DNA of 64,000 nucleotides from Cocleimonas flava (GTDB lineage Bacteria > Pseudomonadota > Gammaproteobacteria > Thiotrichales > Thiotrichaceae), in contig NZ_SMFQ01000002.1 in NCBI RefSeq assembly GCF_004339015.1, forward strand, positions 559,351 to 623,350. The letters run 5' to 3'. Of the stretch, positions 1 to 64,000 are shown piece by piece; position 1 is the first letter of the stretch; every line of letters starts with the position of its first letter. The notes beneath the pieces were generated by a model. It worked only from the letters and a program-made list of their open reading frames with translations, was not told the origin of the DNA and made no database searches. The translations under genes were made by a program, and so were the position numbers.

Positions 1-192
1 AGTCACTGCAGAAGGTGTTTCTAGTGTCTTAGTCGTGTGAGTAGTTTCAACTTGCTGTTGTTTATTAGCATGATCATCTACATGAACATCCTCTTTAGCA
101 CCGTGATTACCAATAGATAAAAGGATTGCTATCGCACCCACGAACCATGTCGCAAGGATAGGATGCCCCATTAACCAACGAACAATATACAT
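1..192 (-). CDS. Membrane-anchored hypothetical protein, 3' end cut by window edge
   Basis: This gene was read directly from the complement of the first 192 bases: an ATG at 190-192 opens a frame that stays open to the window edge (64 codons visible). A strong ribosome binding site, AAGGAGAT, lies just upstream. The visible protein has a short N-terminal stretch, one hydrophobic segment at about residues 6-26 (rich in Leu, Ile, Ala and Val), then a polar region with Asp/His residues and Gln/Thr runs. This predicts a single-pass inner-membrane protein with the rest in the periplasm. It follows the ParA-like gene on the same strand, about 70 bases downstream, and resembles in layout the proline-rich anchored protein at 881-1798. 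I do not recognise a family and the C-terminus is not visible. Confidence 0.7.
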   Translation of the reverse strand, partial: MYIVRWLMGHPILATWFVGAIAILLSIGNHGAKEDVHVDDHANKQQQVETTHTTKTLETPSAVT

Positions 193-231
193 TTAATAAA
201 TCTCCTTAAAATAATATGTGTCTATTACACG

Positions 232-265
232 AGTTTATACTAGAAATACTATTCTAGTATAAACT
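232..265. repeat. Perfect 14-bp inverted repeat overlapping the parA-like stop codon
   Basis: Arms AGTTTATACTAGAA (232-245) and its exact complement (252-265) enclose a 6-base loop. On the minus-strand transcript the hairpin begins at the stop codon of the ParA-like gene and ends before the ribosome binding site of the next gene. It is AT-rich and is not followed by a clear U-run, so it is not a classic intrinsic terminator. It may be an mRNA 3'-end stabiliser or a weak attenuator that lowers expression of the last gene. Confidence 0.6.
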
Positions 266-884
266 AATACAATAGCTCTCCTAATTCTTCTATTTCTGCA
301 GCGGCCTTTGATTTTGCGTCCATTTCGAACACTGCCATGCCCTCACTAAACGAGCGCCTATATGCTGTTCTTTGATAAAGTCTAGGCTCTATCATTTTAA
401 TTCCTGACAAACTGTTTAATGCGTCAAAAGCATCATCTGTTTCCCTCACTGCAGTATGCGTATCTGAGCGATTCATGAAACCAATAATTTCTGGAACTAC
501 ACCAGTTTTTCTAACGTTACTTATTAATTTTAAAAAACGTTGAGTTGACCATACATCTGCCTGACTTGGTGCAACTGGAATCACGATTCTATCTGCGCGC
601 TGAAGACCTGTATTCATCGCTTCATTATCTGATATACCGATATCTACGATGACTTCAGTATGTTTACCTTCACTACCTAGCTCATTCGCATTATGAATAG
701 GTTCCAGAGTAGGCATATGACCATCTTCGGTTCTTATTTCCAGAGCATCCGTAATTGTTGCTTGCGGATCTAAATCATAAACAGACACATGTACATTTCT
801 TCGTGTGGCAACCCAAATAGATAAATTAAAGGCGACAGTACTTTTACCTGTACCACCTTTTAAGTTACCTATAACCGTTATCAT
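264..884 (-). CDS. ParA/MinD-type P-loop ATPase
   Basis: This 206-residue protein has the deviant Walker A motif of the ParA/MinD family (KGGTGKST, residues 9-16, with signature Lys9), the Asp-rich Walker A' stretch DLDPQ (37-41), and a Walker B/switch II region reading VDIGISD in place of the usual DTPPG/DxPP. Such ATPases bind ATP as dimers and use nucleoid or membrane gradients to position plasmids, chromosomes, septa or protein clusters. The length fits small orphan ParAs that have no DNA-binding N-terminal domain. Its ATG overlaps the TGA of the upstream proline-rich gene (ATGA, 881-884), which implies translational coupling. No parB or parS-like gene is adjacent. The cargo is therefore probably encoded in the operon, and the RND pump or its anchored partners are the obvious candidates. 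That link is inference. Confidence 0.85.
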   Translation of the reverse strand: MITVIGNLKGGTGKSTVAFNLSIWVATRRNVHVSVYDLDPQATITDALEIRTEDGHMPTLEPIHNANELGSEGKHTEVIVDIGISDNEAMNTGLQRADRIVIPVAPSQADVWSTQRFLKLISNVRKTGVVPEIIGFMNRSDTHTAVRETDDAFDALNSLSGIKMIEPRLYQRTAYRRSFSEGMAVFEMDAKSKAAAEIEELGELLY

Positions 885-1798
885 TTACTTTGACCTTCCA
901 ACTCTTTATTTTCTAATTCTGAATGATCTTTCTTCATAGCCTTGTTTTGTGAAGGTAACTTCATACCTTGTTGCCCCCATTGATTGGGAATTGGCGCAAA
1001 GTAGTAACTACCATTTAACTGCGGCTGTTGAGGAAAATGATAATTCGGATAAACAGGCATAGGAACATATCTATATTGCTGCATATACCTGACACCATTT
1101 GGGTTACCAGGCATCTGCATCCAAATTGGTTGACCATTAAGTTGCGTTTTAGGGCTTTCTTTCTTTAAGTTATGACCCTCAGGAGCAACTGGCATTTCCG
1201 GCTTTTGCGGTTTAGCTGTTAATTTATTGCTTGGTAGTTGTGGCGTCTTTTTTAGTTCAGGTTTTAAACGACGAATTTCAGGAGCAAAAGGCTTAACTGG
1301 TTTTTTGGCCGTTACTTCGGCAGTACTTTTAACAGGAGCCTTTATTTCTGGCTTCTTCATAGAGGAATTATCAAGCTTAGGAGCAACTGGTGCTTTTTCT
1401 GTTTGCACTGGTTTTTCTATCAAACTCTCCGGTGCTTTTGGCGCTTCAAGCTGAGGTGATAATTGAGGTGCTTGCGGTTTATTTAATGTTCCTGCAGTAC
1501 TTTTCGAAAAAGGCCCAGGAGGAGGAAGCACAGAAGACTTTAATGTAGACTTGGCATCAGAAGTAGCAGTAGCAACACTAGCTTCAATGCTTTCTGTTAA
1601 TTCTATAGTTACTTCATCTTTAGGCGAATCCTCTTTGACGAGGATTTCTACAGTCGTTTCATTAACACTTATTGATTGGTTTTTTTCCAAAGTCGACTGT
1701 TTATTATCCGCGCTACCCGTTCCAGTCATTAATATCATTACAGAAGTTACTACTGTTGCAACGACAGCAGTGAGTGCTCCTTTTTTTGCATCATTCAT
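881..1798 (-). CDS. Proline-rich, membrane-anchored hypothetical protein
   Basis: 305 residues. A short cytoplasmic start and one hydrophobic segment (about residues 9-28) are followed by a long low-complexity region rich in Pro, Lys, Ala and Glu (about 90-215). The C-terminal part is rich in Pro, Gln, Tyr and Asn (about 220-290). This predicts a single N-terminal anchor with an extended periplasmic arm, like TonB or other periplasm-spanning linkers, but there is no TonB C-terminal domain. It lies 18 bases behind the RND gene and is coupled by ATGA to the ParA-like gene. Low-complexity composition prevents family assignment. A structural or scaffolding partner of the pump is a guess from position. 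Confidence 0.75.
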   Translation of the reverse strand: MNDAKKGALTAVVATVVTSVMILMTGTGSADNKQSTLEKNQSISVNETTVEILVKEDSPKDEVTIELTESIEASVATATSDAKSTLKSSVLPPPGPFSKSTAGTLNKPQAPQLSPQLEAPKAPESLIEKPVQTEKAPVAPKLDNSSMKKPEIKAPVKSTAEVTAKKPVKPFAPEIRRLKPELKKTPQLPSNKLTAKPQKPEMPVAPEGHNLKKESPKTQLNGQPIWMQMPGNPNGVRYMQQYRYVPMPVYPNYHFPQQPQLNGSYYFAPIPNQWGQQGMKLPSQNKAMKKDHSELENKELEGQSK

Positions 1799-1816
1799 AT
1801 TCTTACTATACCTACT

Positions 1817-4800
1817 CTATATATCATTTTTTAAACGTATTCCTCTACGTTTTGGTTTTGAACTAGCCGCACTCTTCTTTGTTTCTGTTGGCTTCGTTGA
1901 TGTTTTTGGTTTGGTTTTTGGTTTGGCTGTTGTTTTTGCTTCAGTCTTCGTCTTTGGCTTCGTCTTTGACTTAGTTTTCGACGATGCCTTATTCTTGGCA
2001 TTTTTTGTTGATTTAGTTGCAGTTTTAGATTTTGCTCTCGAAGTGACTTTCATTACCTGAGAAGGCTCATCACCTTTCTTTTGCTCATCGATCCTTGCTC
2101 CGGCGCCAACAACACTTGTCTGATCTCCAGTATTTTCTTTAGCCACAACAACTGAATCATCTGATTTCAAAGGTGCTTTTTCTACTGCATGAGAGCTTAT
2201 ATCTCGTTTAAGCTTATATGATTGGTATAAACCTATTAACAAAGAAAGCAGTTTCTTTACTAAGGAGAAAATCACCCTACCTAGCACCAAAACAATAGCT
2301 ACAAATATCGATACGACTTTCTTAACACCAGAAAAGAATTTGCCTTCTTTGGCAGATGAGGTGTTCTCAAATTGATTAGATTCATTCTTCGAAAAATCGG
2401 CCTCAAAGTCGGGGGGTGTGATCACTTCTCCATCAGGCCCTACACATAATGCCTTTCCTGCGCTTATACATCCTAACGGAATCACCAAAAGTGTTAATAA
2501 GGTTGATACCAAACCACCGAAAACTAATGATACCGCCATGCCTTTAAAAATAGGGTCTGTAATAATTACCAAAGAACCGCCGATTAAAGCAAATGCTGTA
2601 ATCGCTATAGGTCGCGTCCTTGCTTCACAAGAATGTATTACTGCATCTACCACGCTCATGCCTTCGTTAATCACAGCATTTCTAGAAAAATCGACGAGCA
2701 AAATCGAGTTTCTAACGACAATTCCTGCTAGTGCAATAAAACCTATCATAGAAGTTGCGGTGAAATCCGCACCCCAAAGCCAGTGTCCGGGAATAATGCC
2801 AATTAATGTCAGTGGTATCGGAGCAATAACTATCGCTGGCAAGATGAAGTTTCCGAATAGACCAACAATTAACATATAGATCAATACAAGTGCTGCCACA
2901 AAGGCAATACCCATATCTCTGAATGTCTCAAATGTTACTGTCCATTCGCCGCCCCATTCGAAATTAGTTTTATCCGCAGTGTCTTCTCGACCAAACCAGC
3001 TACCACCAGTCACTAATGTGCCATCAGGAGATTTATAGCCCTCACCATCATTTGCTTCTGCCAATAAATCTTGCACTTGAAACATGCCATATACGGGTGC
3101 CGCTAAGTCACCGACTGTCTCTGCAGTGACAAACTCCACTGCCCGCAAGTCTTTGTGATAGATTGGCTGGTCAGCTTTTTCAGTTACAAACCTGCCAAGC
3201 TCAGACAAAGGCATTGTTTTACCCATTTGATTACTTACAGGTAATTGTATGAGTCGGTTGATTTGTGACCTTGCCGCTAACGGTATTTGCATAACAATGG
3301 GAGTTGGATCAATCAGTGCATTCTTTTTAATATCACCCAGAACAAACCCACCCATAGCCATTTCTAGAGTCACATTGATATCTTCAACGGAAATCCCATT
3401 GCGCTGGGCTTTAGCTGCATCAACCTTAAAGCGCAAAATATCGTGAGGTTCTTCTAGGAAATTATCTACATCACCTAAATTTGGTGCTTTTTCAAATATT
3501 TCCGTAATATCCCTTGCGACCTGTCTGCGTGTTTCAGCACTTGGACCATATATCTCAGCCACAACCGATTGTAGCACTGGCGGCCCTGGGGGCATTTCTA
3601 CTACTTGTATTCTTGCGCCAGCTTCTTTAGCAAGTGGAGTAAGCACTGACCTGGCTTCTTCTGCTATTTCATGGCTTGATCTATCCCTGTCATGTTTATC
3701 CGTTAACTGGATTTGAACATCCCCTTGCCAGGGTTTATCGCGTAAATAATAGTGCCTCACAAGACCATTAAAATTAAAGGGAGAGGCTGTTCCTGCATAA
3801 GTTTGAACCGCAGTTACTTCTTTAACTGCTTGCATTTTTTCTGCTATCTGGCTGACCAGATTCGCAGTTACTGGTAGTGCTGTTCCTTCAGGAAAATTCA
3901 CAACAATATTAAATTCAGGCTTATTATCCAGCGGCAGCATTTTCACCTTCACACCTTTAGTGTAAAAGAGAAGTGTACAGAGGAAGAAAACACCGATTAT
4001 TCCAAATAAGAGTAACCTTCCTTTTCTCTTATCTTGAATGATTGGAACAATTAACCCACGAAAAAACCTTTCTAGAGCAGCGGCCTGACGATGCTCTTTC
4101 TGTTCCATGACTTTCAGTTTTTTAAGGCTAGGCTTAAATTTATTCGTTAACCAAGGGGTAAAAGCAAAGGCAGCAAATAATGAGAAAAGCATTGCTACGG
4201 AGCCAAGGATTGGGATGGGAGACATATAAGGCCCCATCATCCCACTCACAAACCCCATAGGCAATAATGCAGCAATTACCGTAAATGTCGCTAAGATTGT
4301 TGGATTTCCGACCTCACGCACCGCATCAACTGCCACATCAACATCCAGGCTCTCTGAGAGTAGCCAGCGGCGGTAAATATTTTCCACCACAACAATAGCA
4401 TCATCGACCAAAATGCCGATTGAAAAGATCAAAGCAAACAAGCTAACTCGATCTATAGTCAGCCCTAAAATCCAAGCTGATAAAACCGTCACTGTTATAA
4501 CTACGGGAATGATTATGAAGGTAACTAATGACGCTCTCCAACCTAGAAACAGCAATACTAAAACTGTCACCATCAGCGTTGCTTCACCTAACTTAAATAA
4601 TAATTCATTAACCTTAGATTTTGCTGACTCACCATAATTTCTGGTAATAGCAACGTTCACATTATCCGGAATTAATCGACCTTTTAAATACTCAAGTTTT
4701 TCCAATACACGCTCTGCAACTTCAACACCGTTTGCACCGTGTTTTTTGGCAATAGCAATAGTTACCGCAGGAGCACCATGAGCCACCTCATTACCGGAGT

Positions 4801-5707
4801 CATTACTTGCAGCGCCAGTATAATAACCTACAATTTTTGTTGCTTCGCTTGGCCCTTCTTTTACTGTAGCTACGTCACGAACATACACTGGTCGCCCATC
4901 AACTACCCCGACCATCAGACGCTTTATATCAGCAGAAGACTTTAAAAAAGAGCCCGTTACTACTTGTACAAACTTGTCATTTGGCTCAACTGACCCAGCA
5001 TTTCTCTCTGAGTTTGCCATCCTGATTGTATTCGCAACCTGAGTTAAGGAAACACCGTAAGTCGCAAGCCGCTCTGGTAATATTTCAACAAGTAGTTGAT
5101 CCGTTCTGCCATCAACGATAAAACTCTGACTAGCATTAGGGACTTCGCGTAAGGTCTGCAACAAATCCAATGCAACGAGCTTCAAAGAAGCATCATCGAC
5201 GTTATTTGACCAAAGTGTTATTGAAACGACAGGGACATCATCAACCCCAACTGGCTTTACTAGAAAACCTGCGATTCCTTGCGGCATTTTATTTTTATTG
5301 GATTCAATTTTATCGTGTAATTTTACGATAGACGCTTCAAAGTTTTCACCCACTTTAAACTGAACAGTTATAAGAGCCTGACCACGAGATGACGCTGAAT
5401 AAACGTGTTTTACGCCGGTAATTTCCGACATGATTCCTTCAAGAGGTCTTGCCACCTGGCTAACAACCTCAGATGAAGTTGCCCCCGGATAGCTGACAAA
5501 AATATCAACCATCGGCACTGATATCTGAGGGTCTTCCTGCCTGGGTGTCATCTGCATTCCCAAAATACCTAAGGCGAGGAAAGCAATCAATAAAAGCAAC
5601 GCAAGTGGCGAAGTGATAAACGCTTTTGCCATACCACCGGCAAGGCCTAAAGAATGTTTAGGTATTTCTACTTTCTTTGTTCCTTGACCAGTTACGTTAT
5701 CATTCAT
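1817..5707 (-). CDS. RND-family efflux permease with long Lys-rich C-terminal extension
   Basis: 1296 residues, against about 1020-1070 for typical RND pumps. The N-terminal part is classical: TM1, a first porter loop (SYPGATSSEV), and a TM4 segment carrying the proton-relay Asp pair (GILVDDAIVVVENI), as in hydrophobe/amphiphile exporters of the AcrB/MdtB class. A second porter loop and TM7-12 follow. The usual end of the fold falls near residue 1090. Beyond it lies a linker (about 1097-1125), an additional hydrophobic stretch (about 1127-1162) and a very basic tail (about 1220-1296) built of Lys/Thr/Pro/Ser repeats, probably cytoplasmic. The membrane-fusion protein gene is 63 bases upstream; no TolC-type gene is in the operon. 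The substrate is unknown. A dispersed-repeat copy lies at the junction with the extension (2392-2420). Confidence 0.9.
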   Translation of the reverse strand: MNDNVTGQGTKKVEIPKHSLGLAGGMAKAFITSPLALLLLIAFLALGILGMQMTPRQEDPQISVPMVDIFVSYPGATSSEVVSQVARPLEGIMSEITGVKHVYSASSRGQALITVQFKVGENFEASIVKLHDKIESNKNKMPQGIAGFLVKPVGVDDVPVVSITLWSNNVDDASLKLVALDLLQTLREVPNASQSFIVDGRTDQLLVEILPERLATYGVSLTQVANTIRMANSERNAGSVEPNDKFVQVVTGSFLKSSADIKRLMVGVVDGRPVYVRDVATVKEGPSEATKIVGYYTGAASNDSGNEVAHGAPAVTIAIAKKHGANGVEVAERVLEKLEYLKGRLIPDNVNVAITRNYGESAKSKVNELLFKLGEATLMVTVLVLLFLGWRASLVTFIIIPVVITVTVLSAWILGLTIDRVSLFALIFSIGILVDDAIVVVENIYRRWLLSESLDVDVAVDAVREVGNPTILATFTVIAALLPMGFVSGMMGPYMSPIPILGSVAMLFSLFAAFAFTPWLTNKFKPSLKKLKVMEQKEHRQAAALERFFRGLIVPIIQDKRKGRLLLFGIIGVFFLCTLLFYTKGVKVKMLPLDNKPEFNIVVNFPEGTALPVTANLVSQIAEKMQAVKEVTAVQTYAGTASPFNFNGLVRHYYLRDKPWQGDVQIQLTDKHDRDRSSHEIAEEARSVLTPLAKEAGARIQVVEMPPGPPVLQSVVAEIYGPSAETRRQVARDITEIFEKAPNLGDVDNFLEEPHDILRFKVDAAKAQRNGISVEDINVTLEMAMGGFVLGDIKKNALIDPTPIVMQIPLAARSQINRLIQLPVSNQMGKTMPLSELGRFVTEKADQPIYHKDLRAVEFVTAETVGDLAAPVYGMFQVQDLLAEANDGEGYKSPDGTLVTGGSWFGREDTADKTNFEWGGEWTVTFETFRDMGIAFVAALVLIYMLIVGLFGNFILPAIVIAPIPLTLIGIIPGHWLWGADFTATSMIGFIALAGIVVRNSILLVDFSRNAVINEGMSVVDAVIHSCEARTRPIAITAFALIGGSLVIITDPIFKGMAVSLVFGGLVSTLLTLLVIPLGCISAGKALCVGPDGEVITPPDFEADFSKNESNQFENTSSAKEGKFFSGVKKVVSIFVAIVLVLGRVIFSLVKKLLSLLIGLYQSYKLKRDISSHAVEKAPLKSDDSVVVAKENTGDQTSVVGAGARIDEQKKGDEPSQVMKVTSRAKSKTATKSTKNAKNKASSKTKSKTKPKTKTEAKTTAKPKTKPKTSTKPTETKKSAASSKPKRRGIRLKNDI
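2392..2420 (+). repeat. Degenerate copy of the dispersed G-rich repeat inside the RND gene
   Basis: The plus strand reads an A-run, then CAAAGTCGGGGGGTGTG, close to the intergenic copy at 42631-42662 (CCAAAGTAGGGGGGTGGC). On the coding strand it specifies TPPDFEADF at about residues 1097-1105, exactly where the normal RND fold ends and the extra C-terminal region begins. The 3' T-run is not preserved. It may be an old insertion or chance similarity. Confidence 0.45.
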
Positions 5708-5770
5708 ATTTATTTGTTCAGTCTATTTAGAGTTATATTTGTTTCGTTTCATAGTTGAGTCATGAATGAA

Positions 5771-6946
5771 TCAAAGTACTGCTGAATCTTTGGGATACCA
5801 TCCTGAAGATGCTCCTGGAGGGGGATTATTTATAACCCGTTCTCCTACCTTCAAACCTGAAACCACAGAAACTAAACCATCACTTTGAGTTACTCCCACT
5901 CTAATTAAACGCAATGATGAGGTTTTAGTTTCTTCATCTGCCACCAACACCGTTGGCAAGCTTCGACCCGGGATTAAGGCTGTCTTGGGAATTGTAATAA
6001 CAGAATTGCCACCTGGGGTGGTATCGGGTAAAAAGATCTCCGCATACATACCGGGTGCGGCAGATACGCCTATAGGCAAATCGAATTTAACCACCACTGT
6101 ATGTCTTGAGGGGTCTGCAATAGGATATATTTGAGACACTTTTGCAATGGTGCTGTTTTTATTGCTGATTCTTACGGGAACACTCATACCTTTGACTAAG
6201 CTTGAAACCAGCATTGAAGGAACATCTGCCTGCAAACGCAAATATTTAATAAAACCAAACTTCATTAAAGGTTGTCCCGGCTGGACAGCGTCTCCCACCT
6301 CGACCATTTTACTCATGATGATACCTTCGAATGGCGCGACTGAAACGGTATCTTTTATTTTAGTATTTAATTCATTGAGCTGAGACCAAGCCATCATAAC
6401 CTGACTTTCAGCCTGAGAAACACCCGTAGCACTGTTCACCAAGTCTGAGTAACGATTATATCCTTGATCAGAGTTACCCATCATGTCATACAGAGGACGT
6501 GTCATGAAAATATCCATCATTGATGGCAGCCCCATTCCAGGCATACCATTAATACTTTTACTTTTTGGGGAAATTATTTCGCGTTGGTGCTGTGCTTGTG
6601 AATTTTTAAGTGCAGCTTGAGCCGAAGTAATTTGTGCCCATAACGTATTTCTTTTAGCCAATAACTGAGCATCATCAACCTTTGCAAGCATTGCTCCCTT
6701 GGTAAAGCCTGTCCCTACTTCACCGCCTATCGCAGTGATTTTTCCTGGCGTTTGCGCGGTTACCGTAATTTCCCTGTAAGGAACTACCGTGCTACCTAGA
6801 ATCGTTTGAGAACTTGAAATTGAGCGATTAACTGTAACAATTTCCGTTACATTTTCAGCATGGGTGAATGAAGAAAAAAAGAAAACCGGGGCAATAAAAA
6901 AACAAAGACTAGCAACAAGCATTTTATGATGTTTGCACTTCAACAT
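5771..6946 (-). CDS. RND periplasmic membrane-fusion (adaptor) protein
   Basis: I chose the ATG at 6946 because AGGAAA precedes it and it gives a clean signal peptide (cleavage near THA-EN, residue 30); an in-frame ATG at 6994 adds 16 residues. About 391 residues. The order is a first half-lipoyl motif (VTAQTPGKITAIGGEVGTG), an alpha-helical hairpin (about 90-205), a second half-lipoyl motif (APFEGIIMSKMVEVGDAVQPGQPL), then beta-barrel and membrane-proximal domains. This is the HlyD/AcrA fold that joins an RND pump to an outer-membrane channel. The hairpin tip carries a Met-rich insertion with seven Met between residues 135 and 156, which hints at soft-metal contact but proves nothing. It is first in the operon with the RND gene. 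Confidence 0.88.
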   Translation of the reverse strand: MLKCKHHKMLVASLCFFIAPVFFFSSFTHAENVTEIVTVNRSISSSQTILGSTVVPYREITVTAQTPGKITAIGGEVGTGFTKGAMLAKVDDAQLLAKRNTLWAQITSAQAALKNSQAQHQREIISPKSKSINGMPGMGLPSMMDIFMTRPLYDMMGNSDQGYNRYSDLVNSATGVSQAESQVMMAWSQLNELNTKIKDTVSVAPFEGIIMSKMVEVGDAVQPGQPLMKFGFIKYLRLQADVPSMLVSSLVKGMSVPVRISNKNSTIAKVSQIYPIADPSRHTVVVKFDLPIGVSAAPGMYAEIFLPDTTPGGNSVITIPKTALIPGRSLPTVLVADEETKTSSLRLIRVGVTQSDGLVSVVSGLKVGERVINNPPPGASSGWYPKDSAVL

Positions 6947-7331
6947 TATTAGTTTTCCTATTATTAATTCCACGTCGGCTCCTATACTGGGCAATTAGCT
7001 ATTTGAAATCCCCATGAAATTTCACAACACTAAGCTACAGGAGTACCACCCGACTGTTAAAGCAAAACTGATAGAGCCCTTTAAAAGATAGACAACAGTC
7101 AGTTGTTTTCTGCCATTAACCCTTTCATTTGGAGGATACAAGGGTTAACCGCACAAATATTGCTGTTTTTACTATAGCTTCTAAATAAGCATATTTCCAG
7201 CACAAATCTAGTTCCATAAGGGATAGAAGAGATGAGTTTTATTCTTATTTTTAGGTATTTAGGTATTTAGGTATTTAGGTATTTAGGTATTTAGGTATTT
7301 AGGTATTTAGGTATTTAGGTATTCTGAAAAA
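6947..7331. other. Intergenic region between gspJ and the RND operon
   Basis: 385 bases with no credible gene. It should hold the promoter of the minus-strand RND operon, but I see no convincing -35/-10 pair. It contains a perfect 9-bp inverted repeat (TTAACCCTT at 7116-7124, complement at 7140-7148; 15-base loop) and the 8-bp tandem array at 7253-7323 directly behind the gspJ stop codon. A gspK gene, expected after gspJ in many type II secretion operons, is absent. Confidence 0.7.
7253..7323. repeat. Tandem array of 8-bp unit AGGTATTT (about 9 copies)
   Basis: AGGTATTT is repeated without error for about 71 bases and ends 8 bases before the gspJ stop codon (7332-7334). The perfect identity points to recent slippage, so copy number is probably variable between strains. 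The unit is 8 bp and the array is non-coding, so length changes would not alter a reading frame but could alter mRNA 3'-end structure or spacing to the RND operon promoter region. Confidence 0.95.
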
Positions 7332-7925
7332 TTAGCGAATTGGAAATAATCTAATTATCTTACCCCAGTACTTGTGCTCCAGCGTAACCTCAACAGCAAC
7401 TGGAAGCGCTTTGAGGTCACTCCAGTTTGATTGCCATTGGTCTTTATCGTCCAGCAACCTCAATTCTAATGACTCCACACCCGTCAACAAAGTCATTTCA
7501 ACAGGTTCAAGATCAATATGATCTATGTATGCCCAGCTGTTTCTTGTTAGTACATCTTCTTCAAGATCATAACGTACCCGCTCTAAAGAACTCTTGGCTA
7601 AAGCCAACGGGTTCGAAACACCTGCTTTGGTAAATTCTAAAATGCCTTCAGAGTCATCTGAGTCTAAACCATAAGAAAAAGCAGGCTTAACTTCATCCGC
7701 ATCATAACCAGTCTTTCTCGGTCGACTTACAACCTGACGTATATCTTTTTCTAAAAACAGCATGGTTCGCTGCAATTCTTTTAGTTTCTGTTCTTGCTCA
7801 GTGATAGCCTGATTACTTGTCAGCATATTAGACAATCCAGCATATGCAGTAATTGCCATAAAAGAAAAAATACTCATGGCAACCAAAAGCTCAAGAAGCG
7901 TAAAACCTTTTGCTGCTGATTTCAT
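7332..7925 (-). CDS. gspJ: Type II secretion minor pseudopilin GspJ
   Basis: 197 residues. The N-terminus KGFTLLELLVAMSIFSFMAI is a class III prepilin leader, with cleavage after Gly and Glu at mature position 5, followed by the hydrophobic helix. The length and the LERVRYDLE...TRNSW region fit GspJ, a tip pseudopilin that forms a complex with GspI and GspK in the inner membrane and periplasm. It overlaps gspI by ATGA (7922-7925), so the genes are translationally coupled. It is the last gene of the gspGHIJ group here; no gspK follows, and the other gsp components must be elsewhere. Confidence 0.9.
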   Translation of the reverse strand: MKSAAKGFTLLELLVAMSIFSFMAITAYAGLSNMLTSNQAITEQEQKLKELQRTMLFLEKDIRQVVSRPRKTGYDADEVKPAFSYGLDSDDSEGILEFTKAGVSNPLALAKSSLERVRYDLEEDVLTRNSWAYIDHIDLEPVEMTLLTGVESLELRLLDDKDQWQSNWSDLKALPVAVEVTLEHKYWGKIIRLFPIR

Positions 7926-8293
7926 GGCTTAGTTAAAAAGCCCACAACGGTTACAAATGGATCTAGATCATCTTTACTCTCGCCCCACACTGACAACTCA
8001 ACTCGCTTCACCTTCTCATCATCAGTTTCTATGGTATTTTGCTCCCAATTCCACTTTCTATCAGACATTTCAGATTCACCTTTAACTTTTCCTGTTTTAG
8101 GCCATTCAGAACTAAGTCGTAATTCTGTTATCTTGTTCATCGCAACCCAGCCAGCAAATGTTTTATCTGTCATTCTCGAGGTGTTTTGCGCAGCATTTTC
8201 AATGACTTTGATTGCTCCCCCCATTGCTACCGCAACAACAAACAGCGCAACCATAACCTCTAAAAGCGTAAAACCAGCGTTATTATTTTTCAT
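7922..8293 (-). CDS. gspI: Type II secretion minor pseudopilin GspI
   Basis: 123 residues, the usual size for GspI. The prepilin leader motif AGFTLLEVMVALFVVAVAMG is present at the N-terminus, and the conserved MNKITELRL region (W..MNK) follows the helix, which is characteristic of GspI. It serves as a tip component of the pseudopilus that pushes exoproteins through the outer-membrane secretin. It overlaps gspH by 11 bases upstream and gspJ by 4 bases downstream. Confidence 0.92.
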   Translation of the reverse strand: MKNNNAGFTLLEVMVALFVVAVAMGGAIKVIENAAQNTSRMTDKTFAGWVAMNKITELRLSSEWPKTGKVKGESEMSDRKWNWEQNTIETDDEKVKRVELSVWGESKDDLDPFVTVVGFLTKP

Positions 8294-8783
8294 TTTTGGT
8301 ATAGCTCTGCTCTATCTCACCCGTAGCACTGACTACCATTTTAGAAGAATCTTTTTTTTCAAAGAAAAGTTCATAGGTAAACGGAGTCATCTCACCACTG
8401 GATAAAAATACGATTTGAGGATTTTCGTTTTCGCGCTCTTCTAGATTTGTAGAAATGCCATCCAAATACAACTTAGAGGTAATTGACGAAGGAAATTCTC
8501 GTTTATTGAAAGGTGCTTCTGACAGAGCAGTCCAACTATTATTTTCATTCCTGTAAAAACCATAGCCTTTATCATCGATTTCCAAAGCTATTTCGGCAGA
8601 TTGTAAAATCGATTCATCTTGGGCAAGAGAAATCAACGCACTAAATCGTTCGGTGTTTTCTTTCAGTAATTTATCACCCGCAGGAGGAAAAGATAAAGTC
8701 ACAGCTCCCATAAGAACTGCAACAATAACGATTACCACCATTATCTCTATTAAGGTAAAACCCTTGTGCGAGATCTTCATCAT
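8283..8783 (-). CDS. gspH: Type II secretion minor pseudopilin GspH
   Basis: 166 residues. The leader KGFTLIEIMVVIVIVAVLMG and the following region (FSALISLAQDESILQSAEIALEID) match the GspH/FimT pseudopilin family. GspH is a minor pilin near the pseudopilus tip. Two adjacent ATGs (residues 1 and 2) are possible starts and there is no strong Shine-Dalgarno, consistent with coupling to gspG 15 bases upstream. Confidence 0.9.
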   Translation of the reverse strand: MMKISHKGFTLIEIMVVIVIVAVLMGAVTLSFPPAGDKLLKENTERFSALISLAQDESILQSAEIALEIDDKGYGFYRNENNSWTALSEAPFNKREFPSSITSKLYLDGISTNLEERENENPQIVFLSSGEMTPFTYELFFEKKDSSKMVVSATGEIEQSYTKNEK

Positions 8784-8798
8784 TTATCTAGGATAGAC

Positions 8799-9245
8799 TT
8801 AATTATCTAGTTGCCAGTTACCAATATCATCATCGCTTTGGACACCGTCAGGGCCAAAAGAATAAATATCAACGTCTCCCTTTGCACCTGGGCTTAAATA
8901 GTTATAGGGATTTCCCCAAGGATCAATTGGCGTCTTTTTAGTATAACGTCTCCAGTTTTTAGCTTCAGGATCACCTGACGGCTTGCTTACCAAAGCTTCT
9001 AAGCCTTGATCAGTACTTGGGTAGTTATAATTTTCAGCTCTGTAGATCTCAAGCATTGAAGAAATGCTTTTTATGTCTGTCCCTGCTCTTGTCACATTTG
9101 CCTTATTCAAATTATCGAAAATAGCCGGACCTACTGCGGCAGCCATTACAGCAATAATTACGACAACAACCATCACTTCAAGCAAGGTAAAACCTAGGCT
9201 TTGCGCACGAGACAATGATTGAATGTTATTTCTACTTCTTTTCAT
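8799..9245 (-). CDS. gspG: Type II secretion major pseudopilin GspG
   Basis: 148 residues, the normal GspG size. A basic leader precedes the cleavage motif GFTLLEVMVVVVIIAVMAA. The C-terminal half carries the strongly conserved GspG signature: YPSTDQGLEALV, then IDPWGNPYNYLSPG and a Ca-binding loop YSFGPDGVQSDDDIGNW. It is the main structural subunit of the T2SS pseudopilus. It is first gene of the gspGHIJ group and is divergent from the rhombosortase gene. Confidence 0.96.
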   Translation of the reverse strand: MKRSRNNIQSLSRAQSLGFTLLEVMVVVVIIAVMAAAVGPAIFDNLNKANVTRAGTDIKSISSMLEIYRAENYNYPSTDQGLEALVSKPSGDPEAKNWRRYTKKTPIDPWGNPYNYLSPGAKGDVDIYSFGPDGVQSDDDIGNWQLDN

Positions 9246-9427
9246 TTACTTTCCCTACAATCTTTTGAATGAATCTAATAAATTAAGTTTTCAGGCAAGT
9301 TACCGTCATAAACTTATCAAAACTTTTACTTCAAAGGCTCAAAGAATTTATACTATTCACTTTCTCTGAAAGTCTAATTCTTTAAAATGACGGCATTTTG
9401 CCATATTTTATACAAGGTTGTTTAAAA

Positions 9428-10039
9428 ATGATCAAATTGAAACAACCGCTTTTCTTGGCAATAATTTCACTTACCGTAGTATTTTTTATTGCCCAACTCC
9501 TTCAAAATGAGTTCGTTTTTAATCGTGGGCAAATTGAATCTGGGCAATGGTGGAGAGTTATTGGCGGTAATTTAACGCACTCAAACTACCCACACTTATT
9601 TTTAAACCTCAGCGGGCTTTGGATCTTAGCCTTATTATTCATAGACACCCTGAAGGCAAAAACATTCATTTTCTGCAGTGTTTTTCTTTGTCTAATTGTG
9701 GGACTTGGTCTTTATTATTTCACCCCTGAACTACATATTTATTATGGTTTTTCTGGCGCTCTTTATGGATTATTTTTTATCGGCGGTGTAAACGCGGCTT
9801 TGAATAAAGATGTTTTTACTGGTATATCAGTAGCTACACTCATCCTAGGCAAAATCACCTGGGATTTTTTTCAGGGAGGAAGCAGTTCTAGCGAGGAACT
9901 CATAGGCATTCCTGTCGCAACTGACGCGCATCAATATGGCTTGATTGGAGCAATCATAATCAGCATTTTATTGTTTATTTTGCACCTTAAAAGAAATAAC
10001 AATCCATCTAAAGACCAAAAGTCACCCCCCCACTTATAG
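9428..10039 (+). CDS. rrtA: Rhombosortase-type rhomboid intramembrane protease
   Basis: About 203 residues from the ATG at 9428, which has AAGG upstream; an in-frame TTG at 9398 would add 10. It has about six membrane helices. Family features seen: QWWRVIGGNLTHSNYPHLFLNLSGL in the first loop, the catalytic Ser in YGFSGALYGL, and the partner His in DAHQYGLIGA near the C-terminus. Rhombosortases process proteins with a GlyGly-CTERM tail, many of which are type II secretion substrates, so the place beside gspGHIJ fits. No GlyGly-CTERM protein is visible in the window. The last residues (SPPHL) and the stop codon are encoded by a copy of the dispersed repeat. Confidence 0.85.
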   Translation: MIKLKQPLFLAIISLTVVFFIAQLLQNEFVFNRGQIESGQWWRVIGGNLTHSNYPHLFLNLSGLWILALLFIDTLKAKTFIFCSVFLCLIVGLGLYYFTPELHIYYGFSGALYGLFFIGGVNAALNKDVFTGISVATLILGKITWDFFQGGSSSSEELIGIPVATDAHQYGLIGAIIISILLFILHLKRNNNPSKDQKSPPHL

Positions 10040-10049
10040 GCACTTTTTT
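10021..10049 (-). repeat. Dispersed G-rich repeat overlapping the rhombosortase 3' end
   Basis: C-rich on the plus strand: CACCCCCCCACTTATAGGCA followed by a T-run. It spans the last five codons and TAG stop of the rhombosortase gene, so the element supplies the stop codon. It sits between convergent genes. Confidence 0.9.
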
Positions 10050-10060
10050 CATATTCCATT

Positions 10061-10834
10061 TTAATAGGTTAATCCTGTAAGCAACCCATCTTCTATCCAT
10101 TGCGATAAAAAACCCGCTATTCGTGCAGGAGCATGTTCAGCATCTACCCACTCACACACACCCTCGCACAAGCCTTCGAAGTTTCCTGATTGCATAGCAG
10201 AATCTAAAGCCCATGCTTCATCGACATCTAACGATCGATAATAGTTGAGCAATTCTTTTCTCCAGACTACCCAGCCTAATGGATAGTCTAATTTTTCTGG
10301 AGGAATTGGGTCTAACTGTTCATCAATCGCCGCCCAAAGCTGCGGAGTGTTCCATTCAAAATTTATTCGTGACACCGATGGATGAAAGTCAAATTGTAGT
10401 TGCCCCCAGTTTTCAATCGGTATTTGCTGCAGTGATTCCATTGAGATCGGTGCAGTATTATTACTGTCAAAAGCTTTTCTTTGTGCCCACTCGAATCTCG
10501 CCATTTCTGCCAGCACAGGAACATCGGAATATTTCTTTGCTAAAAATTCCTCAAGATGGCTACCAAAATAACGAAGAGAAAAGTGATGCGATGGATGAGC
10601 CTTCATATACGCGTAACTCATCGTATAAAAATCATCATCGCCTAGTAAAGTATGCACAGATGGGTAATTTTCGGATAACGCATCAATTAAACGATAGCCA
10701 TAGCCTGCGCCATAGATATCCAAACGAACTTTAGCGCTCACTTCTGCCGTTGACACAATGTCAGTTTGAATAGCATCATCCTTTTCTAGCAGAAAAGACA
10801 TCATGCTTTTTTGCAGTCTATATAGCTCGCTCAT
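10061..10834 (-). CDS. bufC: DUF2063 partner protein of MNIO enzyme (BufC/HvfC-like)
   Basis: 257 residues. The N-terminal 90 residues match the DUF2063 'putative DNA-binding' domain in layout (LQKSMMSFLLE..., RLDIYGAGYGYRLIDALSENYP, LLGDDDFYTMSYAYMKAHPS), which is known to act as the peptide-recruiting partner of DUF692 oxidases. The rest is a less conserved helical domain. It overlaps the DUF692 gene by 4 bases (10831-10834), as expected for an obligate pair. The role is to deliver the BufA2-like precursor to the oxidase. There is no DoxX-like gene (bufD) in the operon. Confidence 0.85.
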   Translation of the reverse strand: MSELYRLQKSMMSFLLEKDDAIQTDIVSTAEVSAKVRLDIYGAGYGYRLIDALSENYPSVHTLLGDDDFYTMSYAYMKAHPSHHFSLRYFGSHLEEFLAKKYSDVPVLAEMARFEWAQRKAFDSNNTAPISMESLQQIPIENWGQLQFDFHPSVSRINFEWNTPQLWAAIDEQLDPIPPEKLDYPLGWVVWRKELLNYYRSLDVDEAWALDSAMQSGNFEGLCEGVCEWVDAEHAPARIAGFLSQWIEDGLLTGLTY

Positions 10835-11664
10835 TGAGCAGATCTCTTGTTGGCTGCAGATATTTCTTTCGCCATTTTCAATTCTTTCATCAAATAAGGC
10901 AATTCGGGAATATTATCATCACGCTCGATCATCGTTGAAACACCATCGAAACGTTTAACCGCCTCTGCGTATAAATCCCAAACGCCTTCAACTACATCGT
11001 TATCGTGAGTATCAATAATGTACCCATCATATTGACTATGCCCAGCAAGATGATGCTGCTGAACACGCTCAGGGGGAACGCCATCAAGATAATCCAATGG
11101 ATCAAAGCCGTGATTGAATGCGCTAACGAATATATTATTAATATCCAGGAGCATTAGACTGTCTGATTCTTCAGCAATAGCGGTAATAAATTCCCACTCG
11201 GTCATGCCCTCAGATTGTTTGTAGCTTATATAGCTTGATACATTTTCTATCAAAATACGCCTTTCAAGATAATCCTGAGTCTGGCGAATTTTTTCAGACA
11301 CAAATTTAACCGTTTCTTCTGTATAGGGTAATGGCAATAAATCATGAGCATTGACACCATCCAAGCCGGTAAAGCACAGGTGATCAGAAATCCAGTGCGC
11401 TTTGGTACGATCCGCCAACGACTTTACCTGACTCAAATATTTCAAATCTATAGGGTCACTGCTGCCGATTGACATGGATACTCCGTGCATGACAACCGGA
11501 TAACGCTCACAAATCTGATCCAGGAAATAAAGTGGCTTCCCACCCTCGACCAAATAGTTTTCAGTGAGAATTTCGAACCAATCAACGTCAGGAGAGGTAT
11601 CGAGTATCGCATTATAGTGTTCTTTACGTAGGCCTAAGCCAAAGCCAAGAGATGGATATTTCAT
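10831..11664 (-). CDS. bufB: DUF692 multinuclear non-heme iron oxidase (MNIO), RiPP-modifying (BufB/HvfB-like)
   Basis: 277 residues with the TIM-barrel DUF692 signatures: GFGLGLRKEHYNAIL at the start, DWFEILTENYLVEGG, then HGVSMSIGS, SDHLCF, the metal-binding ENVSSYISY, LLDINNIFVSAFNHG, HLAGHSQYDGYIIDTHD and TMIERDDNIPEL. These His, Asp and Glu residues bind two or three irons. MNIOs convert Cys residues of a precursor peptide to thiooxazole or oxazolone/thioamide groups. The gene lies between the Cys-rich precursor (78 bases upstream) and the DUF2063 partner. Function is secure by context; which Cys are modified is not. Confidence 0.92.
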   Translation of the reverse strand: MKYPSLGFGLGLRKEHYNAILDTSPDVDWFEILTENYLVEGGKPLYFLDQICERYPVVMHGVSMSIGSSDPIDLKYLSQVKSLADRTKAHWISDHLCFTGLDGVNAHDLLPLPYTEETVKFVSEKIRQTQDYLERRILIENVSSYISYKQSEGMTEWEFITAIAEESDSLMLLDINNIFVSAFNHGFDPLDYLDGVPPERVQQHHLAGHSQYDGYIIDTHDNDVVEGVWDLYAEAVKRFDGVSTMIERDDNIPELPYLMKELKMAKEISAANKRSAQ

Positions 11665-11742
11665 AGTGAAACCTTAAGGCAAAAAAATACCCGATACAAC
11701 ATAATTGATCGGGCACTTCATAAATCTACTTACTTTTTACGA

Positions 11743-12033
11743 TTAAGCCTGACCTAGCACTTTTCCGCCTTTATCAGCACAATCAGTAGCTGATGCTTTT
11801 ACCCAGCCCTGACCTTTACAGCTATTAAGACCTTTACATGCACTTGTAGCTGTTGCGCACGCGCTGGTTCCTTTACAAGAGTTTATCCCGGCACACTTTA
11901 CGTCAGCCATTTTCTTATCTTTCGACATCGATGCTGATTTTGCGCTATCACCACCAGTAGAACAGCCTGCTAACAATAATGCTGCCGCTGCTGAAGCCAA
12001 TGTAAATCCTGTTACTTTAGATGCTGTTTTCAT
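11743..12033 (-). CDS. bufA2: BufA2-like Cys-rich RiPP precursor (bufferin-type metallophore)
   Basis: 96 residues with AAGGAGAAAG upstream of the ATG. The N-terminus is a signal sequence ending in a lipobox-like LLAGC (Cys24). The mature part carries six Cys (47, 53, 59, 66, 72, 85) in a repeated pattern, INSCKG...SACKGLNSCKGQGW. This matches my recollection of the BufA2 family of periplasmic bufferins, whose Cys are turned into copper-binding thiooxazoles by the adjacent MNIO. The operon order precursor-MNIO-DUF2063 supports this. If the lipobox is used, the product would be tethered to a membrane, whereas bufferins are usually described as soluble periplasmic peptides. Confidence 0.85.
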   Translation of the reverse strand: MKTASKVTGFTLASAAAALLLAGCSTGGDSAKSASMSKDKKMADVKCAGINSCKGTSACATATSACKGLNSCKGQGWVKASATDCADKGGKVLGQA

Positions 12034-12063
12034 TTTGTATCTTTCTCCTTGGTATAATTAAAT

Positions 12064-12093
12064 GACCATGCTTTGATATCTTGAAACATGGTC
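12064..12093. promoter_or_regulatory. Inverted repeat upstream of the bufA2-like gene (possible operator)
   Basis: Perfect 7-bp arms GACCATG (12064-12070) and CATGGTC (12087-12093) separated by 16 bases, starting about 30 bases before the precursor start codon. The position suits either a regulator site or a 5'-UTR hairpin. No regulator gene is adjacent. Confidence 0.35.
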
Positions 12094-12218
12094 GATAACC
12101 TGCAAGATGCAAATCATCCAAATACCTTACGTATCTAATATTTTTTAGATGCATAGCAGCTTGGTTTATATCCAGGCTTTAGAGAAAGTTTTTTCACGTA
12201 GTAGCTAAATCAGCACAA

Positions 12219-13505
12219 TTAACTTAACTTTTGCTCACGAGAAACTGCGCGATGTCCGATATCTCTTCGAACATATACATTATCCCAGCTAATTTTATCA
12301 ACTACAGCATAAGCTACCTGTTGAGCCTCGCTGACACTGTCTCCTAAACCTACTGCGCATAAAACTCTTCCGCCGTTTGTTTTGAGCTCGCCATCATCAA
12401 CCGTTCCGGCGTGAAAAACTTTACTGTTTTCAGTCTCTTCAGGAATACCTGTAATAACATCGCCTTTGTTGTATTTATCAGGGTAACCACCAGCCGCTAA
12501 AACAACACCTAATGAAGATCGTTGATCCCATTCAATTTGCGCTTCATCTAACTTTTCATCTAAAGCAGCTTCAATTAAATCGACCATGCTAGACTTTAGA
12601 CGCATCATAATAGGCTGTGTTTCCGGATCACCAAAACGCACATTATATTCAAGTACTTTTGAATTCCCCTTATCATCGACCATTACACCCGCGTACAAAA
12701 ATCCTGTAAACGGATGCCCTTCATCAGCCATGCCTTTAAGCGTTGGTTCGATTACATCTTTCATTATTTTCTGGCTAATTTCATCAGTCACCACTGGTGC
12801 AGGAGAATAAGCACCCATACCGCCTGTATTTGGACCAAGATCGCCTTCATCTCTCGCTTTATGATCTTGAGAAGACGCCATTGGCAAATAATTCTTTCCA
12901 TCCGCAATCACAATAATGCTAGCTTCTTCGCCCACTAAAAACTCTTCTATGACGACACGATGCCCTGCATCACCAAATGCATTACCCGCCAACATATCTT
13001 TAACCGCGGCGATTGCTTCATCTTCGGTTTCCGCCAATATCACGCCTTTACCCGCAGCGAGCCCATCCGCTTTGACTACGATTGGAGCACCTTGCTCTTT
13101 TATGTAAGCAATAGCTTCATCAATATCAGTGAAATTCCCATAAGCAGCAGTAGGAATATTATGTCTGGCAAAAAAGTCTTTAGAAAAAGCCTTAGAGCCT
13201 TCTAATTGAGCTGCACCTTTTGAAGGACCAAAACATCTGAGTCCGTTCTCAGCAAAAAGGTCAACGACTCCCTTAACCAATGGCGCTTCTGGGCCAACGA
13301 CAGTTAGATCAACATTATTCTCTTGAGCAAACGCCAATAAACCCTCGATATCTTCTGCGCCGATATCTACATTTTCAACTTTTTCTTCTAAAGCCGTTCC
13401 TGCATTACCTGGGGCTACAATGACTTTCTCTACTCGCTTTGATTGAGCTATTTTCCATGCCAATGCATGCTCTCTTCCACCACTACCGATGAGTAGTACT
13501 TTCAT
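12219..13505 (-). CDS. purD: Phosphoribosylamine-glycine ligase
   Basis: 428 residues, the normal PurD length. It begins MKVLLIGSGGREHALAWK and has the ATP-grasp signatures (GLAAGKGV, SQDHKARDEGDLGPNTGGMGAYSP, NVRFGDPETQ). It joins 5-phosphoribosylamine to glycine, using ATP, to give GAR in purine synthesis. purH, its usual neighbour, is not adjacent. It is divergent from ispH. Confidence 0.97.
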   Translation of the reverse strand: MKVLLIGSGGREHALAWKIAQSKRVEKVIVAPGNAGTALEEKVENVDIGAEDIEGLLAFAQENNVDLTVVGPEAPLVKGVVDLFAENGLRCFGPSKGAAQLEGSKAFSKDFFARHNIPTAAYGNFTDIDEAIAYIKEQGAPIVVKADGLAAGKGVILAETEDEAIAAVKDMLAGNAFGDAGHRVVIEEFLVGEEASIIVIADGKNYLPMASSQDHKARDEGDLGPNTGGMGAYSPAPVVTDEISQKIMKDVIEPTLKGMADEGHPFTGFLYAGVMVDDKGNSKVLEYNVRFGDPETQPIMMRLKSSMVDLIEAALDEKLDEAQIEWDQRSSLGVVLAAGGYPDKYNKGDVITGIPEETENSKVFHAGTVDDGELKTNGGRVLCAVGLGDSVSEAQQVAYAVVDKISWDNVYVRRDIGHRAVSREQKLS

Positions 13506-13619
13506 AGTAATTCCTATTTATAAACTGTTTTTAAATTTAACCAGCGCGAATTTTAACAAAACTATGCTTTCAGTTGTTACAATAAATTTTTTATGTGAAT
13601 CTTTTACGAGACTAAAGCA

Positions 13620-14564
13620 ATGAAAGTTACCTTAGCAAACCCTCGAGGCTTCTGTGCCGGCGTAGATAGAGCTATCGAAATAGTAGATCGTGCCATTGAA
13701 TTACTCGGCGCTCCCATTTATGTGCGCCATGAAGTGGTGCATAACCGTTTTGTAGTAAGTAATCTACGTGACAAAGGCGCAATCTTCGTCAATGAATTAG
13801 ATGAAGTCCCTGATGATGCTACCGTAATTTTTAGCGCCCACGGTGTTTCACGCGCTGTTCAAGACAAAGCCAAGTCAAGAGGCCTAAATGTTTTTGACGC
13901 GACTTGTCCGTTAGTTACCAAAGTTCACATGGAAGTTTTACGGTACAGCAAAGAAGGAAGAGAAACGGTTCTGATCGGCCATAAAGGTCACCCAGAAGTA
14001 GAAGGCACTATGGGTCAGTACAACAAGAGCTTTGGTGGGGATATATATCGCGTCGACTCACCCGAGGAAGTGGAGCTATTAGAGGTTAAAAACCCAGACA
14101 AGCTTGGATTTGTTACGCAAACCACCCTATCTATGGACGATACTGCAATTATAATCGAGTCTTTGAGGAGTCGATTTCCCAGCATTAAAGGCCCGAAAAA
14201 AGATGATATTTGTTATGCGACTCAAAATCGTCAGGATGCTTTAAAGAAACTTGCCGATAAAAGCGACATTATTCTTGTCGTTGGTTCTCCCAATAGCTCG
14301 AATTCAAATCGTTTAAAAGAACTCGCTGAGAAAAGAGGCACTCCATCCTATTTAATTGATGGGGCTGAAGACATAGAAGAAAGCTGGTTTACAGATAAAA
14401 CCTTAAGGGTAGGTGTAACTGCAGGAGCTTCTGCGCCTGAGATTTTGGTGGAGCAGGTTAATAAGAGACTAGAAGAACTTGGTGCTGAAATAATGCCTGA
14501 TGATCAGGGAATCATAGAAAACGTATCTTTTGTATTACCCAAAGAGCTTCGTTTAAAACCATAG
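13620..14564 (+). CDS. ispH: 4-hydroxy-3-methylbut-2-enyl diphosphate reductase
   Basis: 314 residues. The three iron-sulfur Cys are visible in [13 protein letters not shown] (Cys12), [11 protein letters not shown] and [12 protein letters not shown], with the catalytic ETTQ-like region (FVTQTTLS) and the closing [14 protein letters not shown]. It catalyses the last step of the MEP pathway, forming IPP and DMAPP, in the same pathway as dxr at 59741-60928. It stops 2 bases before the convergent FimT-like gene. Confidence 0.97.
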
Positions 14565-14566
14565 TT

Positions 14567-15115
14567 TTATGGGTCTTCTGACTTGATTCTTCCAACTCTA
14601 TTTACTGTTACTTCTTTTTTAGTGACAGTAGGTTCTGACTCATGACCAACATCAAACGTTGTATTGCCTGCCACTCTACCTGAAAACAAGAAGGTAATAT
14701 TATTAGCGGTACCATTGATAAACATTCTATCAAAACCGTTGTGCACTTTGATAATCTCCTGCTCTTCTTCAAGATTATCATCATTACAATCAACAGCTAC
14801 TGCAGTAGGTGAACCATCACCATTACAGTCATCATAGACGATCCAGCCACCAGAATAATCAGTCCCACCATTACAGCTAAGCTGATCAGTACTGGCACAA
14901 ACAATTACATCTCGGCTTCTTTTCAACGCTTCACTTCGAGCCAAAACCATTGAAGAAATAAATTCGTTTGTTGTTGTCGGTATTTTATTATTTCTAATTA
15001 ATTGAGAAAAACTAGGCACAGCAATTGAAGCGAAAATTGCCACAATAGTTACTGTTACAATCATTTCAATAAGTGTAAACCCGGAATTATTTCTAATTTT
15101 AGATCTGTTTTTCAT
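14567..15115 (-). CDS. FimT/GspH-family type IV minor pilin
   Basis: 182 residues. The leader SGFTLIEMIVTVTIVAIFASIAVPSF is typical of FimT/FimU: cleavage after Gly, Glu5, and a hydrophobic helix ending in VPSF. SSMVLARSEALKRSRDVIVCAS and the GGWIVYDDCNGDG loop are common in FimT proteins, and paired Cys suggest disulfides. FimT-type minor pilins help assemble type IV pili and may bind DNA. Only one pilin gene is present, adjacent to ispH, an arrangement seen in other gammaproteobacteria where pilus genes follow ispH (lytB). Confidence 0.85.
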   Translation of the reverse strand: MKNRSKIRNNSGFTLIEMIVTVTIVAIFASIAVPSFSQLIRNNKIPTTTNEFISSMVLARSEALKRSRDVIVCASTDQLSCNGGTDYSGGWIVYDDCNGDGSPTAVAVDCNDDNLEEEQEIIKVHNGFDRMFINGTANNITFLFSGRVAGNTTFDVGHESEPTVTKKEVTVNRVGRIKSEDP

Positions 15116-15416
15116 ATCAATCAGTCCACAAACCCTAATGAGGCCAAGGATTGGTCATCGGTTTGTTTTAATTTAAGCCTTTATAATTATTAATATTATT
15201 AAACTCAGCCAGAATTTTGATTCTGTACCTATTACTAATGCAGTTGTTTTAACAACTTTTGACTACCCGATATTAAACCATATTTTGATATTTGAAGAGA
15301 GACTCTCAGATAAGCGGCCATTTACCACTTGAACGTATAAAATCAAATGATAAATGGCTACAAATCAGAGATGAGTTCAGCAACAAAGTTATTAAGACTT
15401 TATTGCTAAAACATAT
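15116..15416. other. Intergenic region between the FimT-like gene and the TolC-like gene
   Basis: 301 bases without a gene. It should hold the FimT promoter and the TolC 3' end. Two inverted repeats are visible: ACAAACC/GGTTTGT (15128-15166), in front of the FimT start, and an 8-bp perfect pair GCCATTTA/TAAATGGC (15317-15358), behind the TolC gene. Neither has a following T-run on the relevant strand, so neither is a clear terminator. Confidence 0.6.
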
Positions 15417-16799
15417 TTAGGTCTTTTTCAGCAATATTTTGCTAAGTGCTGCCAAATCAGCCTCTGTCAGCGTACCTGAAGCCTGTTTCAGCTTTAAAGT
15501 ATTTAGTAAGAAATCATATCGTGCAGAAGTATAATCACGTCTTGCAGAGAACGTATTTCGCAATGCAAGTAACACATCAACCGCTGTACGTGTTCCCGCT
15601 TCAAAACCAGCTTGCGTTGCACTTGCAGCAGTTTGTGATGAATTCAAAGCCTGTTTCAAAGCTTTAACTTGAGCTAATCCTGACACTATTGTTAAATAAG
15701 CTGCTCGAGACTGCTGAGTCGCCAAACGTTTTTGTAACTCTACAGTTTGTTGCGCCTGATGTAATTTATGACGAGCTTCACGCACACGCGAAGAAATATT
15801 GCCGCCATCCAGAAGGTTCAGGCTATATTGCACACCCACTGTGGCATCAAATTTGTCAGAATCATAAATATCCTCACCTGCAACAGAATTCACACCCTGA
15901 TTTGCAACCAGGTTAAGCGTACCTTTTTTTGCCGCTCTTTCATATTCTATGGTTTTTTGCGCGACTTCAACTGCATGCTTTGCAGCGATTAAATCTTTAC
16001 TATTTTCAACCGCGGCTTTAGACCACGCTTCTATATTAGTAGGCTTAGGAACAAGTAGAGGCACATTATCAGCAGCACCATTCAAGTGTTTATAAGCACG
16101 TGTAGTAATCGCTCTTAACGACTCTCTAGCAACATCTATTTGTTGATTAGCGATTTCAATCTGCGCCACAGAAAGGTCATATGAAGCTTGTGCTTCTTTT
16201 ACATCTGTTATGGCTGATCGACCTGCATCAAAAAAGGCTTTAACCTGATTTAGCTGCTTACCGATTGCATTTTTTTCCGCTTTTCTAAACACCAATGTGT
16301 CATTAGCATTCAAATAAGCGAAATAAGCATCCGCCACTCTGATAATTAGGTCTTGTCGATCCGATTCTAGCAACGCTTTTGATTGAAGAATCGATGCATC
16401 AACTTGATCAATTTGCGCATCTAACTGCTTATTAATAATGACTTTAGTTAAATTTAAATCATAACCAATGTTTGCGTATCCGCCAGCATCTTCTCCACCG
16501 TAGGATCTTTTACCCGTATATTGCGCAGTATAATTCGCGCCAGCAGTGACCGTGAGTTGTGGTTTCAGGCCTGATAAAACTTGTGGTTTAGCCTCAAGCG
16601 CAGCAAGAAAACCCATTTCGCTGACTTTCAGCTGGGCATCATTTTTCTTCGCATCCTCATACACTTGTAATAAGGTTTCTGCATTAACAGGAGCAGAAAC
16701 AGTCGCCATGATTATTGCACTTAATAAGAACGGTCGCTTCAACAAAGCACCTTGAAACAACTTGATATTTAACGATTTTTTAGCTATCTGAAAATTCAT
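15417..16799 (-). CDS. tolC: TolC-family outer-membrane efflux/secretion channel
   Basis: 460 residues with a signal peptide (about 40 residues, ending VNA-ET). The mature protein starts ETLLQVYEDAKKNDAQLKVSE and has the two tandem OEP halves of long coiled helices (around 70-240 and 270-430), including ITTRAYKHL and the late motif GFEAGTRTAVDVLLALRN that is typical of TolC. It forms the trimeric outer-membrane duct for type I secretion and RND/MFS pumps. It could serve the RND-MFP pair at 1.8-6.9 kb, which lacks its own channel, but that is inference. Confidence 0.9.
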   Translation of the reverse strand: MNFQIAKKSLNIKLFQGALLKRPFLLSAIIMATVSAPVNAETLLQVYEDAKKNDAQLKVSEMGFLAALEAKPQVLSGLKPQLTVTAGANYTAQYTGKRSYGGEDAGGYANIGYDLNLTKVIINKQLDAQIDQVDASILQSKALLESDRQDLIIRVADAYFAYLNANDTLVFRKAEKNAIGKQLNQVKAFFDAGRSAITDVKEAQASYDLSVAQIEIANQQIDVARESLRAITTRAYKHLNGAADNVPLLVPKPTNIEAWSKAAVENSKDLIAAKHAVEVAQKTIEYERAAKKGTLNLVANQGVNSVAGEDIYDSDKFDATVGVQYSLNLLDGGNISSRVREARHKLHQAQQTVELQKRLATQQSRAAYLTIVSGLAQVKALKQALNSSQTAASATQAGFEAGTRTAVDVLLALRNTFSARRDYTSARYDFLLNTLKLKQASGTLTEADLAALSKILLKKT

Positions 16800-16927
16800 C
16801 AGAACAGACCCCGAAAGGAAATAAATTTAAAAACGATCAGCATAATGACTCTCTAATATTTAATCAATCTAAAACTATGTAATCTTGTGTAAACAATGTG
16901 TGCCAATCAAGCCCATAAAGGGATATA

Positions 16928-16954
16928 CACCCCCCTACTTACGAGGCTTTTTTT
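16928..16954 (-). repeat. Dispersed G-rich repeat
   Basis: Plus-strand CACCCCCCTACTTACGAGGC followed by a T-run. It lies directly behind the stop codon of the gene at 16961-17452, in the sense orientation of that gene, between two genes of the same direction. Confidence 0.88.
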
Positions 16955-16960
16955 AGCACA

Positions 16961-17452
16961 TTAAAAAAACACCAACAGTATTGCAGTTGCCAAAGCCAAA
17001 ACCAGCATAATTAAAAAGAAACCACCGATACGTGACTTTGTTTCTTCTTCCCTGACATTGCTTTCTGCTTTGTTGCGTAGTTTTTCGATGTGCTTCTCTA
17101 AAGGCAGACCTTCCAGCTTCCCTTTATAGGCTGCAACTCCACCTTTCACATTAATCAATGGGATCAGCATGTCTATATTCGCTCTCGCGACCAAAGCATT
17201 TTGTGTGGGTGAAAAATAATCCACATGCTTCTTCTCTACACGCTTTAAAATATCATCTCGACATGTCTCGTGCATGGCCTCATAACTTTCTTTGAGCATT
17301 TCCCGATTGCGCTTTAAGGATAGCTGTAACTCGTTTAAAGAAGCAGCTGATGCAGGCTTCATCACCCTTACCAGATAGTCATCTCCTTTGATATTAAGTT
17401 TAAAGCTCCCTGCTGGCGTTATGCTGGATTCATAATCATGCTCATCACTCAT
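16961..17452 (-). CDS. Tail-anchored hypothetical protein
   Basis: 163 residues. A charged, helical cytoplasmic part (about 1-140, with coiled-coil character around 40-70 and 115-140) ends in one hydrophobic segment at the C-terminus (about 143-163, IGGFFLIMLVLALATAILLVFF). This predicts a C-tail-anchored inner-membrane protein. It is coupled to apaH by a 4-base overlap (17449-17452). I do not recognise the family. Confidence 0.75.
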   Translation of the reverse strand: MSDEHDYESSITPAGSFKLNIKGDDYLVRVMKPASAASLNELQLSLKRNREMLKESYEAMHETCRDDILKRVEKKHVDYFSPTQNALVARANIDMLIPLINVKGGVAAYKGKLEGLPLEKHIEKLRNKAESNVREEETKSRIGGFFLIMLVLALATAILLVFF

Positions 17453-18276
17453 GAAAGATTCCCACAGGTTTCACTAATTAAAGGATAAGCATCGCCGTCG
17501 AGTCTCACTGCTGTCAATTGCCGACCCCAGACACACCCTGTATCCAAAGAGGTAACATTATCATCATGGTAATATCCTAAACTTGACCAATGTCCGAAAA
17601 TTATACGTAAAGGAATCTGTTTTCTACCTTTCCATAAGAACCACGGAACTTGCTTGGTGGAACCAGGTTTTGTCATTTTAGGGACACCATTCAGTTTTAA
17701 ATCCAGAGAACCATCTTTCACATTGCAATATCTCATTCGCATAAAGGCATTCAGAATATATCTGTGACGCTCATACGATTGTAGATCTTCACTCCACAAA
17801 TTGGGTTTATTGCCATAAACCTGCCTGAGCCACTCCTTGGTGTCATCCCCACGCAACGGCACTTGAATCTCTTTGGCATATTTTTTGGCTTCTTTTAGTG
17901 TCCATTGAGGCGATATTCCGGCATGCGCCATGCAAACGCCCAGTTTTTTATCCACATGAAACACTTTTTGATGCCTTAACCACTCAATCAATTCTTCACG
18001 ATGCTTAGATTTTAGGAATTTTTTTAAGCTAGGACTTTTAGGAAGAACCCCATAGTGCATAGCAATAAGGCTAATGTCATGGTTTCCTAAAACAGTCAGT
18101 GAAGCATCTCCCAGACCTTTAATGAATCTCACGGTTTTTAATGATTTTGTGCCGCGATTAACCAAATCGCCGACAAACCAGAGTTGGTCGTTTTCAGGAG
18201 AAAACTGTATTTTTTCTAGTAGGCGTTGCAATGAATCATAACAGCCTTGCACATCCCCAATTGCGTAAATCGCCAT
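17449..18276 (-). CDS. apaH: Symmetrical bis(5'-nucleosyl)-tetraphosphatase
   Basis: I place the start at the ATG at 18276, since family members begin MAxYxIGD; the frame is open to 18342. About 275 residues. The PPP-phosphatase motifs are GDVQGC (residue 7 on), GDLVNRG and GNHD, with downstream FGHWSSLGY and LDTGCVWGRQLTAVRLD. It hydrolyses Ap4A to two ADP, limiting alarmone levels. The Gln in GDVQG, where the PPP motif has His, is usual for ApaH of many gammaproteobacteria. It is divergent from glnK. Confidence 0.93.
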   Translation of the reverse strand: MAIYAIGDVQGCYDSLQRLLEKIQFSPENDQLWFVGDLVNRGTKSLKTVRFIKGLGDASLTVLGNHDISLIAMHYGVLPKSPSLKKFLKSKHREELIEWLRHQKVFHVDKKLGVCMAHAGISPQWTLKEAKKYAKEIQVPLRGDDTKEWLRQVYGNKPNLWSEDLQSYERHRYILNAFMRMRYCNVKDGSLDLKLNGVPKMTKPGSTKQVPWFLWKGRKQIPLRIIFGHWSSLGYYHDDNVTSLDTGCVWGRQLTAVRLDGDAYPLISETCGNLS

Positions 18277-18413
18277 CTTTTCATCAACACTACAGTTAAA
18301 GTTTAATTTTACCTTTTTTATTTCAAAAATCACACCCAGCAAACGAAAACCTTTACTGAAATTGGGCGGCTCTCCCTTTCAAATCAATTATAGGTTATTA
18401 TTCTGCGCTCTAA

Positions 18414-18776
<363 letters not shown>

Positions 18777-18778
18777 CT

Positions 18779-20113
18779 ATGGGCTGTCATTCGAAAAGCG
18801 TAAACGCACCTCTATCTATCAAATTTTTTTTTAAACTCCTTTCTTTACTCCTCCTCAGTTTTCCTTTTTTAGCTCAGGCTGATGAATTAAACGGATCCAA
18901 CACAGCATGGATTCTCACCGCTACAGCACTGGTTTTATTTATGACACTGCCAGGACTAGCTTTGTTTTACGGAGGCCTGGTTGGCAAGAAAAATGTGCTA
19001 TCAATACTCATGCAATGTTTCGCCATTGCGGGTATCGCCAGTATCCTTTGGCTAATCGTTGGTTACAGTATTGCTTTTGATGAAGGTAATCCGTACTTCG
19101 GCGGTATGGGCAAATTCTTATTCAATGGCATCACCGAAAGCTCATTAGCTGGAGATATTCCTGAGTCATTATTCGCATTGTTTCAGATGACTTTCGCCAT
19201 TATCACTCCGGCTTTAATCATCGGTGGATTTGCAGAACGTACTAAGTTCTCGGCTGTTCTATTATTTTCTGCACTGTGGATTGTCTTGGTTTACGCACCA
19301 GTAACGCATTGGGTTTGGGGCGGTGGATGGCTTCAGCAAATGGGTCTTCTCGATTTTGCTGGTGGTACCGTGGTTCACGTTACAGCAGGTGTTGCCGCAT
19401 TGGTCGCAGCCATTATGATAGGCCCCCGAAGACAATTTGGTAAATCAGCCACAACACCACACAATATGACAATGACCGTTACCGGCGCAGGCATGTTATG
19501 GGTTGGATGGTTTGGTTTTAACGGTGGTAGTGCATTAGCTGCTAATGGTGACGCCGCAATGGCAATGCTAGTGACGCATATCTCTGCCGCTACCGGAGCA
19601 ATCACCTGGATGTTTTACGAGTGGATCAAGTTCGGGAAACCAACAGCTCTAGGTACCGTTACAGGAATGGTCGCAGGCTTGGGAACGATTACACCCGCTT
19701 CTGGATACGTTGGCCCTGCTGGCGCTTTAGTGATGGGTTTTGTTGCTGGCGTCGTCTGTTTCAACGCGGTTATTATCATCAAACAAAAATGGAAAATTGA
19801 TGATTCACTAGACGTTTTCCCAGTTCACGGTGTCGGCGGAATTATCGGCACGCTAATGGCTGCTGTTTTTGCCTCGACTGAAATAGGTATTTTCAGTGGT
19901 CAGGGTTTCAGCAAAGAGAGCATTACTTCAATCGGTGAGCAATTTGGTGTTCAAGCGATTGGTGTCGCTTCTACCTTTATCTACACAGCGATCGTTACCT
20001 ACATACTATTCAAAATCGTTAGTTTGATGACCAATGGTTTACGCGTCGATCAAGATCAGGAAACACAAGGTCTGGATATCATCGATCATGAAGAACGTGG
20101 CTACGAACTTTAA
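18779..20113 (+). CDS. amtB: Ammonium transporter
   Basis: 444 residues. A signal peptide precedes mature DELNGSNTAWILTATALVLFMTLPGLALFYGGLV. Eleven membrane helices follow. The twin-His pore is seen in PVTHWVWGGGW and FPVHGVGGIIGTL, and the GlnK-docking cytoplasmic tail is present at the end. It conducts ammonium/ammonia into the cell. It starts 2 bases after the glnK stop codon, so the two are one transcript. A palindromic repeat pair follows the gene and could act as terminator. Confidence 0.97.
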   Translation: MGCHSKSVNAPLSIKFFFKLLSLLLLSFPFLAQADELNGSNTAWILTATALVLFMTLPGLALFYGGLVGKKNVLSILMQCFAIAGIASILWLIVGYSIAFDEGNPYFGGMGKFLFNGITESSLAGDIPESLFALFQMTFAIITPALIIGGFAERTKFSAVLLFSALWIVLVYAPVTHWVWGGGWLQQMGLLDFAGGTVVHVTAGVAALVAAIMIGPRRQFGKSATTPHNMTMTVTGAGMLWVGWFGFNGGSALAANGDAAMAMLVTHISAATGAITWMFYEWIKFGKPTALGTVTGMVAGLGTITPASGYVGPAGALVMGFVAGVVCFNAVIIIKQKWKIDDSLDVFPVHGVGGIIGTLMAAVFASTEIGIFSGQGFSKESITSIGEQFGVQAIGVASTFIYTAIVTYILFKIVSLMTNGLRVDQDQETQGLDIIDHEERGYEL

Positions 20114-20134
20114 TCGTTATGCTTAGAGCAGCAT

Positions 20135-20199
20135 AAAAAACCGCTGTAAGTAGGGGGGTGGCTTTATAAAGTCCCCCCCCTACTTATAGGCACTTTTTC
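20135..20199. repeat. Inverted pair of the dispersed G-rich repeat (65-bp palindrome)
   Basis: A plus-oriented copy (20135-20166: A-run, CCGCTGTAAGTAGGGGGGTG, GCTTTA) abuts a minus-oriented copy (20166-20199: TAAAG, CCCCCCCCTACTTATAGGCA, T-run). The two copies pair with few mismatches, giving a potential stem of about 30 bp with almost no loop. It lies 22 bases behind the amtB stop codon; the plus-strand transcript ends in a U-run, so it could terminate glnK-amtB. Confidence 0.92.
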
Positions 20200-20242
20200 T
20201 AGTATCATGGGATTAACCAAACCCATAACTTAAGGATTTTTA

Positions 20243-21274
20243 ATGAGTCAAACGATGAAATCTGCATTCAACAGAATCCTTCTCATCGTCCTTATCACTT
20301 TCCTCTCTCAATTATCATCAGCCTGCAGCACAGTTCAGTATTACGCTCAGGGCGCAAAAGGCCATTTAGCGTTAATGAGTCAACGCAAACCCGTCAAACA
20401 AGTGCTTGTCGATAAAAACGTCTCTGACAAACGCAAGCAACAACTTAAAGAAGTTCTGGAGATTCGTCAGTTCGCATACGACCGACTGAAACTCCCACAA
20501 AATAACAGCTACACAAGTTATGTCGAACTTAAGAGAAAAGCGGTTAGCTGGAATGTCATCGCAAACCCTAAATATTCGATGAGCCCAGTACAGACATGCT
20601 TTCCTTTTGTGGGTTGTGTGAGTTATCTGGTTTATTTCTCCCCCGAAGCCGCCAAGCGAGAAGCAGAAAAACAAAAGAAACTCGGACGCGATACTCACAT
20701 TATCGAATCACCTGCTTATTCGACGCTGGGTGTTTTCGATGACCCGATCCTAAGTACCATGCTCAGCAGAAGTAGCAGCTCGACTGCGGAAGTGATATTC
20801 CACGAATTAGCACATCAACGCCTGTATCGAAAAAATAATTCCGCATTTAACGAAGCCTTTGCCAGCGCGGTTGGACAGGAAGGAACGCGATTGTGGCTAA
20901 AGGAAAAACACCCGGAGAAACTGGAACGATACGAGCAACATCTTAAAAAACGCTGGGCATTTTTCAATTTGCTGATTAACACCAGTAGCGAGTTGAAGGC
21001 GTGGTATTCGCACAACTATGAAGAGACAGTTACCGAGAAAGGCAAACGGCGAATCTATCAACAACTCAATGAAAAATATGCGCGCTTAAAACAAAGCTGG
21101 GGAGGCGATAAACGCTTCGACAAATGGTTTACACAATCACCTGTCAATAATGCCAAACTCTCAGCAATTGGGGTTTACTACAAACAAGTACCAGAATTTT
21201 CACGGCAGTTAAAAGCATTAAATTACGACTTCGGAAAATTCTACAGATACTATGAGAAACAAGAAGAGCATTAA
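20243..21274 (+). CDS. Predicted zinc aminopeptidase lipoprotein (DUF2265/Aminopep family)
   Basis: 343 residues. A lipoprotein signal ends in LSSAC (Cys28). The body contains YYAQGAKGHLALMSQRKPV, a hallmark of this family, and the zinc motif HELAHQ, followed by FNEAFASAVGQEG, in which Glu is the likely third ligand. Predicted to be membrane-attached, on the periplasmic side. The real substrate is unknown. It stands alone, with a repeat pair in front and a single repeat behind. Confidence 0.88.
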   Translation: MSQTMKSAFNRILLIVLITFLSQLSSACSTVQYYAQGAKGHLALMSQRKPVKQVLVDKNVSDKRKQQLKEVLEIRQFAYDRLKLPQNNSYTSYVELKRKAVSWNVIANPKYSMSPVQTCFPFVGCVSYLVYFSPEAAKREAEKQKKLGRDTHIIESPAYSTLGVFDDPILSTMLSRSSSSTAEVIFHELAHQRLYRKNNSAFNEAFASAVGQEGTRLWLKEKHPEKLERYEQHLKKRWAFFNLLINTSSELKAWYSHNYEETVTEKGKRRIYQQLNEKYARLKQSWGGDKRFDKWFTQSPVNNAKLSAIGVYYKQVPEFSRQLKALNYDFGKFYRYYEKQEEH

Positions 21275-21298
21275 AAAGTATCGGTAAAAAGCACCAGT

Positions 21299-21330
21299 AA
21301 AAAACCGCCTGTAAGTAGGGGGGTGGCTTA
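21299..21330 (+). repeat. Dispersed G-rich repeat
   Basis: A-run, then CCGCCTGTAAGTAGGGGGGT and GGCTTA. It lies between convergent genes (peptidase and MOSC protein), 25 bases behind the peptidase stop codon. Its sequence is almost identical to the left half of the palindrome at 20135-20166. Confidence 0.92.
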
Positions 21331-21350
21331 ATTAAAAACCACGATTCAAA

Positions 21351-22169
21351 CTAGGACGTTTGCTCCAAACGATCCCCCACACGAATCACTCCCTGTTGCT
21401 GGTGAATCACGTTCATCCCAAAAAACACCTTATTATTCCACTTACGGTATTTTGATAATGTCGCAATCGGCTCCTGCCCTACCCGCTTACCAAGATCAGG
21501 ATCGACCATAGGCATTGGGCAACGGCTGCAAGGTTTTACGCCCTTCATCGGCACGCCAGCAATTGAAAAACTGCTTAAATCGTCTTCGGCATAAGCGTCA
21601 CAACCGGCGATAACGACATTGGGGCGAAAGCGGCGCATATCCACGTCTTTATCCAGCCTTTGATTTAAATCGGATAATGATTCTTCAGAGATAAACAACA
21701 TGGGAAAGCCATCTGCGAAACCTGTTTGTTCGCCCTCTTCTGCAAACTCCAGATCACATTGGCGCATCACGTCATCGGCAATATAGACAAGATGGCAATC
21801 GACGCCCAAACAATCGCTTAACCATGCATCGGCTTCAGCACCGACTTTCTGCACTTGAAGTTCATCACCCCAGATAAGCACATCCATTTTTTCTGAATCA
21901 TCATCTGTGTTTGCAACAATATGAGAACCTTTGCCTTCCATGCTTAAGGTTAATTGAGCATTCTCCTGACTGGCATCTATATCCGTTTTAATCAATGCCA
22001 TTTGCGGAATGGTTCTTTGTGAGAGAAATTTACCGTCAGGCGATACCAGCATCCAGCGTCGATCATATTTCAAGCCCATATTATCTATTTTAGATTCTTT
22101 CAGCTCTATACCAGCTAATGATTTAACCGGGTAAATTATTAAACGGGTTACCTTCACTTCACTTGTCAT
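21351..22169 (-). CDS. MOSC domain protein (YcbX-like)
   Basis: 272 residues. An N-terminal MOSC beta-barrel domain (VTRLIIYPVKSLAGIELKES, YDRRWMLVSPDGKFLSQR) is followed by the MOSC domain with the sulfur-carrier Cys region (KPCSRCPMPMVDPDLGKR). Relatives use the molybdenum cofactor to reduce N-hydroxylated compounds or act as sulfur-transfer proteins. The E. coli YcbX C-terminal 2Fe-2S ferredoxin domain is missing here, so an external electron donor would be needed. It is divergent from the flavoprotein gene. Confidence 0.87.
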   Translation of the reverse strand: MTSEVKVTRLIIYPVKSLAGIELKESKIDNMGLKYDRRWMLVSPDGKFLSQRTIPQMALIKTDIDASQENAQLTLSMEGKGSHIVANTDDDSEKMDVLIWGDELQVQKVGAEADAWLSDCLGVDCHLVYIADDVMRQCDLEFAEEGEQTGFADGFPMLFISEESLSDLNQRLDKDVDMRRFRPNVVIAGCDAYAEDDLSSFSIAGVPMKGVKPCSRCPMPMVDPDLGKRVGQEPIATLSKYRKWNNKVFFGMNVIHQQQGVIRVGDRLEQTS

Positions 22170-22220
22170 TTGTTGTTTACGCCATGATTGTTTTCACATA
22201 AATTCAGAGTGAGTTACCGA

Positions 22221-22249
22221 TTGAATATTAGAATTTACTAATATATAAT
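22221..22249 (+). promoter_or_regulatory. Sigma-70 promoter for the flavoprotein gene
   Basis: TTGAAT (22221-22226) and TATAAT (22244-22249) are separated by 17 bases, a near-consensus housekeeping promoter. It reads toward the gene starting at 22319, leaving a leader of about 60 bases. Confidence 0.7.
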
Positions 22250-22318
22250 TTATCGAGTATTTACTCACGTTGGTCTTCTCAGCAAGACTTAACTCCATAA
22301 TAGCAACTGGAAGAAATC

Positions 22319-23455
22319 ATGGCTCAGGAAATTACTATTATTGGTGCTGGTTTTGCCGCACTTACTGCAATCAGAGAAATTCGTAAAAGCGATAAAGACA
22401 TCAAGATTACGCTGATCGCACCCAAAGCCGAGTTTATTTTCTTACCCAGCCTGATCTGGATTCCTTCCGGGCAAAGAACTGGCGATGATTTACGCATTAA
22501 TCTTGATGCTTTTTTCAAGAAGCACAACATCCACTTTTTTGCGGGAAGCGTTACGGCTATTCAAGATGTCGGACGCACTGTAATTACCGATAACGGTGAG
22601 ATTAAAAACGATGCCTTGATCATTGCAAGCGGTGGGCGTTTTATCAAAAAACTACCGGGTATCGAGCACGCAATAACCATTTGCGAAGGCATTGAAGCCG
22701 CAGAAAAAATGCGCGATAAAATCAAAGCCATGGATGGCGGCACCATTACACTTGGTTTTGGTGGCAACCCTAAAGAGCCCTCTGCGATGCGTGGCGGTCC
22801 CATGTTTGAATTGCTATTTGGGTTAGACACACAATTACGTCAGGAAGATCGTCGCGATAAATTCAAGTTGATATTTTTCAGTCCTGCGCCTAAACCCGGC
22901 GCACGTTTAGGCGAAAATGCAGTAAAAGGCATTCTCAAGCAAATGAAAACCCGCGGAATCGAAACGCATCTTGGGCATAAAATGAAACACTTTACTGAAA
23001 ATAAAGTCACCACGGAAGGGGGTGAAATTGATACTGATCTGATTATTTTCATGCCGGGCATGACAGGACCTTCGTTTGCCGCCAATACGGAAATGCCGTT
23101 AAGCCCAGGCGGTTTAATCCAATCGAATATGAATTGTGAAGTGGAAGGTTTCGAACATTGTTATGTGGCTGGAGACGCAGGTAGCTTCCCGGGCCCAGAC
23201 TGGAAACCAAAGCAGGCGCACATGGCTGATTTACAAGCAGAAGCTGCCGCTAAAAACTTATTAGATGGCCTCAAGGGTAAAGCAGCAACTCACACATTCA
23301 AATACGAACTGGCTTGCATCATCGACTCCAATGACAAAGGCACACTGGCGTTTCGAAATGAAAAACGCACTATCACAATTCCTCCCTGCCGTTTGTTACA
23401 CTACGTTAAGAAAGGCTTCGAGTGGAATTATCTGCGCGCATACCGCAACCCATAA
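22319..23455 (+). CDS. FAD-dependent pyridine nucleotide-disulfide / SQR-superfamily oxidoreductase
   Basis: 378 residues with a GGAAGAAATC leader before the ATG. The N-terminal FAD-binding motif is ITIIGAGFAALTAIREI, and a second flavin motif lies near CYVAGDAGSF. The layout (FLPSLIWIPSGQR, LIIASGGR, FKYELACIIDSNDKG) resembles sulfide:quinone oxidoreductases. However, the position that holds a catalytic Cys in many SQRs reads GGNPKEPSAMRGGP, with no Cys; Cys122 and Cys333 are the main candidates left. I therefore name only the superfamily. It is probably membrane-peripheral and quinone-reducing, and it starts a run of three plus-strand genes. Confidence 0.8.
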   Translation: MAQEITIIGAGFAALTAIREIRKSDKDIKITLIAPKAEFIFLPSLIWIPSGQRTGDDLRINLDAFFKKHNIHFFAGSVTAIQDVGRTVITDNGEIKNDALIIASGGRFIKKLPGIEHAITICEGIEAAEKMRDKIKAMDGGTITLGFGGNPKEPSAMRGGPMFELLFGLDTQLRQEDRRDKFKLIFFSPAPKPGARLGENAVKGILKQMKTRGIETHLGHKMKHFTENKVTTEGGEIDTDLIIFMPGMTGPSFAANTEMPLSPGGLIQSNMNCEVEGFEHCYVAGDAGSFPGPDWKPKQAHMADLQAEAAAKNLLDGLKGKAATHTFKYELACIIDSNDKGTLAFRNEKRTITIPPCRLLHYVKKGFEWNYLRAYRNP

Positions 23456-23529
23456 GTCTTAAATTAGATTAGAAAATCTCTCGGTGATTATGCTATGTTA
23501 TCCACGGATTTTTGAGGAGATATAATAGT

Positions 23530-24312
23530 TTGTTTAAATTCGCTGCTGACCGCATACCCATTACCGTCATTCTTTTATTGACCCTATTAGACTTTGTTGT
23601 TTTCCTCAATACGGAAAGTATCTGGATCTTCTCTATTTATCTTGCGGTTATGATTCTTCCTAAAGCCTGTATTAGCGCGTGGAACCATCACCATCAGCAT
23701 GCTCAGGTTTTTAAGCACAAAGCGCTGAATAGAATTCTCGAAATTTTCTATGCCCTACATACTGGCATAACCACTAATTTATGGGTGCTGCACCACAATA
23801 TGGGGCACCACCGCAATTTTCTTGACCAAACAAAAGACCAAAGTCGCTGGAAAAGAAAAGACGGTAGCACCATGAATCGTTTGGAGTACACTTTAAGCGT
23901 TGCACTAACCGCGTACCCACGCGGTTATAAGGTCGGCAAACAGTACCCAAAAATGCAAAAAGAATTCTTAGTCTACACTGGCGTAACCATCGCGATACTG
24001 ATCGGATTAACCATCTACAGCCCGTTAAGTGCTCTATTTGTGTTTATTTTCCCGATGGTGATCAGCCTGCTTTACACGGCTTATGCGACCTCAAAGCATC
24101 ACCGTGGATTAGATACTTCTGATCAATTTGCAGCGTCTTACAATAATACCTCTAAGCTCTATAACTGGCTCACTGGAAATCTTGGTTACCATACCGCGCA
24201 CCATTATAAGCACGGAATTCACTGGTCTAAATTACCTGAATTACACGAGCAAATTAAAGCGAAGATTCCTGACTACTGCTACGAAAAGCCGTTTTGGAAA
24301 AAAAGCAGTTAA
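23530..24312 (+). CDS. Membrane fatty-acid desaturase/hydroxylase family protein
   Basis: I choose a TTG start at 23530 because AGGAGA (23515-23520) is properly spaced; an upstream in-frame TTG at 23512 lies within that site. About 260 residues. Hydrophobic segments alternate with three His boxes: HHHQH, HHNMGHH and HTAHHYKHG. These bind the di-iron centre of membrane desaturases and hydroxylases. The substrate (fatty acid, carotenoid or other lipid) cannot be read from sequence. It is 74 bases after the flavoprotein and 18 bases before a radical SAM gene. Confidence 0.85.
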   Translation: MFKFAADRIPITVILLLTLLDFVVFLNTESIWIFSIYLAVMILPKACISAWNHHHQHAQVFKHKALNRILEIFYALHTGITTNLWVLHHNMGHHRNFLDQTKDQSRWKRKDGSTMNRLEYTLSVALTAYPRGYKVGKQYPKMQKEFLVYTGVTIAILIGLTIYSPLSALFVFIFPMVISLLYTAYATSKHHRGLDTSDQFAASYNNTSKLYNWLTGNLGYHTAHHYKHGIHWSKLPELHEQIKAKIPDYCYEKPFWKKSS

Positions 24313-24330
24313 CTGGAATAGATACTCCCT

Positions 24331-25230
24331 ATGTTTAGCCAACCACCCGTAACCTATATCGAACCGGTTTTTCGCCCGCCCAGCGAAGGGCTCTCACTGA
24401 TCTTACAAGTGACGAATGGTTGTAGCTGGAATAACTGTACATTTTGTGAAATGTACACCGCGCCACAAAAGAAATTTGCACCCAAATCCGAAGACAAAGT
24501 CTTAGAAGAAATCAAACGCTGTGGCCAACAACTTGGGCAGATTCGCCGTGTTTTTCTTGGTGATGGTGATGCTATGGCATTATCGGTTCGCCGCCTTAAA
24601 ACCATACTGGAAGCAATCAAAGAACACTTACCTTCGGTAACTCGTGTATCGGCCTATTGCCTGCCTAGAAACATAAAACGAAAGACCGTTGAAGAACTCC
24701 AGGAACTACGCGACCTAGGCTTATCGCTGATTTATATCGGCGCCGAATCTGGCGATGACGAAGTGCTTGAAAAGATCAATAAGGGCGAAACATTCGAATC
24801 GACTAAAGATGCCATACTCAAAGCCAAAGCGGCGAATATCAAATCATCAGTAATGATCATCAATGGCATGGGTGGTAAAGAATATTCGAAGCAACATGCG
24901 ATTAGATCAGCAGAATTGGTCAATGCGACACAGCCCGATTATGTAGCAACGCTGGTGCTCTTTTTCAGCCATGGTAAAGAAAAAGTAGAAGCGGGTTTTG
25001 GCGGTACATTTACTCCACTCAATACCGCAGAGCTGTGCGAAGAAATGCGTACTTTTATCGAGCATACGAAGCTAGAAAAATCTATTTTCCGCAGTGACCA
25101 TGTTTCGAATCATCTGGTTTTAAAAGGCGTTCTTGGTAAAGACAAACAGAACATGCTGGATGATATCGATGATGCTATTCAACACTTTAAAGCACACCCT
25201 GAAATCCAGCATCAAGTGACTAGCTTTTAG
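24331..25230 (+). CDS. Radical SAM protein of unknown function
   Basis: 299 residues. The iron-sulfur motif is CSWNNCTFC (Cys31, 36, 39), a Cx4Cx2C spacing instead of the canonical Cx3Cx2C. GDGDAM and IYIGAESGDDEVLEKINKG match the SAM-binding and Elp3/MiaB-like radical SAM barrel. No B12-binding domain, TRAM domain or extra Cys cluster is visible, so this is a short stand-alone core. It follows the desaturase gene by 18 bases and its 3' end overlaps the convergent DUF2520 gene by 11 bases. Function unknown. Confidence 0.85.
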   Translation: MFSQPPVTYIEPVFRPPSEGLSLILQVTNGCSWNNCTFCEMYTAPQKKFAPKSEDKVLEEIKRCGQQLGQIRRVFLGDGDAMALSVRRLKTILEAIKEHLPSVTRVSAYCLPRNIKRKTVEELQELRDLGLSLIYIGAESGDDEVLEKINKGETFESTKDAILKAKAANIKSSVMIINGMGGKEYSKQHAIRSAELVNATQPDYVATLVLFFSHGKEKVEAGFGGTFTPLNTAELCEEMRTFIEHTKLEKSIFRSDHVSNHLVLKGVLGKDKQNMLDDIDDAIQHFKAHPEIQHQVTSF

Positions 25231-26125
25231 CGTTTAAAATATCCCTTATTTTCTGCAGATTTTCTTTACCAGCAGAACCTTGCTTTTCTGATAAATCAGC
25301 GCTTATTTCCCCAAGTAATTTATAGATTTCACCTGCCGAGGTATTCCAGTCATTGACTGCCTGTAACTGCTTTGAAACAACTTGATAATCGCCACGAGCA
25401 ATCGGTCCCGTTAAAGCATTGGCAGTCCCCATCGCAAAAATATTATCGGCCGTGCCTTTGACAATCGGCTCGAGAATTTTCATCGCCATTTCTCGGTCGA
25501 CACCACTTTGAGCAAACGCATGGATGCTTAACTCCTGCAATGCGACCAGATAATTACAAGCGATCACACTCGCTGCGTGATAAATGAGTTTATTCTTGCC
25601 GTCCTCTCCTGCGTCGATATCAAAGCAAACGCCATCAATGACCTCGACCCATTTTTTTAAAACCGTAACTGCTTGCTCATCCCCTTCAAACCCACAATAC
25701 GTGTTTGCAAAGCTTTTAATCGCTTCTTTTGGGCTAGAAAAGCTTTTCACAGGGTGAAGGCTAGCGGTAACTACACCCCCCCACTTTGGGGCACTTTTTT
25801 CAGCGTTAATTATCGAAGCGGGTTTCGAGCCGCTGCAATGGAAGACAATATTTCCAGCTTTAACCACTCCGGTTTCTGCGAGCTGATTGATACAGTGTTC
25901 CAATTGATCATCGCCACAGCCGATTAAAAACACATCCGCTGCTTGCAAGCCAGACAACGAATCTAGCGGATTCCCTGCGCCAATGAATGCCACCGAGTCA
26001 TGTGCACTTTGTTGAGATTGATTAACCACATCACACATTTCAACCACCGCGGCGTTATGCCACAGATAGCCCAGTGTTTTAGCCACATTGCCACAGCCGA
26101 TAATACTCAGTTTCAGTTTTGTCAT
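25220..26125 (-). CDS. Rossmann-like / DUF2520 oxidoreductase-like protein
   Basis: I choose the ATG at 26125, which starts MTKLKLSIIGCGNVAKTLGYLW, a normal Rossmann beginning; the frame stays open to 26209. About 301 residues. The NAD(P)-binding motif is IIGCGNVA, followed by LIGCGDDQLEHC and FHCSGSKPAS...ASLHPVKSFSS. The DUF2520 C-terminal helical domain follows (IACNYLVALQELSIHAF). Relatives are annotated as F420- or NADP-dependent reductase-like but function is unsettled. Residues about 109-118 (EKSAPKWGGV), just before ASLHPVKSF, are encoded by an in-frame copy of the dispersed repeat. Confidence 0.85.
   Translation of the reverse strand: MTKLKLSIIGCGNVAKTLGYLWHNAAVVEMCDVVNQSQQSAHDSVAFIGAGNPLDSLSGLQAADVFLIGCGDDQLEHCINQLAETGVVKAGNIVFHCSGSKPASIINAEKSAPKWGGVVTASLHPVKSFSSPKEAIKSFANTYCGFEGDEQAVTVLKKWVEVIDGVCFDIDAGEDGKNKLIYHAASVIACNYLVALQELSIHAFAQSGVDREMAMKILEPIVKGTADNIFAMGTANALTGPIARGDYQVVSKQLQAVNDWNTSAGEIYKLLGEISADLSEKQGSAGKENLQKIRDILNAKS
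25773..25800 (-). repeat. Dispersed G-rich repeat inserted in frame in the DUF2520 gene
   Basis: Plus-strand ACACCCCCCCACTTTGGGGC, then ACTTTTTT. It is nearly identical to the C-rich strand of intergenic copies (31919-31952, 50219-50247). In the gene's sense orientation it encodes about ten residues without a stop or frameshift. Confidence 0.9.
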
Positions 26126-26225
26126 GCGATCAACCATTGATAGAAATTGTCCGAGACCAGAAGTATCACATACTCGATCTAAACTCAGCATATTTTCTCT
26201 AATTTTCATGCATATTTGACTTTAC

Positions 26226-26240
26226 TAGACGGTCGGTCTA
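26226..26240. promoter_or_regulatory. AcuR/NemR-type operator
   Basis: TAGACGGTCGGTCTA is an inverted repeat with 5-bp arms TAGAC/GTCTA, the motif bound by NemR/AcuR-like TetR regulators. It lies 10 bases before the acuR start codon and between it and the divergent DUF2520 gene, as expected for autoregulation. It may also silence the DUF2520 gene. Confidence 0.7.
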
Positions 26241-26250
26241 TAAATACAAC

Positions 26251-26892
26251 ATGACTACTAAATCTGACTCAAAAGTAAGCACCAAAAAGCGCGGAAGACC
26301 AGCCAAAGGCGGACTTGGCTTTGACGACACTCGTGAAGCATTGATTCGTTGTGGCATGGAATTACTCACCGAACAAGGTTTTAACAGTACCGGATTAGAT
26401 CAAATCCTGAAGAAAGTTAATGTGCCCAAAGGCTCCTTTTATCACTACTTTGAAAACAAAGAAGCTTATGGCTATGTGGTGCTTGAAGAATATTCGCAAT
26501 TCTTTATCCACAAACTCAAGAAGCATTTGCTGAATGAAGAGCTACCTGCGCTAGAACGTCTAAAAGCGTTTGTCGACGATGCGATAAAAGGTGTTGAACG
26601 TTACGATTTTAAGCGTGGCTGTCTGGTGGGTAACCTCACTCTGGAACTGGGATCATCACACGAGCAATTCAGAGAGAAACTCAACAAGGCATTCAATAAC
26701 TGGAAGTCACTGATTGCCGATTGCCTCGAACTGGCAAAAACCGAAGGCACACTGGCAAAGACAGCGGATAGCGATGAATTAGCGGATTTCTTCTGGATCA
26801 GCTGGGAAGGTGCAGTCATGCGCGCCAAACTCACTCAAGACAAACAACCGATGGAGCTGTTTTCACAGCAATTCTTTAAGCTCCTTCCGTAG
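26251..26892 (+). CDS. acuR: TetR-family regulator, AcuR type
   Basis: 213 residues. A basic start (KKRGRPAKGG) precedes the TetR helix-turn-helix (ALIRCGMELLTEQGFNSTGLDQILKKVNVPKGSFYHYFENKEAYGY). The C-terminal ligand domain has RGCLVGNLTLELGSSHEQFRE, with the Cys region typical of AcuR/NemR, which sense acrylate or reactive electrophiles. The operator at 26226-26240 and acuI 81 bases downstream complete the usual acuR-acuI unit. No DMSP lyase (dddL) or other dmsp gene is adjacent. Confidence 0.85.
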   Translation: MTTKSDSKVSTKKRGRPAKGGLGFDDTREALIRCGMELLTEQGFNSTGLDQILKKVNVPKGSFYHYFENKEAYGYVVLEEYSQFFIHKLKKHLLNEELPALERLKAFVDDAIKGVERYDFKRGCLVGNLTLELGSSHEQFREKLNKAFNNWKSLIADCLELAKTEGTLAKTADSDELADFFWISWEGAVMRAKLTQDKQPMELFSQQFFKLLP

Positions 26893-26973
26893 CCAAAGCA
26901 ACTAAGCAACTAAGCAAGAAAAAAGAAGCTAAGAAACAAACAAGTAAATTACTATTTATATTGGAGAACAAAG

Positions 26974-27966
26974 ATGTCCTTTAACGCCCTATTAATCAAC
27001 AGAAGCGAAGATAAGAAAGTTAGCGCTAGCTTAGAAACAATCGATGAATCACAACTACCTGAAGATGGTGATGTGATTGTTGATATCGATTACTCAACAC
27101 TCAACTACAAAGATGGATTAGCAATTACTGGCGCAGCCCCTGTTGTCAGAAAATACCCAATGGTTCCTGGTATCGATTTCGCTGGTACCGTTTCTGAAAG
27201 CTCAAACCCCAACTGGCAAACAGGCGACAAAGTTATTCTTAATGGCTGGGGCGTTGGCGAAGGACATTGGGGCGGACTCGCTCAAAAAGCCAAGGTAAAA
27301 GGTGAATGGCTCATCGCCAAGCCAGAACGTTTAAATTCGTATCAGGCAATGGCAATCGGCACCGCAGGTTATACGGCAATGCTATGTGTTATGGCACTGC
27401 AAAAACATGACGTGAAGCCAGAAGACGGCGAGATCCTAGTGACTGGAGCAAATGGTGGAGTGGGCAGTTTTGCCATCGCGATTCTTTCTGCTTATGGCTA
27501 TGATGTTGTTGCTTCAACAGGCCGCCCAGAAGAAATGGATTACCTCACTGAATTAGGTGCAAAATCAAGCATCAATCGCTCTGAGTTATCAGAGCCAGGC
27601 AAACCACTGGATAAAGAACGCTGGGCAGGTGTTGTCGATGCAGTCGGCAGTCACACACTAGCTAACGCGTGTGCTCAAACCAAATACGGCGGAACTGTAG
27701 CGGCTTGCGGACTTGCCCAAGGCTTTGATTTACCGGCAACAGTCATGCCATTTATTTTGCGTGGCGTCACGCTTGCTGGTGTTGATAGCGTAAATGCACC
27801 GCTTGCAAAACGTCAGGAAGCCTGGGATAAAATCGCGGAAATACTCTCGCCGGAAGTTTATGAGAAAGTCGTGAAAAAAATCGCTCTATCTGAAGCAATC
27901 GATGTTGCTGGTCAGTTGCTGGAAGGAAAAGTACGTGGACGTGTGGTTGTTGATGTGAACGCATAA
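26974..27966 (+). CDS. acuI: Acrylyl-CoA reductase (NADPH), AcuI/YhdH
   Basis: 330 residues, zinc-free medium-chain dehydrogenase. It has STLNYKDGLAITG, the nucleotide-binding VTGANGGVGSFAIAILSAYGYDVVASTGR and MPFILRGVTLAGVDSVNAP, all strongly conserved in AcuI/YhdH. It reduces acryloyl-CoA to propionyl-CoA and protects against acrylate formed from DMSP or 3-hydroxypropionate. The strong site GGAGAACAAAG precedes the ATG. It is followed by a good terminator. Confidence 0.93.
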   Translation: MSFNALLINRSEDKKVSASLETIDESQLPEDGDVIVDIDYSTLNYKDGLAITGAAPVVRKYPMVPGIDFAGTVSESSNPNWQTGDKVILNGWGVGEGHWGGLAQKAKVKGEWLIAKPERLNSYQAMAIGTAGYTAMLCVMALQKHDVKPEDGEILVTGANGGVGSFAIAILSAYGYDVVASTGRPEEMDYLTELGAKSSINRSELSEPGKPLDKERWAGVVDAVGSHTLANACAQTKYGGTVAACGLAQGFDLPATVMPFILRGVTLAGVDSVNAPLAKRQEAWDKIAEILSPEVYEKVVKKIALSEAIDVAGQLLEGKVRGRVVVDVNA

Positions 27967-27984
27967 AACATCCATTCGGTATTT

Positions 27985-28015
27985 AAAAAGCCCATCTTAT
28001 TAGATGGGCTTTTTT
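27985..28015 (+). terminator. Rho-independent terminator of acuI
   Basis: Stem GCCCATCT / AGATGGGC (27990-27997, 28002-28009), loop TATT, and six T at 28010-28015. The A-run at 27985-27989 makes it bidirectional in form. It lies 18 bases behind the acuI stop codon. Confidence 0.93.
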
Positions 28016-28037
28016 GTTACTGGAGATGAATCACACT

Positions 28038-28069
28038 AAAAAAGTGCCTGTAAGTGGGGAGGTGGCTTT
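28038..28069 (+). repeat. Dispersed G-rich repeat
   Basis: A-run, GTGCCTGTAAGTGGGGAGGT, GGCTTT. It has one substitution in the G-tract. It lies between the convergent acuI and lipoprotein genes, 9 bases from the lipoprotein stop codon. Confidence 0.88.
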
Positions 28070-28077
28070 GCCCAATA

Positions 28078-30201
28078 CTAGTCGCAACTACCTAGAATGG
28101 TTTTTAAACCATTGGTATCTTCAATCCATAATTCAGTGGCATTGCTTCCAATAATATGTGCCGGAATACGAGGTGAGCTCGGGTCGAAAGTGGTCACTTG
28201 AGTGCCTGCTGCCGTTCCATCTGTTTGATAAAATCTTGTGGCATCTGTTTTATCAAGGAAGTAAGCAATATTCCCATCGTTTAATAAATTATCGACATAA
28301 CTCGGCGCTAGAAAACCTAGTCTTGAATTATCTATCAATAACTCATGTTTACCTGTTGATGGCTTGTAAGACCAATTAAGACCAAGCACTCGATAAATGA
28401 TGTAATCATTTGTACTTGCCAATTCCGTCAAACCATAACTAAATCTTTTAATCAAAACAGGGCTGGTATTTTCCTGATTGAGAGCAACTTTCCATATCCC
28501 ACTATCATCGATGTAATATAAATCGTTTTTGTAAAAGGTCATTGATCGAGAAGCAACTTCACCAGCCGGTGAGCCGTAAAAATCAATATCATCTAATAAC
28601 ACACGAGTCGACTGCCCATCGTATTTTAGAACCGTAAATTTAGGGTCAGTCGGGGTTGAGAATTTGTTTTTGTAAAGTGTGTACCAGTTGCCTTTGTATT
28701 CCCTTGCGTCGATAGAACCTGCATTTATATTTGCTAAATGGGCAATGTATTCATCATTCGCTTCAAATAACTCAGTTGTACCTACTGCGCTGCCATCCGT
28801 ACCCCATAGGCTGCCACAAAACGAAATAATACTGACTTCATTCACCTGCACCTGAGGTTCGCCAGGAGTATTATTGATCAAGATATATTGACTTAAATTA
28901 CTCTCGGGAATAACCGAAGTCGTATTCCAGTCTGCATCACGATACACAAAACCTAAATTAATTGAATCACCCAGATTTTCCAGCGAACTTTTTGGGATCG
29001 CCATTTCTATGATGGTATTTTGTCGAGAAAAGATAATATCGGCAACGTGATAATCCCATGACCAATAACTATCGTTGGATTTTGATTTACTCAGGTCTCT
29101 ATTTTCAACCATATAATCCGCACCACCCTGATTCCAAACAGACCCGGAGAACTGGAAACCAGTTGCAGAGTTATTATCAACATCGAGAAATAGCTGTGTA
29201 TATCGATCCGACGCACTGCCATCAATCATCACATACAGGTTTTCATAACTATCAGTAACTTTGATCGTGCCATTGCTAGTTTCAGCGAATACATTGATAT
29301 CCTGCCAATCGCTTATCGAACCATCAATCGCAATACCGCTCGCTGTTTCTAGTAACACAATAACCGTTCTGGACACTTCTGCCTGATTGCCTGCCTGATC
29401 AGTCACTTTATAGACAATGCTATAGGTGCCAGTTTGTGAGGTATCAACATTTGACGTGGCAAAAATACTGTACGTTAAATTGCCATCAATATTGTCCGTA
29501 GCGGTTGCACCCGGATCATTGAAAACAGTGTCTTTCTGTACTTTAAAGGTACTCGCACCATTTAATGAAATCACTGGCGCTGTGGTATCGACTGGTGGCG
29601 TTACGTCGATACTGTACTGAGCCATAAGGCTTGAACCCGGCCATATAGAAAGCACGTTCCAATTTTCATCTCTAATCACAAAACCGACTCTAATTTGAGG
29701 AGTTAACCCTGTTAACAGGTTCTGATTGATAACTGCCGAGATTGATGAAGAGGTTTTTGTATATTCAATATCACCTACGTCGACATTCCATGTCCAGGCA
29801 CTATCAAACTGGCCATTTTTTTCAAACAAGAGTCCGTCTTCTATGACATAGTCAGCGCCGGTATCATCCCAAAGCGTCGAATCAAATCGAAAGCCTGTAT
29901 CGGGATCATTGTCCGTATTCAGAAAGAATTGAAAATGCTTATCATCTGAAATTTCATCACTCGTATGTGTAATAGTCAGAAAGCCATTACTACTCGTTAC
30001 CGTAGGTGCAGAGAAGTCTGACCTAGCCAGCATATCAACCGTCAGGAGGTTGCTCTGGGTAATGACTCTAGGTTGAGATACAACCGTTGAATTATTCGTG
30101 TTTGAGCTTTGATTAGTCGAACCCCCACCCCCACAAGCGGAGAGAGACAGCCCCGCGATTAGAATAAGAAAAAGTGTAACGTTAGGCATGGGTTTGATCA
30201 T
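28078..30201 (-). CDS. Large surface lipoprotein with duplicated beta-sandwich domains and a DUF5011/HYR-like domain
   Basis: The start is set at the ATG at 30201, preceded by AAGGATGAAACA; in-frame ATGs at 30210 and 30252 are alternatives. About 707 residues. The lipobox is LSLSACGGGG. Two similar domains (about 60-200 and 290-440) share motifs such as FLNTDNDPDTGFRFDSTLWDD and LDVDNNSATGFQFSGSVWNQ plus a GADYMVEN-type strand, so they arose by duplication. Between them lies a cadherin/HYR-like domain (DTTAPVISLNG...GNQAEVSRTV). The C-terminal part has loosely repeated strands with WGTDGSAVGTTELFE and YQTDGTAAGTQ motifs, as in beta-propeller-like 'ELWxTDGTxxGT' proteins. Ligand unknown. Confidence 0.75.
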   Translation of the reverse strand: MIKPMPNVTLFLILIAGLSLSACGGGGSTNQSSNTNNSTVVSQPRVITQSNLLTVDMLARSDFSAPTVTSSNGFLTITHTSDEISDDKHFQFFLNTDNDPDTGFRFDSTLWDDTGADYVIEDGLLFEKNGQFDSAWTWNVDVGDIEYTKTSSSISAVINQNLLTGLTPQIRVGFVIRDENWNVLSIWPGSSLMAQYSIDVTPPVDTTAPVISLNGASTFKVQKDTVFNDPGATATDNIDGNLTYSIFATSNVDTSQTGTYSIVYKVTDQAGNQAEVSRTVIVLLETASGIAIDGSISDWQDINVFAETSNGTIKVTDSYENLYVMIDGSASDRYTQLFLDVDNNSATGFQFSGSVWNQGGADYMVENRDLSKSKSNDSYWSWDYHVADIIFSRQNTIIEMAIPKSSLENLGDSINLGFVYRDADWNTTSVIPESNLSQYILINNTPGEPQVQVNEVSIISFCGSLWGTDGSAVGTTELFEANDEYIAHLANINAGSIDAREYKGNWYTLYKNKFSTPTDPKFTVLKYDGQSTRVLLDDIDFYGSPAGEVASRSMTFYKNDLYYIDDSGIWKVALNQENTSPVLIKRFSYGLTELASTNDYIIYRVLGLNWSYKPSTGKHELLIDNSRLGFLAPSYVDNLLNDGNIAYFLDKTDATRFYQTDGTAAGTQVTTFDPSSPRIPAHIIGSNATELWIEDTNGLKTILGSCD

Positions 30202-30663
30202 TTGTTTCATCCTTAAGGATTTATATAAAGGTACTTGATGGATGCTAACCATTACTTACGTTGAATACATGCATGAGGTGAATGAATGGTAGAGGGTGTC
30301 ATATCAATGGAAATACGCTCTTTCTAAACTACTTATAGAAACACGAGCCCAGATCGACTAGATAAACAATCTCTAAAAAAGTGCCAGTAAGTGAAGGCGT
30401 GCCTTTATATTTAGATAGATAACTTCTGATTGAGGAAAATCTGGTAATACATAGCCCACTCAAAATGAGTTCAAATTCGTACCATTTAATGAACTGAAAC
30501 TAGGATAAACTGCACACAGAATTTCTAGTCGATTCTTTATTCTTGCCTCTGTTTTATAGGTTTATTAAAAAGGCTTAGCATTAAAGGCTTGAGAATCCAC
30601 TAATAGACCAGATAATTGATCCACCACATTTGTATCCATTCTCAAAATTAAAATAGAATAATT
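30202..30663. other. Divergent intergenic region with one degenerate repeat
   Basis: About 460 bases between divergent genes. It must contain both promoters, but I see no strong pair. It holds a degenerate dispersed repeat (30375-30407). No RNA gene or ORF with a ribosome binding site is evident. Confidence 0.6.
30375..30407 (+). repeat. Degenerate dispersed G-rich repeat
   Basis: A-run, GTGCCAGTAAGTGAAGGCGT, GCCTTTAT. The flanks are conserved but the G-tract is broken, so this is an older copy. It is one of the few copies in a divergent (promoter) region. Confidence 0.7.
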
Positions 30664-31863
30664 ATGAAAACATTTAATTGTAGCTGCAAAGATAACCAGA
30701 TTTTATTTTTTGAAAGCAGTAGTTGTATCGCCTGTCACAGAACAGTTGGCATTGATGACAATTTTGAGAAAGTTGAGCCTTTTAATCTAAACAAGGAAAC
30801 AGGCTTTTACTACAAGGATGGAAAGCCTGAGGTTCGCTATCAAAAATGCGATAACCACGCTGAATACAAAGTGTGTAATGGCATGGTTAATATGGAAACC
30901 TTTGAACCCGATGAAGAAAACGAAGACGAAGTGCTATGTTTCGCCTGTCGCTTTAATGAAACCATTCCGGATTTAACCGTTGTTGAGCACATTCCGCTGT
31001 GGAAGAAAATGGAAACAGCTAAACGCCGCGCCTTGTATACGCTTAAAGAGTTTTGCCTGCCTTTGCACAATACTCATGAAGACCCAGATAATGGCTTAAG
31101 TTTTGACTTTACCACTGACCGCGATGTAAAAGATCATTTTGCGACCAAATTAGAAGATTCAGAAACGGTATTTACCGGCCATGATTGCGGCCATATTACG
31201 ATCAATCTTGCTGAAGCGAATGAGGTTGCACGATCTCACACCAAACTGGCTATGGGCGAACAATATCGCACTTTGCTAGGGCATTTCCGCCATGAACTAG
31301 GGCATTACTACTTCAATATATTGATTTTAGGGTTCCCTAAAAAACACGCTTTGTGTAAAGAATATTTTGGTGACGATGAGCTGGATTATCAGGCAGCGCT
31401 AGATAGACATTACAAAGAAGGCTCGCCAAAAGACTGGAGCAAAGAATTCATCAGCGAATATGCCACGATGCACCCCTATGAAGATTGGGCGGAAACCTGG
31501 GCGCACTATATGCATATTATGGATACCCTGGAGACGGCGAAAAACTTTTCCATCACTGGCTCAACATCAGCAAATAAAGAAGAGACCGAAGAGGTTGAAG
31601 ATTTAAACCTACCTCAGGACGAATACTTCTTTTCTGCACAAACATCGATTAAGAGTATTCTGGATACATGGATAGATTTTTCGGTGATTCTCAATTCATT
31701 GAATCGCAGCATGGGGATGAATGACGCTTATCCGTTTGTGCTAACAGAGCCAGTCCGCACAAAATTATCCTTTATTCATCACGCTATTCACGATCGATTG
31801 GATCAAATGCCGTCAAAACCGAAATATAAAGCAAAAAATAAGCATAAGAAGTGTAAGCACTAA
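30664..31863 (+). CDS. Zinc-ribbon plus putative zinc metallopeptidase (PF15887-type)
   Basis: 399 residues. The N-terminal zinc ribbon has CSCKDNQILFFESSSCIACH and a second Cys cluster (CDNHAEYKVCNG, CFACRF). The C-terminal domain has the metallopeptidase motif FRHELGHYYF and, further on, HPYEDWAETWAHYMHIMDT, giving the third ligand. This two-part architecture is that of the 'putative zinc-binding metallo-peptidase' family of unknown substrate. No signal peptide, so cytoplasmic. It ends in a Lys/His-rich tail. It is a single-gene unit. Confidence 0.85.
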   Translation: MKTFNCSCKDNQILFFESSSCIACHRTVGIDDNFEKVEPFNLNKETGFYYKDGKPEVRYQKCDNHAEYKVCNGMVNMETFEPDEENEDEVLCFACRFNETIPDLTVVEHIPLWKKMETAKRRALYTLKEFCLPLHNTHEDPDNGLSFDFTTDRDVKDHFATKLEDSETVFTGHDCGHITINLAEANEVARSHTKLAMGEQYRTLLGHFRHELGHYYFNILILGFPKKHALCKEYFGDDELDYQAALDRHYKEGSPKDWSKEFISEYATMHPYEDWAETWAHYMHIMDTLETAKNFSITGSTSANKEETEEVEDLNLPQDEYFFSAQTSIKSILDTWIDFSVILNSLNRSMGMNDAYPFVLTEPVRTKLSFIHHAIHDRLDQMPSKPKYKAKNKHKKCKH

Positions 31864-31918
31864 ATCCGCTAGGTTTCGCTTTATTTACGCTTTATTTCCG
31901 CTTGATTGCAGATTTGAC

Positions 31919-31952
31919 AAAAAAGTGCCCCAAAGGTGGGGGGTGGCTTTTT
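31919..31952 (+). repeat. Dispersed G-rich repeat
   Basis: A-run, GTGCCCCAAAGGTGGGGGGT, GGCTTTTT. In RNA form GUGCCCC can pair with GGGGUGGC with one bulge, flanked by A- and U-runs: a bidirectional terminator-like hairpin. It lies between the convergent peptidase and piuC genes. Confidence 0.92.
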
Positions 31953-31971
31953 ATAGCCTGATCAGTATCTG

Positions 31972-32652
31972 CTAACACTCAGACCATTGTCGAATCGAGT
32001 TATGATATACGCCGCTGAGCCTACGCACCTCAGCATCGTCAGCCCCTCTATCCATGGTTAATACCTGAATAGACTGATCCAATTCAAACAAAATCTCACG
32101 TTGCTGACTGTTTTTGACTAAACTCTGCACCCATAAAAAAGCGCTTATGCGACTGCCTTTTGTAACAGGTTTCACTTCGTGCAAACTGGTTGAAGGGTAG
32201 ACAATTAGATCACCTGCATTCAGCTTAACTTCCTGAGCACCATATTGCGTTTCAATCATCAGCTCCCCGCCTTCGTATTCATCGGGGTCAGTCAGAAAAA
32301 GCGTGGCAGAAATATCTGTTCGAATCGTTTCCTGACTTGGTGTTGTCATGATCGAGCTATCAACATGCAGACCATAGCTTCCATTGTTTTGATAACGATT
32401 AAATTTAGGCGGATAAAACTTAAACGGCAGGGTTGCAGAAACAAAGGTCGAATGAGTTTGCAGTCGATGTAATAGCGTATTGCTTAAGGATTGGGTGATC
32501 TCGTTGCTATCATCCAGTTGTTGATTCGACTTTACAAAAGACGCCTGACTGCCAGCGCTTAATTTGCCATCTTGCCAAGGCGCGTTATCGATATGTGCTC
32601 GAAACTGTTTTACTTCTTTCTGAGTTAGCACTTCTGCAATAGGTAATAACAT
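31972..32652 (-). CDS. piuC: Fe(II)/2-oxoglutarate dioxygenase, PiuC/YbiX family
   Basis: 226 residues, the usual length. The double-stranded beta-helix iron ligands are HVDSSIM (His-x-Asp) and, after GDLIVYPSTSLHEVKPVTKGSRISAFLWVQS, the distal His plus the 2-oxoglutarate-binding Arg. PiuC proteins accompany TonB-dependent catecholate siderophore receptors (as fiu-ybiX in E. coli). Here it is the third gene after the receptor and the FMN oxidase on the same strand. Its physiological substrate is not established. Confidence 0.92.
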   Translation of the reverse strand: MLLPIAEVLTQKEVKQFRAHIDNAPWQDGKLSAGSQASFVKSNQQLDDSNEITQSLSNTLLHRLQTHSTFVSATLPFKFYPPKFNRYQNNGSYGLHVDSSIMTTPSQETIRTDISATLFLTDPDEYEGGELMIETQYGAQEVKLNAGDLIVYPSTSLHEVKPVTKGSRISAFLWVQSLVKNSQQREILFELDQSIQVLTMDRGADDAEVRRLSGVYHNSIRQWSEC

Positions 32653-32675
32653 CGTGTATGACTTTTAAGTTTAGT

Positions 32676-33779
32676 TTATATAGATTGTTTTGAATAAAGA
32701 GTATCTTGCGTGATCTGATCGATCGTCGCACACCCCATCAACGCCATGGTAACTTCAAATTCTTCAATTAACAGTTTGAGAATATGCGCCACACCCAATG
32801 CGCCAGCAATTGATAAGCCATATAACTGCGGGCGACCAATTAAGACGCTGTCTGCGCCCAAGGCCAATGCTTTGAAAATATCTGAACCACGTCGAATTCC
32901 ACTGTCAAATAACAGCGTTAAATCATCTCCAACCGTCGCTCGAATATCGGCAAGCACATCAATTGCTGCAGGCACACTATCAAGCGTTCGACCACCATGG
33001 TTAGAAACCACAATGCCTGCAACACCCAGCTCTTTTGCTATTTTGGCGTCTTCACAATTCGTGATGCCTTTTAAGATAACGGGTAAACTCGTTTGAGATT
33101 GTATCCACTGAATATCTCGCCAGGTCGGTGAATCCCGCATTATTCCATTTAAGATTATGCTCTGATCTGCTTCAATACTCTTAAGCGGTGGACACTGATA
33201 GTTAACCAGATTCGCTTCCATGCCAGCAGGTAAAGTAAACCCCGCACGCTGCACCCTATTTCTAAGTCCATTTATTGCGGCATCTACTGTCACAACGATG
33301 GCACTATAACCTGCATTTTCAGCACGCTGAATTAGTGACAAAGTGGCGTCTCGGGACTCCTGAAAGTACAGTTGAAACCACTTTTCACCTTGCAAAGCAT
33401 CAGCGACATCTTCCATTGGAACCGACGATAAAGTGCTGCCGATAAAGCCAAGGTCTAAAACATTAGCGGCTTCGGCAGTGGCAATCTCTCCTTTAGGATG
33501 TACTAACTTTTGATGCGCTACCGGCGCGAGCATAATCGGGTATTTAACCGTTTTACCCAATACTTCGGTACGTGTAGAAGCGGCAGAAAAATCAGCAAGC
33601 ACGCGCCTGTTTAACAAAATGCTATCGAAAGCATTTCGATTGTTCTTAAGGCTAATATCATCCGCCGAGCCACCTGCAATATATTCATAGACAGGATGCG
33701 GAATAAAATCCGCAAACAAGCTTTCGTAGTCTTGAACGCTGACGAGAGTAGCTGGGATGGATTCTAATTTTTTCTTCAC
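32676..33779 (-). CDS. FMN-dependent alpha-hydroxy acid oxidase (LldD/lactate-oxidase family)
   Basis: 367 residues. The family motifs are YEYIAGGSADDISLKNNRNAF, PIMLAPVAHQKLVHPKGEIATA, the active-site SNHGGRTLDSVPAAIDVL and the phosphate-binding DSGIRRGSDIFKALALGADSVLIGRP. It oxidises a 2-hydroxy acid (lactate, glycolate or similar) to the 2-oxo acid, passing electrons to O2 or quinone. Its position between the siderophore receptor and PiuC, with 23 bases to piuC, is not the usual arrangement and suggests a role tied to siderophore or hydroxy-acid ligand handling (inference). A terminator separates it from the receptor. Confidence 0.9.
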   Translation of the reverse strand: MKKKLESIPATLVSVQDYESLFADFIPHPVYEYIAGGSADDISLKNNRNAFDSILLNRRVLADFSAASTRTEVLGKTVKYPIMLAPVAHQKLVHPKGEIATAEAANVLDLGFIGSTLSSVPMEDVADALQGEKWFQLYFQESRDATLSLIQRAENAGYSAIVVTVDAAINGLRNRVQRAGFTLPAGMEANLVNYQCPPLKSIEADQSIILNGIMRDSPTWRDIQWIQSQTSLPVILKGITNCEDAKIAKELGVAGIVVSNHGGRTLDSVPAAIDVLADIRATVGDDLTLLFDSGIRRGSDIFKALALGADSVLIGRPQLYGLSIAGALGVAHILKLLIEEFEVTMALMGCATIDQITQDTLYSKQSI

Positions 33780-33827
33780 TTTAATTTTTTATTTCATGTT
33801 GGTTTAAAAGGTCATTATCCCACATAC

Positions 33828-33866
33828 CAAAAAACAGAAGACCAGTTAAAAAACCAGCCTTCTGTT
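33828..33866 (-). terminator. Rho-independent terminator of the siderophore-receptor gene
   Basis: Perfect 8-bp arms AACAGAAG (33833-33840) and CTTCTGTT (33859-33866). In the minus-strand direction the stem is followed by a T-run. It lies about 35 bases behind the receptor stop codon, so the downstream FMN oxidase and piuC need read-through or their own promoter. Confidence 0.8.
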
Positions 33867-33900
33867 CGGGGTTAAACTTTTTAAAAAATAAAACTAGCGA

Positions 33901-36228
33901 TTAAAATTCATAATCGAAAGTCAGTGTTGCATTACGCGCATCGCCTTTATACAACAAAGCGCCACTTCGGTAACCGGCAGTGTAGTAATCTTCATCAAGA
34001 AGGTTATTCACATTCAAACGCAGACCCATGTTCTTATTGATGTTGTATCGAGCAAAAGCATTTACAACTGTTGAACTAGGTATTACATAAGATGAGTTGG
34101 TTCCTGTATCTGGCTGACCAGCTATCATTTTACCCGTGTATTTAACGCCACCACCCAAGGTTAGCTTTGGTGTTGTCTTATGCGCCACTTGTAAAAATAA
34201 GCTTTTTTCAGCAAAGTTAGCCAATGCCAAGCCCTCACTGTCTGGGTTAACGCCAGATTTCAGCACTTCTGAATTCATCACTGCCGCACCAAATTGCGTG
34301 CTTAATTTTTCAGTAATGTTTCCTACGGCAGATACTTCAATACCTGTCACTCGGTTTTCGCCATCATTGAATAAGCTCTCACCTGCGTCATAGTCAGATT
34401 CACTCGCACTTTCCATAACATTTGTTTTGGTTATTTCAAATGCTGAGGCTGTGAGTAACAATTTGTCATCCATCACATTCCATTTAGTGCCCAGCTCTAT
34501 GTTGCGGGTGTTTTCTGGCTCACTGTTTTTGATAGAGTTGATAGAACTACAAACACCACCATAACCACAACCTGATGTATCTGACTCACCACCGTTGATG
34601 TTACTAGAGGTACTAAAGGTTAAGTAAGCATTGCCCTTATCGTTAAAATTATAGACCGCACCAATGTGCCCATTGAATAAGGTATCTGAATACGAATAAC
34701 GATCTGGATCTGTTGCGCCACGACCTAGCAAATCATTTCGATAATCAAAGTCATCAACACGAGCGCCTAAGAATATTGACCATTTGTCATTAAAGGTAAT
34801 GGTGTCCATCAATGACAGTGACAATGTTTCTACCGAATAATCAGTGTCGTATGAGCCTTTTGTAACGTCTCTATCTAAAAATCCACCAATATTATCAACA
34901 ACACTACCATCTGCGTTGGTTAAACAATAACTGTCAGAAGCTCCGCCTCTGCCATTGGTTACACAATTGCTGACGCCATTGTTAGTCAGATTGTACGTAC
35001 CATTTTTTACATTCATGTCTGAATATTCAAAACCAACGACAAATTGATGTTTTGTGTTACCTAATTCTTTATCAATATACAAATTGGTTTGATTCACCAA
35101 GTAATCAACATCCTGCCAACCCTGATGTGAACTTAGTGTAATTGTGTCTGCGCCTGGCGCTGCTGGATCAGAATCGGCACGGTTTGTTCCACGGGCACTG
35201 GTTGTTACATAGCCATTATCTGTCTCACCGTAACGCAGAGTGTTTTTAAGACGTACATCGGCGGTAAAGTCATAGCTGGTACCAAACGTCAATGTCTTAA
35301 CTTCAGAATTTAAGAAATCACTGTCTTGAACATAAACGGGGATATCATCATTAGGCTTGCCAGTCACAGAATCTAAATAGCTACCCATATCTGGCGTATC
35401 TTCTGCCTTGAGGTAGTAGAAATCTGTGGTGAAATTAAGCTTTTTAGTGGCACGGAAAGCACCAGATAAAGCAACACCTGTACGCTCTTTATCTGCAGGC
35501 GAACGATCTGGGATATCTTTACCCGAATATAATAGATTAGCGCGAACAGCGACATCATCATTCACCTTTTTATTACTGTCTAAGGTGATACGTTTATAAG
35601 CATCGGTACCAAGACCTACCTGAAGCTCGTTGAAGTTATATTCTGTGCTTGCCTGCTTGGTTACGCTGTTAATAGCGCCACCGGTTGAACCACGACCCGC
35701 AAATGTAGAGCTTGGGCCTTTGGTGATTTCAATTTGCTCTGTGGCAAAGCTTTCACGAGTTGTCATGCCAGGATCACGCACACCATCAACAAACACATCA
35801 CTGCGTGCTTCATGACCACGAATAATATATCGGTCACCGAATGCATTACCGTTTTCACCCGTACCTAGCGTGATTCCAGGCTGAGCTTCTAAAATATCTC
35901 TTAAGTCGGAAAGTCCAGAATCTTCGATTTGTGTTTGCGTAAGTACCGTAATATTTTGTGGTGTATCAGCCAAGTCTTTTACATGACGGTCATCACCAGA
36001 AATTCTTGCTTTGTAAGGCGCGCCAACTTCTTCATAAGGATTTTCACGCTGATCTTTTTCTTCAACCTGAATCACTTCTAATTCGTCAACACTCTCTGCA
36101 GCTGTTGCAGATGAAGCGCTCATTAAAACAGCCGCTGCTGTTGCAGTTAGCATAATGGCGCTATTAGAAGGAGTAATGATAGGACTTCTCAGACTTAAGA
36201 CAGTCTGCTTTTTGATATTTTTTTTCAT
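33901..36228 (-). CDS. TonB-dependent catecholate siderophore receptor (Fiu-like)
   Basis: 775 residues with a long signal region (about 45). The mature N-terminus carries a TonB box-like stretch (ELEVIQVEEKDQ), then the plug domain (DTPQNITVLTQTQIEDSGLSDLRDILEAQPGITLGTGENGNAFGDRYIIRGHEA) and the 22-strand barrel ending in FARYNINKNMGLRLNVNNLLDEDYYTAGY and an aromatic C-terminal Phe. These features match catecholate receptors such as Fiu. It imports ferric siderophores across the outer membrane, driven by the ExbB-ExbD-TonB complex encoded at 37612-39531. A Fur box lies upstream (36331-36349). Confidence 0.95.
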   Translation of the reverse strand: MKKNIKKQTVLSLRSPIITPSNSAIMLTATAAAVLMSASSATAAESVDELEVIQVEEKDQRENPYEEVGAPYKARISGDDRHVKDLADTPQNITVLTQTQIEDSGLSDLRDILEAQPGITLGTGENGNAFGDRYIIRGHEARSDVFVDGVRDPGMTTRESFATEQIEITKGPSSTFAGRGSTGGAINSVTKQASTEYNFNELQVGLGTDAYKRITLDSNKKVNDDVAVRANLLYSGKDIPDRSPADKERTGVALSGAFRATKKLNFTTDFYYLKAEDTPDMGSYLDSVTGKPNDDIPVYVQDSDFLNSEVKTLTFGTSYDFTADVRLKNTLRYGETDNGYVTTSARGTNRADSDPAAPGADTITLSSHQGWQDVDYLVNQTNLYIDKELGNTKHQFVVGFEYSDMNVKNGTYNLTNNGVSNCVTNGRGGASDSYCLTNADGSVVDNIGGFLDRDVTKGSYDTDYSVETLSLSLMDTITFNDKWSIFLGARVDDFDYRNDLLGRGATDPDRYSYSDTLFNGHIGAVYNFNDKGNAYLTFSTSSNINGGESDTSGCGYGGVCSSINSIKNSEPENTRNIELGTKWNVMDDKLLLTASAFEITKTNVMESASESDYDAGESLFNDGENRVTGIEVSAVGNITEKLSTQFGAAVMNSEVLKSGVNPDSEGLALANFAEKSLFLQVAHKTTPKLTLGGGVKYTGKMIAGQPDTGTNSSYVIPSSTVVNAFARYNINKNMGLRLNVNNLLDEDYYTAGYRSGALLYKGDARNATLTFDYEF

Positions 36229-36330
36229 AGTTACGGGGCTCTAAAACAATAGTCAAAATATTAGTAAAAATGTTTGCCTAATAATTTCTTGCCCGTTATG
36301 AAAAGCGTTTAGAAACGTTGGGTAATACAT

Positions 36331-36349
36331 GGTAATGACAATCATTATC
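36331..36349. promoter_or_regulatory. Fur box upstream of the siderophore receptor
   Basis: GGTAATGACAATCATTATC matches the 19-bp Fur consensus GATAATGATAATCATTATC at 17 of 19 positions. It lies about 100 bases before the receptor start codon, so the receptor should be repressed when iron is plentiful. Confidence 0.88.
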
Positions 36350-36451
36350 ATTTGAATAATGATCTAAGTCAACTATTGATCTTCAAAAAGATGCTAATAA
36401 AAAGTTAACCTTAGAAAATATGAGAATCAGTACATCCACTGAAACAGTGAT

Positions 36452-37465
36452 TTAACGCCAACGGCCTTTATCCATGGCTTGAACAGCTTGCGCATTAAAT
36501 CTTCCCAGACTGGATAAATTCAACGCATCCGTTTTAAATTTACCCCATTTTTGCAAACGAGTGTCTGCAGGTACACCGGGCTTGACGGGATATTCTCCAT
36601 TAACCGTTGAATACCAACCTTGAACGACATCCTCGAGCATGTATTCTAAGAGTTTAATGGCATTGGCTTTATGTTTTGCAGCTGCCGTTATACCTGCTCC
36701 GCTGATATTGATATGCGCTCCGCGATCATCCTGGTTCGGCCAGAAAATACCCACTTGTTCCGCAGCACCTTTTTGACGCTTATCCCCACCAAATAACATC
36801 TGCGCATAATAATAGGTATTGGCTATGGCTATATCACAGGCTCCTGATGCAACTGCTTTAATCTGATCCCGATCGCCACCTTGTGGTTTTCTAGAGAAAT
36901 TATTCACAAGCCCCTTCACCCATTTTTCTGCAAAAGGCATACCTTTGGCTGCAATCATTGAAGCCACTAAAGATTGATTGTAAATGCTGTCTGATGAACG
37001 CACACAAATACGCCCTTTCCATTTAGGATCCGCCAAATCTTCGTAAGTCGATAATTGATTAGGGTTGATGGTGCTCTTTTTATAAAAAATCACACGCGAT
37101 CTATAGGTCAGACCAAACCAGGTATTTTCAGGGTCGCGTAAATTCGCAGGAATACTTCGAAACAGAATGGAAGACTTGATCGGCTGAAGAATCTTCGCCT
37201 GTTTCGCACGTGACAACCTTCCTGCATCGGCAGTAAGCAGTATATCAGCCTGTGTATTTGGACCTTCACGCCTTATTCTTTCAATCAACGCATCATCTTT
37301 ACCAGTAATCAGATTGACCTTAATCCCTGTGTCTTTAGTAAACGCTTTTAAAACAGGCTGTATCAGTTGAGACTGTCTTGAAGAATAAATATTCACAACA
37401 TTTTCATTGTTCGCAGAAACCTGACCTGCTGCCAATACAAAAAACAAAATCACCAAAACACGCAT
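36452..37465 (-). CDS. Ferric iron ABC transporter substrate-binding protein (FbpA/FutA type)
   Basis: 337 residues with a signal peptide (cleaved near VSA-NN). The start of the mature protein (VNIYSSRQSQLIQPVLKAFTKDTGIKVNLITG) and the paired Tyr iron ligands (IAIANTYYYAQMLFGGDK) are typical of periplasmic ferric-ion binding proteins. It binds Fe3+ and passes it to an FbpB/C-type permease, which is not in this window. It shares a divergent Fur box with exbB. Confidence 0.92.
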   Translation of the reverse strand: MRVLVILFFVLAAGQVSANNENVVNIYSSRQSQLIQPVLKAFTKDTGIKVNLITGKDDALIERIRREGPNTQADILLTADAGRLSRAKQAKILQPIKSSILFRSIPANLRDPENTWFGLTYRSRVIFYKKSTINPNQLSTYEDLADPKWKGRICVRSSDSIYNQSLVASMIAAKGMPFAEKWVKGLVNNFSRKPQGGDRDQIKAVASGACDIAIANTYYYAQMLFGGDKRQKGAAEQVGIFWPNQDDRGAHINISGAGITAAAKHKANAIKLLEYMLEDVVQGWYSTVNGEYPVKPGVPADTRLQKWGKFKTDALNLSSLGRFNAQAVQAMDKGRWR

Positions 37466-37554
37466 ACTACTGCCTTTACCTTTTCACCAGATCGATCAGT
37501 GTGGCATTGATCACACTACTTCGATAAAATTTAAAAAATTCACCTTAATATATT

Positions 37555-37573
37555 GCAAATGATAATCATTCTC
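37555..37573. promoter_or_regulatory. Fur box between the ferric-binding protein and exbB
   Basis: GCAAATGATAATCATTCTC matches the Fur consensus at 16 of 19 positions and contains the perfect palindromic core AATGATAATCATT. It lies between divergent genes and can control both. Confidence 0.9.
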
Positions 37574-37611
37574 TTCTAAAATACAAGTTTTTCTTGTTAT
37601 GGTTTACGAAA

Positions 37612-38103
37612 ATGATCGAGTTTCTTAAAGTTAATCTGGATTATGGTATTTTTGGAATACTAGGTCTGATGAGTGTCATCATTGTATGGTTTGCACTCGA
37701 ACGCTGGATTTACTACACCCGTGTTAAAACGCACACCTTTGATATCGAAGAAGATCTACAGATATCCTTAACGCGCGGTCTTACCACCATCTCCTCTATT
37801 GGCGTAAATGCTCCTTATATCGGCTTGTTAGGAACAGTACTCGGCATTTTAATCACATTTAACGACTTGGGAAAAGGTGGAGAGATCGACACCAGCGCAA
37901 TCATGCTTGGCTTATCACTCGCGCTAAAAGCGACTGCTGGCGGTTTGTTAGTAGCCATCCCTGCGATCATGATTTACAACGCCTTATTAAGAAAAGTAGA
38001 TATCATTACCACGCGCTGGAAAAAAGAGAATCACCAACAATCTTCTTTAGTGAATAGCGCCAGAGCAAACATTACTGGAGATGCAAATAATGCGTCGGTT
38101 TGA
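37612..38103 (+). CDS. exbB: ExbB-type TonB energiser
   Basis: About 163 residues from the ATG at 37612; an in-frame TTG at 37594 adds six. Three membrane helices. The conserved stretch SIGVNAPYIGLLGTVLGILITF and GLSLALKATAGGLLVAIPAIMIYN are the MotA/TolQ/ExbB signature that forms the proton channel with ExbD. It is shorter than E. coli ExbB (244), as in many TonB2-type systems. It overlaps exbD by 14 bases. Confidence 0.94.
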   Translation: MIEFLKVNLDYGIFGILGLMSVIIVWFALERWIYYTRVKTHTFDIEEDLQISLTRGLTTISSIGVNAPYIGLLGTVLGILITFNDLGKGGEIDTSAIMLGLSLALKATAGGLLVAIPAIMIYNALLRKVDIITTRWKKENHQQSSLVNSARANITGDANNASV

Positions 38104-38464
38104 ATCCATTAATGTCATTCCATTTATCGATATTATGTTGGTACTTCTTGCTATTGTCCTAACCACCGCAACGTTTGTGGTGTCTAGTAAATTAAATATT
38201 GATGTTCCAAAGTCTTCAACAAATGAAGTGGTAAATGACGATAAAGTGATCGAAATAGCCATCGATAAAGATTCGATTATGTATTTTGATGACGTCGAAA
38301 TACCGTCTGAACAACTTGAAGACAAACTATCTGGCATCGATAAAATGACACCGATCAATCTGCGTGTTGATCACAGTGTTGAGTTTGGCCAGTTTGTTAC
38401 CGTCATTGATACATTCAAAGAACTTGAGTTAGCCAAGTTTTCCATCATCACAAAACAGAAATAA
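38090..38464 (+). CDS. exbD: ExbD-type TonB energiser
   Basis: About 124 residues. I select the ATG at 38090 (MRRFESINVIPFIDIMLVLLAIVL) because GGAGA lies just upstream; an in-frame ATG at 38081 adds three residues. The protonatable Asp of the single membrane helix is in PFIDIMLVLL. The periplasmic domain follows (VPKSSTNEVVNDDKVIEIAID). It works with ExbB to convert the proton gradient to TonB movement. It is between exbB and tonB in one operon. Confidence 0.95.
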   Translation: MRRFESINVIPFIDIMLVLLAIVLTTATFVVSSKLNIDVPKSSTNEVVNDDKVIEIAIDKDSIMYFDDVEIPSEQLEDKLSGIDKMTPINLRVDHSVEFGQFVTVIDTFKELELAKFSIITKQK

Positions 38465-38469
38465 GTCCC

Positions 38470-39531
38470 TTGTTTACTTTCCGCTCTATTATTGGCCTTG
38501 CCTTGTCACTTCTCGTTCACGGAGCAGCGGCAAGTTATTTCCTGTATCAGAAGACCCCACCGCCTCCTGCGGAGCCTGAAAGCATAAGCATGGAAATGAC
38601 CATGTTTAAAACAGAGACTCCGACGCCACCTGTCGTTGAACCTGTCGTTGAACCTGTCGTTGAACCTGTTGTTGAACCTGTTGTTGAACCTGTTGTTGAA
38701 CCTGTTGTTGAACCTGTTGTTGAACCTGTTGTTGAACCTGTTGTTGAGCCTGTTGTTGAGCCTGTCGTTGAGCCTGTCGTTGAGCCTGTCGTTGAGCCTG
38801 TCGTTGAGCCTGTCGTTGAGCCTGTCGTTGAGCCTGTCGTTGAGCCTGTTGTTGAGCCCGTTGTTGAGCCCGTTGTTGAAACGGTCAAACCAACCCCTGC
38901 TCCCCCAATTAAGAAAAAGATCATTAAAAAGGAAGTTAAGAAGAAGGTAGTTAAGAAAAAGAAGATCGTTAAAAAGAAGGCTATCAAAAAGAAAGTCGTC
39001 AAAAAAAGACCGCCGCCAAAAAAGAAGCCCGTTGTTAAAAAGAAACCTGTGGTAAAGAAAAAGGTCGTTGTTCAAAAAAAGCCAGTCGTCCAAAAGAGAC
39101 CACCAGTTCGACAAGCAGTGAAAAAAGCGCCACCTAAAAAAGTGGTTCGCAAACCAACGCCACCGCGTCCGGCACAACAACAAGCAGTTAAACAGGCTAC
39201 CAATCAACGCCCATCACAAGCTTCTGCATCAGCGAATCCTAACCTCGAGAAAAGCTATCAGAGAACAATTAGACTTAAGATTGAAAGAAAGAAAATATAC
39301 CCAAGAAATGCCAAAAGAAGACGCGACGAAGGTGTGGTAAAAGTCTCATTTACGATCAATAAAAATGGCAGTATTTCTAGCTTACGCATACATCAATCTT
39401 CGGGCGTGAAAAGTCTTGATGAAGCAGCGTTATCAGCAGTGAAAAAAGTAGGTCGCTTCCCACCTATTCCGGATGCTTTAAGGAAAAACTCTCTGAGCTA
39501 TATCATACCTATCGCCTATCGACTTAGGTAA
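38470..39531 (+). CDS. tonB: TonB protein with 21-copy Pro-Val-Val-Glu repeat
   Basis: 353 residues, against about 240 in E. coli. It starts at a TTG (38470), 5 bases after the exbD stop codon. An N-terminal membrane anchor (IIGLALSLLVHGAAASYFL) includes the His of the SLLVH/SHLLH-like motif that contacts ExbB/ExbD. Next comes a perfect (PVVE)21 region (residues 54-137), then a Lys/Pro-rich spacer (about 145-245). The C-terminal domain (KIYPRNAKRRRDEGVVKVSFTINKNG...SYIIPIAYRLR) binds receptor TonB boxes. The spacer spans the periplasm. The repeat is described separately. Confidence 0.95.
   Translation: MFTFRSIIGLALSLLVHGAAASYFLYQKTPPPPAEPESISMEMTMFKTETPTPPVVEPVVEPVVEPVVEPVVEPVVEPVVEPVVEPVVEPVVEPVVEPVVEPVVEPVVEPVVEPVVEPVVEPVVEPVVEPVVEPVVETVKPTPAPPIKKKIIKKEVKKKVVKKKKIVKKKAIKKKVVKKRPPPKKKPVVKKKPVVKKKVVVQKKPVVQKRPPVRQAVKKAPPKKVVRKPTPPRPAQQQAVKQATNQRPSQASASANPNLEKSYQRTIRLKIERKKIYPRNAKRRRDEGVVKVSFTINKNGSISSLRIHQSSGVKSLDEAALSAVKKVGRFPPIPDALRKNSLSYIIPIAYRLR
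38629..38880 (+). repeat. Tandem 12-bp repeat, 21 copies, in tonB
   Basis: Units are variants of CCTGTYGTTGAR and encode Pro-Val-Val-Glu without interruption. Variants lie in blocks: three CCTGTCGTTGAA, six CCTGTTGTTGAA, two CCTGTTGTTGAG, seven CCTGTCGTTGAG, one CCTGTTGTTGAG, then CCCGTTGTTGAG and CCCGTTGTTGAA at the end. This pattern of adjacent identical units shows stepwise expansion by slippage. Copy-number change keeps the frame and alters spacer length. Confidence 0.98.
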
Positions 39532-39638
39532 ATCACTAGCCCATGAAGCAAATATTCAGCACTCATTGACTTAACTAAAATGAATAGAGAAATTTGTTTG
39601 AAAATAGCTTCAGCATTCATATCCAGAAATAGTTAAAT

Positions 39639-39670
39639 AAAAAACTGCCTATAAGTAGGGGGGTGCCCAA
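39639..39670 (+). repeat. Dispersed G-rich repeat
   Basis: A-run, ACTGCCTATAAGTAGGGGGG, TGCCC. It lies between convergent tonB and arsJ. A short C-rich segment follows (AGTACCCCTT, 39681-39690), possibly a remnant of an inverted partner. Confidence 0.9.
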
Positions 39671-39763
39671 AGAAGTTTGAAGTACCCCTTATTCAGACGT
39701 AAATGATAGATTAGTTGATTCGATCTCAAGCAATTTACTATATGCGTTAATTCAAATATAACT

Positions 39764-40990
39764 TTATTCCAATTCAGCTTTCGCTGGTAAACCCAGCGAT
39801 AAAATAGCCGCCATCAGAACAAAAGCAGCGGAAATCCACAAACATCCTACCAGACCATAGCTTTGATAAACCAAGCCCGACAACACTGTCCCTGCAAGGC
39901 GACCACCCGCATTGGCCATATAGTAAAAACCTACATTCATTGAAACTTTGTCATTATCTGAATAAGCAAGAATCAGGTACGAGTGTACTGCCGAATTTAT
40001 CGCAAACGCGACACCGAAAACCAGCAGACCAATAACCACTATCCACGTTACATTGCTGAGATTATCTGCATTAAACGGAGAAAAAGATGAGCTCATCGCC
40101 AATGCTATTGCCGCTGGAATTGCGGCAAGCATTAAGGCTAACCATAACGCTGTTCGACCAGTTGGATGATGACCTTTTAGTATCATCGGCGCACTTGCCT
40201 GAACAATACCGTATCCAATCACCCACAGCGCCATAAAGCCGCCGATTTTCATAAAGTCCCAATGTAGCACTTCATAAAAAAACACCGGCAAAGCGACAAC
40301 AAACCAAACATCACGAGAACCAAACAGGAAGAAACGTGCCGCAGACAACCAGTTTATTGCGGCGATATTAGAGAATACCTGAGTAAATTTAGGCTTTGCT
40401 TTTGCTTTACCTATTTCATTTGGCAGCATTATCCAGGTGATGACCAAGATGATAAATAATCCACCCGCGAGTATTGCCAAAGCAACACGAAAACCGGCAA
40501 TTTCAAGCAATAAAGCACCAAGAAAAAAGCCGACGCCTTTGAGCGCGTTTTTAGAGCCCGTTAAAATAGCGACCCATTTAAACAGCTTTGAATTTGTATC
40601 TGTACCCGAAGACACGAGTGTTTTCACACTGGCTTTGGCCGACATTTTATTCAAATCTTTGGCGATGCCTGATAACGCTTGCGCTGCCATCACATAAGCT
40701 ACGGATAACAAAGCGTCGGGCACTGTCAGCATCAGCAACGCTACGACTTGCATTGCCATACCAAGATGCATCGTGACATTTAGCCCTAGGCGAGCCGCCA
40801 TCCAGCCACCAACCAGATTGGTGACAATGCCAAAGAACTCATAAAACAAAAATAGCATTGCCACTTCAAATGGCGAATAACCGAGCATGTGAAAATACAA
40901 CACTACCAACATGCGGATTGCGCCATCTGTTAGCGTAAACGCCCAGTACCCTGCCGTAACGACCAGGTAGTTTTTAAGATCAGTATTCAT
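39764..40990 (-). CDS. arsJ: ArsJ organoarsenical (1-arseno-3-phosphoglycerate) efflux transporter
   Basis: 408 residues, MFS type with about 12 membrane helices. The start (NYLVVTAGYWAFTLTDGAIRMLVVLYFHMLGYSPFEVAMLFLFYEFFGI) and the SGIAKDLNKMSAKASVK motif are characteristic of ArsJ. ArsJ exports 1-arseno-3-phosphoglycerate, made by a partner GAPDH from arsenate, which gives arsenate resistance without ArsC/ArsB. The GAPDH gene is 26 bases upstream on the same strand and arsR is divergent, completing the system. Confidence 0.94.
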   Translation of the reverse strand: MNTDLKNYLVVTAGYWAFTLTDGAIRMLVVLYFHMLGYSPFEVAMLFLFYEFFGIVTNLVGGWMAARLGLNVTMHLGMAMQVVALLMLTVPDALLSVAYVMAAQALSGIAKDLNKMSAKASVKTLVSSGTDTNSKLFKWVAILTGSKNALKGVGFFLGALLLEIAGFRVALAILAGGLFIILVITWIMLPNEIGKAKAKPKFTQVFSNIAAINWLSAARFFLFGSRDVWFVVALPVFFYEVLHWDFMKIGGFMALWVIGYGIVQASAPMILKGHHPTGRTALWLALMLAAIPAAIALAMSSSFSPFNADNLSNVTWIVVIGLLVFGVAFAINSAVHSYLILAYSDNDKVSMNVGFYYMANAGGRLAGTVLSGLVYQSYGLVGCLWISAAFVLMAAILSLGLPAKAELE

Positions 40991-41016
40991 GTTATCTGTA
41001 ATCTATAAGTACTTTT

Positions 41017-42018
41017 TTATAAATGACTCGCCACTTTATTCGCTATATCCATCATGCGATTCACATAGCCCCATTCATTGTCATACCAGATTAAAACTTT
41101 AAGCTGCCTGCCATCAATAACCATTGTCGAAGGCGCGTCAACAATGCCAGAGCGCGGATCGTTTTTATAATCTACCGATACCAGCGGGCGTACTTCGTAG
41201 CCCAAAATACCTTTTAATTCACCTTCTGCCGCTTCTTTGAAATAAGCATTAACTTCTTCTGCGGTAACAGAGCGAGAAGCTTCTATGACAAGATCAGTCA
41301 ATGATGCGTTTAGCAATGGAACGCGTACCGCCATTCCATTCAATTTGCCTTCAAGTTCGGGGAAAATCTGAATAATGGCTTTTGCAGAACCTGACGTCGT
41401 AGGAATAAGAGACTCGCCGCAGGCACGCGCACGACGCAAATCTTTATGGCCTTTATCGATAATGGTCTGCGTATTGGTTATATCGTGAATGGTCGTCATC
41501 GAGCCATGAACAATGCCCACTTTTTCATGCAAGACTTTTATCACTGGCGCGAGGCAGTTGGTGGTGCAAGAAGCTGCCGTGATTAAATCATGTTCATTCG
41601 GATCATATAAATCATCGTTAACACCATAAACAATATTCAAAGCGCCAGTAACGGGAGCAGCAACAATGACTTTTTTAACACCCTGATCAAAGTAGGCTTG
41701 TAATTGCTCTACTGTTTTAAACTTGCCTGTTGCTTCGATGACAATCTCACACCCTGACCAATCGGTATCCGCTATCGCCTGATTGGAGCTATAAGCAATG
41801 GTTGATTCATCTATACTGATACTCCCAGCATCGCTACTATCGCATTCTGGCCCCCATATTCCGTGCACCGAATCGAACTTGAGTAAGTGTGCCGAGGTTG
41901 CAGCATCACAACTAATTTCGTTGATGTGAACAAAGTTAAAATTTTGATTTTCCCAGCCAGCACGAAGACCAAGACGCCCCATTCTGCCAAAACCATTAAT
42001 TCCGATGCTTGTTGTCAT
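41017..42018 (-). CDS. ArsJ-associated glyceraldehyde-3-phosphate dehydrogenase
   Basis: 333 residues. The NAD-binding start is [20 protein letters not shown] and the active site is [23 protein letters not shown] with the catalytic Cys. [20 protein letters not shown] and [15 protein letters not shown] are also conserved. It acts on glyceraldehyde-3-phosphate with arsenate to give unstable 1-arseno-3-phosphoglycerate, the ArsJ substrate. The variant start and the neighbourhood distinguish it from the glycolytic GAPDH, which is probably elsewhere. Confidence 0.94.
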
Positions 42019-42076
42019 AGTATTACTCCGTCAATAATGCATATAAAAGTGATACGTAGTATATTCGCCAAAACAG

Positions 42077-42096
42077 ATATATGCATTAACATATAT
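42077..42096. promoter_or_regulatory. Candidate ArsR operator
   Basis: Perfect inverted repeat ATATATG (42077-42083) / CATATAT (42090-42096) with a 6-base spacer. It lies between the divergent GAPDH-arsJ and arsR genes, a normal location for an ArsR dimer to repress both. The AT-rich palindrome resembles SmtB/ArsR sites only in general form. Confidence 0.6.
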
Positions 42097-42206
42097 ACTA
42101 TTGTCATAAAAATTTAATAATCGAGACTATTTACGTCAAGAGTTGCAGCTCTTTACACTATTCTTATCTCACTCTTTATTTAACTGAATGTTACACTCTT
42201 GCCACT

Positions 42207-42581
42207 ATGATGACTTCACAGATTACTTCACAAATAACTCCGGAAGAATTTACCAAAGCGCTTTCTGATCCTACCCGTCTGCGCGTTTTAATGTTGCTGA
42301 TTGAAGAAGACGAATTGTGTGTCTGCCAGTTAACAGAGGCACTGAATATGGTGCAACCGAAGATTTCACGACATCTTGCAGTATTACGAGAAAAGAAAAT
42401 TTTGCTGGATAATCGCAAAGGACTCTGGATTTTTTATCGTTTGCATCCTGAAATGCCGACATGGTGTCATCAAACATTACTCGCCTTGTCTTCAGGCTGT
42501 TTTGATAACGAACCCTATAAAGCGGATTTAGCAAAAATCAAAAAGACGCTTTTACCCGATGGCGCTAGTGTTTGCATTTAG
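42207..42581 (+). CDS. arsR: ArsR-family arsenite-responsive repressor
   Basis: 124 residues. The winged helix includes FTKALSDPTRLRVLMLLIEEDELCVCQLTEALNMVQPKISRHLAVLREKKIL. The CVC motif in the DNA-recognition helix is the classical As(III) site of E. coli-type ArsR. Release by arsenite should induce arsJ-GAPDH and itself through the divergent operator. Confidence 0.95.
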   Translation: MMTSQITSQITPEEFTKALSDPTRLRVLMLLIEEDELCVCQLTEALNMVQPKISRHLAVLREKKILLDNRKGLWIFYRLHPEMPTWCHQTLLALSSGCFDNEPYKADLAKIKKTLLPDGASVCI

Positions 42582-42630
42582 AGCTATCGAGAGAAGAAGC
42601 ACCTGACTCGTCATAAATGTAACTTGTTAG

Positions 42631-42662
42631 AAAAAACTCGCCCAAAGTAGGGGGGTGGCTTT
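42631..42662 (+). repeat. Dispersed G-rich repeat
   Basis: A-run, CTCGCCCAAAGTAGGGGGGT, GGCTTT. It lies between two genes of the same direction, behind arsR and 55 bases before the cupin gene. Confidence 0.92.
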
Positions 42663-42717
42663 ACCACGTTAATACAGACTAAAACGTACGAATACACAAA
42701 TATAAGGAGCGGATTTT

Positions 42718-43248
42718 ATGGAGAGTCTGGATGACTTCATCAACGCTAGCGTAGCTGCTGCACATTCTGCAAAACCACTAAAGGCGTTGACAGAATTACT
42801 GAAAAAGACAGTAAGTAAGCCAGATTGGTTTGCTGAGATTCTGCCAGTAACAGATGACGATGAAATACTGCTGCATGCGTCAAACGAGCTGACCATCTAT
42901 TCCATCAAACTAACACCTGGATTACAGTTTCCGCCCCACTCACATGAAATGCCGGTAGTCATTGGTTTTTACGAAGGTTGTGAAACGAATCTGATCTACA
43001 AGAAACAGTCAAATGGTGAATTGCTACAAACTGAGCGCATTGATTTTGAAGCACCGTGTGTTGGGCAACTGGATACAGACGTCATTCACTCGATTACCAA
43101 TTATGGGCAAGCGACTTCACGCGCGATTCACTATTATCTGGGGGATTTGATTAACCAACCCCGAAGCTTATGGAATCCTGAATCTAACGAAAGTATGCTG
43201 TTTGATAATTCAAAATATTTTGAATACGCGAAGCCTAATCTGGAATAA
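42718..43248 (+). CDS. Cupin-fold metalloenzyme-like protein (cysteine-dioxygenase-like, COG5553 type)
   Basis: 176 residues. Ribosome binding AAGGAG lies before the ATG. A helical N-terminus leads to the cupin motifs: FPPHSHEMPVVIGFYEGCETNLIY holds His-x-His and a Glu, and DVIHSITNYG the third His. Such small cupins bind Fe or another metal and are related to cysteine dioxygenase and similar thiol dioxygenases. The substrate is unknown. It ends 8 bases before the dnaE stop codon (convergent). Confidence 0.8.
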   Translation: MESLDDFINASVAAAHSAKPLKALTELLKKTVSKPDWFAEILPVTDDDEILLHASNELTIYSIKLTPGLQFPPHSHEMPVVIGFYEGCETNLIYKKQSNGELLQTERIDFEAPCVGQLDTDVIHSITNYGQATSRAIHYYLGDLINQPRSLWNPESNESMLFDNSKYFEYAKPNLE

Positions 43249-43256
43249 ATGCCTGA

Positions 43257-46200
43257 TTAGTAGACTAGATTCACCCGATCATCACCCAGGGCTTTTTTCA
43301 GTAACTTGATATCTTCGTCTGCCAATGGCGCGCTGACATCAGGCCCAAGGCGCAATTCTGCCTTTTCACTATCCGTTTCGTAGCTAATGAAAACAGGGCA
43401 CTGACCACCAGCTTCACCATCGTGCGTTTTCGTTGGCAACAACTCATCGAGCTTGTCCAGCAGTCCGTTGGCGGTCTGGCTTTTATCGACACTCAAGGTG
43501 AGTCGACGCAAAAAGCTATTTCTCGCACTCTGGATATCGTGCAAGGCCTCGATACGCAAACGTACTGCGCCAGTGGCATAATCGGAATTTAATGAGCCCT
43601 CGACAACCAGCACTTCTTCTTTTTTGATCAGATCTTCGTATTGCTCATAGACATTACTGAAGATAAAGATTTCGTAGTAGGAGGTTTTATCATCCAGAGT
43701 AACAAAGGCGCGCTTGCCTCTATCTGTAGTTTGAGTACGAATGGCAGAAACCAGACCAACCAGAGTGATTGGTTTTTTTGAATAACGGGTACGCCCGTCG
43801 TCTTCCGCCATTTGCTTTAGACTTCGCGAACGAAGCTGCTCAACTTCTTCTTGATACGCATTGATTGGATGACCCGTAATGTACAAACCAATCGCGTCTT
43901 TTTCGTAACGAAGTCGAATTTTCTCGTCCCACTCTTCCAGATGCGGCGTCACTTTTTCATCTTGCTCTACGGCTATCGAACCACCAAACAGATCGTTTTG
44001 ACCGACATCATCATCGCGATGTTGCTGACTGGCGATACGTACGATTTCTGGCAATCCTTCCATCAAACTGCGACGGTTAGTGCCTAATTTGTCAAACGCT
44101 CCCGCACGGATCAGAGTTTCTAAAATACGCTTTGAGATCTTTCTTGATTTAACACGCTGGCACATTTCAGCCATCGATTTGAATGGGCCATTTTTATCTC
44201 GCTCTTCGATGATCTCAGCGATAGCGCTTTCACCTGCGCCTTTGATAGCACCCAAGCCGAAAATCACATTGCCTTCATCTTCACTGATAAAACGATAATG
44301 CGAGCGATTAATATCCGGCGCCACAACATCCAAACCAAATTGCAGACAGTCATCGACGAAAGTCACGACCTTCTCGGTGTTATCCATATCTGCCGACAAT
44401 ACCGCTGCCATAAATGCCGCAGGATAATGCGCTTTAAGCCAAATTGTTTGATACGAAACCAGGGCGTATGCGGCCGAGTGAGATTTGTTGAAACCATACT
44501 CGGCGAATAATTCCATCAAGTCGAAAATTTCAGTCGCGTTCGCTGGTTCAACTTCGTTCTTACCCGAACCTTCCATGAAGATTTCGCGCTGTTTCGCCAT
44601 TTCTTCGGGCTTCTTTTTACCCATCGCACGACGCAGCATGTCGGCACCACCCAGCGAGTAACCAGCCAGTACCTGTGCAATCTGCATTACCTGCTCTTGA
44701 TATACGATTACACCGTAAGTAGGCTTTAGAATCGGCTCCAGATCAGGGTGTGGGTAAGTAACTTTTTGATCACCCTTTTTACGTGCAACGAAGTCATCTA
44801 CCATGCCCGATTGCAATGGACCCGGACGATACAACGCCACCAAAGCGATAATATCTTCAAAAACGTCTGGCTGAAGGCGCTTGATAAGCTCCTTCATTCC
44901 GTGTGATTCCAGCTGGAATACTGCGGTGGTTTTTGCCGCACGCAATAACTCAAATGAGGCGTGATCGTCGAGTGGAATATCTTCTATGCGAATCGGTGCT
45001 TCGCCTTTCTTTTCCTTGAGCGTATTAATACTCTTAACTGCCCAGTCGATGATTGTCAGGTTTCTTAAGCCGAGGAAATCGAACTTAACCAGACCCACCG
45101 CTTCAACATCATCTTTATCGAATTGCGAAACAATGCTTCCGCCTTCTTCACAATACAGCGGAGTAAAGTCTACAAGACTGCTAGGCGAGATCAAAACACC
45201 ACCCGCATGTTTACCCGCGTTTCGGGTTAAACCTTCGAGCTTTAATGCCAGATCCATCAGGGCTTTTACTTCTTCATCCTGTTCGTACAGATCTTTTAAA
45301 TCTGGCTCTTGATCCATCGCTTTGGTAAGCGTCATCTTCATTTCGAATGGAATCAATTTGGCGATACGATCGACAAAACCATAAGGGTGATTCAGGATTC
45401 GACCACAATCACGCACCACCGCTTTTGCTGCCATCGAACCATAGGTGATGATTTGCGATACTTTTTCGCGACCGTATTTTTCGGCCACATATTCAATCGT
45501 CTTTTCACGTTTATCCATGCAGAAGTCGATATCGAAATCGGGCATCGAAACACGCTCAGGATTCAAGAAACGTTCGAACAGTAAATCATATAAAAGTGGA
45601 TCAATATCTGTAATTTTTAATGCATAAGCGACAAGTGAACCCGCACCAGAACCACGACCAGGTCCGACAGGAATATCATTGTCTTTAGACCATTGAATAA
45701 AGTCGGCAACGATTAAGAAATAACCGGGGAACCCCATACCATTGATAACGTCTAGCTCAACCTGCAGACGCTCATCATAAGGTTTACGTTTTTCGGCAAA
45801 CTCTTCGGGGTTATTTAGCACGCTTTCATCAAAGATATGTGGCCAGCGTTCTTCCAGGCCTTTTACTGATTCTTGTGCAAAGAATTCGCCTTCTGTCATT
45901 CCCTCAGGAATCGGGAATTCTGGTAAATAGTTTTTACCCAGAGTCAGCTCAACATTACAGCGCTTAGCGATTTCAATGGTGTTTTCCAGCGCTTCGGGAA
46001 TATCCGAAAACAACTCTTCCATTTCCGCCGCACTACGCAGGTATTGCTGATCGCTATAATGTTTCGGACGCGTCTTGTCGTCCAAGGTATAACCGCTGTT
46101 GATACACACACGTGCTTCGTGTGCTTCGAAATCATCCTGAGTCAGAAAACGCGCATCATTGGTCGCGACCACAGGTAGTTCGTTTTCAGCAGCAAGCGCT

Positions 46201-46748
46201 ACGGCAGCATGCAAATACTCATTTTCACCCGCTCTGCCAGTGCGCTGTAATTCCACATAATAGCGATCGGGGAAAACACTTTTCCAATCATTGATAAGCT
46301 TCTGCGCCAGCTCTTTATTACCCGCTAGTAGTGCATGCCCCACATCGCCCTGACGACCGCCTGAAAGCATAATAACGCCGTCGCTGGTTTCTTTAATCCA
46401 GTCGCGTTGTACACGTGGCACGCCGAGTTTTTGGCCTTCCATATAGGCACGGGAAATCAGCTTCGTAACATTTTTGTAACCCGCATCGTTCTGGCACAGC
46501 AGGATCATGTGATAAGTCAAAGTATCGTCTTCTTCATCGACAAGCATCACATCCACGCCGAAGATTGGCTTAATACCAGCCCCACGTGCTGCGCGGTAAA
46601 ACTTAACCATACCGAACAAGTTATTCTGATCCGTCATCGCCACCGCAGGCATACCGCCCTCTTCCACGACGGGCATCAACTGTTTGATGCGAATGGTACT
46701 ATCGACTAGTGAATATTCGGTGTGTAAACGAAGATGGACAAAGGACAT
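43257..46748 (-). CDS. dnaE: DNA polymerase III alpha subunit
   Basis: 1163 residues, matching E. coli DnaE (1160). The PHP domain opens with FVHLRLHTEYSLVDS. The polymerase active-site aspartates are in GPGRGSGAGSLVAYALKITDIDPL...MPDFDIDFCM, and FDFLGLRNLTIID and AEYGFNKSHSAAYALVSYQT follow. Helix-hairpin-helix, OB-fold and C-terminal tau-binding domains complete it. It is the replicative polymerase. In many gammaproteobacteria dnaE follows rnhB directly; here rnhB (51012-51599) is separated by mtfA, a SulP transporter and a GST. Confidence 0.98.
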   Translation of the reverse strand: MSFVHLRLHTEYSLVDSTIRIKQLMPVVEEGGMPAVAMTDQNNLFGMVKFYRAARGAGIKPIFGVDVMLVDEEDDTLTYHMILLCQNDAGYKNVTKLISRAYMEGQKLGVPRVQRDWIKETSDGVIMLSGGRQGDVGHALLAGNKELAQKLINDWKSVFPDRYYVELQRTGRAGENEYLHAAVALAAENELPVVATNDARFLTQDDFEAHEARVCINSGYTLDDKTRPKHYSDQQYLRSAAEMEELFSDIPEALENTIEIAKRCNVELTLGKNYLPEFPIPEGMTEGEFFAQESVKGLEERWPHIFDESVLNNPEEFAEKRKPYDERLQVELDVINGMGFPGYFLIVADFIQWSKDNDIPVGPGRGSGAGSLVAYALKITDIDPLLYDLLFERFLNPERVSMPDFDIDFCMDKREKTIEYVAEKYGREKVSQIITYGSMAAKAVVRDCGRILNHPYGFVDRIAKLIPFEMKMTLTKAMDQEPDLKDLYEQDEEVKALMDLALKLEGLTRNAGKHAGGVLISPSSLVDFTPLYCEEGGSIVSQFDKDDVEAVGLVKFDFLGLRNLTIIDWAVKSINTLKEKKGEAPIRIEDIPLDDHASFELLRAAKTTAVFQLESHGMKELIKRLQPDVFEDIIALVALYRPGPLQSGMVDDFVARKKGDQKVTYPHPDLEPILKPTYGVIVYQEQVMQIAQVLAGYSLGGADMLRRAMGKKKPEEMAKQREIFMEGSGKNEVEPANATEIFDLMELFAEYGFNKSHSAAYALVSYQTIWLKAHYPAAFMAAVLSADMDNTEKVVTFVDDCLQFGLDVVAPDINRSHYRFISEDEGNVIFGLGAIKGAGESAIAEIIEERDKNGPFKSMAEMCQRVKSRKISKRILETLIRAGAFDKLGTNRRSLMEGLPEIVRIASQQHRDDDVGQNDLFGGSIAVEQDEKVTPHLEEWDEKIRLRYEKDAIGLYITGHPINAYQEEVEQLRSRSLKQMAEDDGRTRYSKKPITLVGLVSAIRTQTTDRGKRAFVTLDDKTSYYEIFIFSNVYEQYEDLIKKEEVLVVEGSLNSDYATGAVRLRIEALHDIQSARNSFLRRLTLSVDKSQTANGLLDKLDELLPTKTHDGEAGGQCPVFISYETDSEKAELRLGPDVSAPLADEDIKLLKKALGDDRVNLVY

Positions 46749-46765
46749 TAAATAACTATACCAGC

Positions 46766-46872
46766 AAAAAAAGGGCTATAAGTAGGGGGGTGTGTTTAGG
46801 GAGATAGTATATCTAATTTTAAGTAATTTTAGGATATTAAAAATGATACCCCCCTACTTTTAGGCAGTTTTT
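46766..46872. repeat. Inverted pair of the dispersed repeat with internal spacer (107 bp)
   Basis: A plus copy (46766-46797: A-run, GGGCTATAAGTAGGGGGGTG) and a minus copy (46847-46872: ACCCCCCTACTTTTAGGCAG, T-run) enclose about 50 bases of AT-rich sequence. The layout, terminal inverted repeats around a short core, is like a miniature element. It lies in the divergent dnaE-mtfA promoter region, 18 bases before the dnaE start codon, so it may affect their transcription. Confidence 0.9.
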
Positions 46873-46912
46873 ATTCGAAAAAAACTGAAACAATCAGGGC
46901 TTATATGCTTGA

Positions 46913-46931
46913 TAATAATAACAATCATTAG
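46913..46931. promoter_or_regulatory. Weak Fur-like site before mtfA
   Basis: AATAATAACAATCATTAGA matches the Fur consensus at about 14 of 19 positions, in particular the right half (CAATCATTA). It lies 15 bases before the mtfA start codon. The match is well below the two iron-gene sites. Confidence 0.3.
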
Positions 46932-46945
46932 ATCAGGTAAGCGCT

Positions 46946-47812
46946 ATGTCCTTGTTGGAAACTGTTAAACAATTTTTTACCCGATTATTTGGCTTAAACG
47001 ACATCGCGGTTGACTTAAAACCTCTGAGTAATGAGCTGCGAACCTTCCTCTCCCAAAATGTTTCTTTTTACGCTGCCTTGAATGAGACAGAAAAAAGCGT
47101 ATTTGAACAACGAGCCGGGATGTTTTTACAAACCACTCAAATTATAGGTCACGATGTTGAGGTAACTGAGCAAGATAAGTTACTGGTTGCATCTGCCGCT
47201 ATCATGCTCGTTTGGCGTTTTCCTGATTGGTATTACGTGAACTTACACACGGTGTCTTTGGTGTCTGGTTCATTTAATGAGCATTCACAATTCGGTCAAC
47301 CAGATTCGGGTATTCAAGGCATGGTCGGAACTGGTGCAATGAGAGGGCAGATGATTTTAAGCAAGCCCGCTTTGCATTATGGTTTTTCCAACGATCGGGA
47401 TAAAAAGAATGTGGCGCTGCATGAATTTTCGCATTTACTGGATACTGTCGATGGTGGTCTAGATGGCTTTCCTGAACGCTTATCGGACAATGTGTACTCT
47501 GTACCCTGGTTAGATTTAGTTAGAAAAGAAATCGACAAAATTCATCGCAAGCAAAGCAATATCAGAGACTACGGCGGGACAAACCCAATGGAGTTTTTTG
47601 CGGTTGCTACAGAATACTTTTTTGAAAGACCCAGTATGTTATGTCGCAAGCACCCTGAGGTTTACGAGACTTTGAAATCTTTCTATCGTCAGGATGTTGC
47701 GCCATTGCAAAACAGATTAAACCCAGAAAAAAAGCGCCTTGCCCATGTGGCAGTGGCAAACGCTATAAGCGATGTTGTTACGTTAGCAGTCATTCCTAGT
47801 TTGATTGTGTAA
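46946..47812 (+). CDS. mtfA: Zinc-dependent peptidase MtfA
   Basis: 288 residues. The zinc motif is ALHEFSHLLD (HExxH) with downstream Glu ligand in NPMEFFAVATEYFFERP. VLVWRFPDWYYVNLHTVSLVSGSF and the GMVGTGAMRGQMILSKPAL region match the MtfA/YeeI family. In E. coli MtfA binds the Mlc repressor and has aminopeptidase-like activity, linking to glucose PTS control. Whether Mlc exists here is not shown. It lies between dnaE and the SulP gene. Confidence 0.93.
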   Translation: MSLLETVKQFFTRLFGLNDIAVDLKPLSNELRTFLSQNVSFYAALNETEKSVFEQRAGMFLQTTQIIGHDVEVTEQDKLLVASAAIMLVWRFPDWYYVNLHTVSLVSGSFNEHSQFGQPDSGIQGMVGTGAMRGQMILSKPALHYGFSNDRDKKNVALHEFSHLLDTVDGGLDGFPERLSDNVYSVPWLDLVRKEIDKIHRKQSNIRDYGGTNPMEFFAVATEYFFERPSMLCRKHPEVYETLKSFYRQDVAPLQNRLNPEKKRLAHVAVANAISDVVTLAVIPSLIV

Positions 47813-47869
47813 GAGCACGGATATCAAAGCGCAAGATTATCTAAATCGATGAGATAACGGAGAGGAGAT

Positions 47870-47902
47870 AAAAAAGTGCCCCAAAGGTGGGGGGTGCCTT
47901 TT
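47870..47902 (+). repeat. Dispersed G-rich repeat
   Basis: A-run, GTGCCCCAAAGGTGGGGGGT, GCCTTTT. It is almost identical to the copy at 31919-31952, 16 kb away. It lies 58 bases behind the mtfA stop codon. Confidence 0.92.
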
Positions 47903-48093
47903 GAACGTTAATGACTGTTAATTTTCCATGACTTGCCTGAGATAGGCATTTATTGGCGGTTAACTTAATTTTTATTTAACCATACAGTAAATAAAATCAA
48001 CCAAAACATATTGCAAATCTGTTAAAATATAAAGTCTAAACAAGCATTGTCATGCTTGCTGATACATCGTTTTAAATACTTTTTGAGGATTTT

Positions 48094-48186
48094 ATGGCGA
48101 TAAAGCCATTAATTTTTAAGTCCCATAACATTGTTCTCTCTATAGACAAAGTTACGCATTTTAACGCCCACATTCTATCGGGTTAG
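48094..48186 (+). CDS. Possible small ORF (30 codons) in the SulP leader
   Basis: ATG at 48094 is preceded by GAGGA at a spacing of 4-5 bases and opens a 30-residue frame (MAIKPLIFKSHNIVLSIDKV...) ended by TAG. It contains no Cys, Trp or codon run that would mark a classic attenuator peptide. It may be a leader peptide or chance. The main support is the ribosome binding site and a hairpin just upstream. Confidence 0.3.
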   Translation: MAIKPLIFKSHNIVLSIDKVTHFNAHILSG

Positions 48187-48329
48187 AAATAGATTCATGA
48201 ATCACAATCGAATCAGCGAGCTTTAAGTACTATTTGAGTACTACCCTAAACGGTTAACATCTTTGAAGAAATTCAATGACTGCTCGCATTTTTACAAAAC
48301 GAGTATCAAATCTTTGAAGGTAAACTCCA

Positions 48330-50048
48330 TTGTTTTCAGCATTAAGAAAGTCTCTATCTAGCAAGCCCACTTATTCCGATTTTCAATCAAATATACTTGC
48401 CGGCTTAACGGTTGGTGTTATTGCGCTGCCGCTTTCTATGGCACTTGCCATAGCCAGTGGTGTACCGCCGCAACATGGTTTGTACACGGCGATTGTTGCC
48501 GGTATTGTGATCGCCATTAGTGGTGGCTCTAAGGTTAATATATCTGGTCCTACTGCGGCATTTGTCGTTGTGTTACTTCCTATTGTTCATCAATTTGGTA
48601 TTGGCGGATTGCTGGTGAGTGGTTTTATGGCGGGTATTATTTTGATACTCATGGGTGTCGGCAAGCTGGGGAAACTGATTGAAATAGTCCCTTATCCCGT
48701 TGTCATAGGCTTCACCGCAGGCATTGGTGTCGTAATTGCCACTTTCCAGATCAAAGATTTTTTAGGGCTCGATATAGAAGCGCTGGATGGCGATTATCTG
48801 GAAAAGCTTTCTCTCATCATACATGCCTTGCCGAGTGTTGACTGGCAGGAACTATTGATCGGTGGGCTCACTATTACCACCTTATTGTTGTGGCCGCGCT
48901 TGCATTCAAAAATTCCGGGGCACTTGGTAGCGTTACTATTAGGGTCTGTGGTTGCTTGGTTACTCAGTCAAATGAGTCAGGATTTTTCAGTAGCGACGAT
49001 CGGCAGTCGATTTCATTATGATACCAATGGCGTGACTGGCAATGGTATCCCTCCCTTTCTGCCTGCCTTTGACTGGCCCTGGAACTTGGCCGGAGCAGAT
49101 GGCAAACCAATTGGCATTAGTTTTGAACTGGTTAAGCTACTGCTACCTTCGGCAATCACTATTGCGATTTTAGGGGCGCTTGAATCACTGCTATGCGCCG
49201 TTGTGGCGGATGGCATGTCGGGCAAAAAACATAACCCGAATGATGAATTGATTGGTCAGGGTATTGGTAATTTAATTGCACCTTTATTTGGCGGAATTCC
49301 TGCCACGGCAGCGATTGCACGTACCACCGCCAATATAAAAGCAGGCGGCACATTGCCCTTATCTTCGGTTGTGCATGGCTTGTTTATTTTAGCTTCGATA
49401 CTAGCGCTTACACCCTTGCTTGCTTATATCCCAATGGCTTCGATGGCGGCATTATTATTAGTGGTTGCTTGGAACATGAGTGAAGCGAAGCACTTTATTA
49501 GAACCATAAAAATCGGCCCTAGAGATGATGTTATCGTGCTGTTGTTATGCTTTATTCTGACCGTGCTGTTTGATATGACGATAGCCGTTGCGGTCGGCAT
49601 GGGTTTGGCGGCGATGTTATTTATTCGCAGAAGTATTAGCCTGACCAACACTACCCGAGTTGAGAAAAACCATGAAGCGTTTAGAGAACATGGCGAGCTA
49701 CCAGATAATATTTCAGCCTATGATATTAACGGCCCATTGTTTTTTGGCTCGGCGCAAAAAGCGCTACAGGTTATTTCACAGGTAACGCCGGATGTACGCG
49801 TAATTATTCTCGACATGTCCAAAGTCAACTTGCTTGATATGAGCGCCATTATTGCCATGGAATCTATCAAAGACAGTCTTGAGAAGCAGAAAATAGGTTT
49901 GGTCATTAATAACTTACAACCGAGAATGATTCTGAAACTACGACGTGCTGGCATCCGATATAAGCCTGGGAGAATTCAATTCTCGAGGACGTTAACGGAT
50001 GGCGTTTCAATCGCTAAGCAAATGCTTGAGAGCACTGAAGCACACTAA
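48330..50048 (+). CDS. SulP/SLC26-family anion transporter with STAS domain
   Basis: 572 residues from a TTG at 48330, with GAAGG upstream. The membrane domain (14 helices) has NILAGLTVGVIALPLSMALAIASGVPPQHGLYTAIVAGIVIAISGGSKVNISGPTAAFVV, GFTAGIGVVIATFQIKD and FGGIPATAAIARTTANIKAGG. The C-terminal STAS domain is at about 450-565 (VIILDMSKVNLLDMSAIIAMESI). Members move sulfate, bicarbonate or dicarboxylates. Without a carbonic anhydrase or sulfur neighbour I cannot pick the anion. It is 282 bases into the leader described separately. Confidence 0.92.
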   Translation: MFSALRKSLSSKPTYSDFQSNILAGLTVGVIALPLSMALAIASGVPPQHGLYTAIVAGIVIAISGGSKVNISGPTAAFVVVLLPIVHQFGIGGLLVSGFMAGIILILMGVGKLGKLIEIVPYPVVIGFTAGIGVVIATFQIKDFLGLDIEALDGDYLEKLSLIIHALPSVDWQELLIGGLTITTLLLWPRLHSKIPGHLVALLLGSVVAWLLSQMSQDFSVATIGSRFHYDTNGVTGNGIPPFLPAFDWPWNLAGADGKPIGISFELVKLLLPSAITIAILGALESLLCAVVADGMSGKKHNPNDELIGQGIGNLIAPLFGGIPATAAIARTTANIKAGGTLPLSSVVHGLFILASILALTPLLAYIPMASMAALLLVVAWNMSEAKHFIRTIKIGPRDDVIVLLLCFILTVLFDMTIAVAVGMGLAAMLFIRRSISLTNTTRVEKNHEAFREHGELPDNISAYDINGPLFFGSAQKALQVISQVTPDVRVIILDMSKVNLLDMSAIIAMESIKDSLEKQKIGLVINNLQPRMILKLRRAGIRYKPGRIQFSRTLTDGVSIAKQMLESTEAH

Positions 50049-50152
50049 CGATCAAAAAGTGCTGATAACGATAAAACCGATGTTTATCGAGACAAAAGTA
50101 TAGTTATTTAATGCAGCCCCTAAGGGAAGGCATATCCGCATAAATATCATTC

Positions 50153-50247
50153 ATAAGTAGAGGGGTGTCTTTTTTACTTCCAGTAACAGTGTTAACTGTA
50201 GTTTGGTGTATTTAAATGTCACCCCCCTACTTTGGGGCATTTATTTT
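50153..50247. repeat. Inverted pair of the dispersed repeat with internal spacer
   Basis: A plus half-copy (50153-50175: ATAAGTAGAGGGGTGTC and T-run; its A-run is degenerate) and a full minus copy (50219-50247: CACCCCCCTACTTTGGGGCA, T-rich end) flank about 43 bases. It lies between the convergent SulP and GST genes. Confidence 0.88.
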
Positions 50248-50287
50248 AGGGCATTATTTCTGGGAGATTTATTTATGCCCTTTTTCA

Positions 50288-50941
50288 TTAGTCTTGCGTT
50301 AAATAGCTTTCGTTAGCAACCATTCTTTTCTTCAACAGTTCCTCAAAACCATCGACAATTGAATCCTTAACGCTTTGTCTTTCACGCACTAAGGCTGACC
50401 ACTGTTGCAATACAGGAAAGTCTTTTAGAACATCGACTTGAAAATGCGTTTTGAAAAATTCAGCGCGGATGAAGAAAGGAGCAGAAGCAATATCAACCAA
50501 TGAAAACGCTTCGCCGTTAAACCAAGGCTCTGCCTGTTTGGCTTTTTGAAACCCTTCTAAATTTTTAATCATTTCTGCAATGACTTTATCCGCATCTTCT
50601 TTGGTTTTTGCCATCAATAATTGAAATGTGCCAGAGTAAAGCCCCGAGCTGTATTCTATCCAGGCACGGTTCTTTGCTTTTGTTAATGGGTCCGCAGGGT
50701 GAAGCGATGGTGGGTAAACTTCATCAAGGTATTCACTGATGACTGCCGATTCGAATAAAACCTCATCACCAACTTGTAATACAGGCACTTTACCCGTTGG
50801 AGAAATTTCTAAAAACCACTCTGGTGGATTATAAACATCAATAAATTCGATATCGTATTCAACGCCTTTTTCCTGCATTAAAATGACACTACGTTGCACA
50901 AATGGACATACGTTAAAACTAATAAGACGTGGCTTTGACAT
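50288..50941 (-). CDS. Glutathione S-transferase family protein
   Basis: 217 residues. The N-terminal thioredoxin-like domain has LISFNVCPFVQRSVILMQEKGVEYD (omega-type Cys catalytic position) and the glutathione-binding SPTGKVPVLQVGDEVLFESAVISEYLDE. The C-terminal helical domain follows (SLVDIASAPFFIRAEF). It resembles omega/SspA-like GSTs that reduce glutathionyl mixed disulfides; the substrate is unknown. It lies between SulP and rnhB, 70 bases behind the rnhB stop codon. Confidence 0.9.
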   Translation of the reverse strand: MSKPRLISFNVCPFVQRSVILMQEKGVEYDIEFIDVYNPPEWFLEISPTGKVPVLQVGDEVLFESAVISEYLDEVYPPSLHPADPLTKAKNRAWIEYSSGLYSGTFQLLMAKTKEDADKVIAEMIKNLEGFQKAKQAEPWFNGEAFSLVDIASAPFFIRAEFFKTHFQVDVLKDFPVLQQWSALVRERQSVKDSIVDGFEELLKKRMVANESYLTQD

Positions 50942-51011
50942 AAGTGTGTACCTGTATTTTTAGGTTAAGTATTGATAAGTTAGGAATAATCTGCCGATTA
51001 TTTTTTCATTG

Positions 51012-51599
51012 TTAGTTCTGCTGAACCCTGCATTCCAAAGCCTCTTTAACTGGCTTAAAACTTTTGCGGTGTTCGCTTAAAGCGCCATACTTGATCAACG
51101 CTTCTCTATGTTGTTTTGTAGGATAACCTTTATGACGAGCAAATCCGTATTCTGGATGCAGAAGATCAAGCTCTGTCATTTCTTTATCACGGGCTACTTT
51201 CGCAATAATCGAAGCCGCACTGATAGAGGCAACTTTAGAATCACCTTTGATAATGGTCTCCATCGAGATATCCATATCAATGCCTTTATTGCCATCGATT
51301 TTGACGTGGTCAGGCAGAATAGATAGCCCCTCAACAGCGCGTTTCATCGCCAGTAAACTTGCCTGAAGGATATTAATATCATCTATTTCGTCGACTTCTG
51401 CTCTGCCTAAAGACCAGCAAAGTGCTTTTTCTCTGATTTCTATATTCAGTTCGTTACGCTTTTTCTCGCTAAGCTTTTTCGAATCGGCGAGGCCTTCTAT
51501 ATGCTTTTTCGGGTCAAGAATAACCGCTGCCGCAACTACTGCTCCGGCTAGAGGACCGCGACCTACTTCATCAACACCTGCTACGAACCTTATACTCAA
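51012..51599 (-). CDS. rnhB: Ribonuclease HII
   Basis: 195 residues. The catalytic Asp-Glu pair is in [19 protein letters not shown]; further acidic residues are in KIDGNKGI and the [17 protein letters not shown] motif. It removes RNA from RNA/DNA hybrids and misincorporated ribonucleotides. It is coupled to lpxB by 4 bases (51596-51599), as in many gammaproteobacteria. Confidence 0.96.
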
Positions 51600-52762
51600 G
51601 AGTTTACTCCTTCGGCTTTTGTGTCTTGCAACAAATTATATATAGCTTGCGCTGCTTTTTTGCTGGCATCTTGTGATAGTTGCTTATGGATTTCATCGAA
51701 TCGATTCAGCATGTGACTTCTCTGAGCTTCATCTTGCAAAAACTGTTGTTCTACTTCGTGAAAGACCTTATCCGCCGTGATATCTTCCTGTATCAATTCT
51801 GGTACCAGAAATTCATTGGCGAGGTTATTTGGCAAAGTATAGTACTTCGACTTAATCATCTTGAATAAACGTATTATTTTAGCCGTAGTAGGCGTAACAC
51901 GATAAGCCGCCACCATTGGCCTGCCAACCAACATCCCTTCTAATACAGCGGTACCTGAAGCCATTAAAATTTGATCTGCCGCCTGCATCACAAGGCGTGA
52001 TTGTCCATCGATATAGGTAATCGGCACTTCAGGTGCAATTTCCTGCTTTAAGTTATCGAATTCTTGCTTCACTTTTTCATTGATCAAAGGTGCGACAAAT
52101 GTCCAATCTGGGTGCTTCTGATAAATCAACTTCAAGCCTTTAAGAAAATCAGGCGCGATTCGTTTTATCTCGCCCATCCTACTCCCGGGGAGAACTGCCA
52201 GAATAAATGCATCATTGGCTAAACCTAGTTGCTCTCTGGCAACTATCGGTTCTGCATCAACAGGGATTTCATCAGCCAGTGGATGCCCAGTGAATTCTGC
52301 TCTAATACCGTGTTTTTTATAGAAGTCGACTTCGAAAGGGAAAAGGGTGAGCATTAAACTCATCGCATTCACCATTTTCTTTACACGACCCTCACGCCAC
52401 GCCCAGAAAGATGGGCTTACGTAATGAACCGCTGGAATCCCGGCCTGGTAGAGTTTCTTTTCTATTTTCAGATTGAAGTCTGGCGCGTCGATGCCTACGA
52501 ATAAATCAGGTGGATTTGCAATCCAGTCCTTTATCAATCCATTGCGTAATTTAGTTAATTCAAGATATCGAGGCAGTACTTCGCTGAATCCCATCAGTGA
52601 CAATCGATCCATCGCGTACATTGTGGTGCAACCTGCTTGCTGCATTTCCTTACCCGCAATACCTTCGAATGTGGCTTGCGGGTAATGGACTTTGAGTGCT
52701 TCTATTAAACGCGCACCTAGAATATCACCGGAAGCCTCGCCGGCTATGATTGCGATCCGCAT
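51596..52762 (-). CDS. lpxB: Lipid-A-disaccharide synthase
   Basis: 388 residues, near the E. coli 382. It opens [22 protein letters not shown] and has the [18 protein letters not shown] and [20 protein letters not shown] motifs of the glycosyltransferase GT19 family. It joins lipid X and UDP-diacylglucosamine to make the lipid A disaccharide at the inner face of the inner membrane. It is separated from lpxA by 163 bases, a longer gap than the other lpx spacings. Confidence 0.97.
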
Positions 52763-52925
52763 CAGGACTTAGGATTTAATAATATGCGAAAGTAGACGCT
52801 GAACTTTTGTTTCAGCCCGAATAATCGCAAAAGGCGCATAGTTACTCTATACAACGATTTGAGATCATTCGAACTGGAGCAAAAAGACAAGTTATAGTTT
52901 TGCATATAATTAATACCCTCAGTCC

Positions 52926-53699
52926 TTAACGAATAATTCCACGCCCGGCTTGGCTGCGTTGACAAAATTCAGCCATCAACTTGGTGTGAGAATCTTCAGC
53001 ATTTTCTAACTCGGCAATAGCGTCCGATAATGATAAATTTTTCAGGTAGAGTTTTTTATACGCTTGCTTGAGGTTCGCGCGTTCCTCAGAGCTATAGCCA
53101 TGACGCTTGAGCCCTTCGTTATTGATTCCACGAGGTATTCCTGGCGCACCTGTTGCCATCACAAAAGGAGGTAAGTCTTTGCCTAACGCTGTTCCCATTC
53201 CAGTAAATGAATGCTTACCCACATGACAGAATTGATGTACCAGTGTGAAACCACCCAAAATGGCAAAATCATGAATTGTGACATGACCTGCAAGTGTGGT
53301 GTTATTCGCAAAAATAGTGCTATTGCCTACGACGCAATCATGGGCAATATGCACATAGGCCATGATCCAGTTATCATCACCAATCTCGGTATAACCAATA
53401 TCCTGTGCTGTTCCGCGATTGATGGTACAGCTTTCACGAATCACATTACGATCACCTATGATCAGTGTCGTATTTTCGCCTTTGTATTTTTTATCTTGTG
53501 GCTCAGCACCCACAGAAGCAAACTGGAATATTCGATTTTCTTTACCAATGGTCGTAGGGCCTTCGATAACCGCATGCGGACCAATCCATGTGCCACTATC
53601 TATTGTAACGCCTGCCCCAATGACGGCGTAAGCGGAAACTTCTACGTCATCGGCTAACTCGGCTGAGGGATCTATTATTGCTGTTGGATGAATGCTCAT
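52926..53699 (-). CDS. lpxA: UDP-N-acetylglucosamine acyltransferase
   Basis: I choose the ATG at 53699 (MSIHPTAIIDPSAEL), since LpxA proteins begin at this motif; the frame is open to 53726. About 257 residues. Hexapeptide-repeat left-handed beta-helix with HIAHDCVVGNSTIFANNTTLAGHV (catalytic His) and MATGAPGIPRGINNEGLKRHGYS. It performs the first step of lipid A synthesis. The ATG overlaps the fabZ TAA by one base, so they are coupled. Confidence 0.97.
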   Translation of the reverse strand: MSIHPTAIIDPSAELADDVEVSAYAVIGAGVTIDSGTWIGPHAVIEGPTTIGKENRIFQFASVGAEPQDKKYKGENTTLIIGDRNVIRESCTINRGTAQDIGYTEIGDDNWIMAYVHIAHDCVVGNSTIFANNTTLAGHVTIHDFAILGGFTLVHQFCHVGKHSFTGMGTALGKDLPPFVMATGAPGIPRGINNEGLKRHGYSSEERANLKQAYKKLYLKNLSLSDAIAELENAEDSHTKLMAEFCQRSQAGRGIIR

Positions 53700-54175
53700 T
53701 ACTTTTCTGTTTTCGTTGCTACACATTTAATTTCGGCTGAAGTCACTACAACTCCGTTTACACGTGCTTCTGTTTTATAGATCCACATAGGTCCTTTATG
53801 ACGGATGATCTCTGCATAAAGTTCCAATTGATCGCCAGGTACAACCTGATGCTTAAATTTGACTTTATCAATGCCTGCCAGAACATACAATAAATCAGGT
53901 TGCGGGTCATCACCCATCGTTTTAAAACCTAGCAGACCGGTTGCCTGTGCCATTGCTTCTACAATAAGCACTCCGGGCATTATGGGTTTCTCTGGAAAAT
54001 GCCCATTAAAAAAGGGTTCGTTAATCGTTACATTTTTAATCGCAGTAATGGATTGCCCAGGTTCAAGTTGCACAACCTTATCGACTAATAGAAAAGGATA
54101 ACGATGAGCAAGAAACTTTCTAATCTCATTAACATCCATAACGGTTTCTTGTACGCTGCTGTTACTTTCAGTCAT
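53699..54175 (-). CDS. fabZ: 3-hydroxyacyl-ACP dehydratase
   Basis: 158 residues; an in-frame ATG at 54139 is an alternative and would give 146. The hot-dog fold signature is HRYPFLLVDKVV, then FFNGHFPEKPIMPGVLIVEAMAQATGLL with the catalytic His and Glu. It dehydrates 3-hydroxyacyl-ACP in fatty acid synthesis and competes with LpxA/LpxD for hydroxymyristoyl-ACP, hence the conserved gene order. It lies 8 bases behind lpxD. Confidence 0.97.
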   Translation of the reverse strand: MTESNSSVQETVMDVNEIRKFLAHRYPFLLVDKVVQLEPGQSITAIKNVTINEPFFNGHFPEKPIMPGVLIVEAMAQATGLLGFKTMGDDPQPDLLYVLAGIDKVKFKHQVVPGDQLELYAEIIRHKGPMWIYKTEARVNGVVVTSAEIKCVATKTEK

Positions 54176-54183
54176 GATCAGTT

Positions 54184-55221
54184 TTACTCGCTTTTTGTCG
54201 TTGTTATAGTCAGCTTTTTTTCAAGCTCTTTGATTGTTTTAGCCATCTCATCTAAATGTCTAAATCTGGCAGCATTACGACGCCATTTAGAGTTAGCATC
54301 AGATGGTATCCCAGAAGAATACACCCCCCCACTTTTGATCGATTTTATTACCATTGATTTACCAGTGATAACAACATCATCCGCGATTTCTAAATGACCT
54401 GATATGGCTGATGCGCCGCCTATTTGACAACGCTTACCAATAGAAGTACTTCCACCTACTACAGTGCCAGCAGCCATAATCGAAAAATCGTCAATGGTAA
54501 CGTTGTGTCCAATATGTATTTGACAATCTAGTTTGACGCCTTCTCCAATGGTTGTTGCGCCTAACGCAGCTCGGTCGATTGTGCAATTTGCTCCGACTTC
54601 TACATCATTTTTAAGGATCACATTTCCAATCTGGGGGATTTTGTACCAGCTTTTACCTTTAGTCGGCGCAAAACCAAATCCATCGGAACCTATGACCGCT
54701 CCTGAATGAATGATGCAGTCTCTTCCAATATTAGTATCAGAATACACGGTTACATTGGGATTAATGACTACATTTTCTTGTATATGCGAGCCATCACCGA
54801 TATAACTACCTGCTCCTATCTGCGTATCTTTTTCTATTGTAACCCCTGACTCTATGATCACATTAGCTGCGATATTCACATCAGCGGCGATTTTAGTATT
54901 CTCATGAATGATGGCAGTAGGATGAATAAAGCCTGCTAACTTTTCTTTTGAGTAAATTATTTTGAGTACTTTAGCAAAAGTAAGATACGGATCACTGTTA
55001 ATGAGCGCATTACCCTCGTATTCTTTTGCCAGTTCTGGCGAAAGAATCACTGCCGATGCATTGCTACTCTCAAGAGCGGATATGTACTTGGGATTACTGA
55101 CAAAACTAATTTGCCCCTGGCCTGCATCTTGCAAAGATGCAACCGCATTGATTTCAAGAAGTTTATCGCCATTAACCTTTGAGCCTGTCAATTCGGCTAG
55201 GCGTTCTAAATTAACCTTCAT
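54184..55221 (-). CDS. lpxD: UDP-3-O-acyl-glucosamine N-acyltransferase
   Basis: 345 residues. An N-terminal uridine-binding domain (LERLAELTGSKVNGD) precedes the beta-helix of hexapeptide repeats, including GSDGFGFAP and DCQIHIGHNVTIDDFSIMAAGTVVGGST (catalytic His), and a C-terminal coiled helix. It adds the second acyl chain in lipid A synthesis. It overlaps skp by four bases. The codons for KSGGV (54321-54335) read like the dispersed repeat, but this GVYSSG region is conserved in LpxD, so chance is likely. Confidence 0.97.
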   Translation of the reverse strand: MKVNLERLAELTGSKVNGDKLLEINAVASLQDAGQGQISFVSNPKYISALESSNASAVILSPELAKEYEGNALINSDPYLTFAKVLKIIYSKEKLAGFIHPTAIIHENTKIAADVNIAANVIIESGVTIEKDTQIGAGSYIGDGSHIQENVVINPNVTVYSDTNIGRDCIIHSGAVIGSDGFGFAPTKGKSWYKIPQIGNVILKNDVEVGANCTIDRAALGATTIGEGVKLDCQIHIGHNVTIDDFSIMAAGTVVGGSTSIGKRCQIGGASAISGHLEIADDVVITGKSMVIKSIKSGGVYSSGIPSDANSKWRRNAARFRHLDEMAKTIKELEKKLTITTTKSE

Positions 55222-55811
55222 TTCGGCTTATTTTCCGCAGTACTTCGAGCTTGTGTACCATCCAGTTTATTCTTTAAATACTCTAGTACCAAAGGAGTGA
55301 TATCGACTGATTGGCTCGCAGAAACATAATCCTGCAACACGATATCTATATTTTGCTGAATTCTGACTTCATCAATAGCTTTGAATACTTCTTTTTGGAC
55401 ATCATCTAAGGCGGAATCACGAGCGAAACGAAGTTCTTCTCTAAAGTCCTGAAGTGACCGGCTACGGATACGTTTTCTAGAGCGGAGTTCTTGTTCTTTT
55501 TGACGCTGCAGATTCAGATTTTTTTTGGATTTCTTTATTTTCTCTAGCTCAATTTCTAACTTATTCAATTCATCGAGCTCTAAAGCCAGCTTTTGTTCTT
55601 GAGGAGAAAATTTACTTTTCAATTGGGCACTCGCCACTTCTGACTGAGGTGCTTTTTCCATTAAGAAAGTAACATTGACAACGCCTACCGATACAAATTC
55701 TTTCGCAAACAAATTGCTACCAACAAACAGTTGCGCACAAAAAACAAAGGCAATAAACGCCAAGCGTTTACTGCCTTTATTGATTCTATATATAAGCTTA
55801 TCTCTTAACAT
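55218..55811 (-). CDS. skp: Periplasmic chaperone Skp/OmpH
   Basis: 197 residues with a signal peptide (cleaved near LFA-KEF). The mature part starts VGVVNVTFLMEKAPQSEVASAQL, then forms long Lys/Glu/Arg-rich coiled helices (about 75-130), the tentacles of the Skp trimer, and ends with AIDEVRIQQNIDIVLQDYVSASQSVDITPLVLEYL. It holds unfolded outer-membrane proteins on the way to BamA, which is immediately upstream on the strand. Confidence 0.93.
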   Translation of the reverse strand: MLRDKLIYRINKGSKRLAFIAFVFCAQLFVGSNLFAKEFVSVGVVNVTFLMEKAPQSEVASAQLKSKFSPQEQKLALELDELNKLEIELEKIKKSKKNLNLQRQKEQELRSRKRIRSRSLQDFREELRFARDSALDDVQKEVFKAIDEVRIQQNIDIVLQDYVSASQSVDITPLVLEYLKNKLDGTQARSTAENKPK

Positions 55812-55841
55812 GAGACGAATTGTACTAGGTGTGCATTGTTT

Positions 55842-55878
55842 TTTACAGAGTAACTCTCATTATTCGTTACTCTGTAAA
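55842..55878. repeat. Perfect 13-bp inverted repeat between bamA and skp
   Basis: TTTACAGAGTAAC (55842-55854) and its exact complement (55866-55878) enclose an 11-base loop. Partial pairing continues outside (TGCATTG / CAATATGCA). In the minus-strand transcript it follows bamA but is followed by an A-run, not a U-run, so it is not an intrinsic terminator. It may set the relative amounts of bamA and skp mRNA or be a protein-binding site. Confidence 0.8.
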
Positions 55879-55930
55879 CCAATATGCATCTTACAATGTT
55901 GAAATTGTCCTAGCACATGCTCAAAATTTG

Positions 55931-58216
55931 TTAGAAGCTTGCACCAATTGAGAATTGAATTTCTTGTTCATCATCTCCGTCTTTTGCATTAAGAGGTTTT
56001 GCATAACTTAAAGTAAATGGACCTAGTGGAGACATCCATGTAGCAGCTAAACCAGCAGAATAACGAATATCATCGACTTCAAATGCGTCGTAGTCAGTGT
56101 ACACATTACCTGCATCAACAAACGCACTCATACGTAAACCTTTCACATCTGAAGCAAAAGGTACTGGAAATTGAAGTTCTGCTCTTGCATCTACAGCAAA
56201 AGAACCACCCATTGGGTCATCATTCGAGTCACGTGGTCCTAAACTATTATTTTCGAACCCGCGAACTGTACTGATACCACCTGAGTAGAACCTTTCAAAG
56301 AAAGGTAGTTCAGAAGAGTCACCATAACCGTCACCCGTTTGAATACCACCTTTTATTGCAAAAGTAATATTCTCACTCACAGGGAAATACGATGAGCCAC
56401 GGTATCTTAACTTGTAGTATTCGAGATCACTTCCTGGCAAACCAACTTCAAGCGAAATATTGTGTCTTACACCTGTAGTAGGGAACAAGAAACGATCACG
56501 AGTATCATGAATATAGCTCAACTTACCTAGAATATTGTCGTAGCTATCACCGTTTTTCGCAATAAAATCAGTAACGTGATCAGGTGAAGAATCGGTTGTT
56601 TCTATCTCTCTATGCTCACCACCGATACTGAAACGTAATGAGTTTTCTTCAGTAAGTGGAATGGTGTAGTTTATATCTGCACCAAAGGTTTTACTGGTGT
56701 AGTCTGAGATATCATCTTCGTCTGCATCATCTTCTTCTAGATACACGTTAAAACCACGACCTACACCATCAACTGTATGGTAAGGATTGTTATAACTTAG
56801 ACGGAAATTCTTGGTTGAGTCACTCTTAGAGCCTGCAACAGAAAGACTCTTGCCGGTACCCATAAAGTTGTTTTGTGATACACCAATATTAAATAGCAAA
56901 CCATTGCTCTGAGAATAACCCAAACCTGCATTAAATTGATTTGAAGATTGCTCACTGATGATTACATCTAAATCAACCTGATCACTTCTACCAGCAACAG
57001 GCGATGTATTGATTTTTACGCTTTCAACATAAGGCAAACGCTGAAGTCGCACTTTTGATCGATCTACTTTTTCTTTAGACAAGAAAGAGCTTTCTAACTG
57101 GCGCATCTCACGACGGAAAACTTCATCCTTAGTACGGAAATTACCGCGGATATTAATTCTTCTAACGTATGTGCGCTGACCTTTCTCGGCCTGGAAAACC
57201 AGGTTAACACGCTTATTTACTTTATCAACTTGTGGTAAAACACCAATTCTTGAGAAAGCAAAGCCATCTTCACCCATTCTCTTTTTCAGATTATTACGGG
57301 TTTCGGCGAGTTTTGTTTGTGAGAATACCTGACCTTCTTTTAATGAGGTCAATTTACTCAATTCTTTGCTACTGATACCTGAGTTACCAGCCACATTGAC
57401 TTTACCAATTCGATATTGGTCGCCTTCATTGATATTAATATTTACGAAAACTGCGCTTTTATCTTTAGAAAGTGAAACCTGAGTAGATACAATTTCAAAA
57501 TTCAAATAACCACGGTCACGATAAAAAGACGTTAATGTATCAATATCACCCACTAGCTTTTCTTTAGCGTATTTATCTTTAGAGCTAAATAAGGCGAACT
57601 TACTTTTTGGGCCAGATTCTAATAACTTGGTTAAAGTAGCTTCAGAATATGCTTTATTACCGCTGATTTTAATGCGCTTGATTTTAGCGACAGCACCTTC
57701 AGTCACTTTTATTTTAACCGCGACTCTGTTTCTCGGTAATTTTTCTATATTCGTTGCAACATCCGCTCCGTAATTTCCACGAGCAAGATATTGTTGCTTT
57801 ATTTCATGTTGAATGCGATTAAGCGCAGATTTGTCTAAAGGTCTTCCTTTTGCAACTCCGGCTTGCTTTAAAGCAGCTAGTAAGGCGTCATCTTTAATTG
57901 CGTTATTGCCTGTTACAGTGATATCACCAACAGCAGGACGCTCATGCACTTTCACTAAAAGCACATTACCTCTTCGACTGACTTTTACATCATCAAAGAA
58001 ACCTGTTTTATAAAGAGAACGTACAAGATCAGCAGTCATTCTGTCATCGAATTTTTCACCAACCCGGACAGGAACATTACTTAAAACAGTCCCAGCTGCT
58101 ATTCTTTCTAAGCCACTTACTTGAACATCGTTAAGAACGAAACTATCAGCCCATGCACCATGACTTATTGCAAATAAACAGCCCGCCAATGAGGCTTGAA
58201 GTACCTGTTTTTTCAT
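55931..58216 (-). CDS. bamA: Outer-membrane assembly factor BamA
   Basis: 761 residues with a signal peptide (cleaved near AWA-DSF). Five POTRA domains (about 25-425) precede the 16-strand Omp85 barrel, with the conserved VRGF motif (GGISTVRGFENNSLGPRDSNDD) and the terminal strand ending in Phe. It inserts beta-barrel proteins into the outer membrane with the other Bam proteins. It is in the usual order rseP-bamA-skp. Confidence 0.98.
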   Translation of the reverse strand: MKKQVLQASLAGCLFAISHGAWADSFVLNDVQVSGLERIAAGTVLSNVPVRVGEKFDDRMTADLVRSLYKTGFFDDVKVSRRGNVLLVKVHERPAVGDITVTGNNAIKDDALLAALKQAGVAKGRPLDKSALNRIQHEIKQQYLARGNYGADVATNIEKLPRNRVAVKIKVTEGAVAKIKRIKISGNKAYSEATLTKLLESGPKSKFALFSSKDKYAKEKLVGDIDTLTSFYRDRGYLNFEIVSTQVSLSKDKSAVFVNININEGDQYRIGKVNVAGNSGISSKELSKLTSLKEGQVFSQTKLAETRNNLKKRMGEDGFAFSRIGVLPQVDKVNKRVNLVFQAEKGQRTYVRRINIRGNFRTKDEVFRREMRQLESSFLSKEKVDRSKVRLQRLPYVESVKINTSPVAGRSDQVDLDVIISEQSSNQFNAGLGYSQSNGLLFNIGVSQNNFMGTGKSLSVAGSKSDSTKNFRLSYNNPYHTVDGVGRGFNVYLEEDDADEDDISDYTSKTFGADINYTIPLTEENSLRFSIGGEHREIETTDSSPDHVTDFIAKNGDSYDNILGKLSYIHDTRDRFLFPTTGVRHNISLEVGLPGSDLEYYKLRYRGSSYFPVSENITFAIKGGIQTGDGYGDSSELPFFERFYSGGISTVRGFENNSLGPRDSNDDPMGGSFAVDARAELQFPVPFASDVKGLRMSAFVDAGNVYTDYDAFEVDDIRYSAGLAATWMSPLGPFTLSYAKPLNAKDGDDEQEIQFSIGASF

Positions 58217-58268
58217 ATTATTAACCCTAATCTTATTTTAATCGGTCTATTTATAATTCGTTTTATAA

Positions 58269-59639
58269 TTAGTTTATAAGTCTACCAATATCATTATATA
58301 TAGCCACTACCATTAGAACACCTACCACACTCATCCCTATGCGCATTCCAATAGCTTCTACCCGTTCTGAAACTGGACTTCCCTTGACCAGTTCGATGAT
58401 GTAATAAAGCAAGTGACCACCATCTAACATAGGTATAGGCAATAAATTTAGCACCCCAAGACTTAAACTTACAATAGCTAATAGTGTCAGAAAGGCAGAA
58501 AATCCGATTAACGCGCTTTTTCCCGCATAATTGGCTATGGTAATCGGACCAGAGATGTTTTTAAGTGACGCTTCACCCGTGATCAGGCGCCCCATCACTT
58601 TTAATGTCATTATCGACATATCCCAGGTTTCTACAACCCCGGATTGCAAAGCTTCAAAGAAAGGCGCTTCTCTAATAAAGAACAGGTCGTTTACTTCTTT
58701 CTCATCAAATTCTCGAGCAAGACCTACACCAATCAAAGCACGCTGTTGTCCTTCGATTTCTGTTAACTTAGGCGTAAGGACTAGAGTCTTCTGTTCCCCT
58801 TGCCTATCTATCAGTAACTCTACTGGTTTATCAGCATGCCCACTAATGTACTTAGAAAAATATTCAGTAGAAACAACTGGATTACCATCAACCGTAATCA
58901 CTTTGTCTTTTACCATTAAACCAGCCTGCTCTGCAGGCTTACCTGGAACAACCGTATTTATAATGGTTGCGTGCGGAGGCTGCCAAAATCCCATGCCAGT
59001 TTTAGCAAAGTAGTCTCCTTCATCCTCTAGCAACAAAATATCACTTAAGTCCAGGTCTCTTGTAGCCGTACTTCCTGACTCTGTTTTTACATGAACCTTT
59101 AATTGAGGGTTCTTCAGGTATTCATTCAATAAGGTTAAACGAACCTGACGCATAGAATCAGTTTGTATATCGTTTATTCCTGTGATTAGATCTTTTTTCT
59201 CAAACCCAGATTGTGCGGCAGGGGTACTTGCCTGTATATCACCAACATACGGCTTAACAGACTCAATACCCATCATTTGAATTGCAGCAAATGCGGCAAT
59301 AGCAAAAAAGAAATTAAACATAGGGCCAGCGAGAACGACTAAAAAACGCTTCCAGACAGGCTGAGTGTTAAAAGCGCGATGCTTTTCTTCTTTAGCCACA
59401 TCACCTTCTCTCTCATCGAGCATTTTCACATAGCCGCCCATGGGTATTGCAGCTAAAACATACTCTGTTTTATCTTTATCTTTGGATTTGTAAGTCCAGA
59501 TTGGTTTACCAAAGCCGATGGCAAAACGAATAATTTTGATTCCTAGTTTTCGTGCAACCCAGAAATGTCCGAATTCATGTATCCCTACAAGGATAGCGAT
59601 AGCAACAAGGAAAGATAAAGCCGAAATTAATATTGTCAT
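58269..59639 (-). CDS. rseP: Site-2 intramembrane protease RseP
   Basis: 456 residues. The zinc motif HEFGHFWVARKLG is in the first helix and the second active-site motif NLLPIPMLDGGHLL in the third. Two PDZ domains lie between (about 115-205 and 220-300). It cleaves anti-sigma factor RseA and remnant signal peptides, controlling the envelope stress response, which in turn affects bamA and skp. Confidence 0.97.
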   Translation of the reverse strand: MTILISALSFLVAIAILVGIHEFGHFWVARKLGIKIIRFAIGFGKPIWTYKSKDKDKTEYVLAAIPMGGYVKMLDEREGDVAKEEKHRAFNTQPVWKRFLVVLAGPMFNFFFAIAAFAAIQMMGIESVKPYVGDIQASTPAAQSGFEKKDLITGINDIQTDSMRQVRLTLLNEYLKNPQLKVHVKTESGSTATRDLDLSDILLLEDEGDYFAKTGMGFWQPPHATIINTVVPGKPAEQAGLMVKDKVITVDGNPVVSTEYFSKYISGHADKPVELLIDRQGEQKTLVLTPKLTEIEGQQRALIGVGLAREFDEKEVNDLFFIREAPFFEALQSGVVETWDMSIMTLKVMGRLITGEASLKNISGPITIANYAGKSALIGFSAFLTLLAIVSLSLGVLNLLPIPMLDGGHLLYYIIELVKGSPVSERVEAIGMRIGMSVVGVLMVVAIYNDIGRLIN

Positions 59640-59740
59640 AGTTTGTAAACTTAATTCTGTAGAAAAATTATGTAAGGTTAGTCAGTAAAAAAATAGGATA
59701 AGTTTCAAGAAAAACATAACTAAAAGGTTTAATTATTTTT

Positions 59741-60928
59741 TTATTGCAACCCTTTGATGTAGCTCTTTGCATGTTTTCGACTGACTAAATCTTGATCAAG
59801 TATATCATTTAAATTAGTTGGTGTCCCCGATGAAGCCTGTTCCAGTGCGTTTTCTATGATGGGCGGTATATCTGTGAATCTGACTTTATTATCCAGAAAA
59901 GCCTCAACCGCAATTTCATTCGCTGCATTTAAAGCGATTGTCGCATAGCCACCTGCATGATGTGCATCATAAGCCAATTGCAAACAACGATATCGTTCAA
60001 AATCAGGTTTTTCAAAATTCAACTGAGCAACATCGAATATATCCAACTGCTCTACGCCCGATTCAATTCTCTCTGGATAACCCAGTGCATAGGCAATGGG
60101 GGTGCGCATATCTGGATTTCCAAGCTGGGCAATCACAGACCCATCATTGTATGAAACCATGGAATGTATCGTGCTTTCTGGATGAATAACCACTTGAATT
60201 TGATCTTCTTTAACATCAAACAGCCAGCAAGTCTCAATGACTTCCAGACCTTTATTCATCATTGTTGCCGAGTCTACGGATATTTTTCTTCCCATTACCC
60301 AGTTAGGGTGAGCAACAGCTTGTTCAGGCGTTACGCTAACCAGAGATTCTAGTGTTTTCTGACGAAACGGCCCCCCAGACCCTGTTAACAATATCTTAGT
60401 AACGCCGGATTTTGCGTGCAAACCATTTACCAGAGGAGGCATTGATTGAAAAATAGCATTATGCTCGCTATCTATAGGCAGCAACTCTGCGCCATATTTA
60501 TGCACAGTATCCATAAACAAAGCGCCTGACATCACTAAAGACTCTTTATTCGCGAGCATAATGCGTTTGCCCGCTTTTGCAGCAGCCAAATTAGGCAATA
60601 ACCCAGCAGCGCCTACAATTGCTGCCATAACATAATCAACTTCATCTAGCGCTGAAACAACTTCTAAAGAATCTTTACCTGCTAAAACTTTAGTGGAAAT
60701 ACCTGCAGTCGCAAGACGCTTATGCAAGAGCTCAGCTTTCTCTTCATTAACCATGACAGCATAAAGCGGCTGATATTCTATGCACTGTTTCTCTAAATCA
60801 TCGGTACTTTCGTTAGCAGTAAGAGCAATGACTTGATAATCATCTGAATGTCTTGAGATAACATCTAAAGTATTTACGCCAATAGTTCCTGTAGACCCTA
60901 AAATACAAATTCCTTTTTTAGAATTCAT
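59741..60928 (-). CDS. dxr: 1-deoxy-D-xylulose 5-phosphate reductoisomerase
   Basis: 395 residues. It starts GICILGSTGTIGVNTLDVISRHSDDY (NADPH site), with ANKESLVMSG, LPIDSEHNAIFQ, LTGSGGPFR, HPNWVMGRKISVDSATMMNKGLEVIE as substrate and metal-binding motifs. It makes 2-C-methylerythritol 4-phosphate, the committed step of the MEP pathway that ends with ispH at 13620. Its start overlaps cdsA by four bases. Confidence 0.98.
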   Translation of the reverse strand: MNSKKGICILGSTGTIGVNTLDVISRHSDDYQVIALTANESTDDLEKQCIEYQPLYAVMVNEEKAELLHKRLATAGISTKVLAGKDSLEVVSALDEVDYVMAAIVGAAGLLPNLAAAKAGKRIMLANKESLVMSGALFMDTVHKYGAELLPIDSEHNAIFQSMPPLVNGLHAKSGVTKILLTGSGGPFRQKTLESLVSVTPEQAVAHPNWVMGRKISVDSATMMNKGLEVIETCWLFDVKEDQIQVVIHPESTIHSMVSYNDGSVIAQLGNPDMRTPIAYALGYPERIESGVEQLDIFDVAQLNFEKPDFERYRCLQLAYDAHHAGGYATIALNAANEIAVEAFLDNKVRFTDIPPIIENALEQASSGTPTNLNDILDQDLVSRKHAKSYIKGLQ

Positions 60929-61743
60929 ACTTGAATTGCGCCCCAGAAAATCCCCATGGCAAATATCGGAAGTGCAGCGAGCAGACCATCGACCCTGTCT
61001 AGAATACCGCCGTGCCCCGGAAGAATATTCCCCGAATCTTTTAGCCCCACTTCTCGCTTCATTAGACTTTCAAACAAATCGCCAGCGACCGACATAACTG
61101 CCACGACCATTGAGAGCAAGATAAAATATACCCAGTCTTGAACAGGCAATTCAAAATACCATGCACCAAAAATAGATAAAGTTGTAGCACCTAAGAGCCC
61201 TCCCAACATACCTTCTCTGGTTTTCCCCGGACTTAGCTCAGGAGCGAGTTTATTTTTACCAAATGCTTTTCCTGCGAAATACGCACCACTATCTGCCATA
61301 GCTACCAATGCTATGAGATAGATAACCAAAGATGGATGAAGCTGGTGCAAGCTTATTAATGCGACCCAGGCAGGAATCAGCACAAAGAACGCAGCAACCC
61401 TTAATAACCATTTATTTTCTTTGTAGAGAGTCGTTCCTTGCTCATAAATAGCCAGAAGAACCAGCACAAAGGCCCACCAAACAAGACCAAGCACCATGGC
61501 TAACCAACGGAAGTCACTCCAGCGATAGAGGAGATAAGACAGTAATAACAACCAAGCCACATACAAACCACGATGAAAATTCTCTAAAGAGACTAAACGC
61601 GACCATTCCCAACCACTGATACTGACAAAAACCAACAACCCTACCACTGCAAACCAAACATTTGGTAACAGTAATACACATACAAAAACTGCAGCAATTA
61701 ATACAAAGGCAGTAATAAGTCGTTGCTTAAGCACTGAATCCAT
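60925..61743 (-). CDS. cdsA: Phosphatidate cytidylyltransferase
   Basis: 272 residues with about eight membrane helices. The CDP-diglyceride synthase signature is SVAGDLFESLMKREVGLKDSGNILPGHGGILDRVDGLLAALPIF. It makes CDP-diacylglycerol from phosphatidic acid and CTP for all phospholipids. It lies between uppS (17 bases) and dxr (overlap). Confidence 0.97.
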   Translation of the reverse strand: MDSVLKQRLITAFVLIAAVFVCVLLLPNVWFAVVGLLVFVSISGWEWSRLVSLENFHRGLYVAWLLLLSYLLYRWSDFRWLAMVLGLVWWAFVLVLLAIYEQGTTLYKENKWLLRVAAFFVLIPAWVALISLHQLHPSLVIYLIALVAMADSGAYFAGKAFGKNKLAPELSPGKTREGMLGGLLGATTLSIFGAWYFELPVQDWVYFILLSMVVAVMSVAGDLFESLMKREVGLKDSGNILPGHGGILDRVDGLLAALPIFAMGIFWGAIQV

Positions 61744-61760
61744 TATTTAACCTCATCAAT

Positions 61761-62531
61761 CTAATCATTTTTTTCAGAGACACTTTTATCAGCACTATTT
61801 TTTTCTGCAATCACTTGTTCGCTTGTTTTACCAAAACGTCTCTGTCGAGAGGAATAATCTTCTATCGCTAAATTTAACTCATTTGCATCAAAGTCTGGCC
61901 ATAAGACATCTGTAAAATAGAGTTCTGTATAAGCCATTTGCCATATCAAAAAATTACTAATGCGTTTTTCACCACCGGTTCTGATAAATAAGTCAGGGTC
62001 TGGAATTCCATACGTAGATATATTTTCACAGACATCGTCTTCGGTAATTTCGTCAATCTTTAGATCTTTATCAACAACCTTCTGAGCAATTGATTTAGTC
62101 GCCTGAGTCACATCCCAACGACCACCATAATTAGCAGCAACGATCAGTTTCAAGCCATCACTATCAGCAGTGAGTTGCTCGACCTGCTTAATTTTTTTCT
62201 GTAATTTTTCAGAAAACTGCTCGAGATCGCCAACAATCTGGAGTTTCACATTATTTCTGGCCAAGGCTTTTGCTTCGCGCTCCAATGCCAGCATAAACAA
62301 AGACATTAAATTTGAAATTTCTTCTTCCGGGCGCTTCCAGTTTTCACTACTAAAAGCAAATAAGCTCAGACACTCAACCTTTAATTCAGCACACGCTTTT
62401 ACAATATCACGAACCGCTTCCACACCTTTTTTATGACCCATAAAACGTGGTCGATGCTTTGCTCTTGCCCAGCGGCCATTACCATCCATGACAATGGCAA
62501 TGTGGCGAGGAATTGTTAATTGATCAGTCAT
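61761..62531 (-). CDS. uppS: Undecaprenyl diphosphate synthase
   Basis: 256 residues. It has IAIVMDGNGRWAR (catalytic Asp), GHKKGVEAVRDIVKAC, LFAFSSENWKRP and the terminal DLFIRTGGEKRISNFLIWQMAYTELYF. It condenses IPP with farnesyl diphosphate to form the C55 carrier for peptidoglycan and O-antigen. It lies 18 bases after frr. Confidence 0.98.
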   Translation of the reverse strand: MTDQLTIPRHIAIVMDGNGRWARAKHRPRFMGHKKGVEAVRDIVKACAELKVECLSLFAFSSENWKRPEEEISNLMSLFMLALEREAKALARNNVKLQIVGDLEQFSEKLQKKIKQVEQLTADSDGLKLIVAANYGGRWDVTQATKSIAQKVVDKDLKIDEITEDDVCENISTYGIPDPDLFIRTGGEKRISNFLIWQMAYTELYFTDVLWPDFDANELNLAIEDYSSRQRRFGKTSEQVIAEKNSADKSVSEKND

Positions 62532-62549
62532 ATCAAGGAAATGAAGGTA

Positions 62550-63107
62550 CTAAACCTTCATCAAGTCTTCTTCTTTGATAGCAACCACATCATCAATTTC
62601 TTTAACGTACTTATCTGTCAATTTTTGAATTTCTTCCTGACCTCTTCTTTCTTCATCTTCAGATATTTCTTTTTCTTTTTCTAACATCTTAAAATCAGAA
62701 TTTGCGTCACGACGAATATTACGAACAGCAATTTTACCGTTTTCACCTTCACCCTTAACAACTTTAACCAAGTCACGACGACGCTCTTCTGTTAGCTGAG
62801 GCATAGGAATACGAATTACAGTACCTGCTGAATTCGGGTTCAAACCCAAATCAGAATTCATTATAGCTTTTTCAACAGCCTGTACCATTGGACGCTCCCA
62901 AGGCGTTACTGTTAATGTACGCGCATCTTCAACACCAATGCTTGCCACCTGACTTAATGGTGTGTCGCTTCCATAATAATCAACCATGATATGCTCAAGA
63001 AGACTTGGATGAGCACGCCCGGTTCTAACCTTCGCCAGCTCGCCTCTTAAAGAATCAATACTCTTTTTCATTCTTGTTTCAGCATCTTTGATAATGTCAT
63101 TAATCAT
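62550..63107 (-). CDS. frr: Ribosome recycling factor
   Basis: 185 residues, the standard size. The motifs are [61 protein letters not shown] and [18 protein letters not shown]. It splits ribosomes after termination with EF-G. It lies 66 bases behind pyrH, usual order. Confidence 0.98.
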
Positions 63108-63173
63108 GTTCAGTCCCTACTTGTTCTTTTATCTTCTAATATTTACGATATTTTCTTTTATATTTAAACGCCG

Positions 63174-63893
63174 TTATTCAGGTATTACAAGTGTGCCAGA
63201 GACTTTATCTCCATTCACAATCTTATCCAACGCACCTGTTTCAAACATATTAAACACACATAACGGCATTTTATTCTCTCTACATAATACCATTGCGGTT
63301 AGATCCATTACACCTAACTCTTTAGCGATTGCTTCATCAAAACCCAGTTGATCATAGCGTTTCGCATCTGGATTCTTCATCGGATCAGAATCGTAGATAC
63401 CATCAACCTTAGTCGCTTTTAGCAACAAATCAGCTTCAATCTCAATTGCGCGTAAGCTCGCAGCAGTATCCGTAGTGAAATATGGATTACCCGTTCCTGC
63501 AGCGAAAATTACCACTTCACCTTCAGATAAAAACTCACGCGCTTTAAGCGCAGAATACTCTTCACCCAGCTGATCTATCTTTAGCGCAGACATAACACGG
63601 CAATTTACACCCTGCTTTTTGATTGCATCCTGCATAGCCAGAGCATTCATTACTGTAGCCAGCATTCCCATCTGATCAGCACTTACACGATCTATTCCAC
63701 CTTGTGCAAGACCTGCGCCTCTAAAAATGTTACCACCGCCGATAACTAACGCTACCTGTGTACCAGATTGCTGCTGTTTCACAACTTCTGTAGCCGTTTG
63801 AGCCAGCACATCGGAATCTATTCCGAATTCATATTGACCCATAAGAGCTTCGCCACTCAGCTTTAGTAAGATTCTTTTATAGTTTTGGTTCAT
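63174..63893 (-). CDS. pyrH: Uridylate kinase
   Basis: 239 residues. It starts [14 protein letters not shown], with [41 protein letters not shown] and [26 protein letters not shown] as binding motifs. It makes UDP from UMP in pyrimidine synthesis. AAAAGGAGCTGAG precedes the ATG. Upstream genes (rpsB-tsf in most relatives) would lie beyond the window. Confidence 0.98.
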
Positions 63894-63962
63894 AGTAGCT
63901 CAGCTCCTTTTAATTTTTGCATAGACTACACAATTATATGAATAGTTACCATGATGTATTTC

Positions 63963-63977
63963 TGCACAATTTGTGCA
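63963..63977. repeat. 15-bp palindrome upstream of pyrH
   Basis: TGCACAATTTGTGCA is a palindrome with 7-bp arms around one central base, about 70 bases before the pyrH start codon. On the minus strand a T-run precedes it, so it is not a terminator for an upstream tsf. It may be an operator or a chance palindrome. Confidence 0.3.
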
Positions 63978-64000
63978 AAAAACGCCTGATAAAATTAGTT

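Follow-up and report, generated by a model that had tools for sequence, protein, structure and literature searches.

A bufferin-2 operon of Cocleimonas flava with a lipobox precursor and a putative ECF-type promoter that is common to envelope thiol- and methionine-redox genes

The 64-kb stretch of DNA analysed here (64,000 nucleotides; the window), from the marine bacterium Cocleimonas flava, contains a bufA2-bufB-bufC operon on its minus strand, at the place where an earlier sequence-only reading had put it. We propose, with a probability of about 0.6 and mostly on the grounds of sequence, that this operon makes a thiooxazole-containing, copper-buffering bufferin-2 that would be lipid-tethered in the outer membrane and induced under envelope redox or metal stress. 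New here are a putative ECF-type promoter and regulon of Buf2, a second, unlinked BufA2 that has no lipobox, and a terminator-like hairpin that separates the precursor gene from the maturase gene; the sequence-only reading contained no ECF-type promoter, and the soluble paralogue of the precursor lies outside the window. The features of the locus are the following.

12128-12153, minus strand: putative promoter of the ECF-sigma type (TGCATC-N16-CGTA), located 94 nt upstream of the bufA2 start; the only match in the window (0.14 expected)
12034-12127, minus strand: 5' leader, predicted to form two hairpins ahead of the AAGGAG ribosome site
11743-12033, minus strand: bufA2, precursor of 96 aa; NF050166 (Cu_RiPP_BufA2), 84.2 bits (cut-off 60); signal peptide bearing the lipobox L21-A22-G23-C24, then a tether of 22 residues and a core with C47, C53, C59, C66, C72 and C85
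11676-11719, minus strand: terminator-like hairpin with T-run in the bufA2-bufB gap; probable attenuator
10831-11664, minus strand: bufB, MNIO bufferin maturase of 277 aa; NF050167, 364.1 bits (cut-off 310); PF05114, 356.7 bits
10061-10834, minus strand: bufC, DUF2063 partner (PME-type 1) of 257 aa; PF09836, 62.2 bits (cut-off 27.2)

The curated models and the gene order supported the assignment of the operon to the bufferin-2 type. The BufA2, BufB, PF05114 and PF09836 models all scored above their curated cut-offs and the genes follow the order precursor-MNIO-DUF2063, as had been proposed from the sequence for a three-gene bufferin-type operon. The BufA2-like six-Cys pattern suggested at the same time was equally borne out by the NF050166 score and by the core itself. 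The precursor has seven Cys, the lipobox Cys24 and six core Cys, and the latter were invariant in 41 of 41 aligned order-level precursors. Against the HvfC model NF050145, BufC scored 30.1 bits, below the cut-off of 142. The bufB and bufC genes overlap by 4 nt, bufA2 and bufB are separated by 78 nt, and purD (13505-12219, minus strand, named by eye) lies upstream of bufA2 after a gap of 185 nt. BufB could be aligned with the 3bww, 8hci and MbnB chains across conserved stretches, which we take to be the carriers of the iron ligands. By sequence, no convincing PDB relative was found for BufC (best E 0.39) or BufA2 (best E 0.11), and the AlphaFold model of BufA2 was weak (mean pLDDT 61.7, pTM 0.39) and too poor for a fold search. 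Rfam gave no match at the gathering threshold in 9000-13600. Cocleimonas is placed in Thiotrichales/Thiotrichaceae by NCBI taxonomy, and the closest named genome record is that of an uncultured Cocleimonas (L007), with a precursor 96% identical.

The absence of a DoxX-type bufD, already pointed out from the sequence, was confirmed: a convergent rhombosortase gene (9398-10039, plus strand; TIGR03902, 140.5 bits) stands directly behind bufC instead. This gene also adjoins four pilin-like genes (7332-9245, minus strand) that resemble type II secretion pseudopilins. The C. flava genome (G000; other G numbers are compared genomes and L numbers extracted loci) has five DoxX-family genes, all away from the bufA2 operon, with one of them inside a separate, complete Buf1 operon (DUF2282, MNIO, DUF2063, DoxX; L004 1034-3802, G000:C1 about 1197000-1199800). 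Contig C1 carries the only two MNIO matches of the genome, namely bufB and the one in the Buf1 operon. At the level of the order, a DoxX homologue was found behind 0 of 45 precursor loci, which is a weak test, made with a single query and with flanks cut off. Since doxX is counted in the published bufferin cluster core, we state that it is treated here as common, not obligatory, and that the name "Buf2 precursor" is used independently of it.

The LLAGC24 motif, with K2, K6 and an uncharged h-region, satisfied a scripted Prosite-type lipoprotein rule (a pattern rule, not a dedicated signal predictor), and the same rule recognised the n-region, h-region and lipobox of the Sec signal. To place this signal in its family, precursors were classed in an order sample (63 genomes searched, 22 with a listed Buf2 match above the model cut-off) and in a class-wide sample (369 genomes searched, 65 with such a match, own genome included). 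The classing left out 5 of 133 rows (truncated, fragment, degenerate core, off-pattern core and DUF2282-like); by hand, one row was re-labelled lipobox and seven were assigned to the membrane-fusion class. The order precursors (n = 43) comprised 34 lipobox forms, 8 soluble forms and 1 membrane fusion, and those of the class sample outside the order (n = 85) comprised 16 lipobox forms (about 19%), 63 soluble forms and 6 membrane fusions. Thus, the lipobox-like signal noticed earlier stood, both by the rule and by its frequency in the order, where the lipobox forms also have the longer tether. That it would be unusual did not stand: about 16% of Buf2 precursors, close to the share in our class sample, have been predicted to carry lipoprotein signals (Antoine et al. 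2025, PMC12452194), and lipidation has been obtained experimentally for other MNIO peptides, DybA and NedA (PMC12636315, preprint). Novelty of the lipobox was therefore ruled out; it is clade-typical in the order Thiotrichales and already described in general. We have also observed Buf2 domains behind membrane segments, like the MerC fusions in print (L213, L215, L217, L220, L224 and L144; class sample, once in the order).

The residue at position +2 of the lipobox Cys, across the 50 lipobox precursors, was Ser (15), Gly (15), Ala (11), Thr (7), Gln (1) or Val (1), and Asp in none. By the Lol rule of E. coli, a +2 residue other than Asp favours the outer membrane; hence this location would be favoured here if that rule applies. 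The stretch from the h-region to the core had a median of 25.5 residues in the lipobox forms of the order (n = 34) versus 16.5 in the soluble ones (n = 8; p 4e-5), whereas in the class sample the difference was weak (p 0.07).

The putative promoter of bufA2 belongs to a motif, TGCATC-N16/17-CGTA, that is common to the leaders of order-level Buf2 precursors. It was first noticed by eye in 18 leaders, in which its presence is not independent evidence; genome-wide matches, ECF genes, other genera and the class sample provided independent tests. Allowing one mismatch and 250 nt upstream, the motif preceded 31 of the 43 order precursors (14 exact), in a search that also took in the discovery leaders, and 4 of the 85 class precursors outside the order (all 4 exact). 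Several of the 12 order precursors without it at one mismatch were internal genes of tandem arrays. Genome-wide, there were 11 exact matches in the own genome versus 4 for the reversed pattern, and 474 versus 142 when the 63 genomes were summed. A sigma-70 promoter was rejected as a candidate, the single site in 9900-12300 (6.9 expected) being on the plus strand inside bufC.

An exact copy of the motif was also present 54 nt upstream of an ECF sigma gene (G000:C2:1242406-1242945, 180 aa) that is unlinked to bufA2. Among the best 25 NCBIfam models listed for its product, only the superfamily model TIGR02937 scored above cut-off, the second best being SigK. The gene behind it gave sub-threshold matches to RskA_C (25.2 bits, cut-off 29.4) and to the antisigma model NF052375 (40.1 bits, cut-off 100). 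Among G000-G022, and for the matches listed, an ECF match with the exact motif 53-141 nt upstream occurred in 14 of the 20 genomes having an ECF match. Of the 45 genomes that have both genes, eight (G009, G038, G048, G051, G052, G053, G059 and G061) had an ECF match no more than 5 kb away from an MNIO gene; the G009 match was 82% identical, and the others, at 49-56% identity, are not necessarily orthologues. From the conserved motif, which also precedes the sigma gene, we infer that a trans-encoded ECF sigma factor controls bufA2. In the available text of Antoine et al. (PMC12452194), sigma genes are reported in Buf1 but not in Buf2 clusters, which fits a regulator encoded in trans.

For four genomes that we picked from the genus (G000, G007, G010 and G011), all exact matches (45 places) were inspected. 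Nearly half (23/45) lay before an ECF sigma gene (in 4/4 genomes) or a gene for a bufferin, MsrA, MsrB, a redoxin, a thioredoxin-fold protein, DsbC, DsbD, a DsbA-like protein or a rhodanese. In the own genome these were the ECF, bufA2, MsrA, MsrB, redoxin and thioredoxin-fold genes, the Dsb and rhodanese genes coming from G007 and G010. Of the other 22 matches, 2 preceded related FG-GAP proteins; the remaining 20 fell inside coding sequence, upstream of small or different genes (by eye, rpsM and one resembling UbiG) or had nothing recognisable behind them. Among the 45 places we saw no classical copper gene. The FG-GAP-repeat protein, probably exported, has the ECF-type promoter in two species (L239:616-1425 and L269) and adjoins msrA in the own genome. 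Probably exported small Cys/Met/His-rich proteins were also seen behind the same ECF-type promoter in two genus genomes (L292:1077-1397 and L279:1619-1957); they have no Pfam match and are candidate metal-binding peptides. Among the papers listed in the literature searches, mostly open-access ones, neither this regulon nor its motif turned up; the matches were the Caulobacter sigma-F for Buf1, the msrAB regulons of Haemophilus and Neisseria, and Cupriavidus papers. The Haemophilus and Neisseria msrAB ECF regulons are tied to an MNIO operon.

The own genome contains a second BufA2 of 88 aa (contig C4, L001/L128), unlinked to the window operon, with a near-identical core and with ...LGGMSTASA where the window copy has ...LAGC. 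Its promoter motif has one mismatch, and the motif is exact before the soluble copies of G008 and G010. In the precursor tree, the seven soluble forms of the genus made up a single clade (98/97) among the lipobox forms of the order; the enclosing fork (40 rows) had a support of 85/70, which is not strong, and the tree was midpoint-rooted and built on few columns, with only 14 class rows added as outgroups. Because the soluble clade is nested among lipobox forms, the simplest reading would be that it arose by loss of the lipobox. The eighth soluble form of the order (G004, L137) grouped with class rows. The soluble copy was on a different contig from every MNIO match in five genomes of the genus (G000, G004, G008, G010 and G011), some of these assemblies being fragmented. 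When five soluble copies were compared for synteny, the neighbourhood was common to G000 and G011 and only partly kept in the others. A special pairing of lipobox and soluble forms was discarded: genomes with both forms were not above label shuffling, either in the order (7 vs 5.8, p 0.32) or in the class sample (7 vs 5.2, p 0.22). Several precursors per genome were commoner in class genomes with a lipobox form (7/15 vs 8/47; Fisher p 0.035, one weak test among several).

Two RNA elements of the operon were considered. Terminator-like hairpins such as that between bufA2 and bufB were present in 22 of 60 bufA-bufB gaps of 25-260 nt (order and class; 2.7 expected from mononucleotide shuffles), including 6 of 14 in the order, and the one in the window is probably an attenuator. 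A partial terminator at this position would leave the precursor in excess of the enzyme. The bufA2 leader had a folding z of -3.7, the mean over 31 leaders being only -1.3, and the close relative G011 keeps the same leader layout with different arm sequences; the bufA2 leader hairpins possibly protect the mRNA.

We have weighed these data against other explanations of the peptide. The lipidated bufferin might act in oxidant or thiol defence instead of copper buffering: working alongside MsrA and MsrB, its thiooxazole and Cys groups would be sacrificed at the outer membrane to scavenge reactive chlorine or other oxidants. The genes that share the motif in the four genomes, from the methionine sulfoxide reductases to the rhodanese, speak for such a role, and in H. 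influenzae RpoE2 governs msrAB under hypochlorite (PMC7907618). Against it, related 5-thiooxazole peptides bind copper (PMC13097082) and, in the account available, the Caulobacter sigma-F bufferin operon responds to Cr and Cd and not to peroxides, paraquat or diamide (PMC3511200). We regard this explanation as rather improbable; still, the genes of the regulon would suit a response to oxidants or thiol stress no less than one to copper, and oxidant defence may be the main role.

The two remaining explanations concern the fate of the Cys residues. A lipid-anchored metal-binding protein in which the core Cys are left unmodified in vivo or are joined in disulfides would agree with the weak AlphaFold model of the precursor; with MNIO and partner genes directly behind bufA2 and the conserved MNIO stretches present, we find it very doubtful. 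It is also highly unlikely, in our view, that signal peptidase I cuts the precursor to release a soluble periplasmic bufferin, with Cys24 incidental. Soluble forms do prevail among the class-sample Buf2 precursors (63/85) and one exists in the own genome, but the canonical LAGC lies directly behind the h-region, most order precursors share it (34/43), and in the genus clade all seven soluble forms carry an AxA site (ANA, ASA or AIA; by eye) and a shorter linker in its place.

Hence, we favour a copper-buffering bufferin-2 tethered to the outer membrane, and its mode of action may be outlined as follows. Under envelope stress, an RskA-like anti-sigma factor would release the ECF sigma factor and bufA2 would be transcribed from TGCATC-N16-CGTA, as the motif suggests, with the hairpin terminator after bufA2 passing only part of the transcription into bufBC, so that precursor would exceed maturase. 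In the cytosol, BufB-BufC would convert part of the core's six Cys into 5-thiooxazoles by oxidation, as expected from the family. After Sec export, Lgt would put diacylglycerol on Cys24, Lsp would cut before it, and with Ser and not Asp at +2, Lol would move the peptide to the inner face of the outer membrane. The tethered core, on its 22-residue linker, may then bind Cu(I) near the membrane, limiting the copper-driven oxidation of envelope thiols and methionines; for those that are oxidised, repair would fall to the regulon's MsrA, MsrB, redoxin and Dsb-type proteins. Both the thiooxazoles and the copper binding are carried over in this scheme from characterised relatives. The window BufBC probably also matures the soluble paralogue (L128) in trans, which would give a free and an anchored pool.

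A tentative extension, which we think has less chance of being right than wrong, is a two-compartment system. One maturase pair would modify an outer membrane-anchored and a free bufferin-2, the latter derived by loss of the lipobox Cys; a trans-acting ECF/RskA-type sigma system would co-induce both with periplasmic methionine and disulfide repair, and copper might pass between the mobile and fixed pools or be shed with outer-membrane vesicles.

The operon resembles Bufferin-2 as described by Antoine et al. (2025, PMC12452194) in its six-Cys core, MNIO and DUF2063 genes and Sec signal, including the subset with predicted lipoprotein signals; precursor genes apart from MNIO genes and tandem precursors were also reported there. 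Unlike the published Bufferin-2, as far as that text describes it, the operon here lacks doxX, has an ECF-type promoter in common with a putative trans-encoded ECF/anti-sigma pair, and is accompanied by a soluble paralogue that appears to have lost the lipobox. The Caulobacter sigma-F/NrsF regulon is similar in placing two bufferin operons under an ECF sigma factor, but its precursors are Buf1 (DUF2282), its anti-sigma factor is NrsF, sigF stands beside one operon, and it includes a YedY-type sulfite oxidase gene where the Cocleimonas regulon would have MsrA/MsrB and thiol-redox genes (PMC3511200). DybA and NedA are, likewise, MNIO-modified peptides lipidated via the general lipoprotein pathway, as demonstrated in E. 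coli, although their cores are chryseobasin-like and oxazolin ones, not Buf2 (PMC12636315, preprint). Methionine sulfoxide reductases are also under ECF control in the Haemophilus RpoE2 and Neisseria SigE msrAB regulons, which differ in belonging to ECF group 13 with small zinc anti-sigma factors (PMC7907618).

These results provide a candidate regulator for Buf2 bufferins, for which the published survey, in its available text, found none in the clusters (PMC12452194). They place the peptide with envelope thiol and methionine redox genes, so that a single ECF gene and a single promoter would allow the question of copper or oxidant to be put to the test. Finally, the two natural forms, one with a lipobox and one soluble, are nearly alike in their core and would be a ready system for studying the effect of membrane tethering on a copper-buffering peptide.
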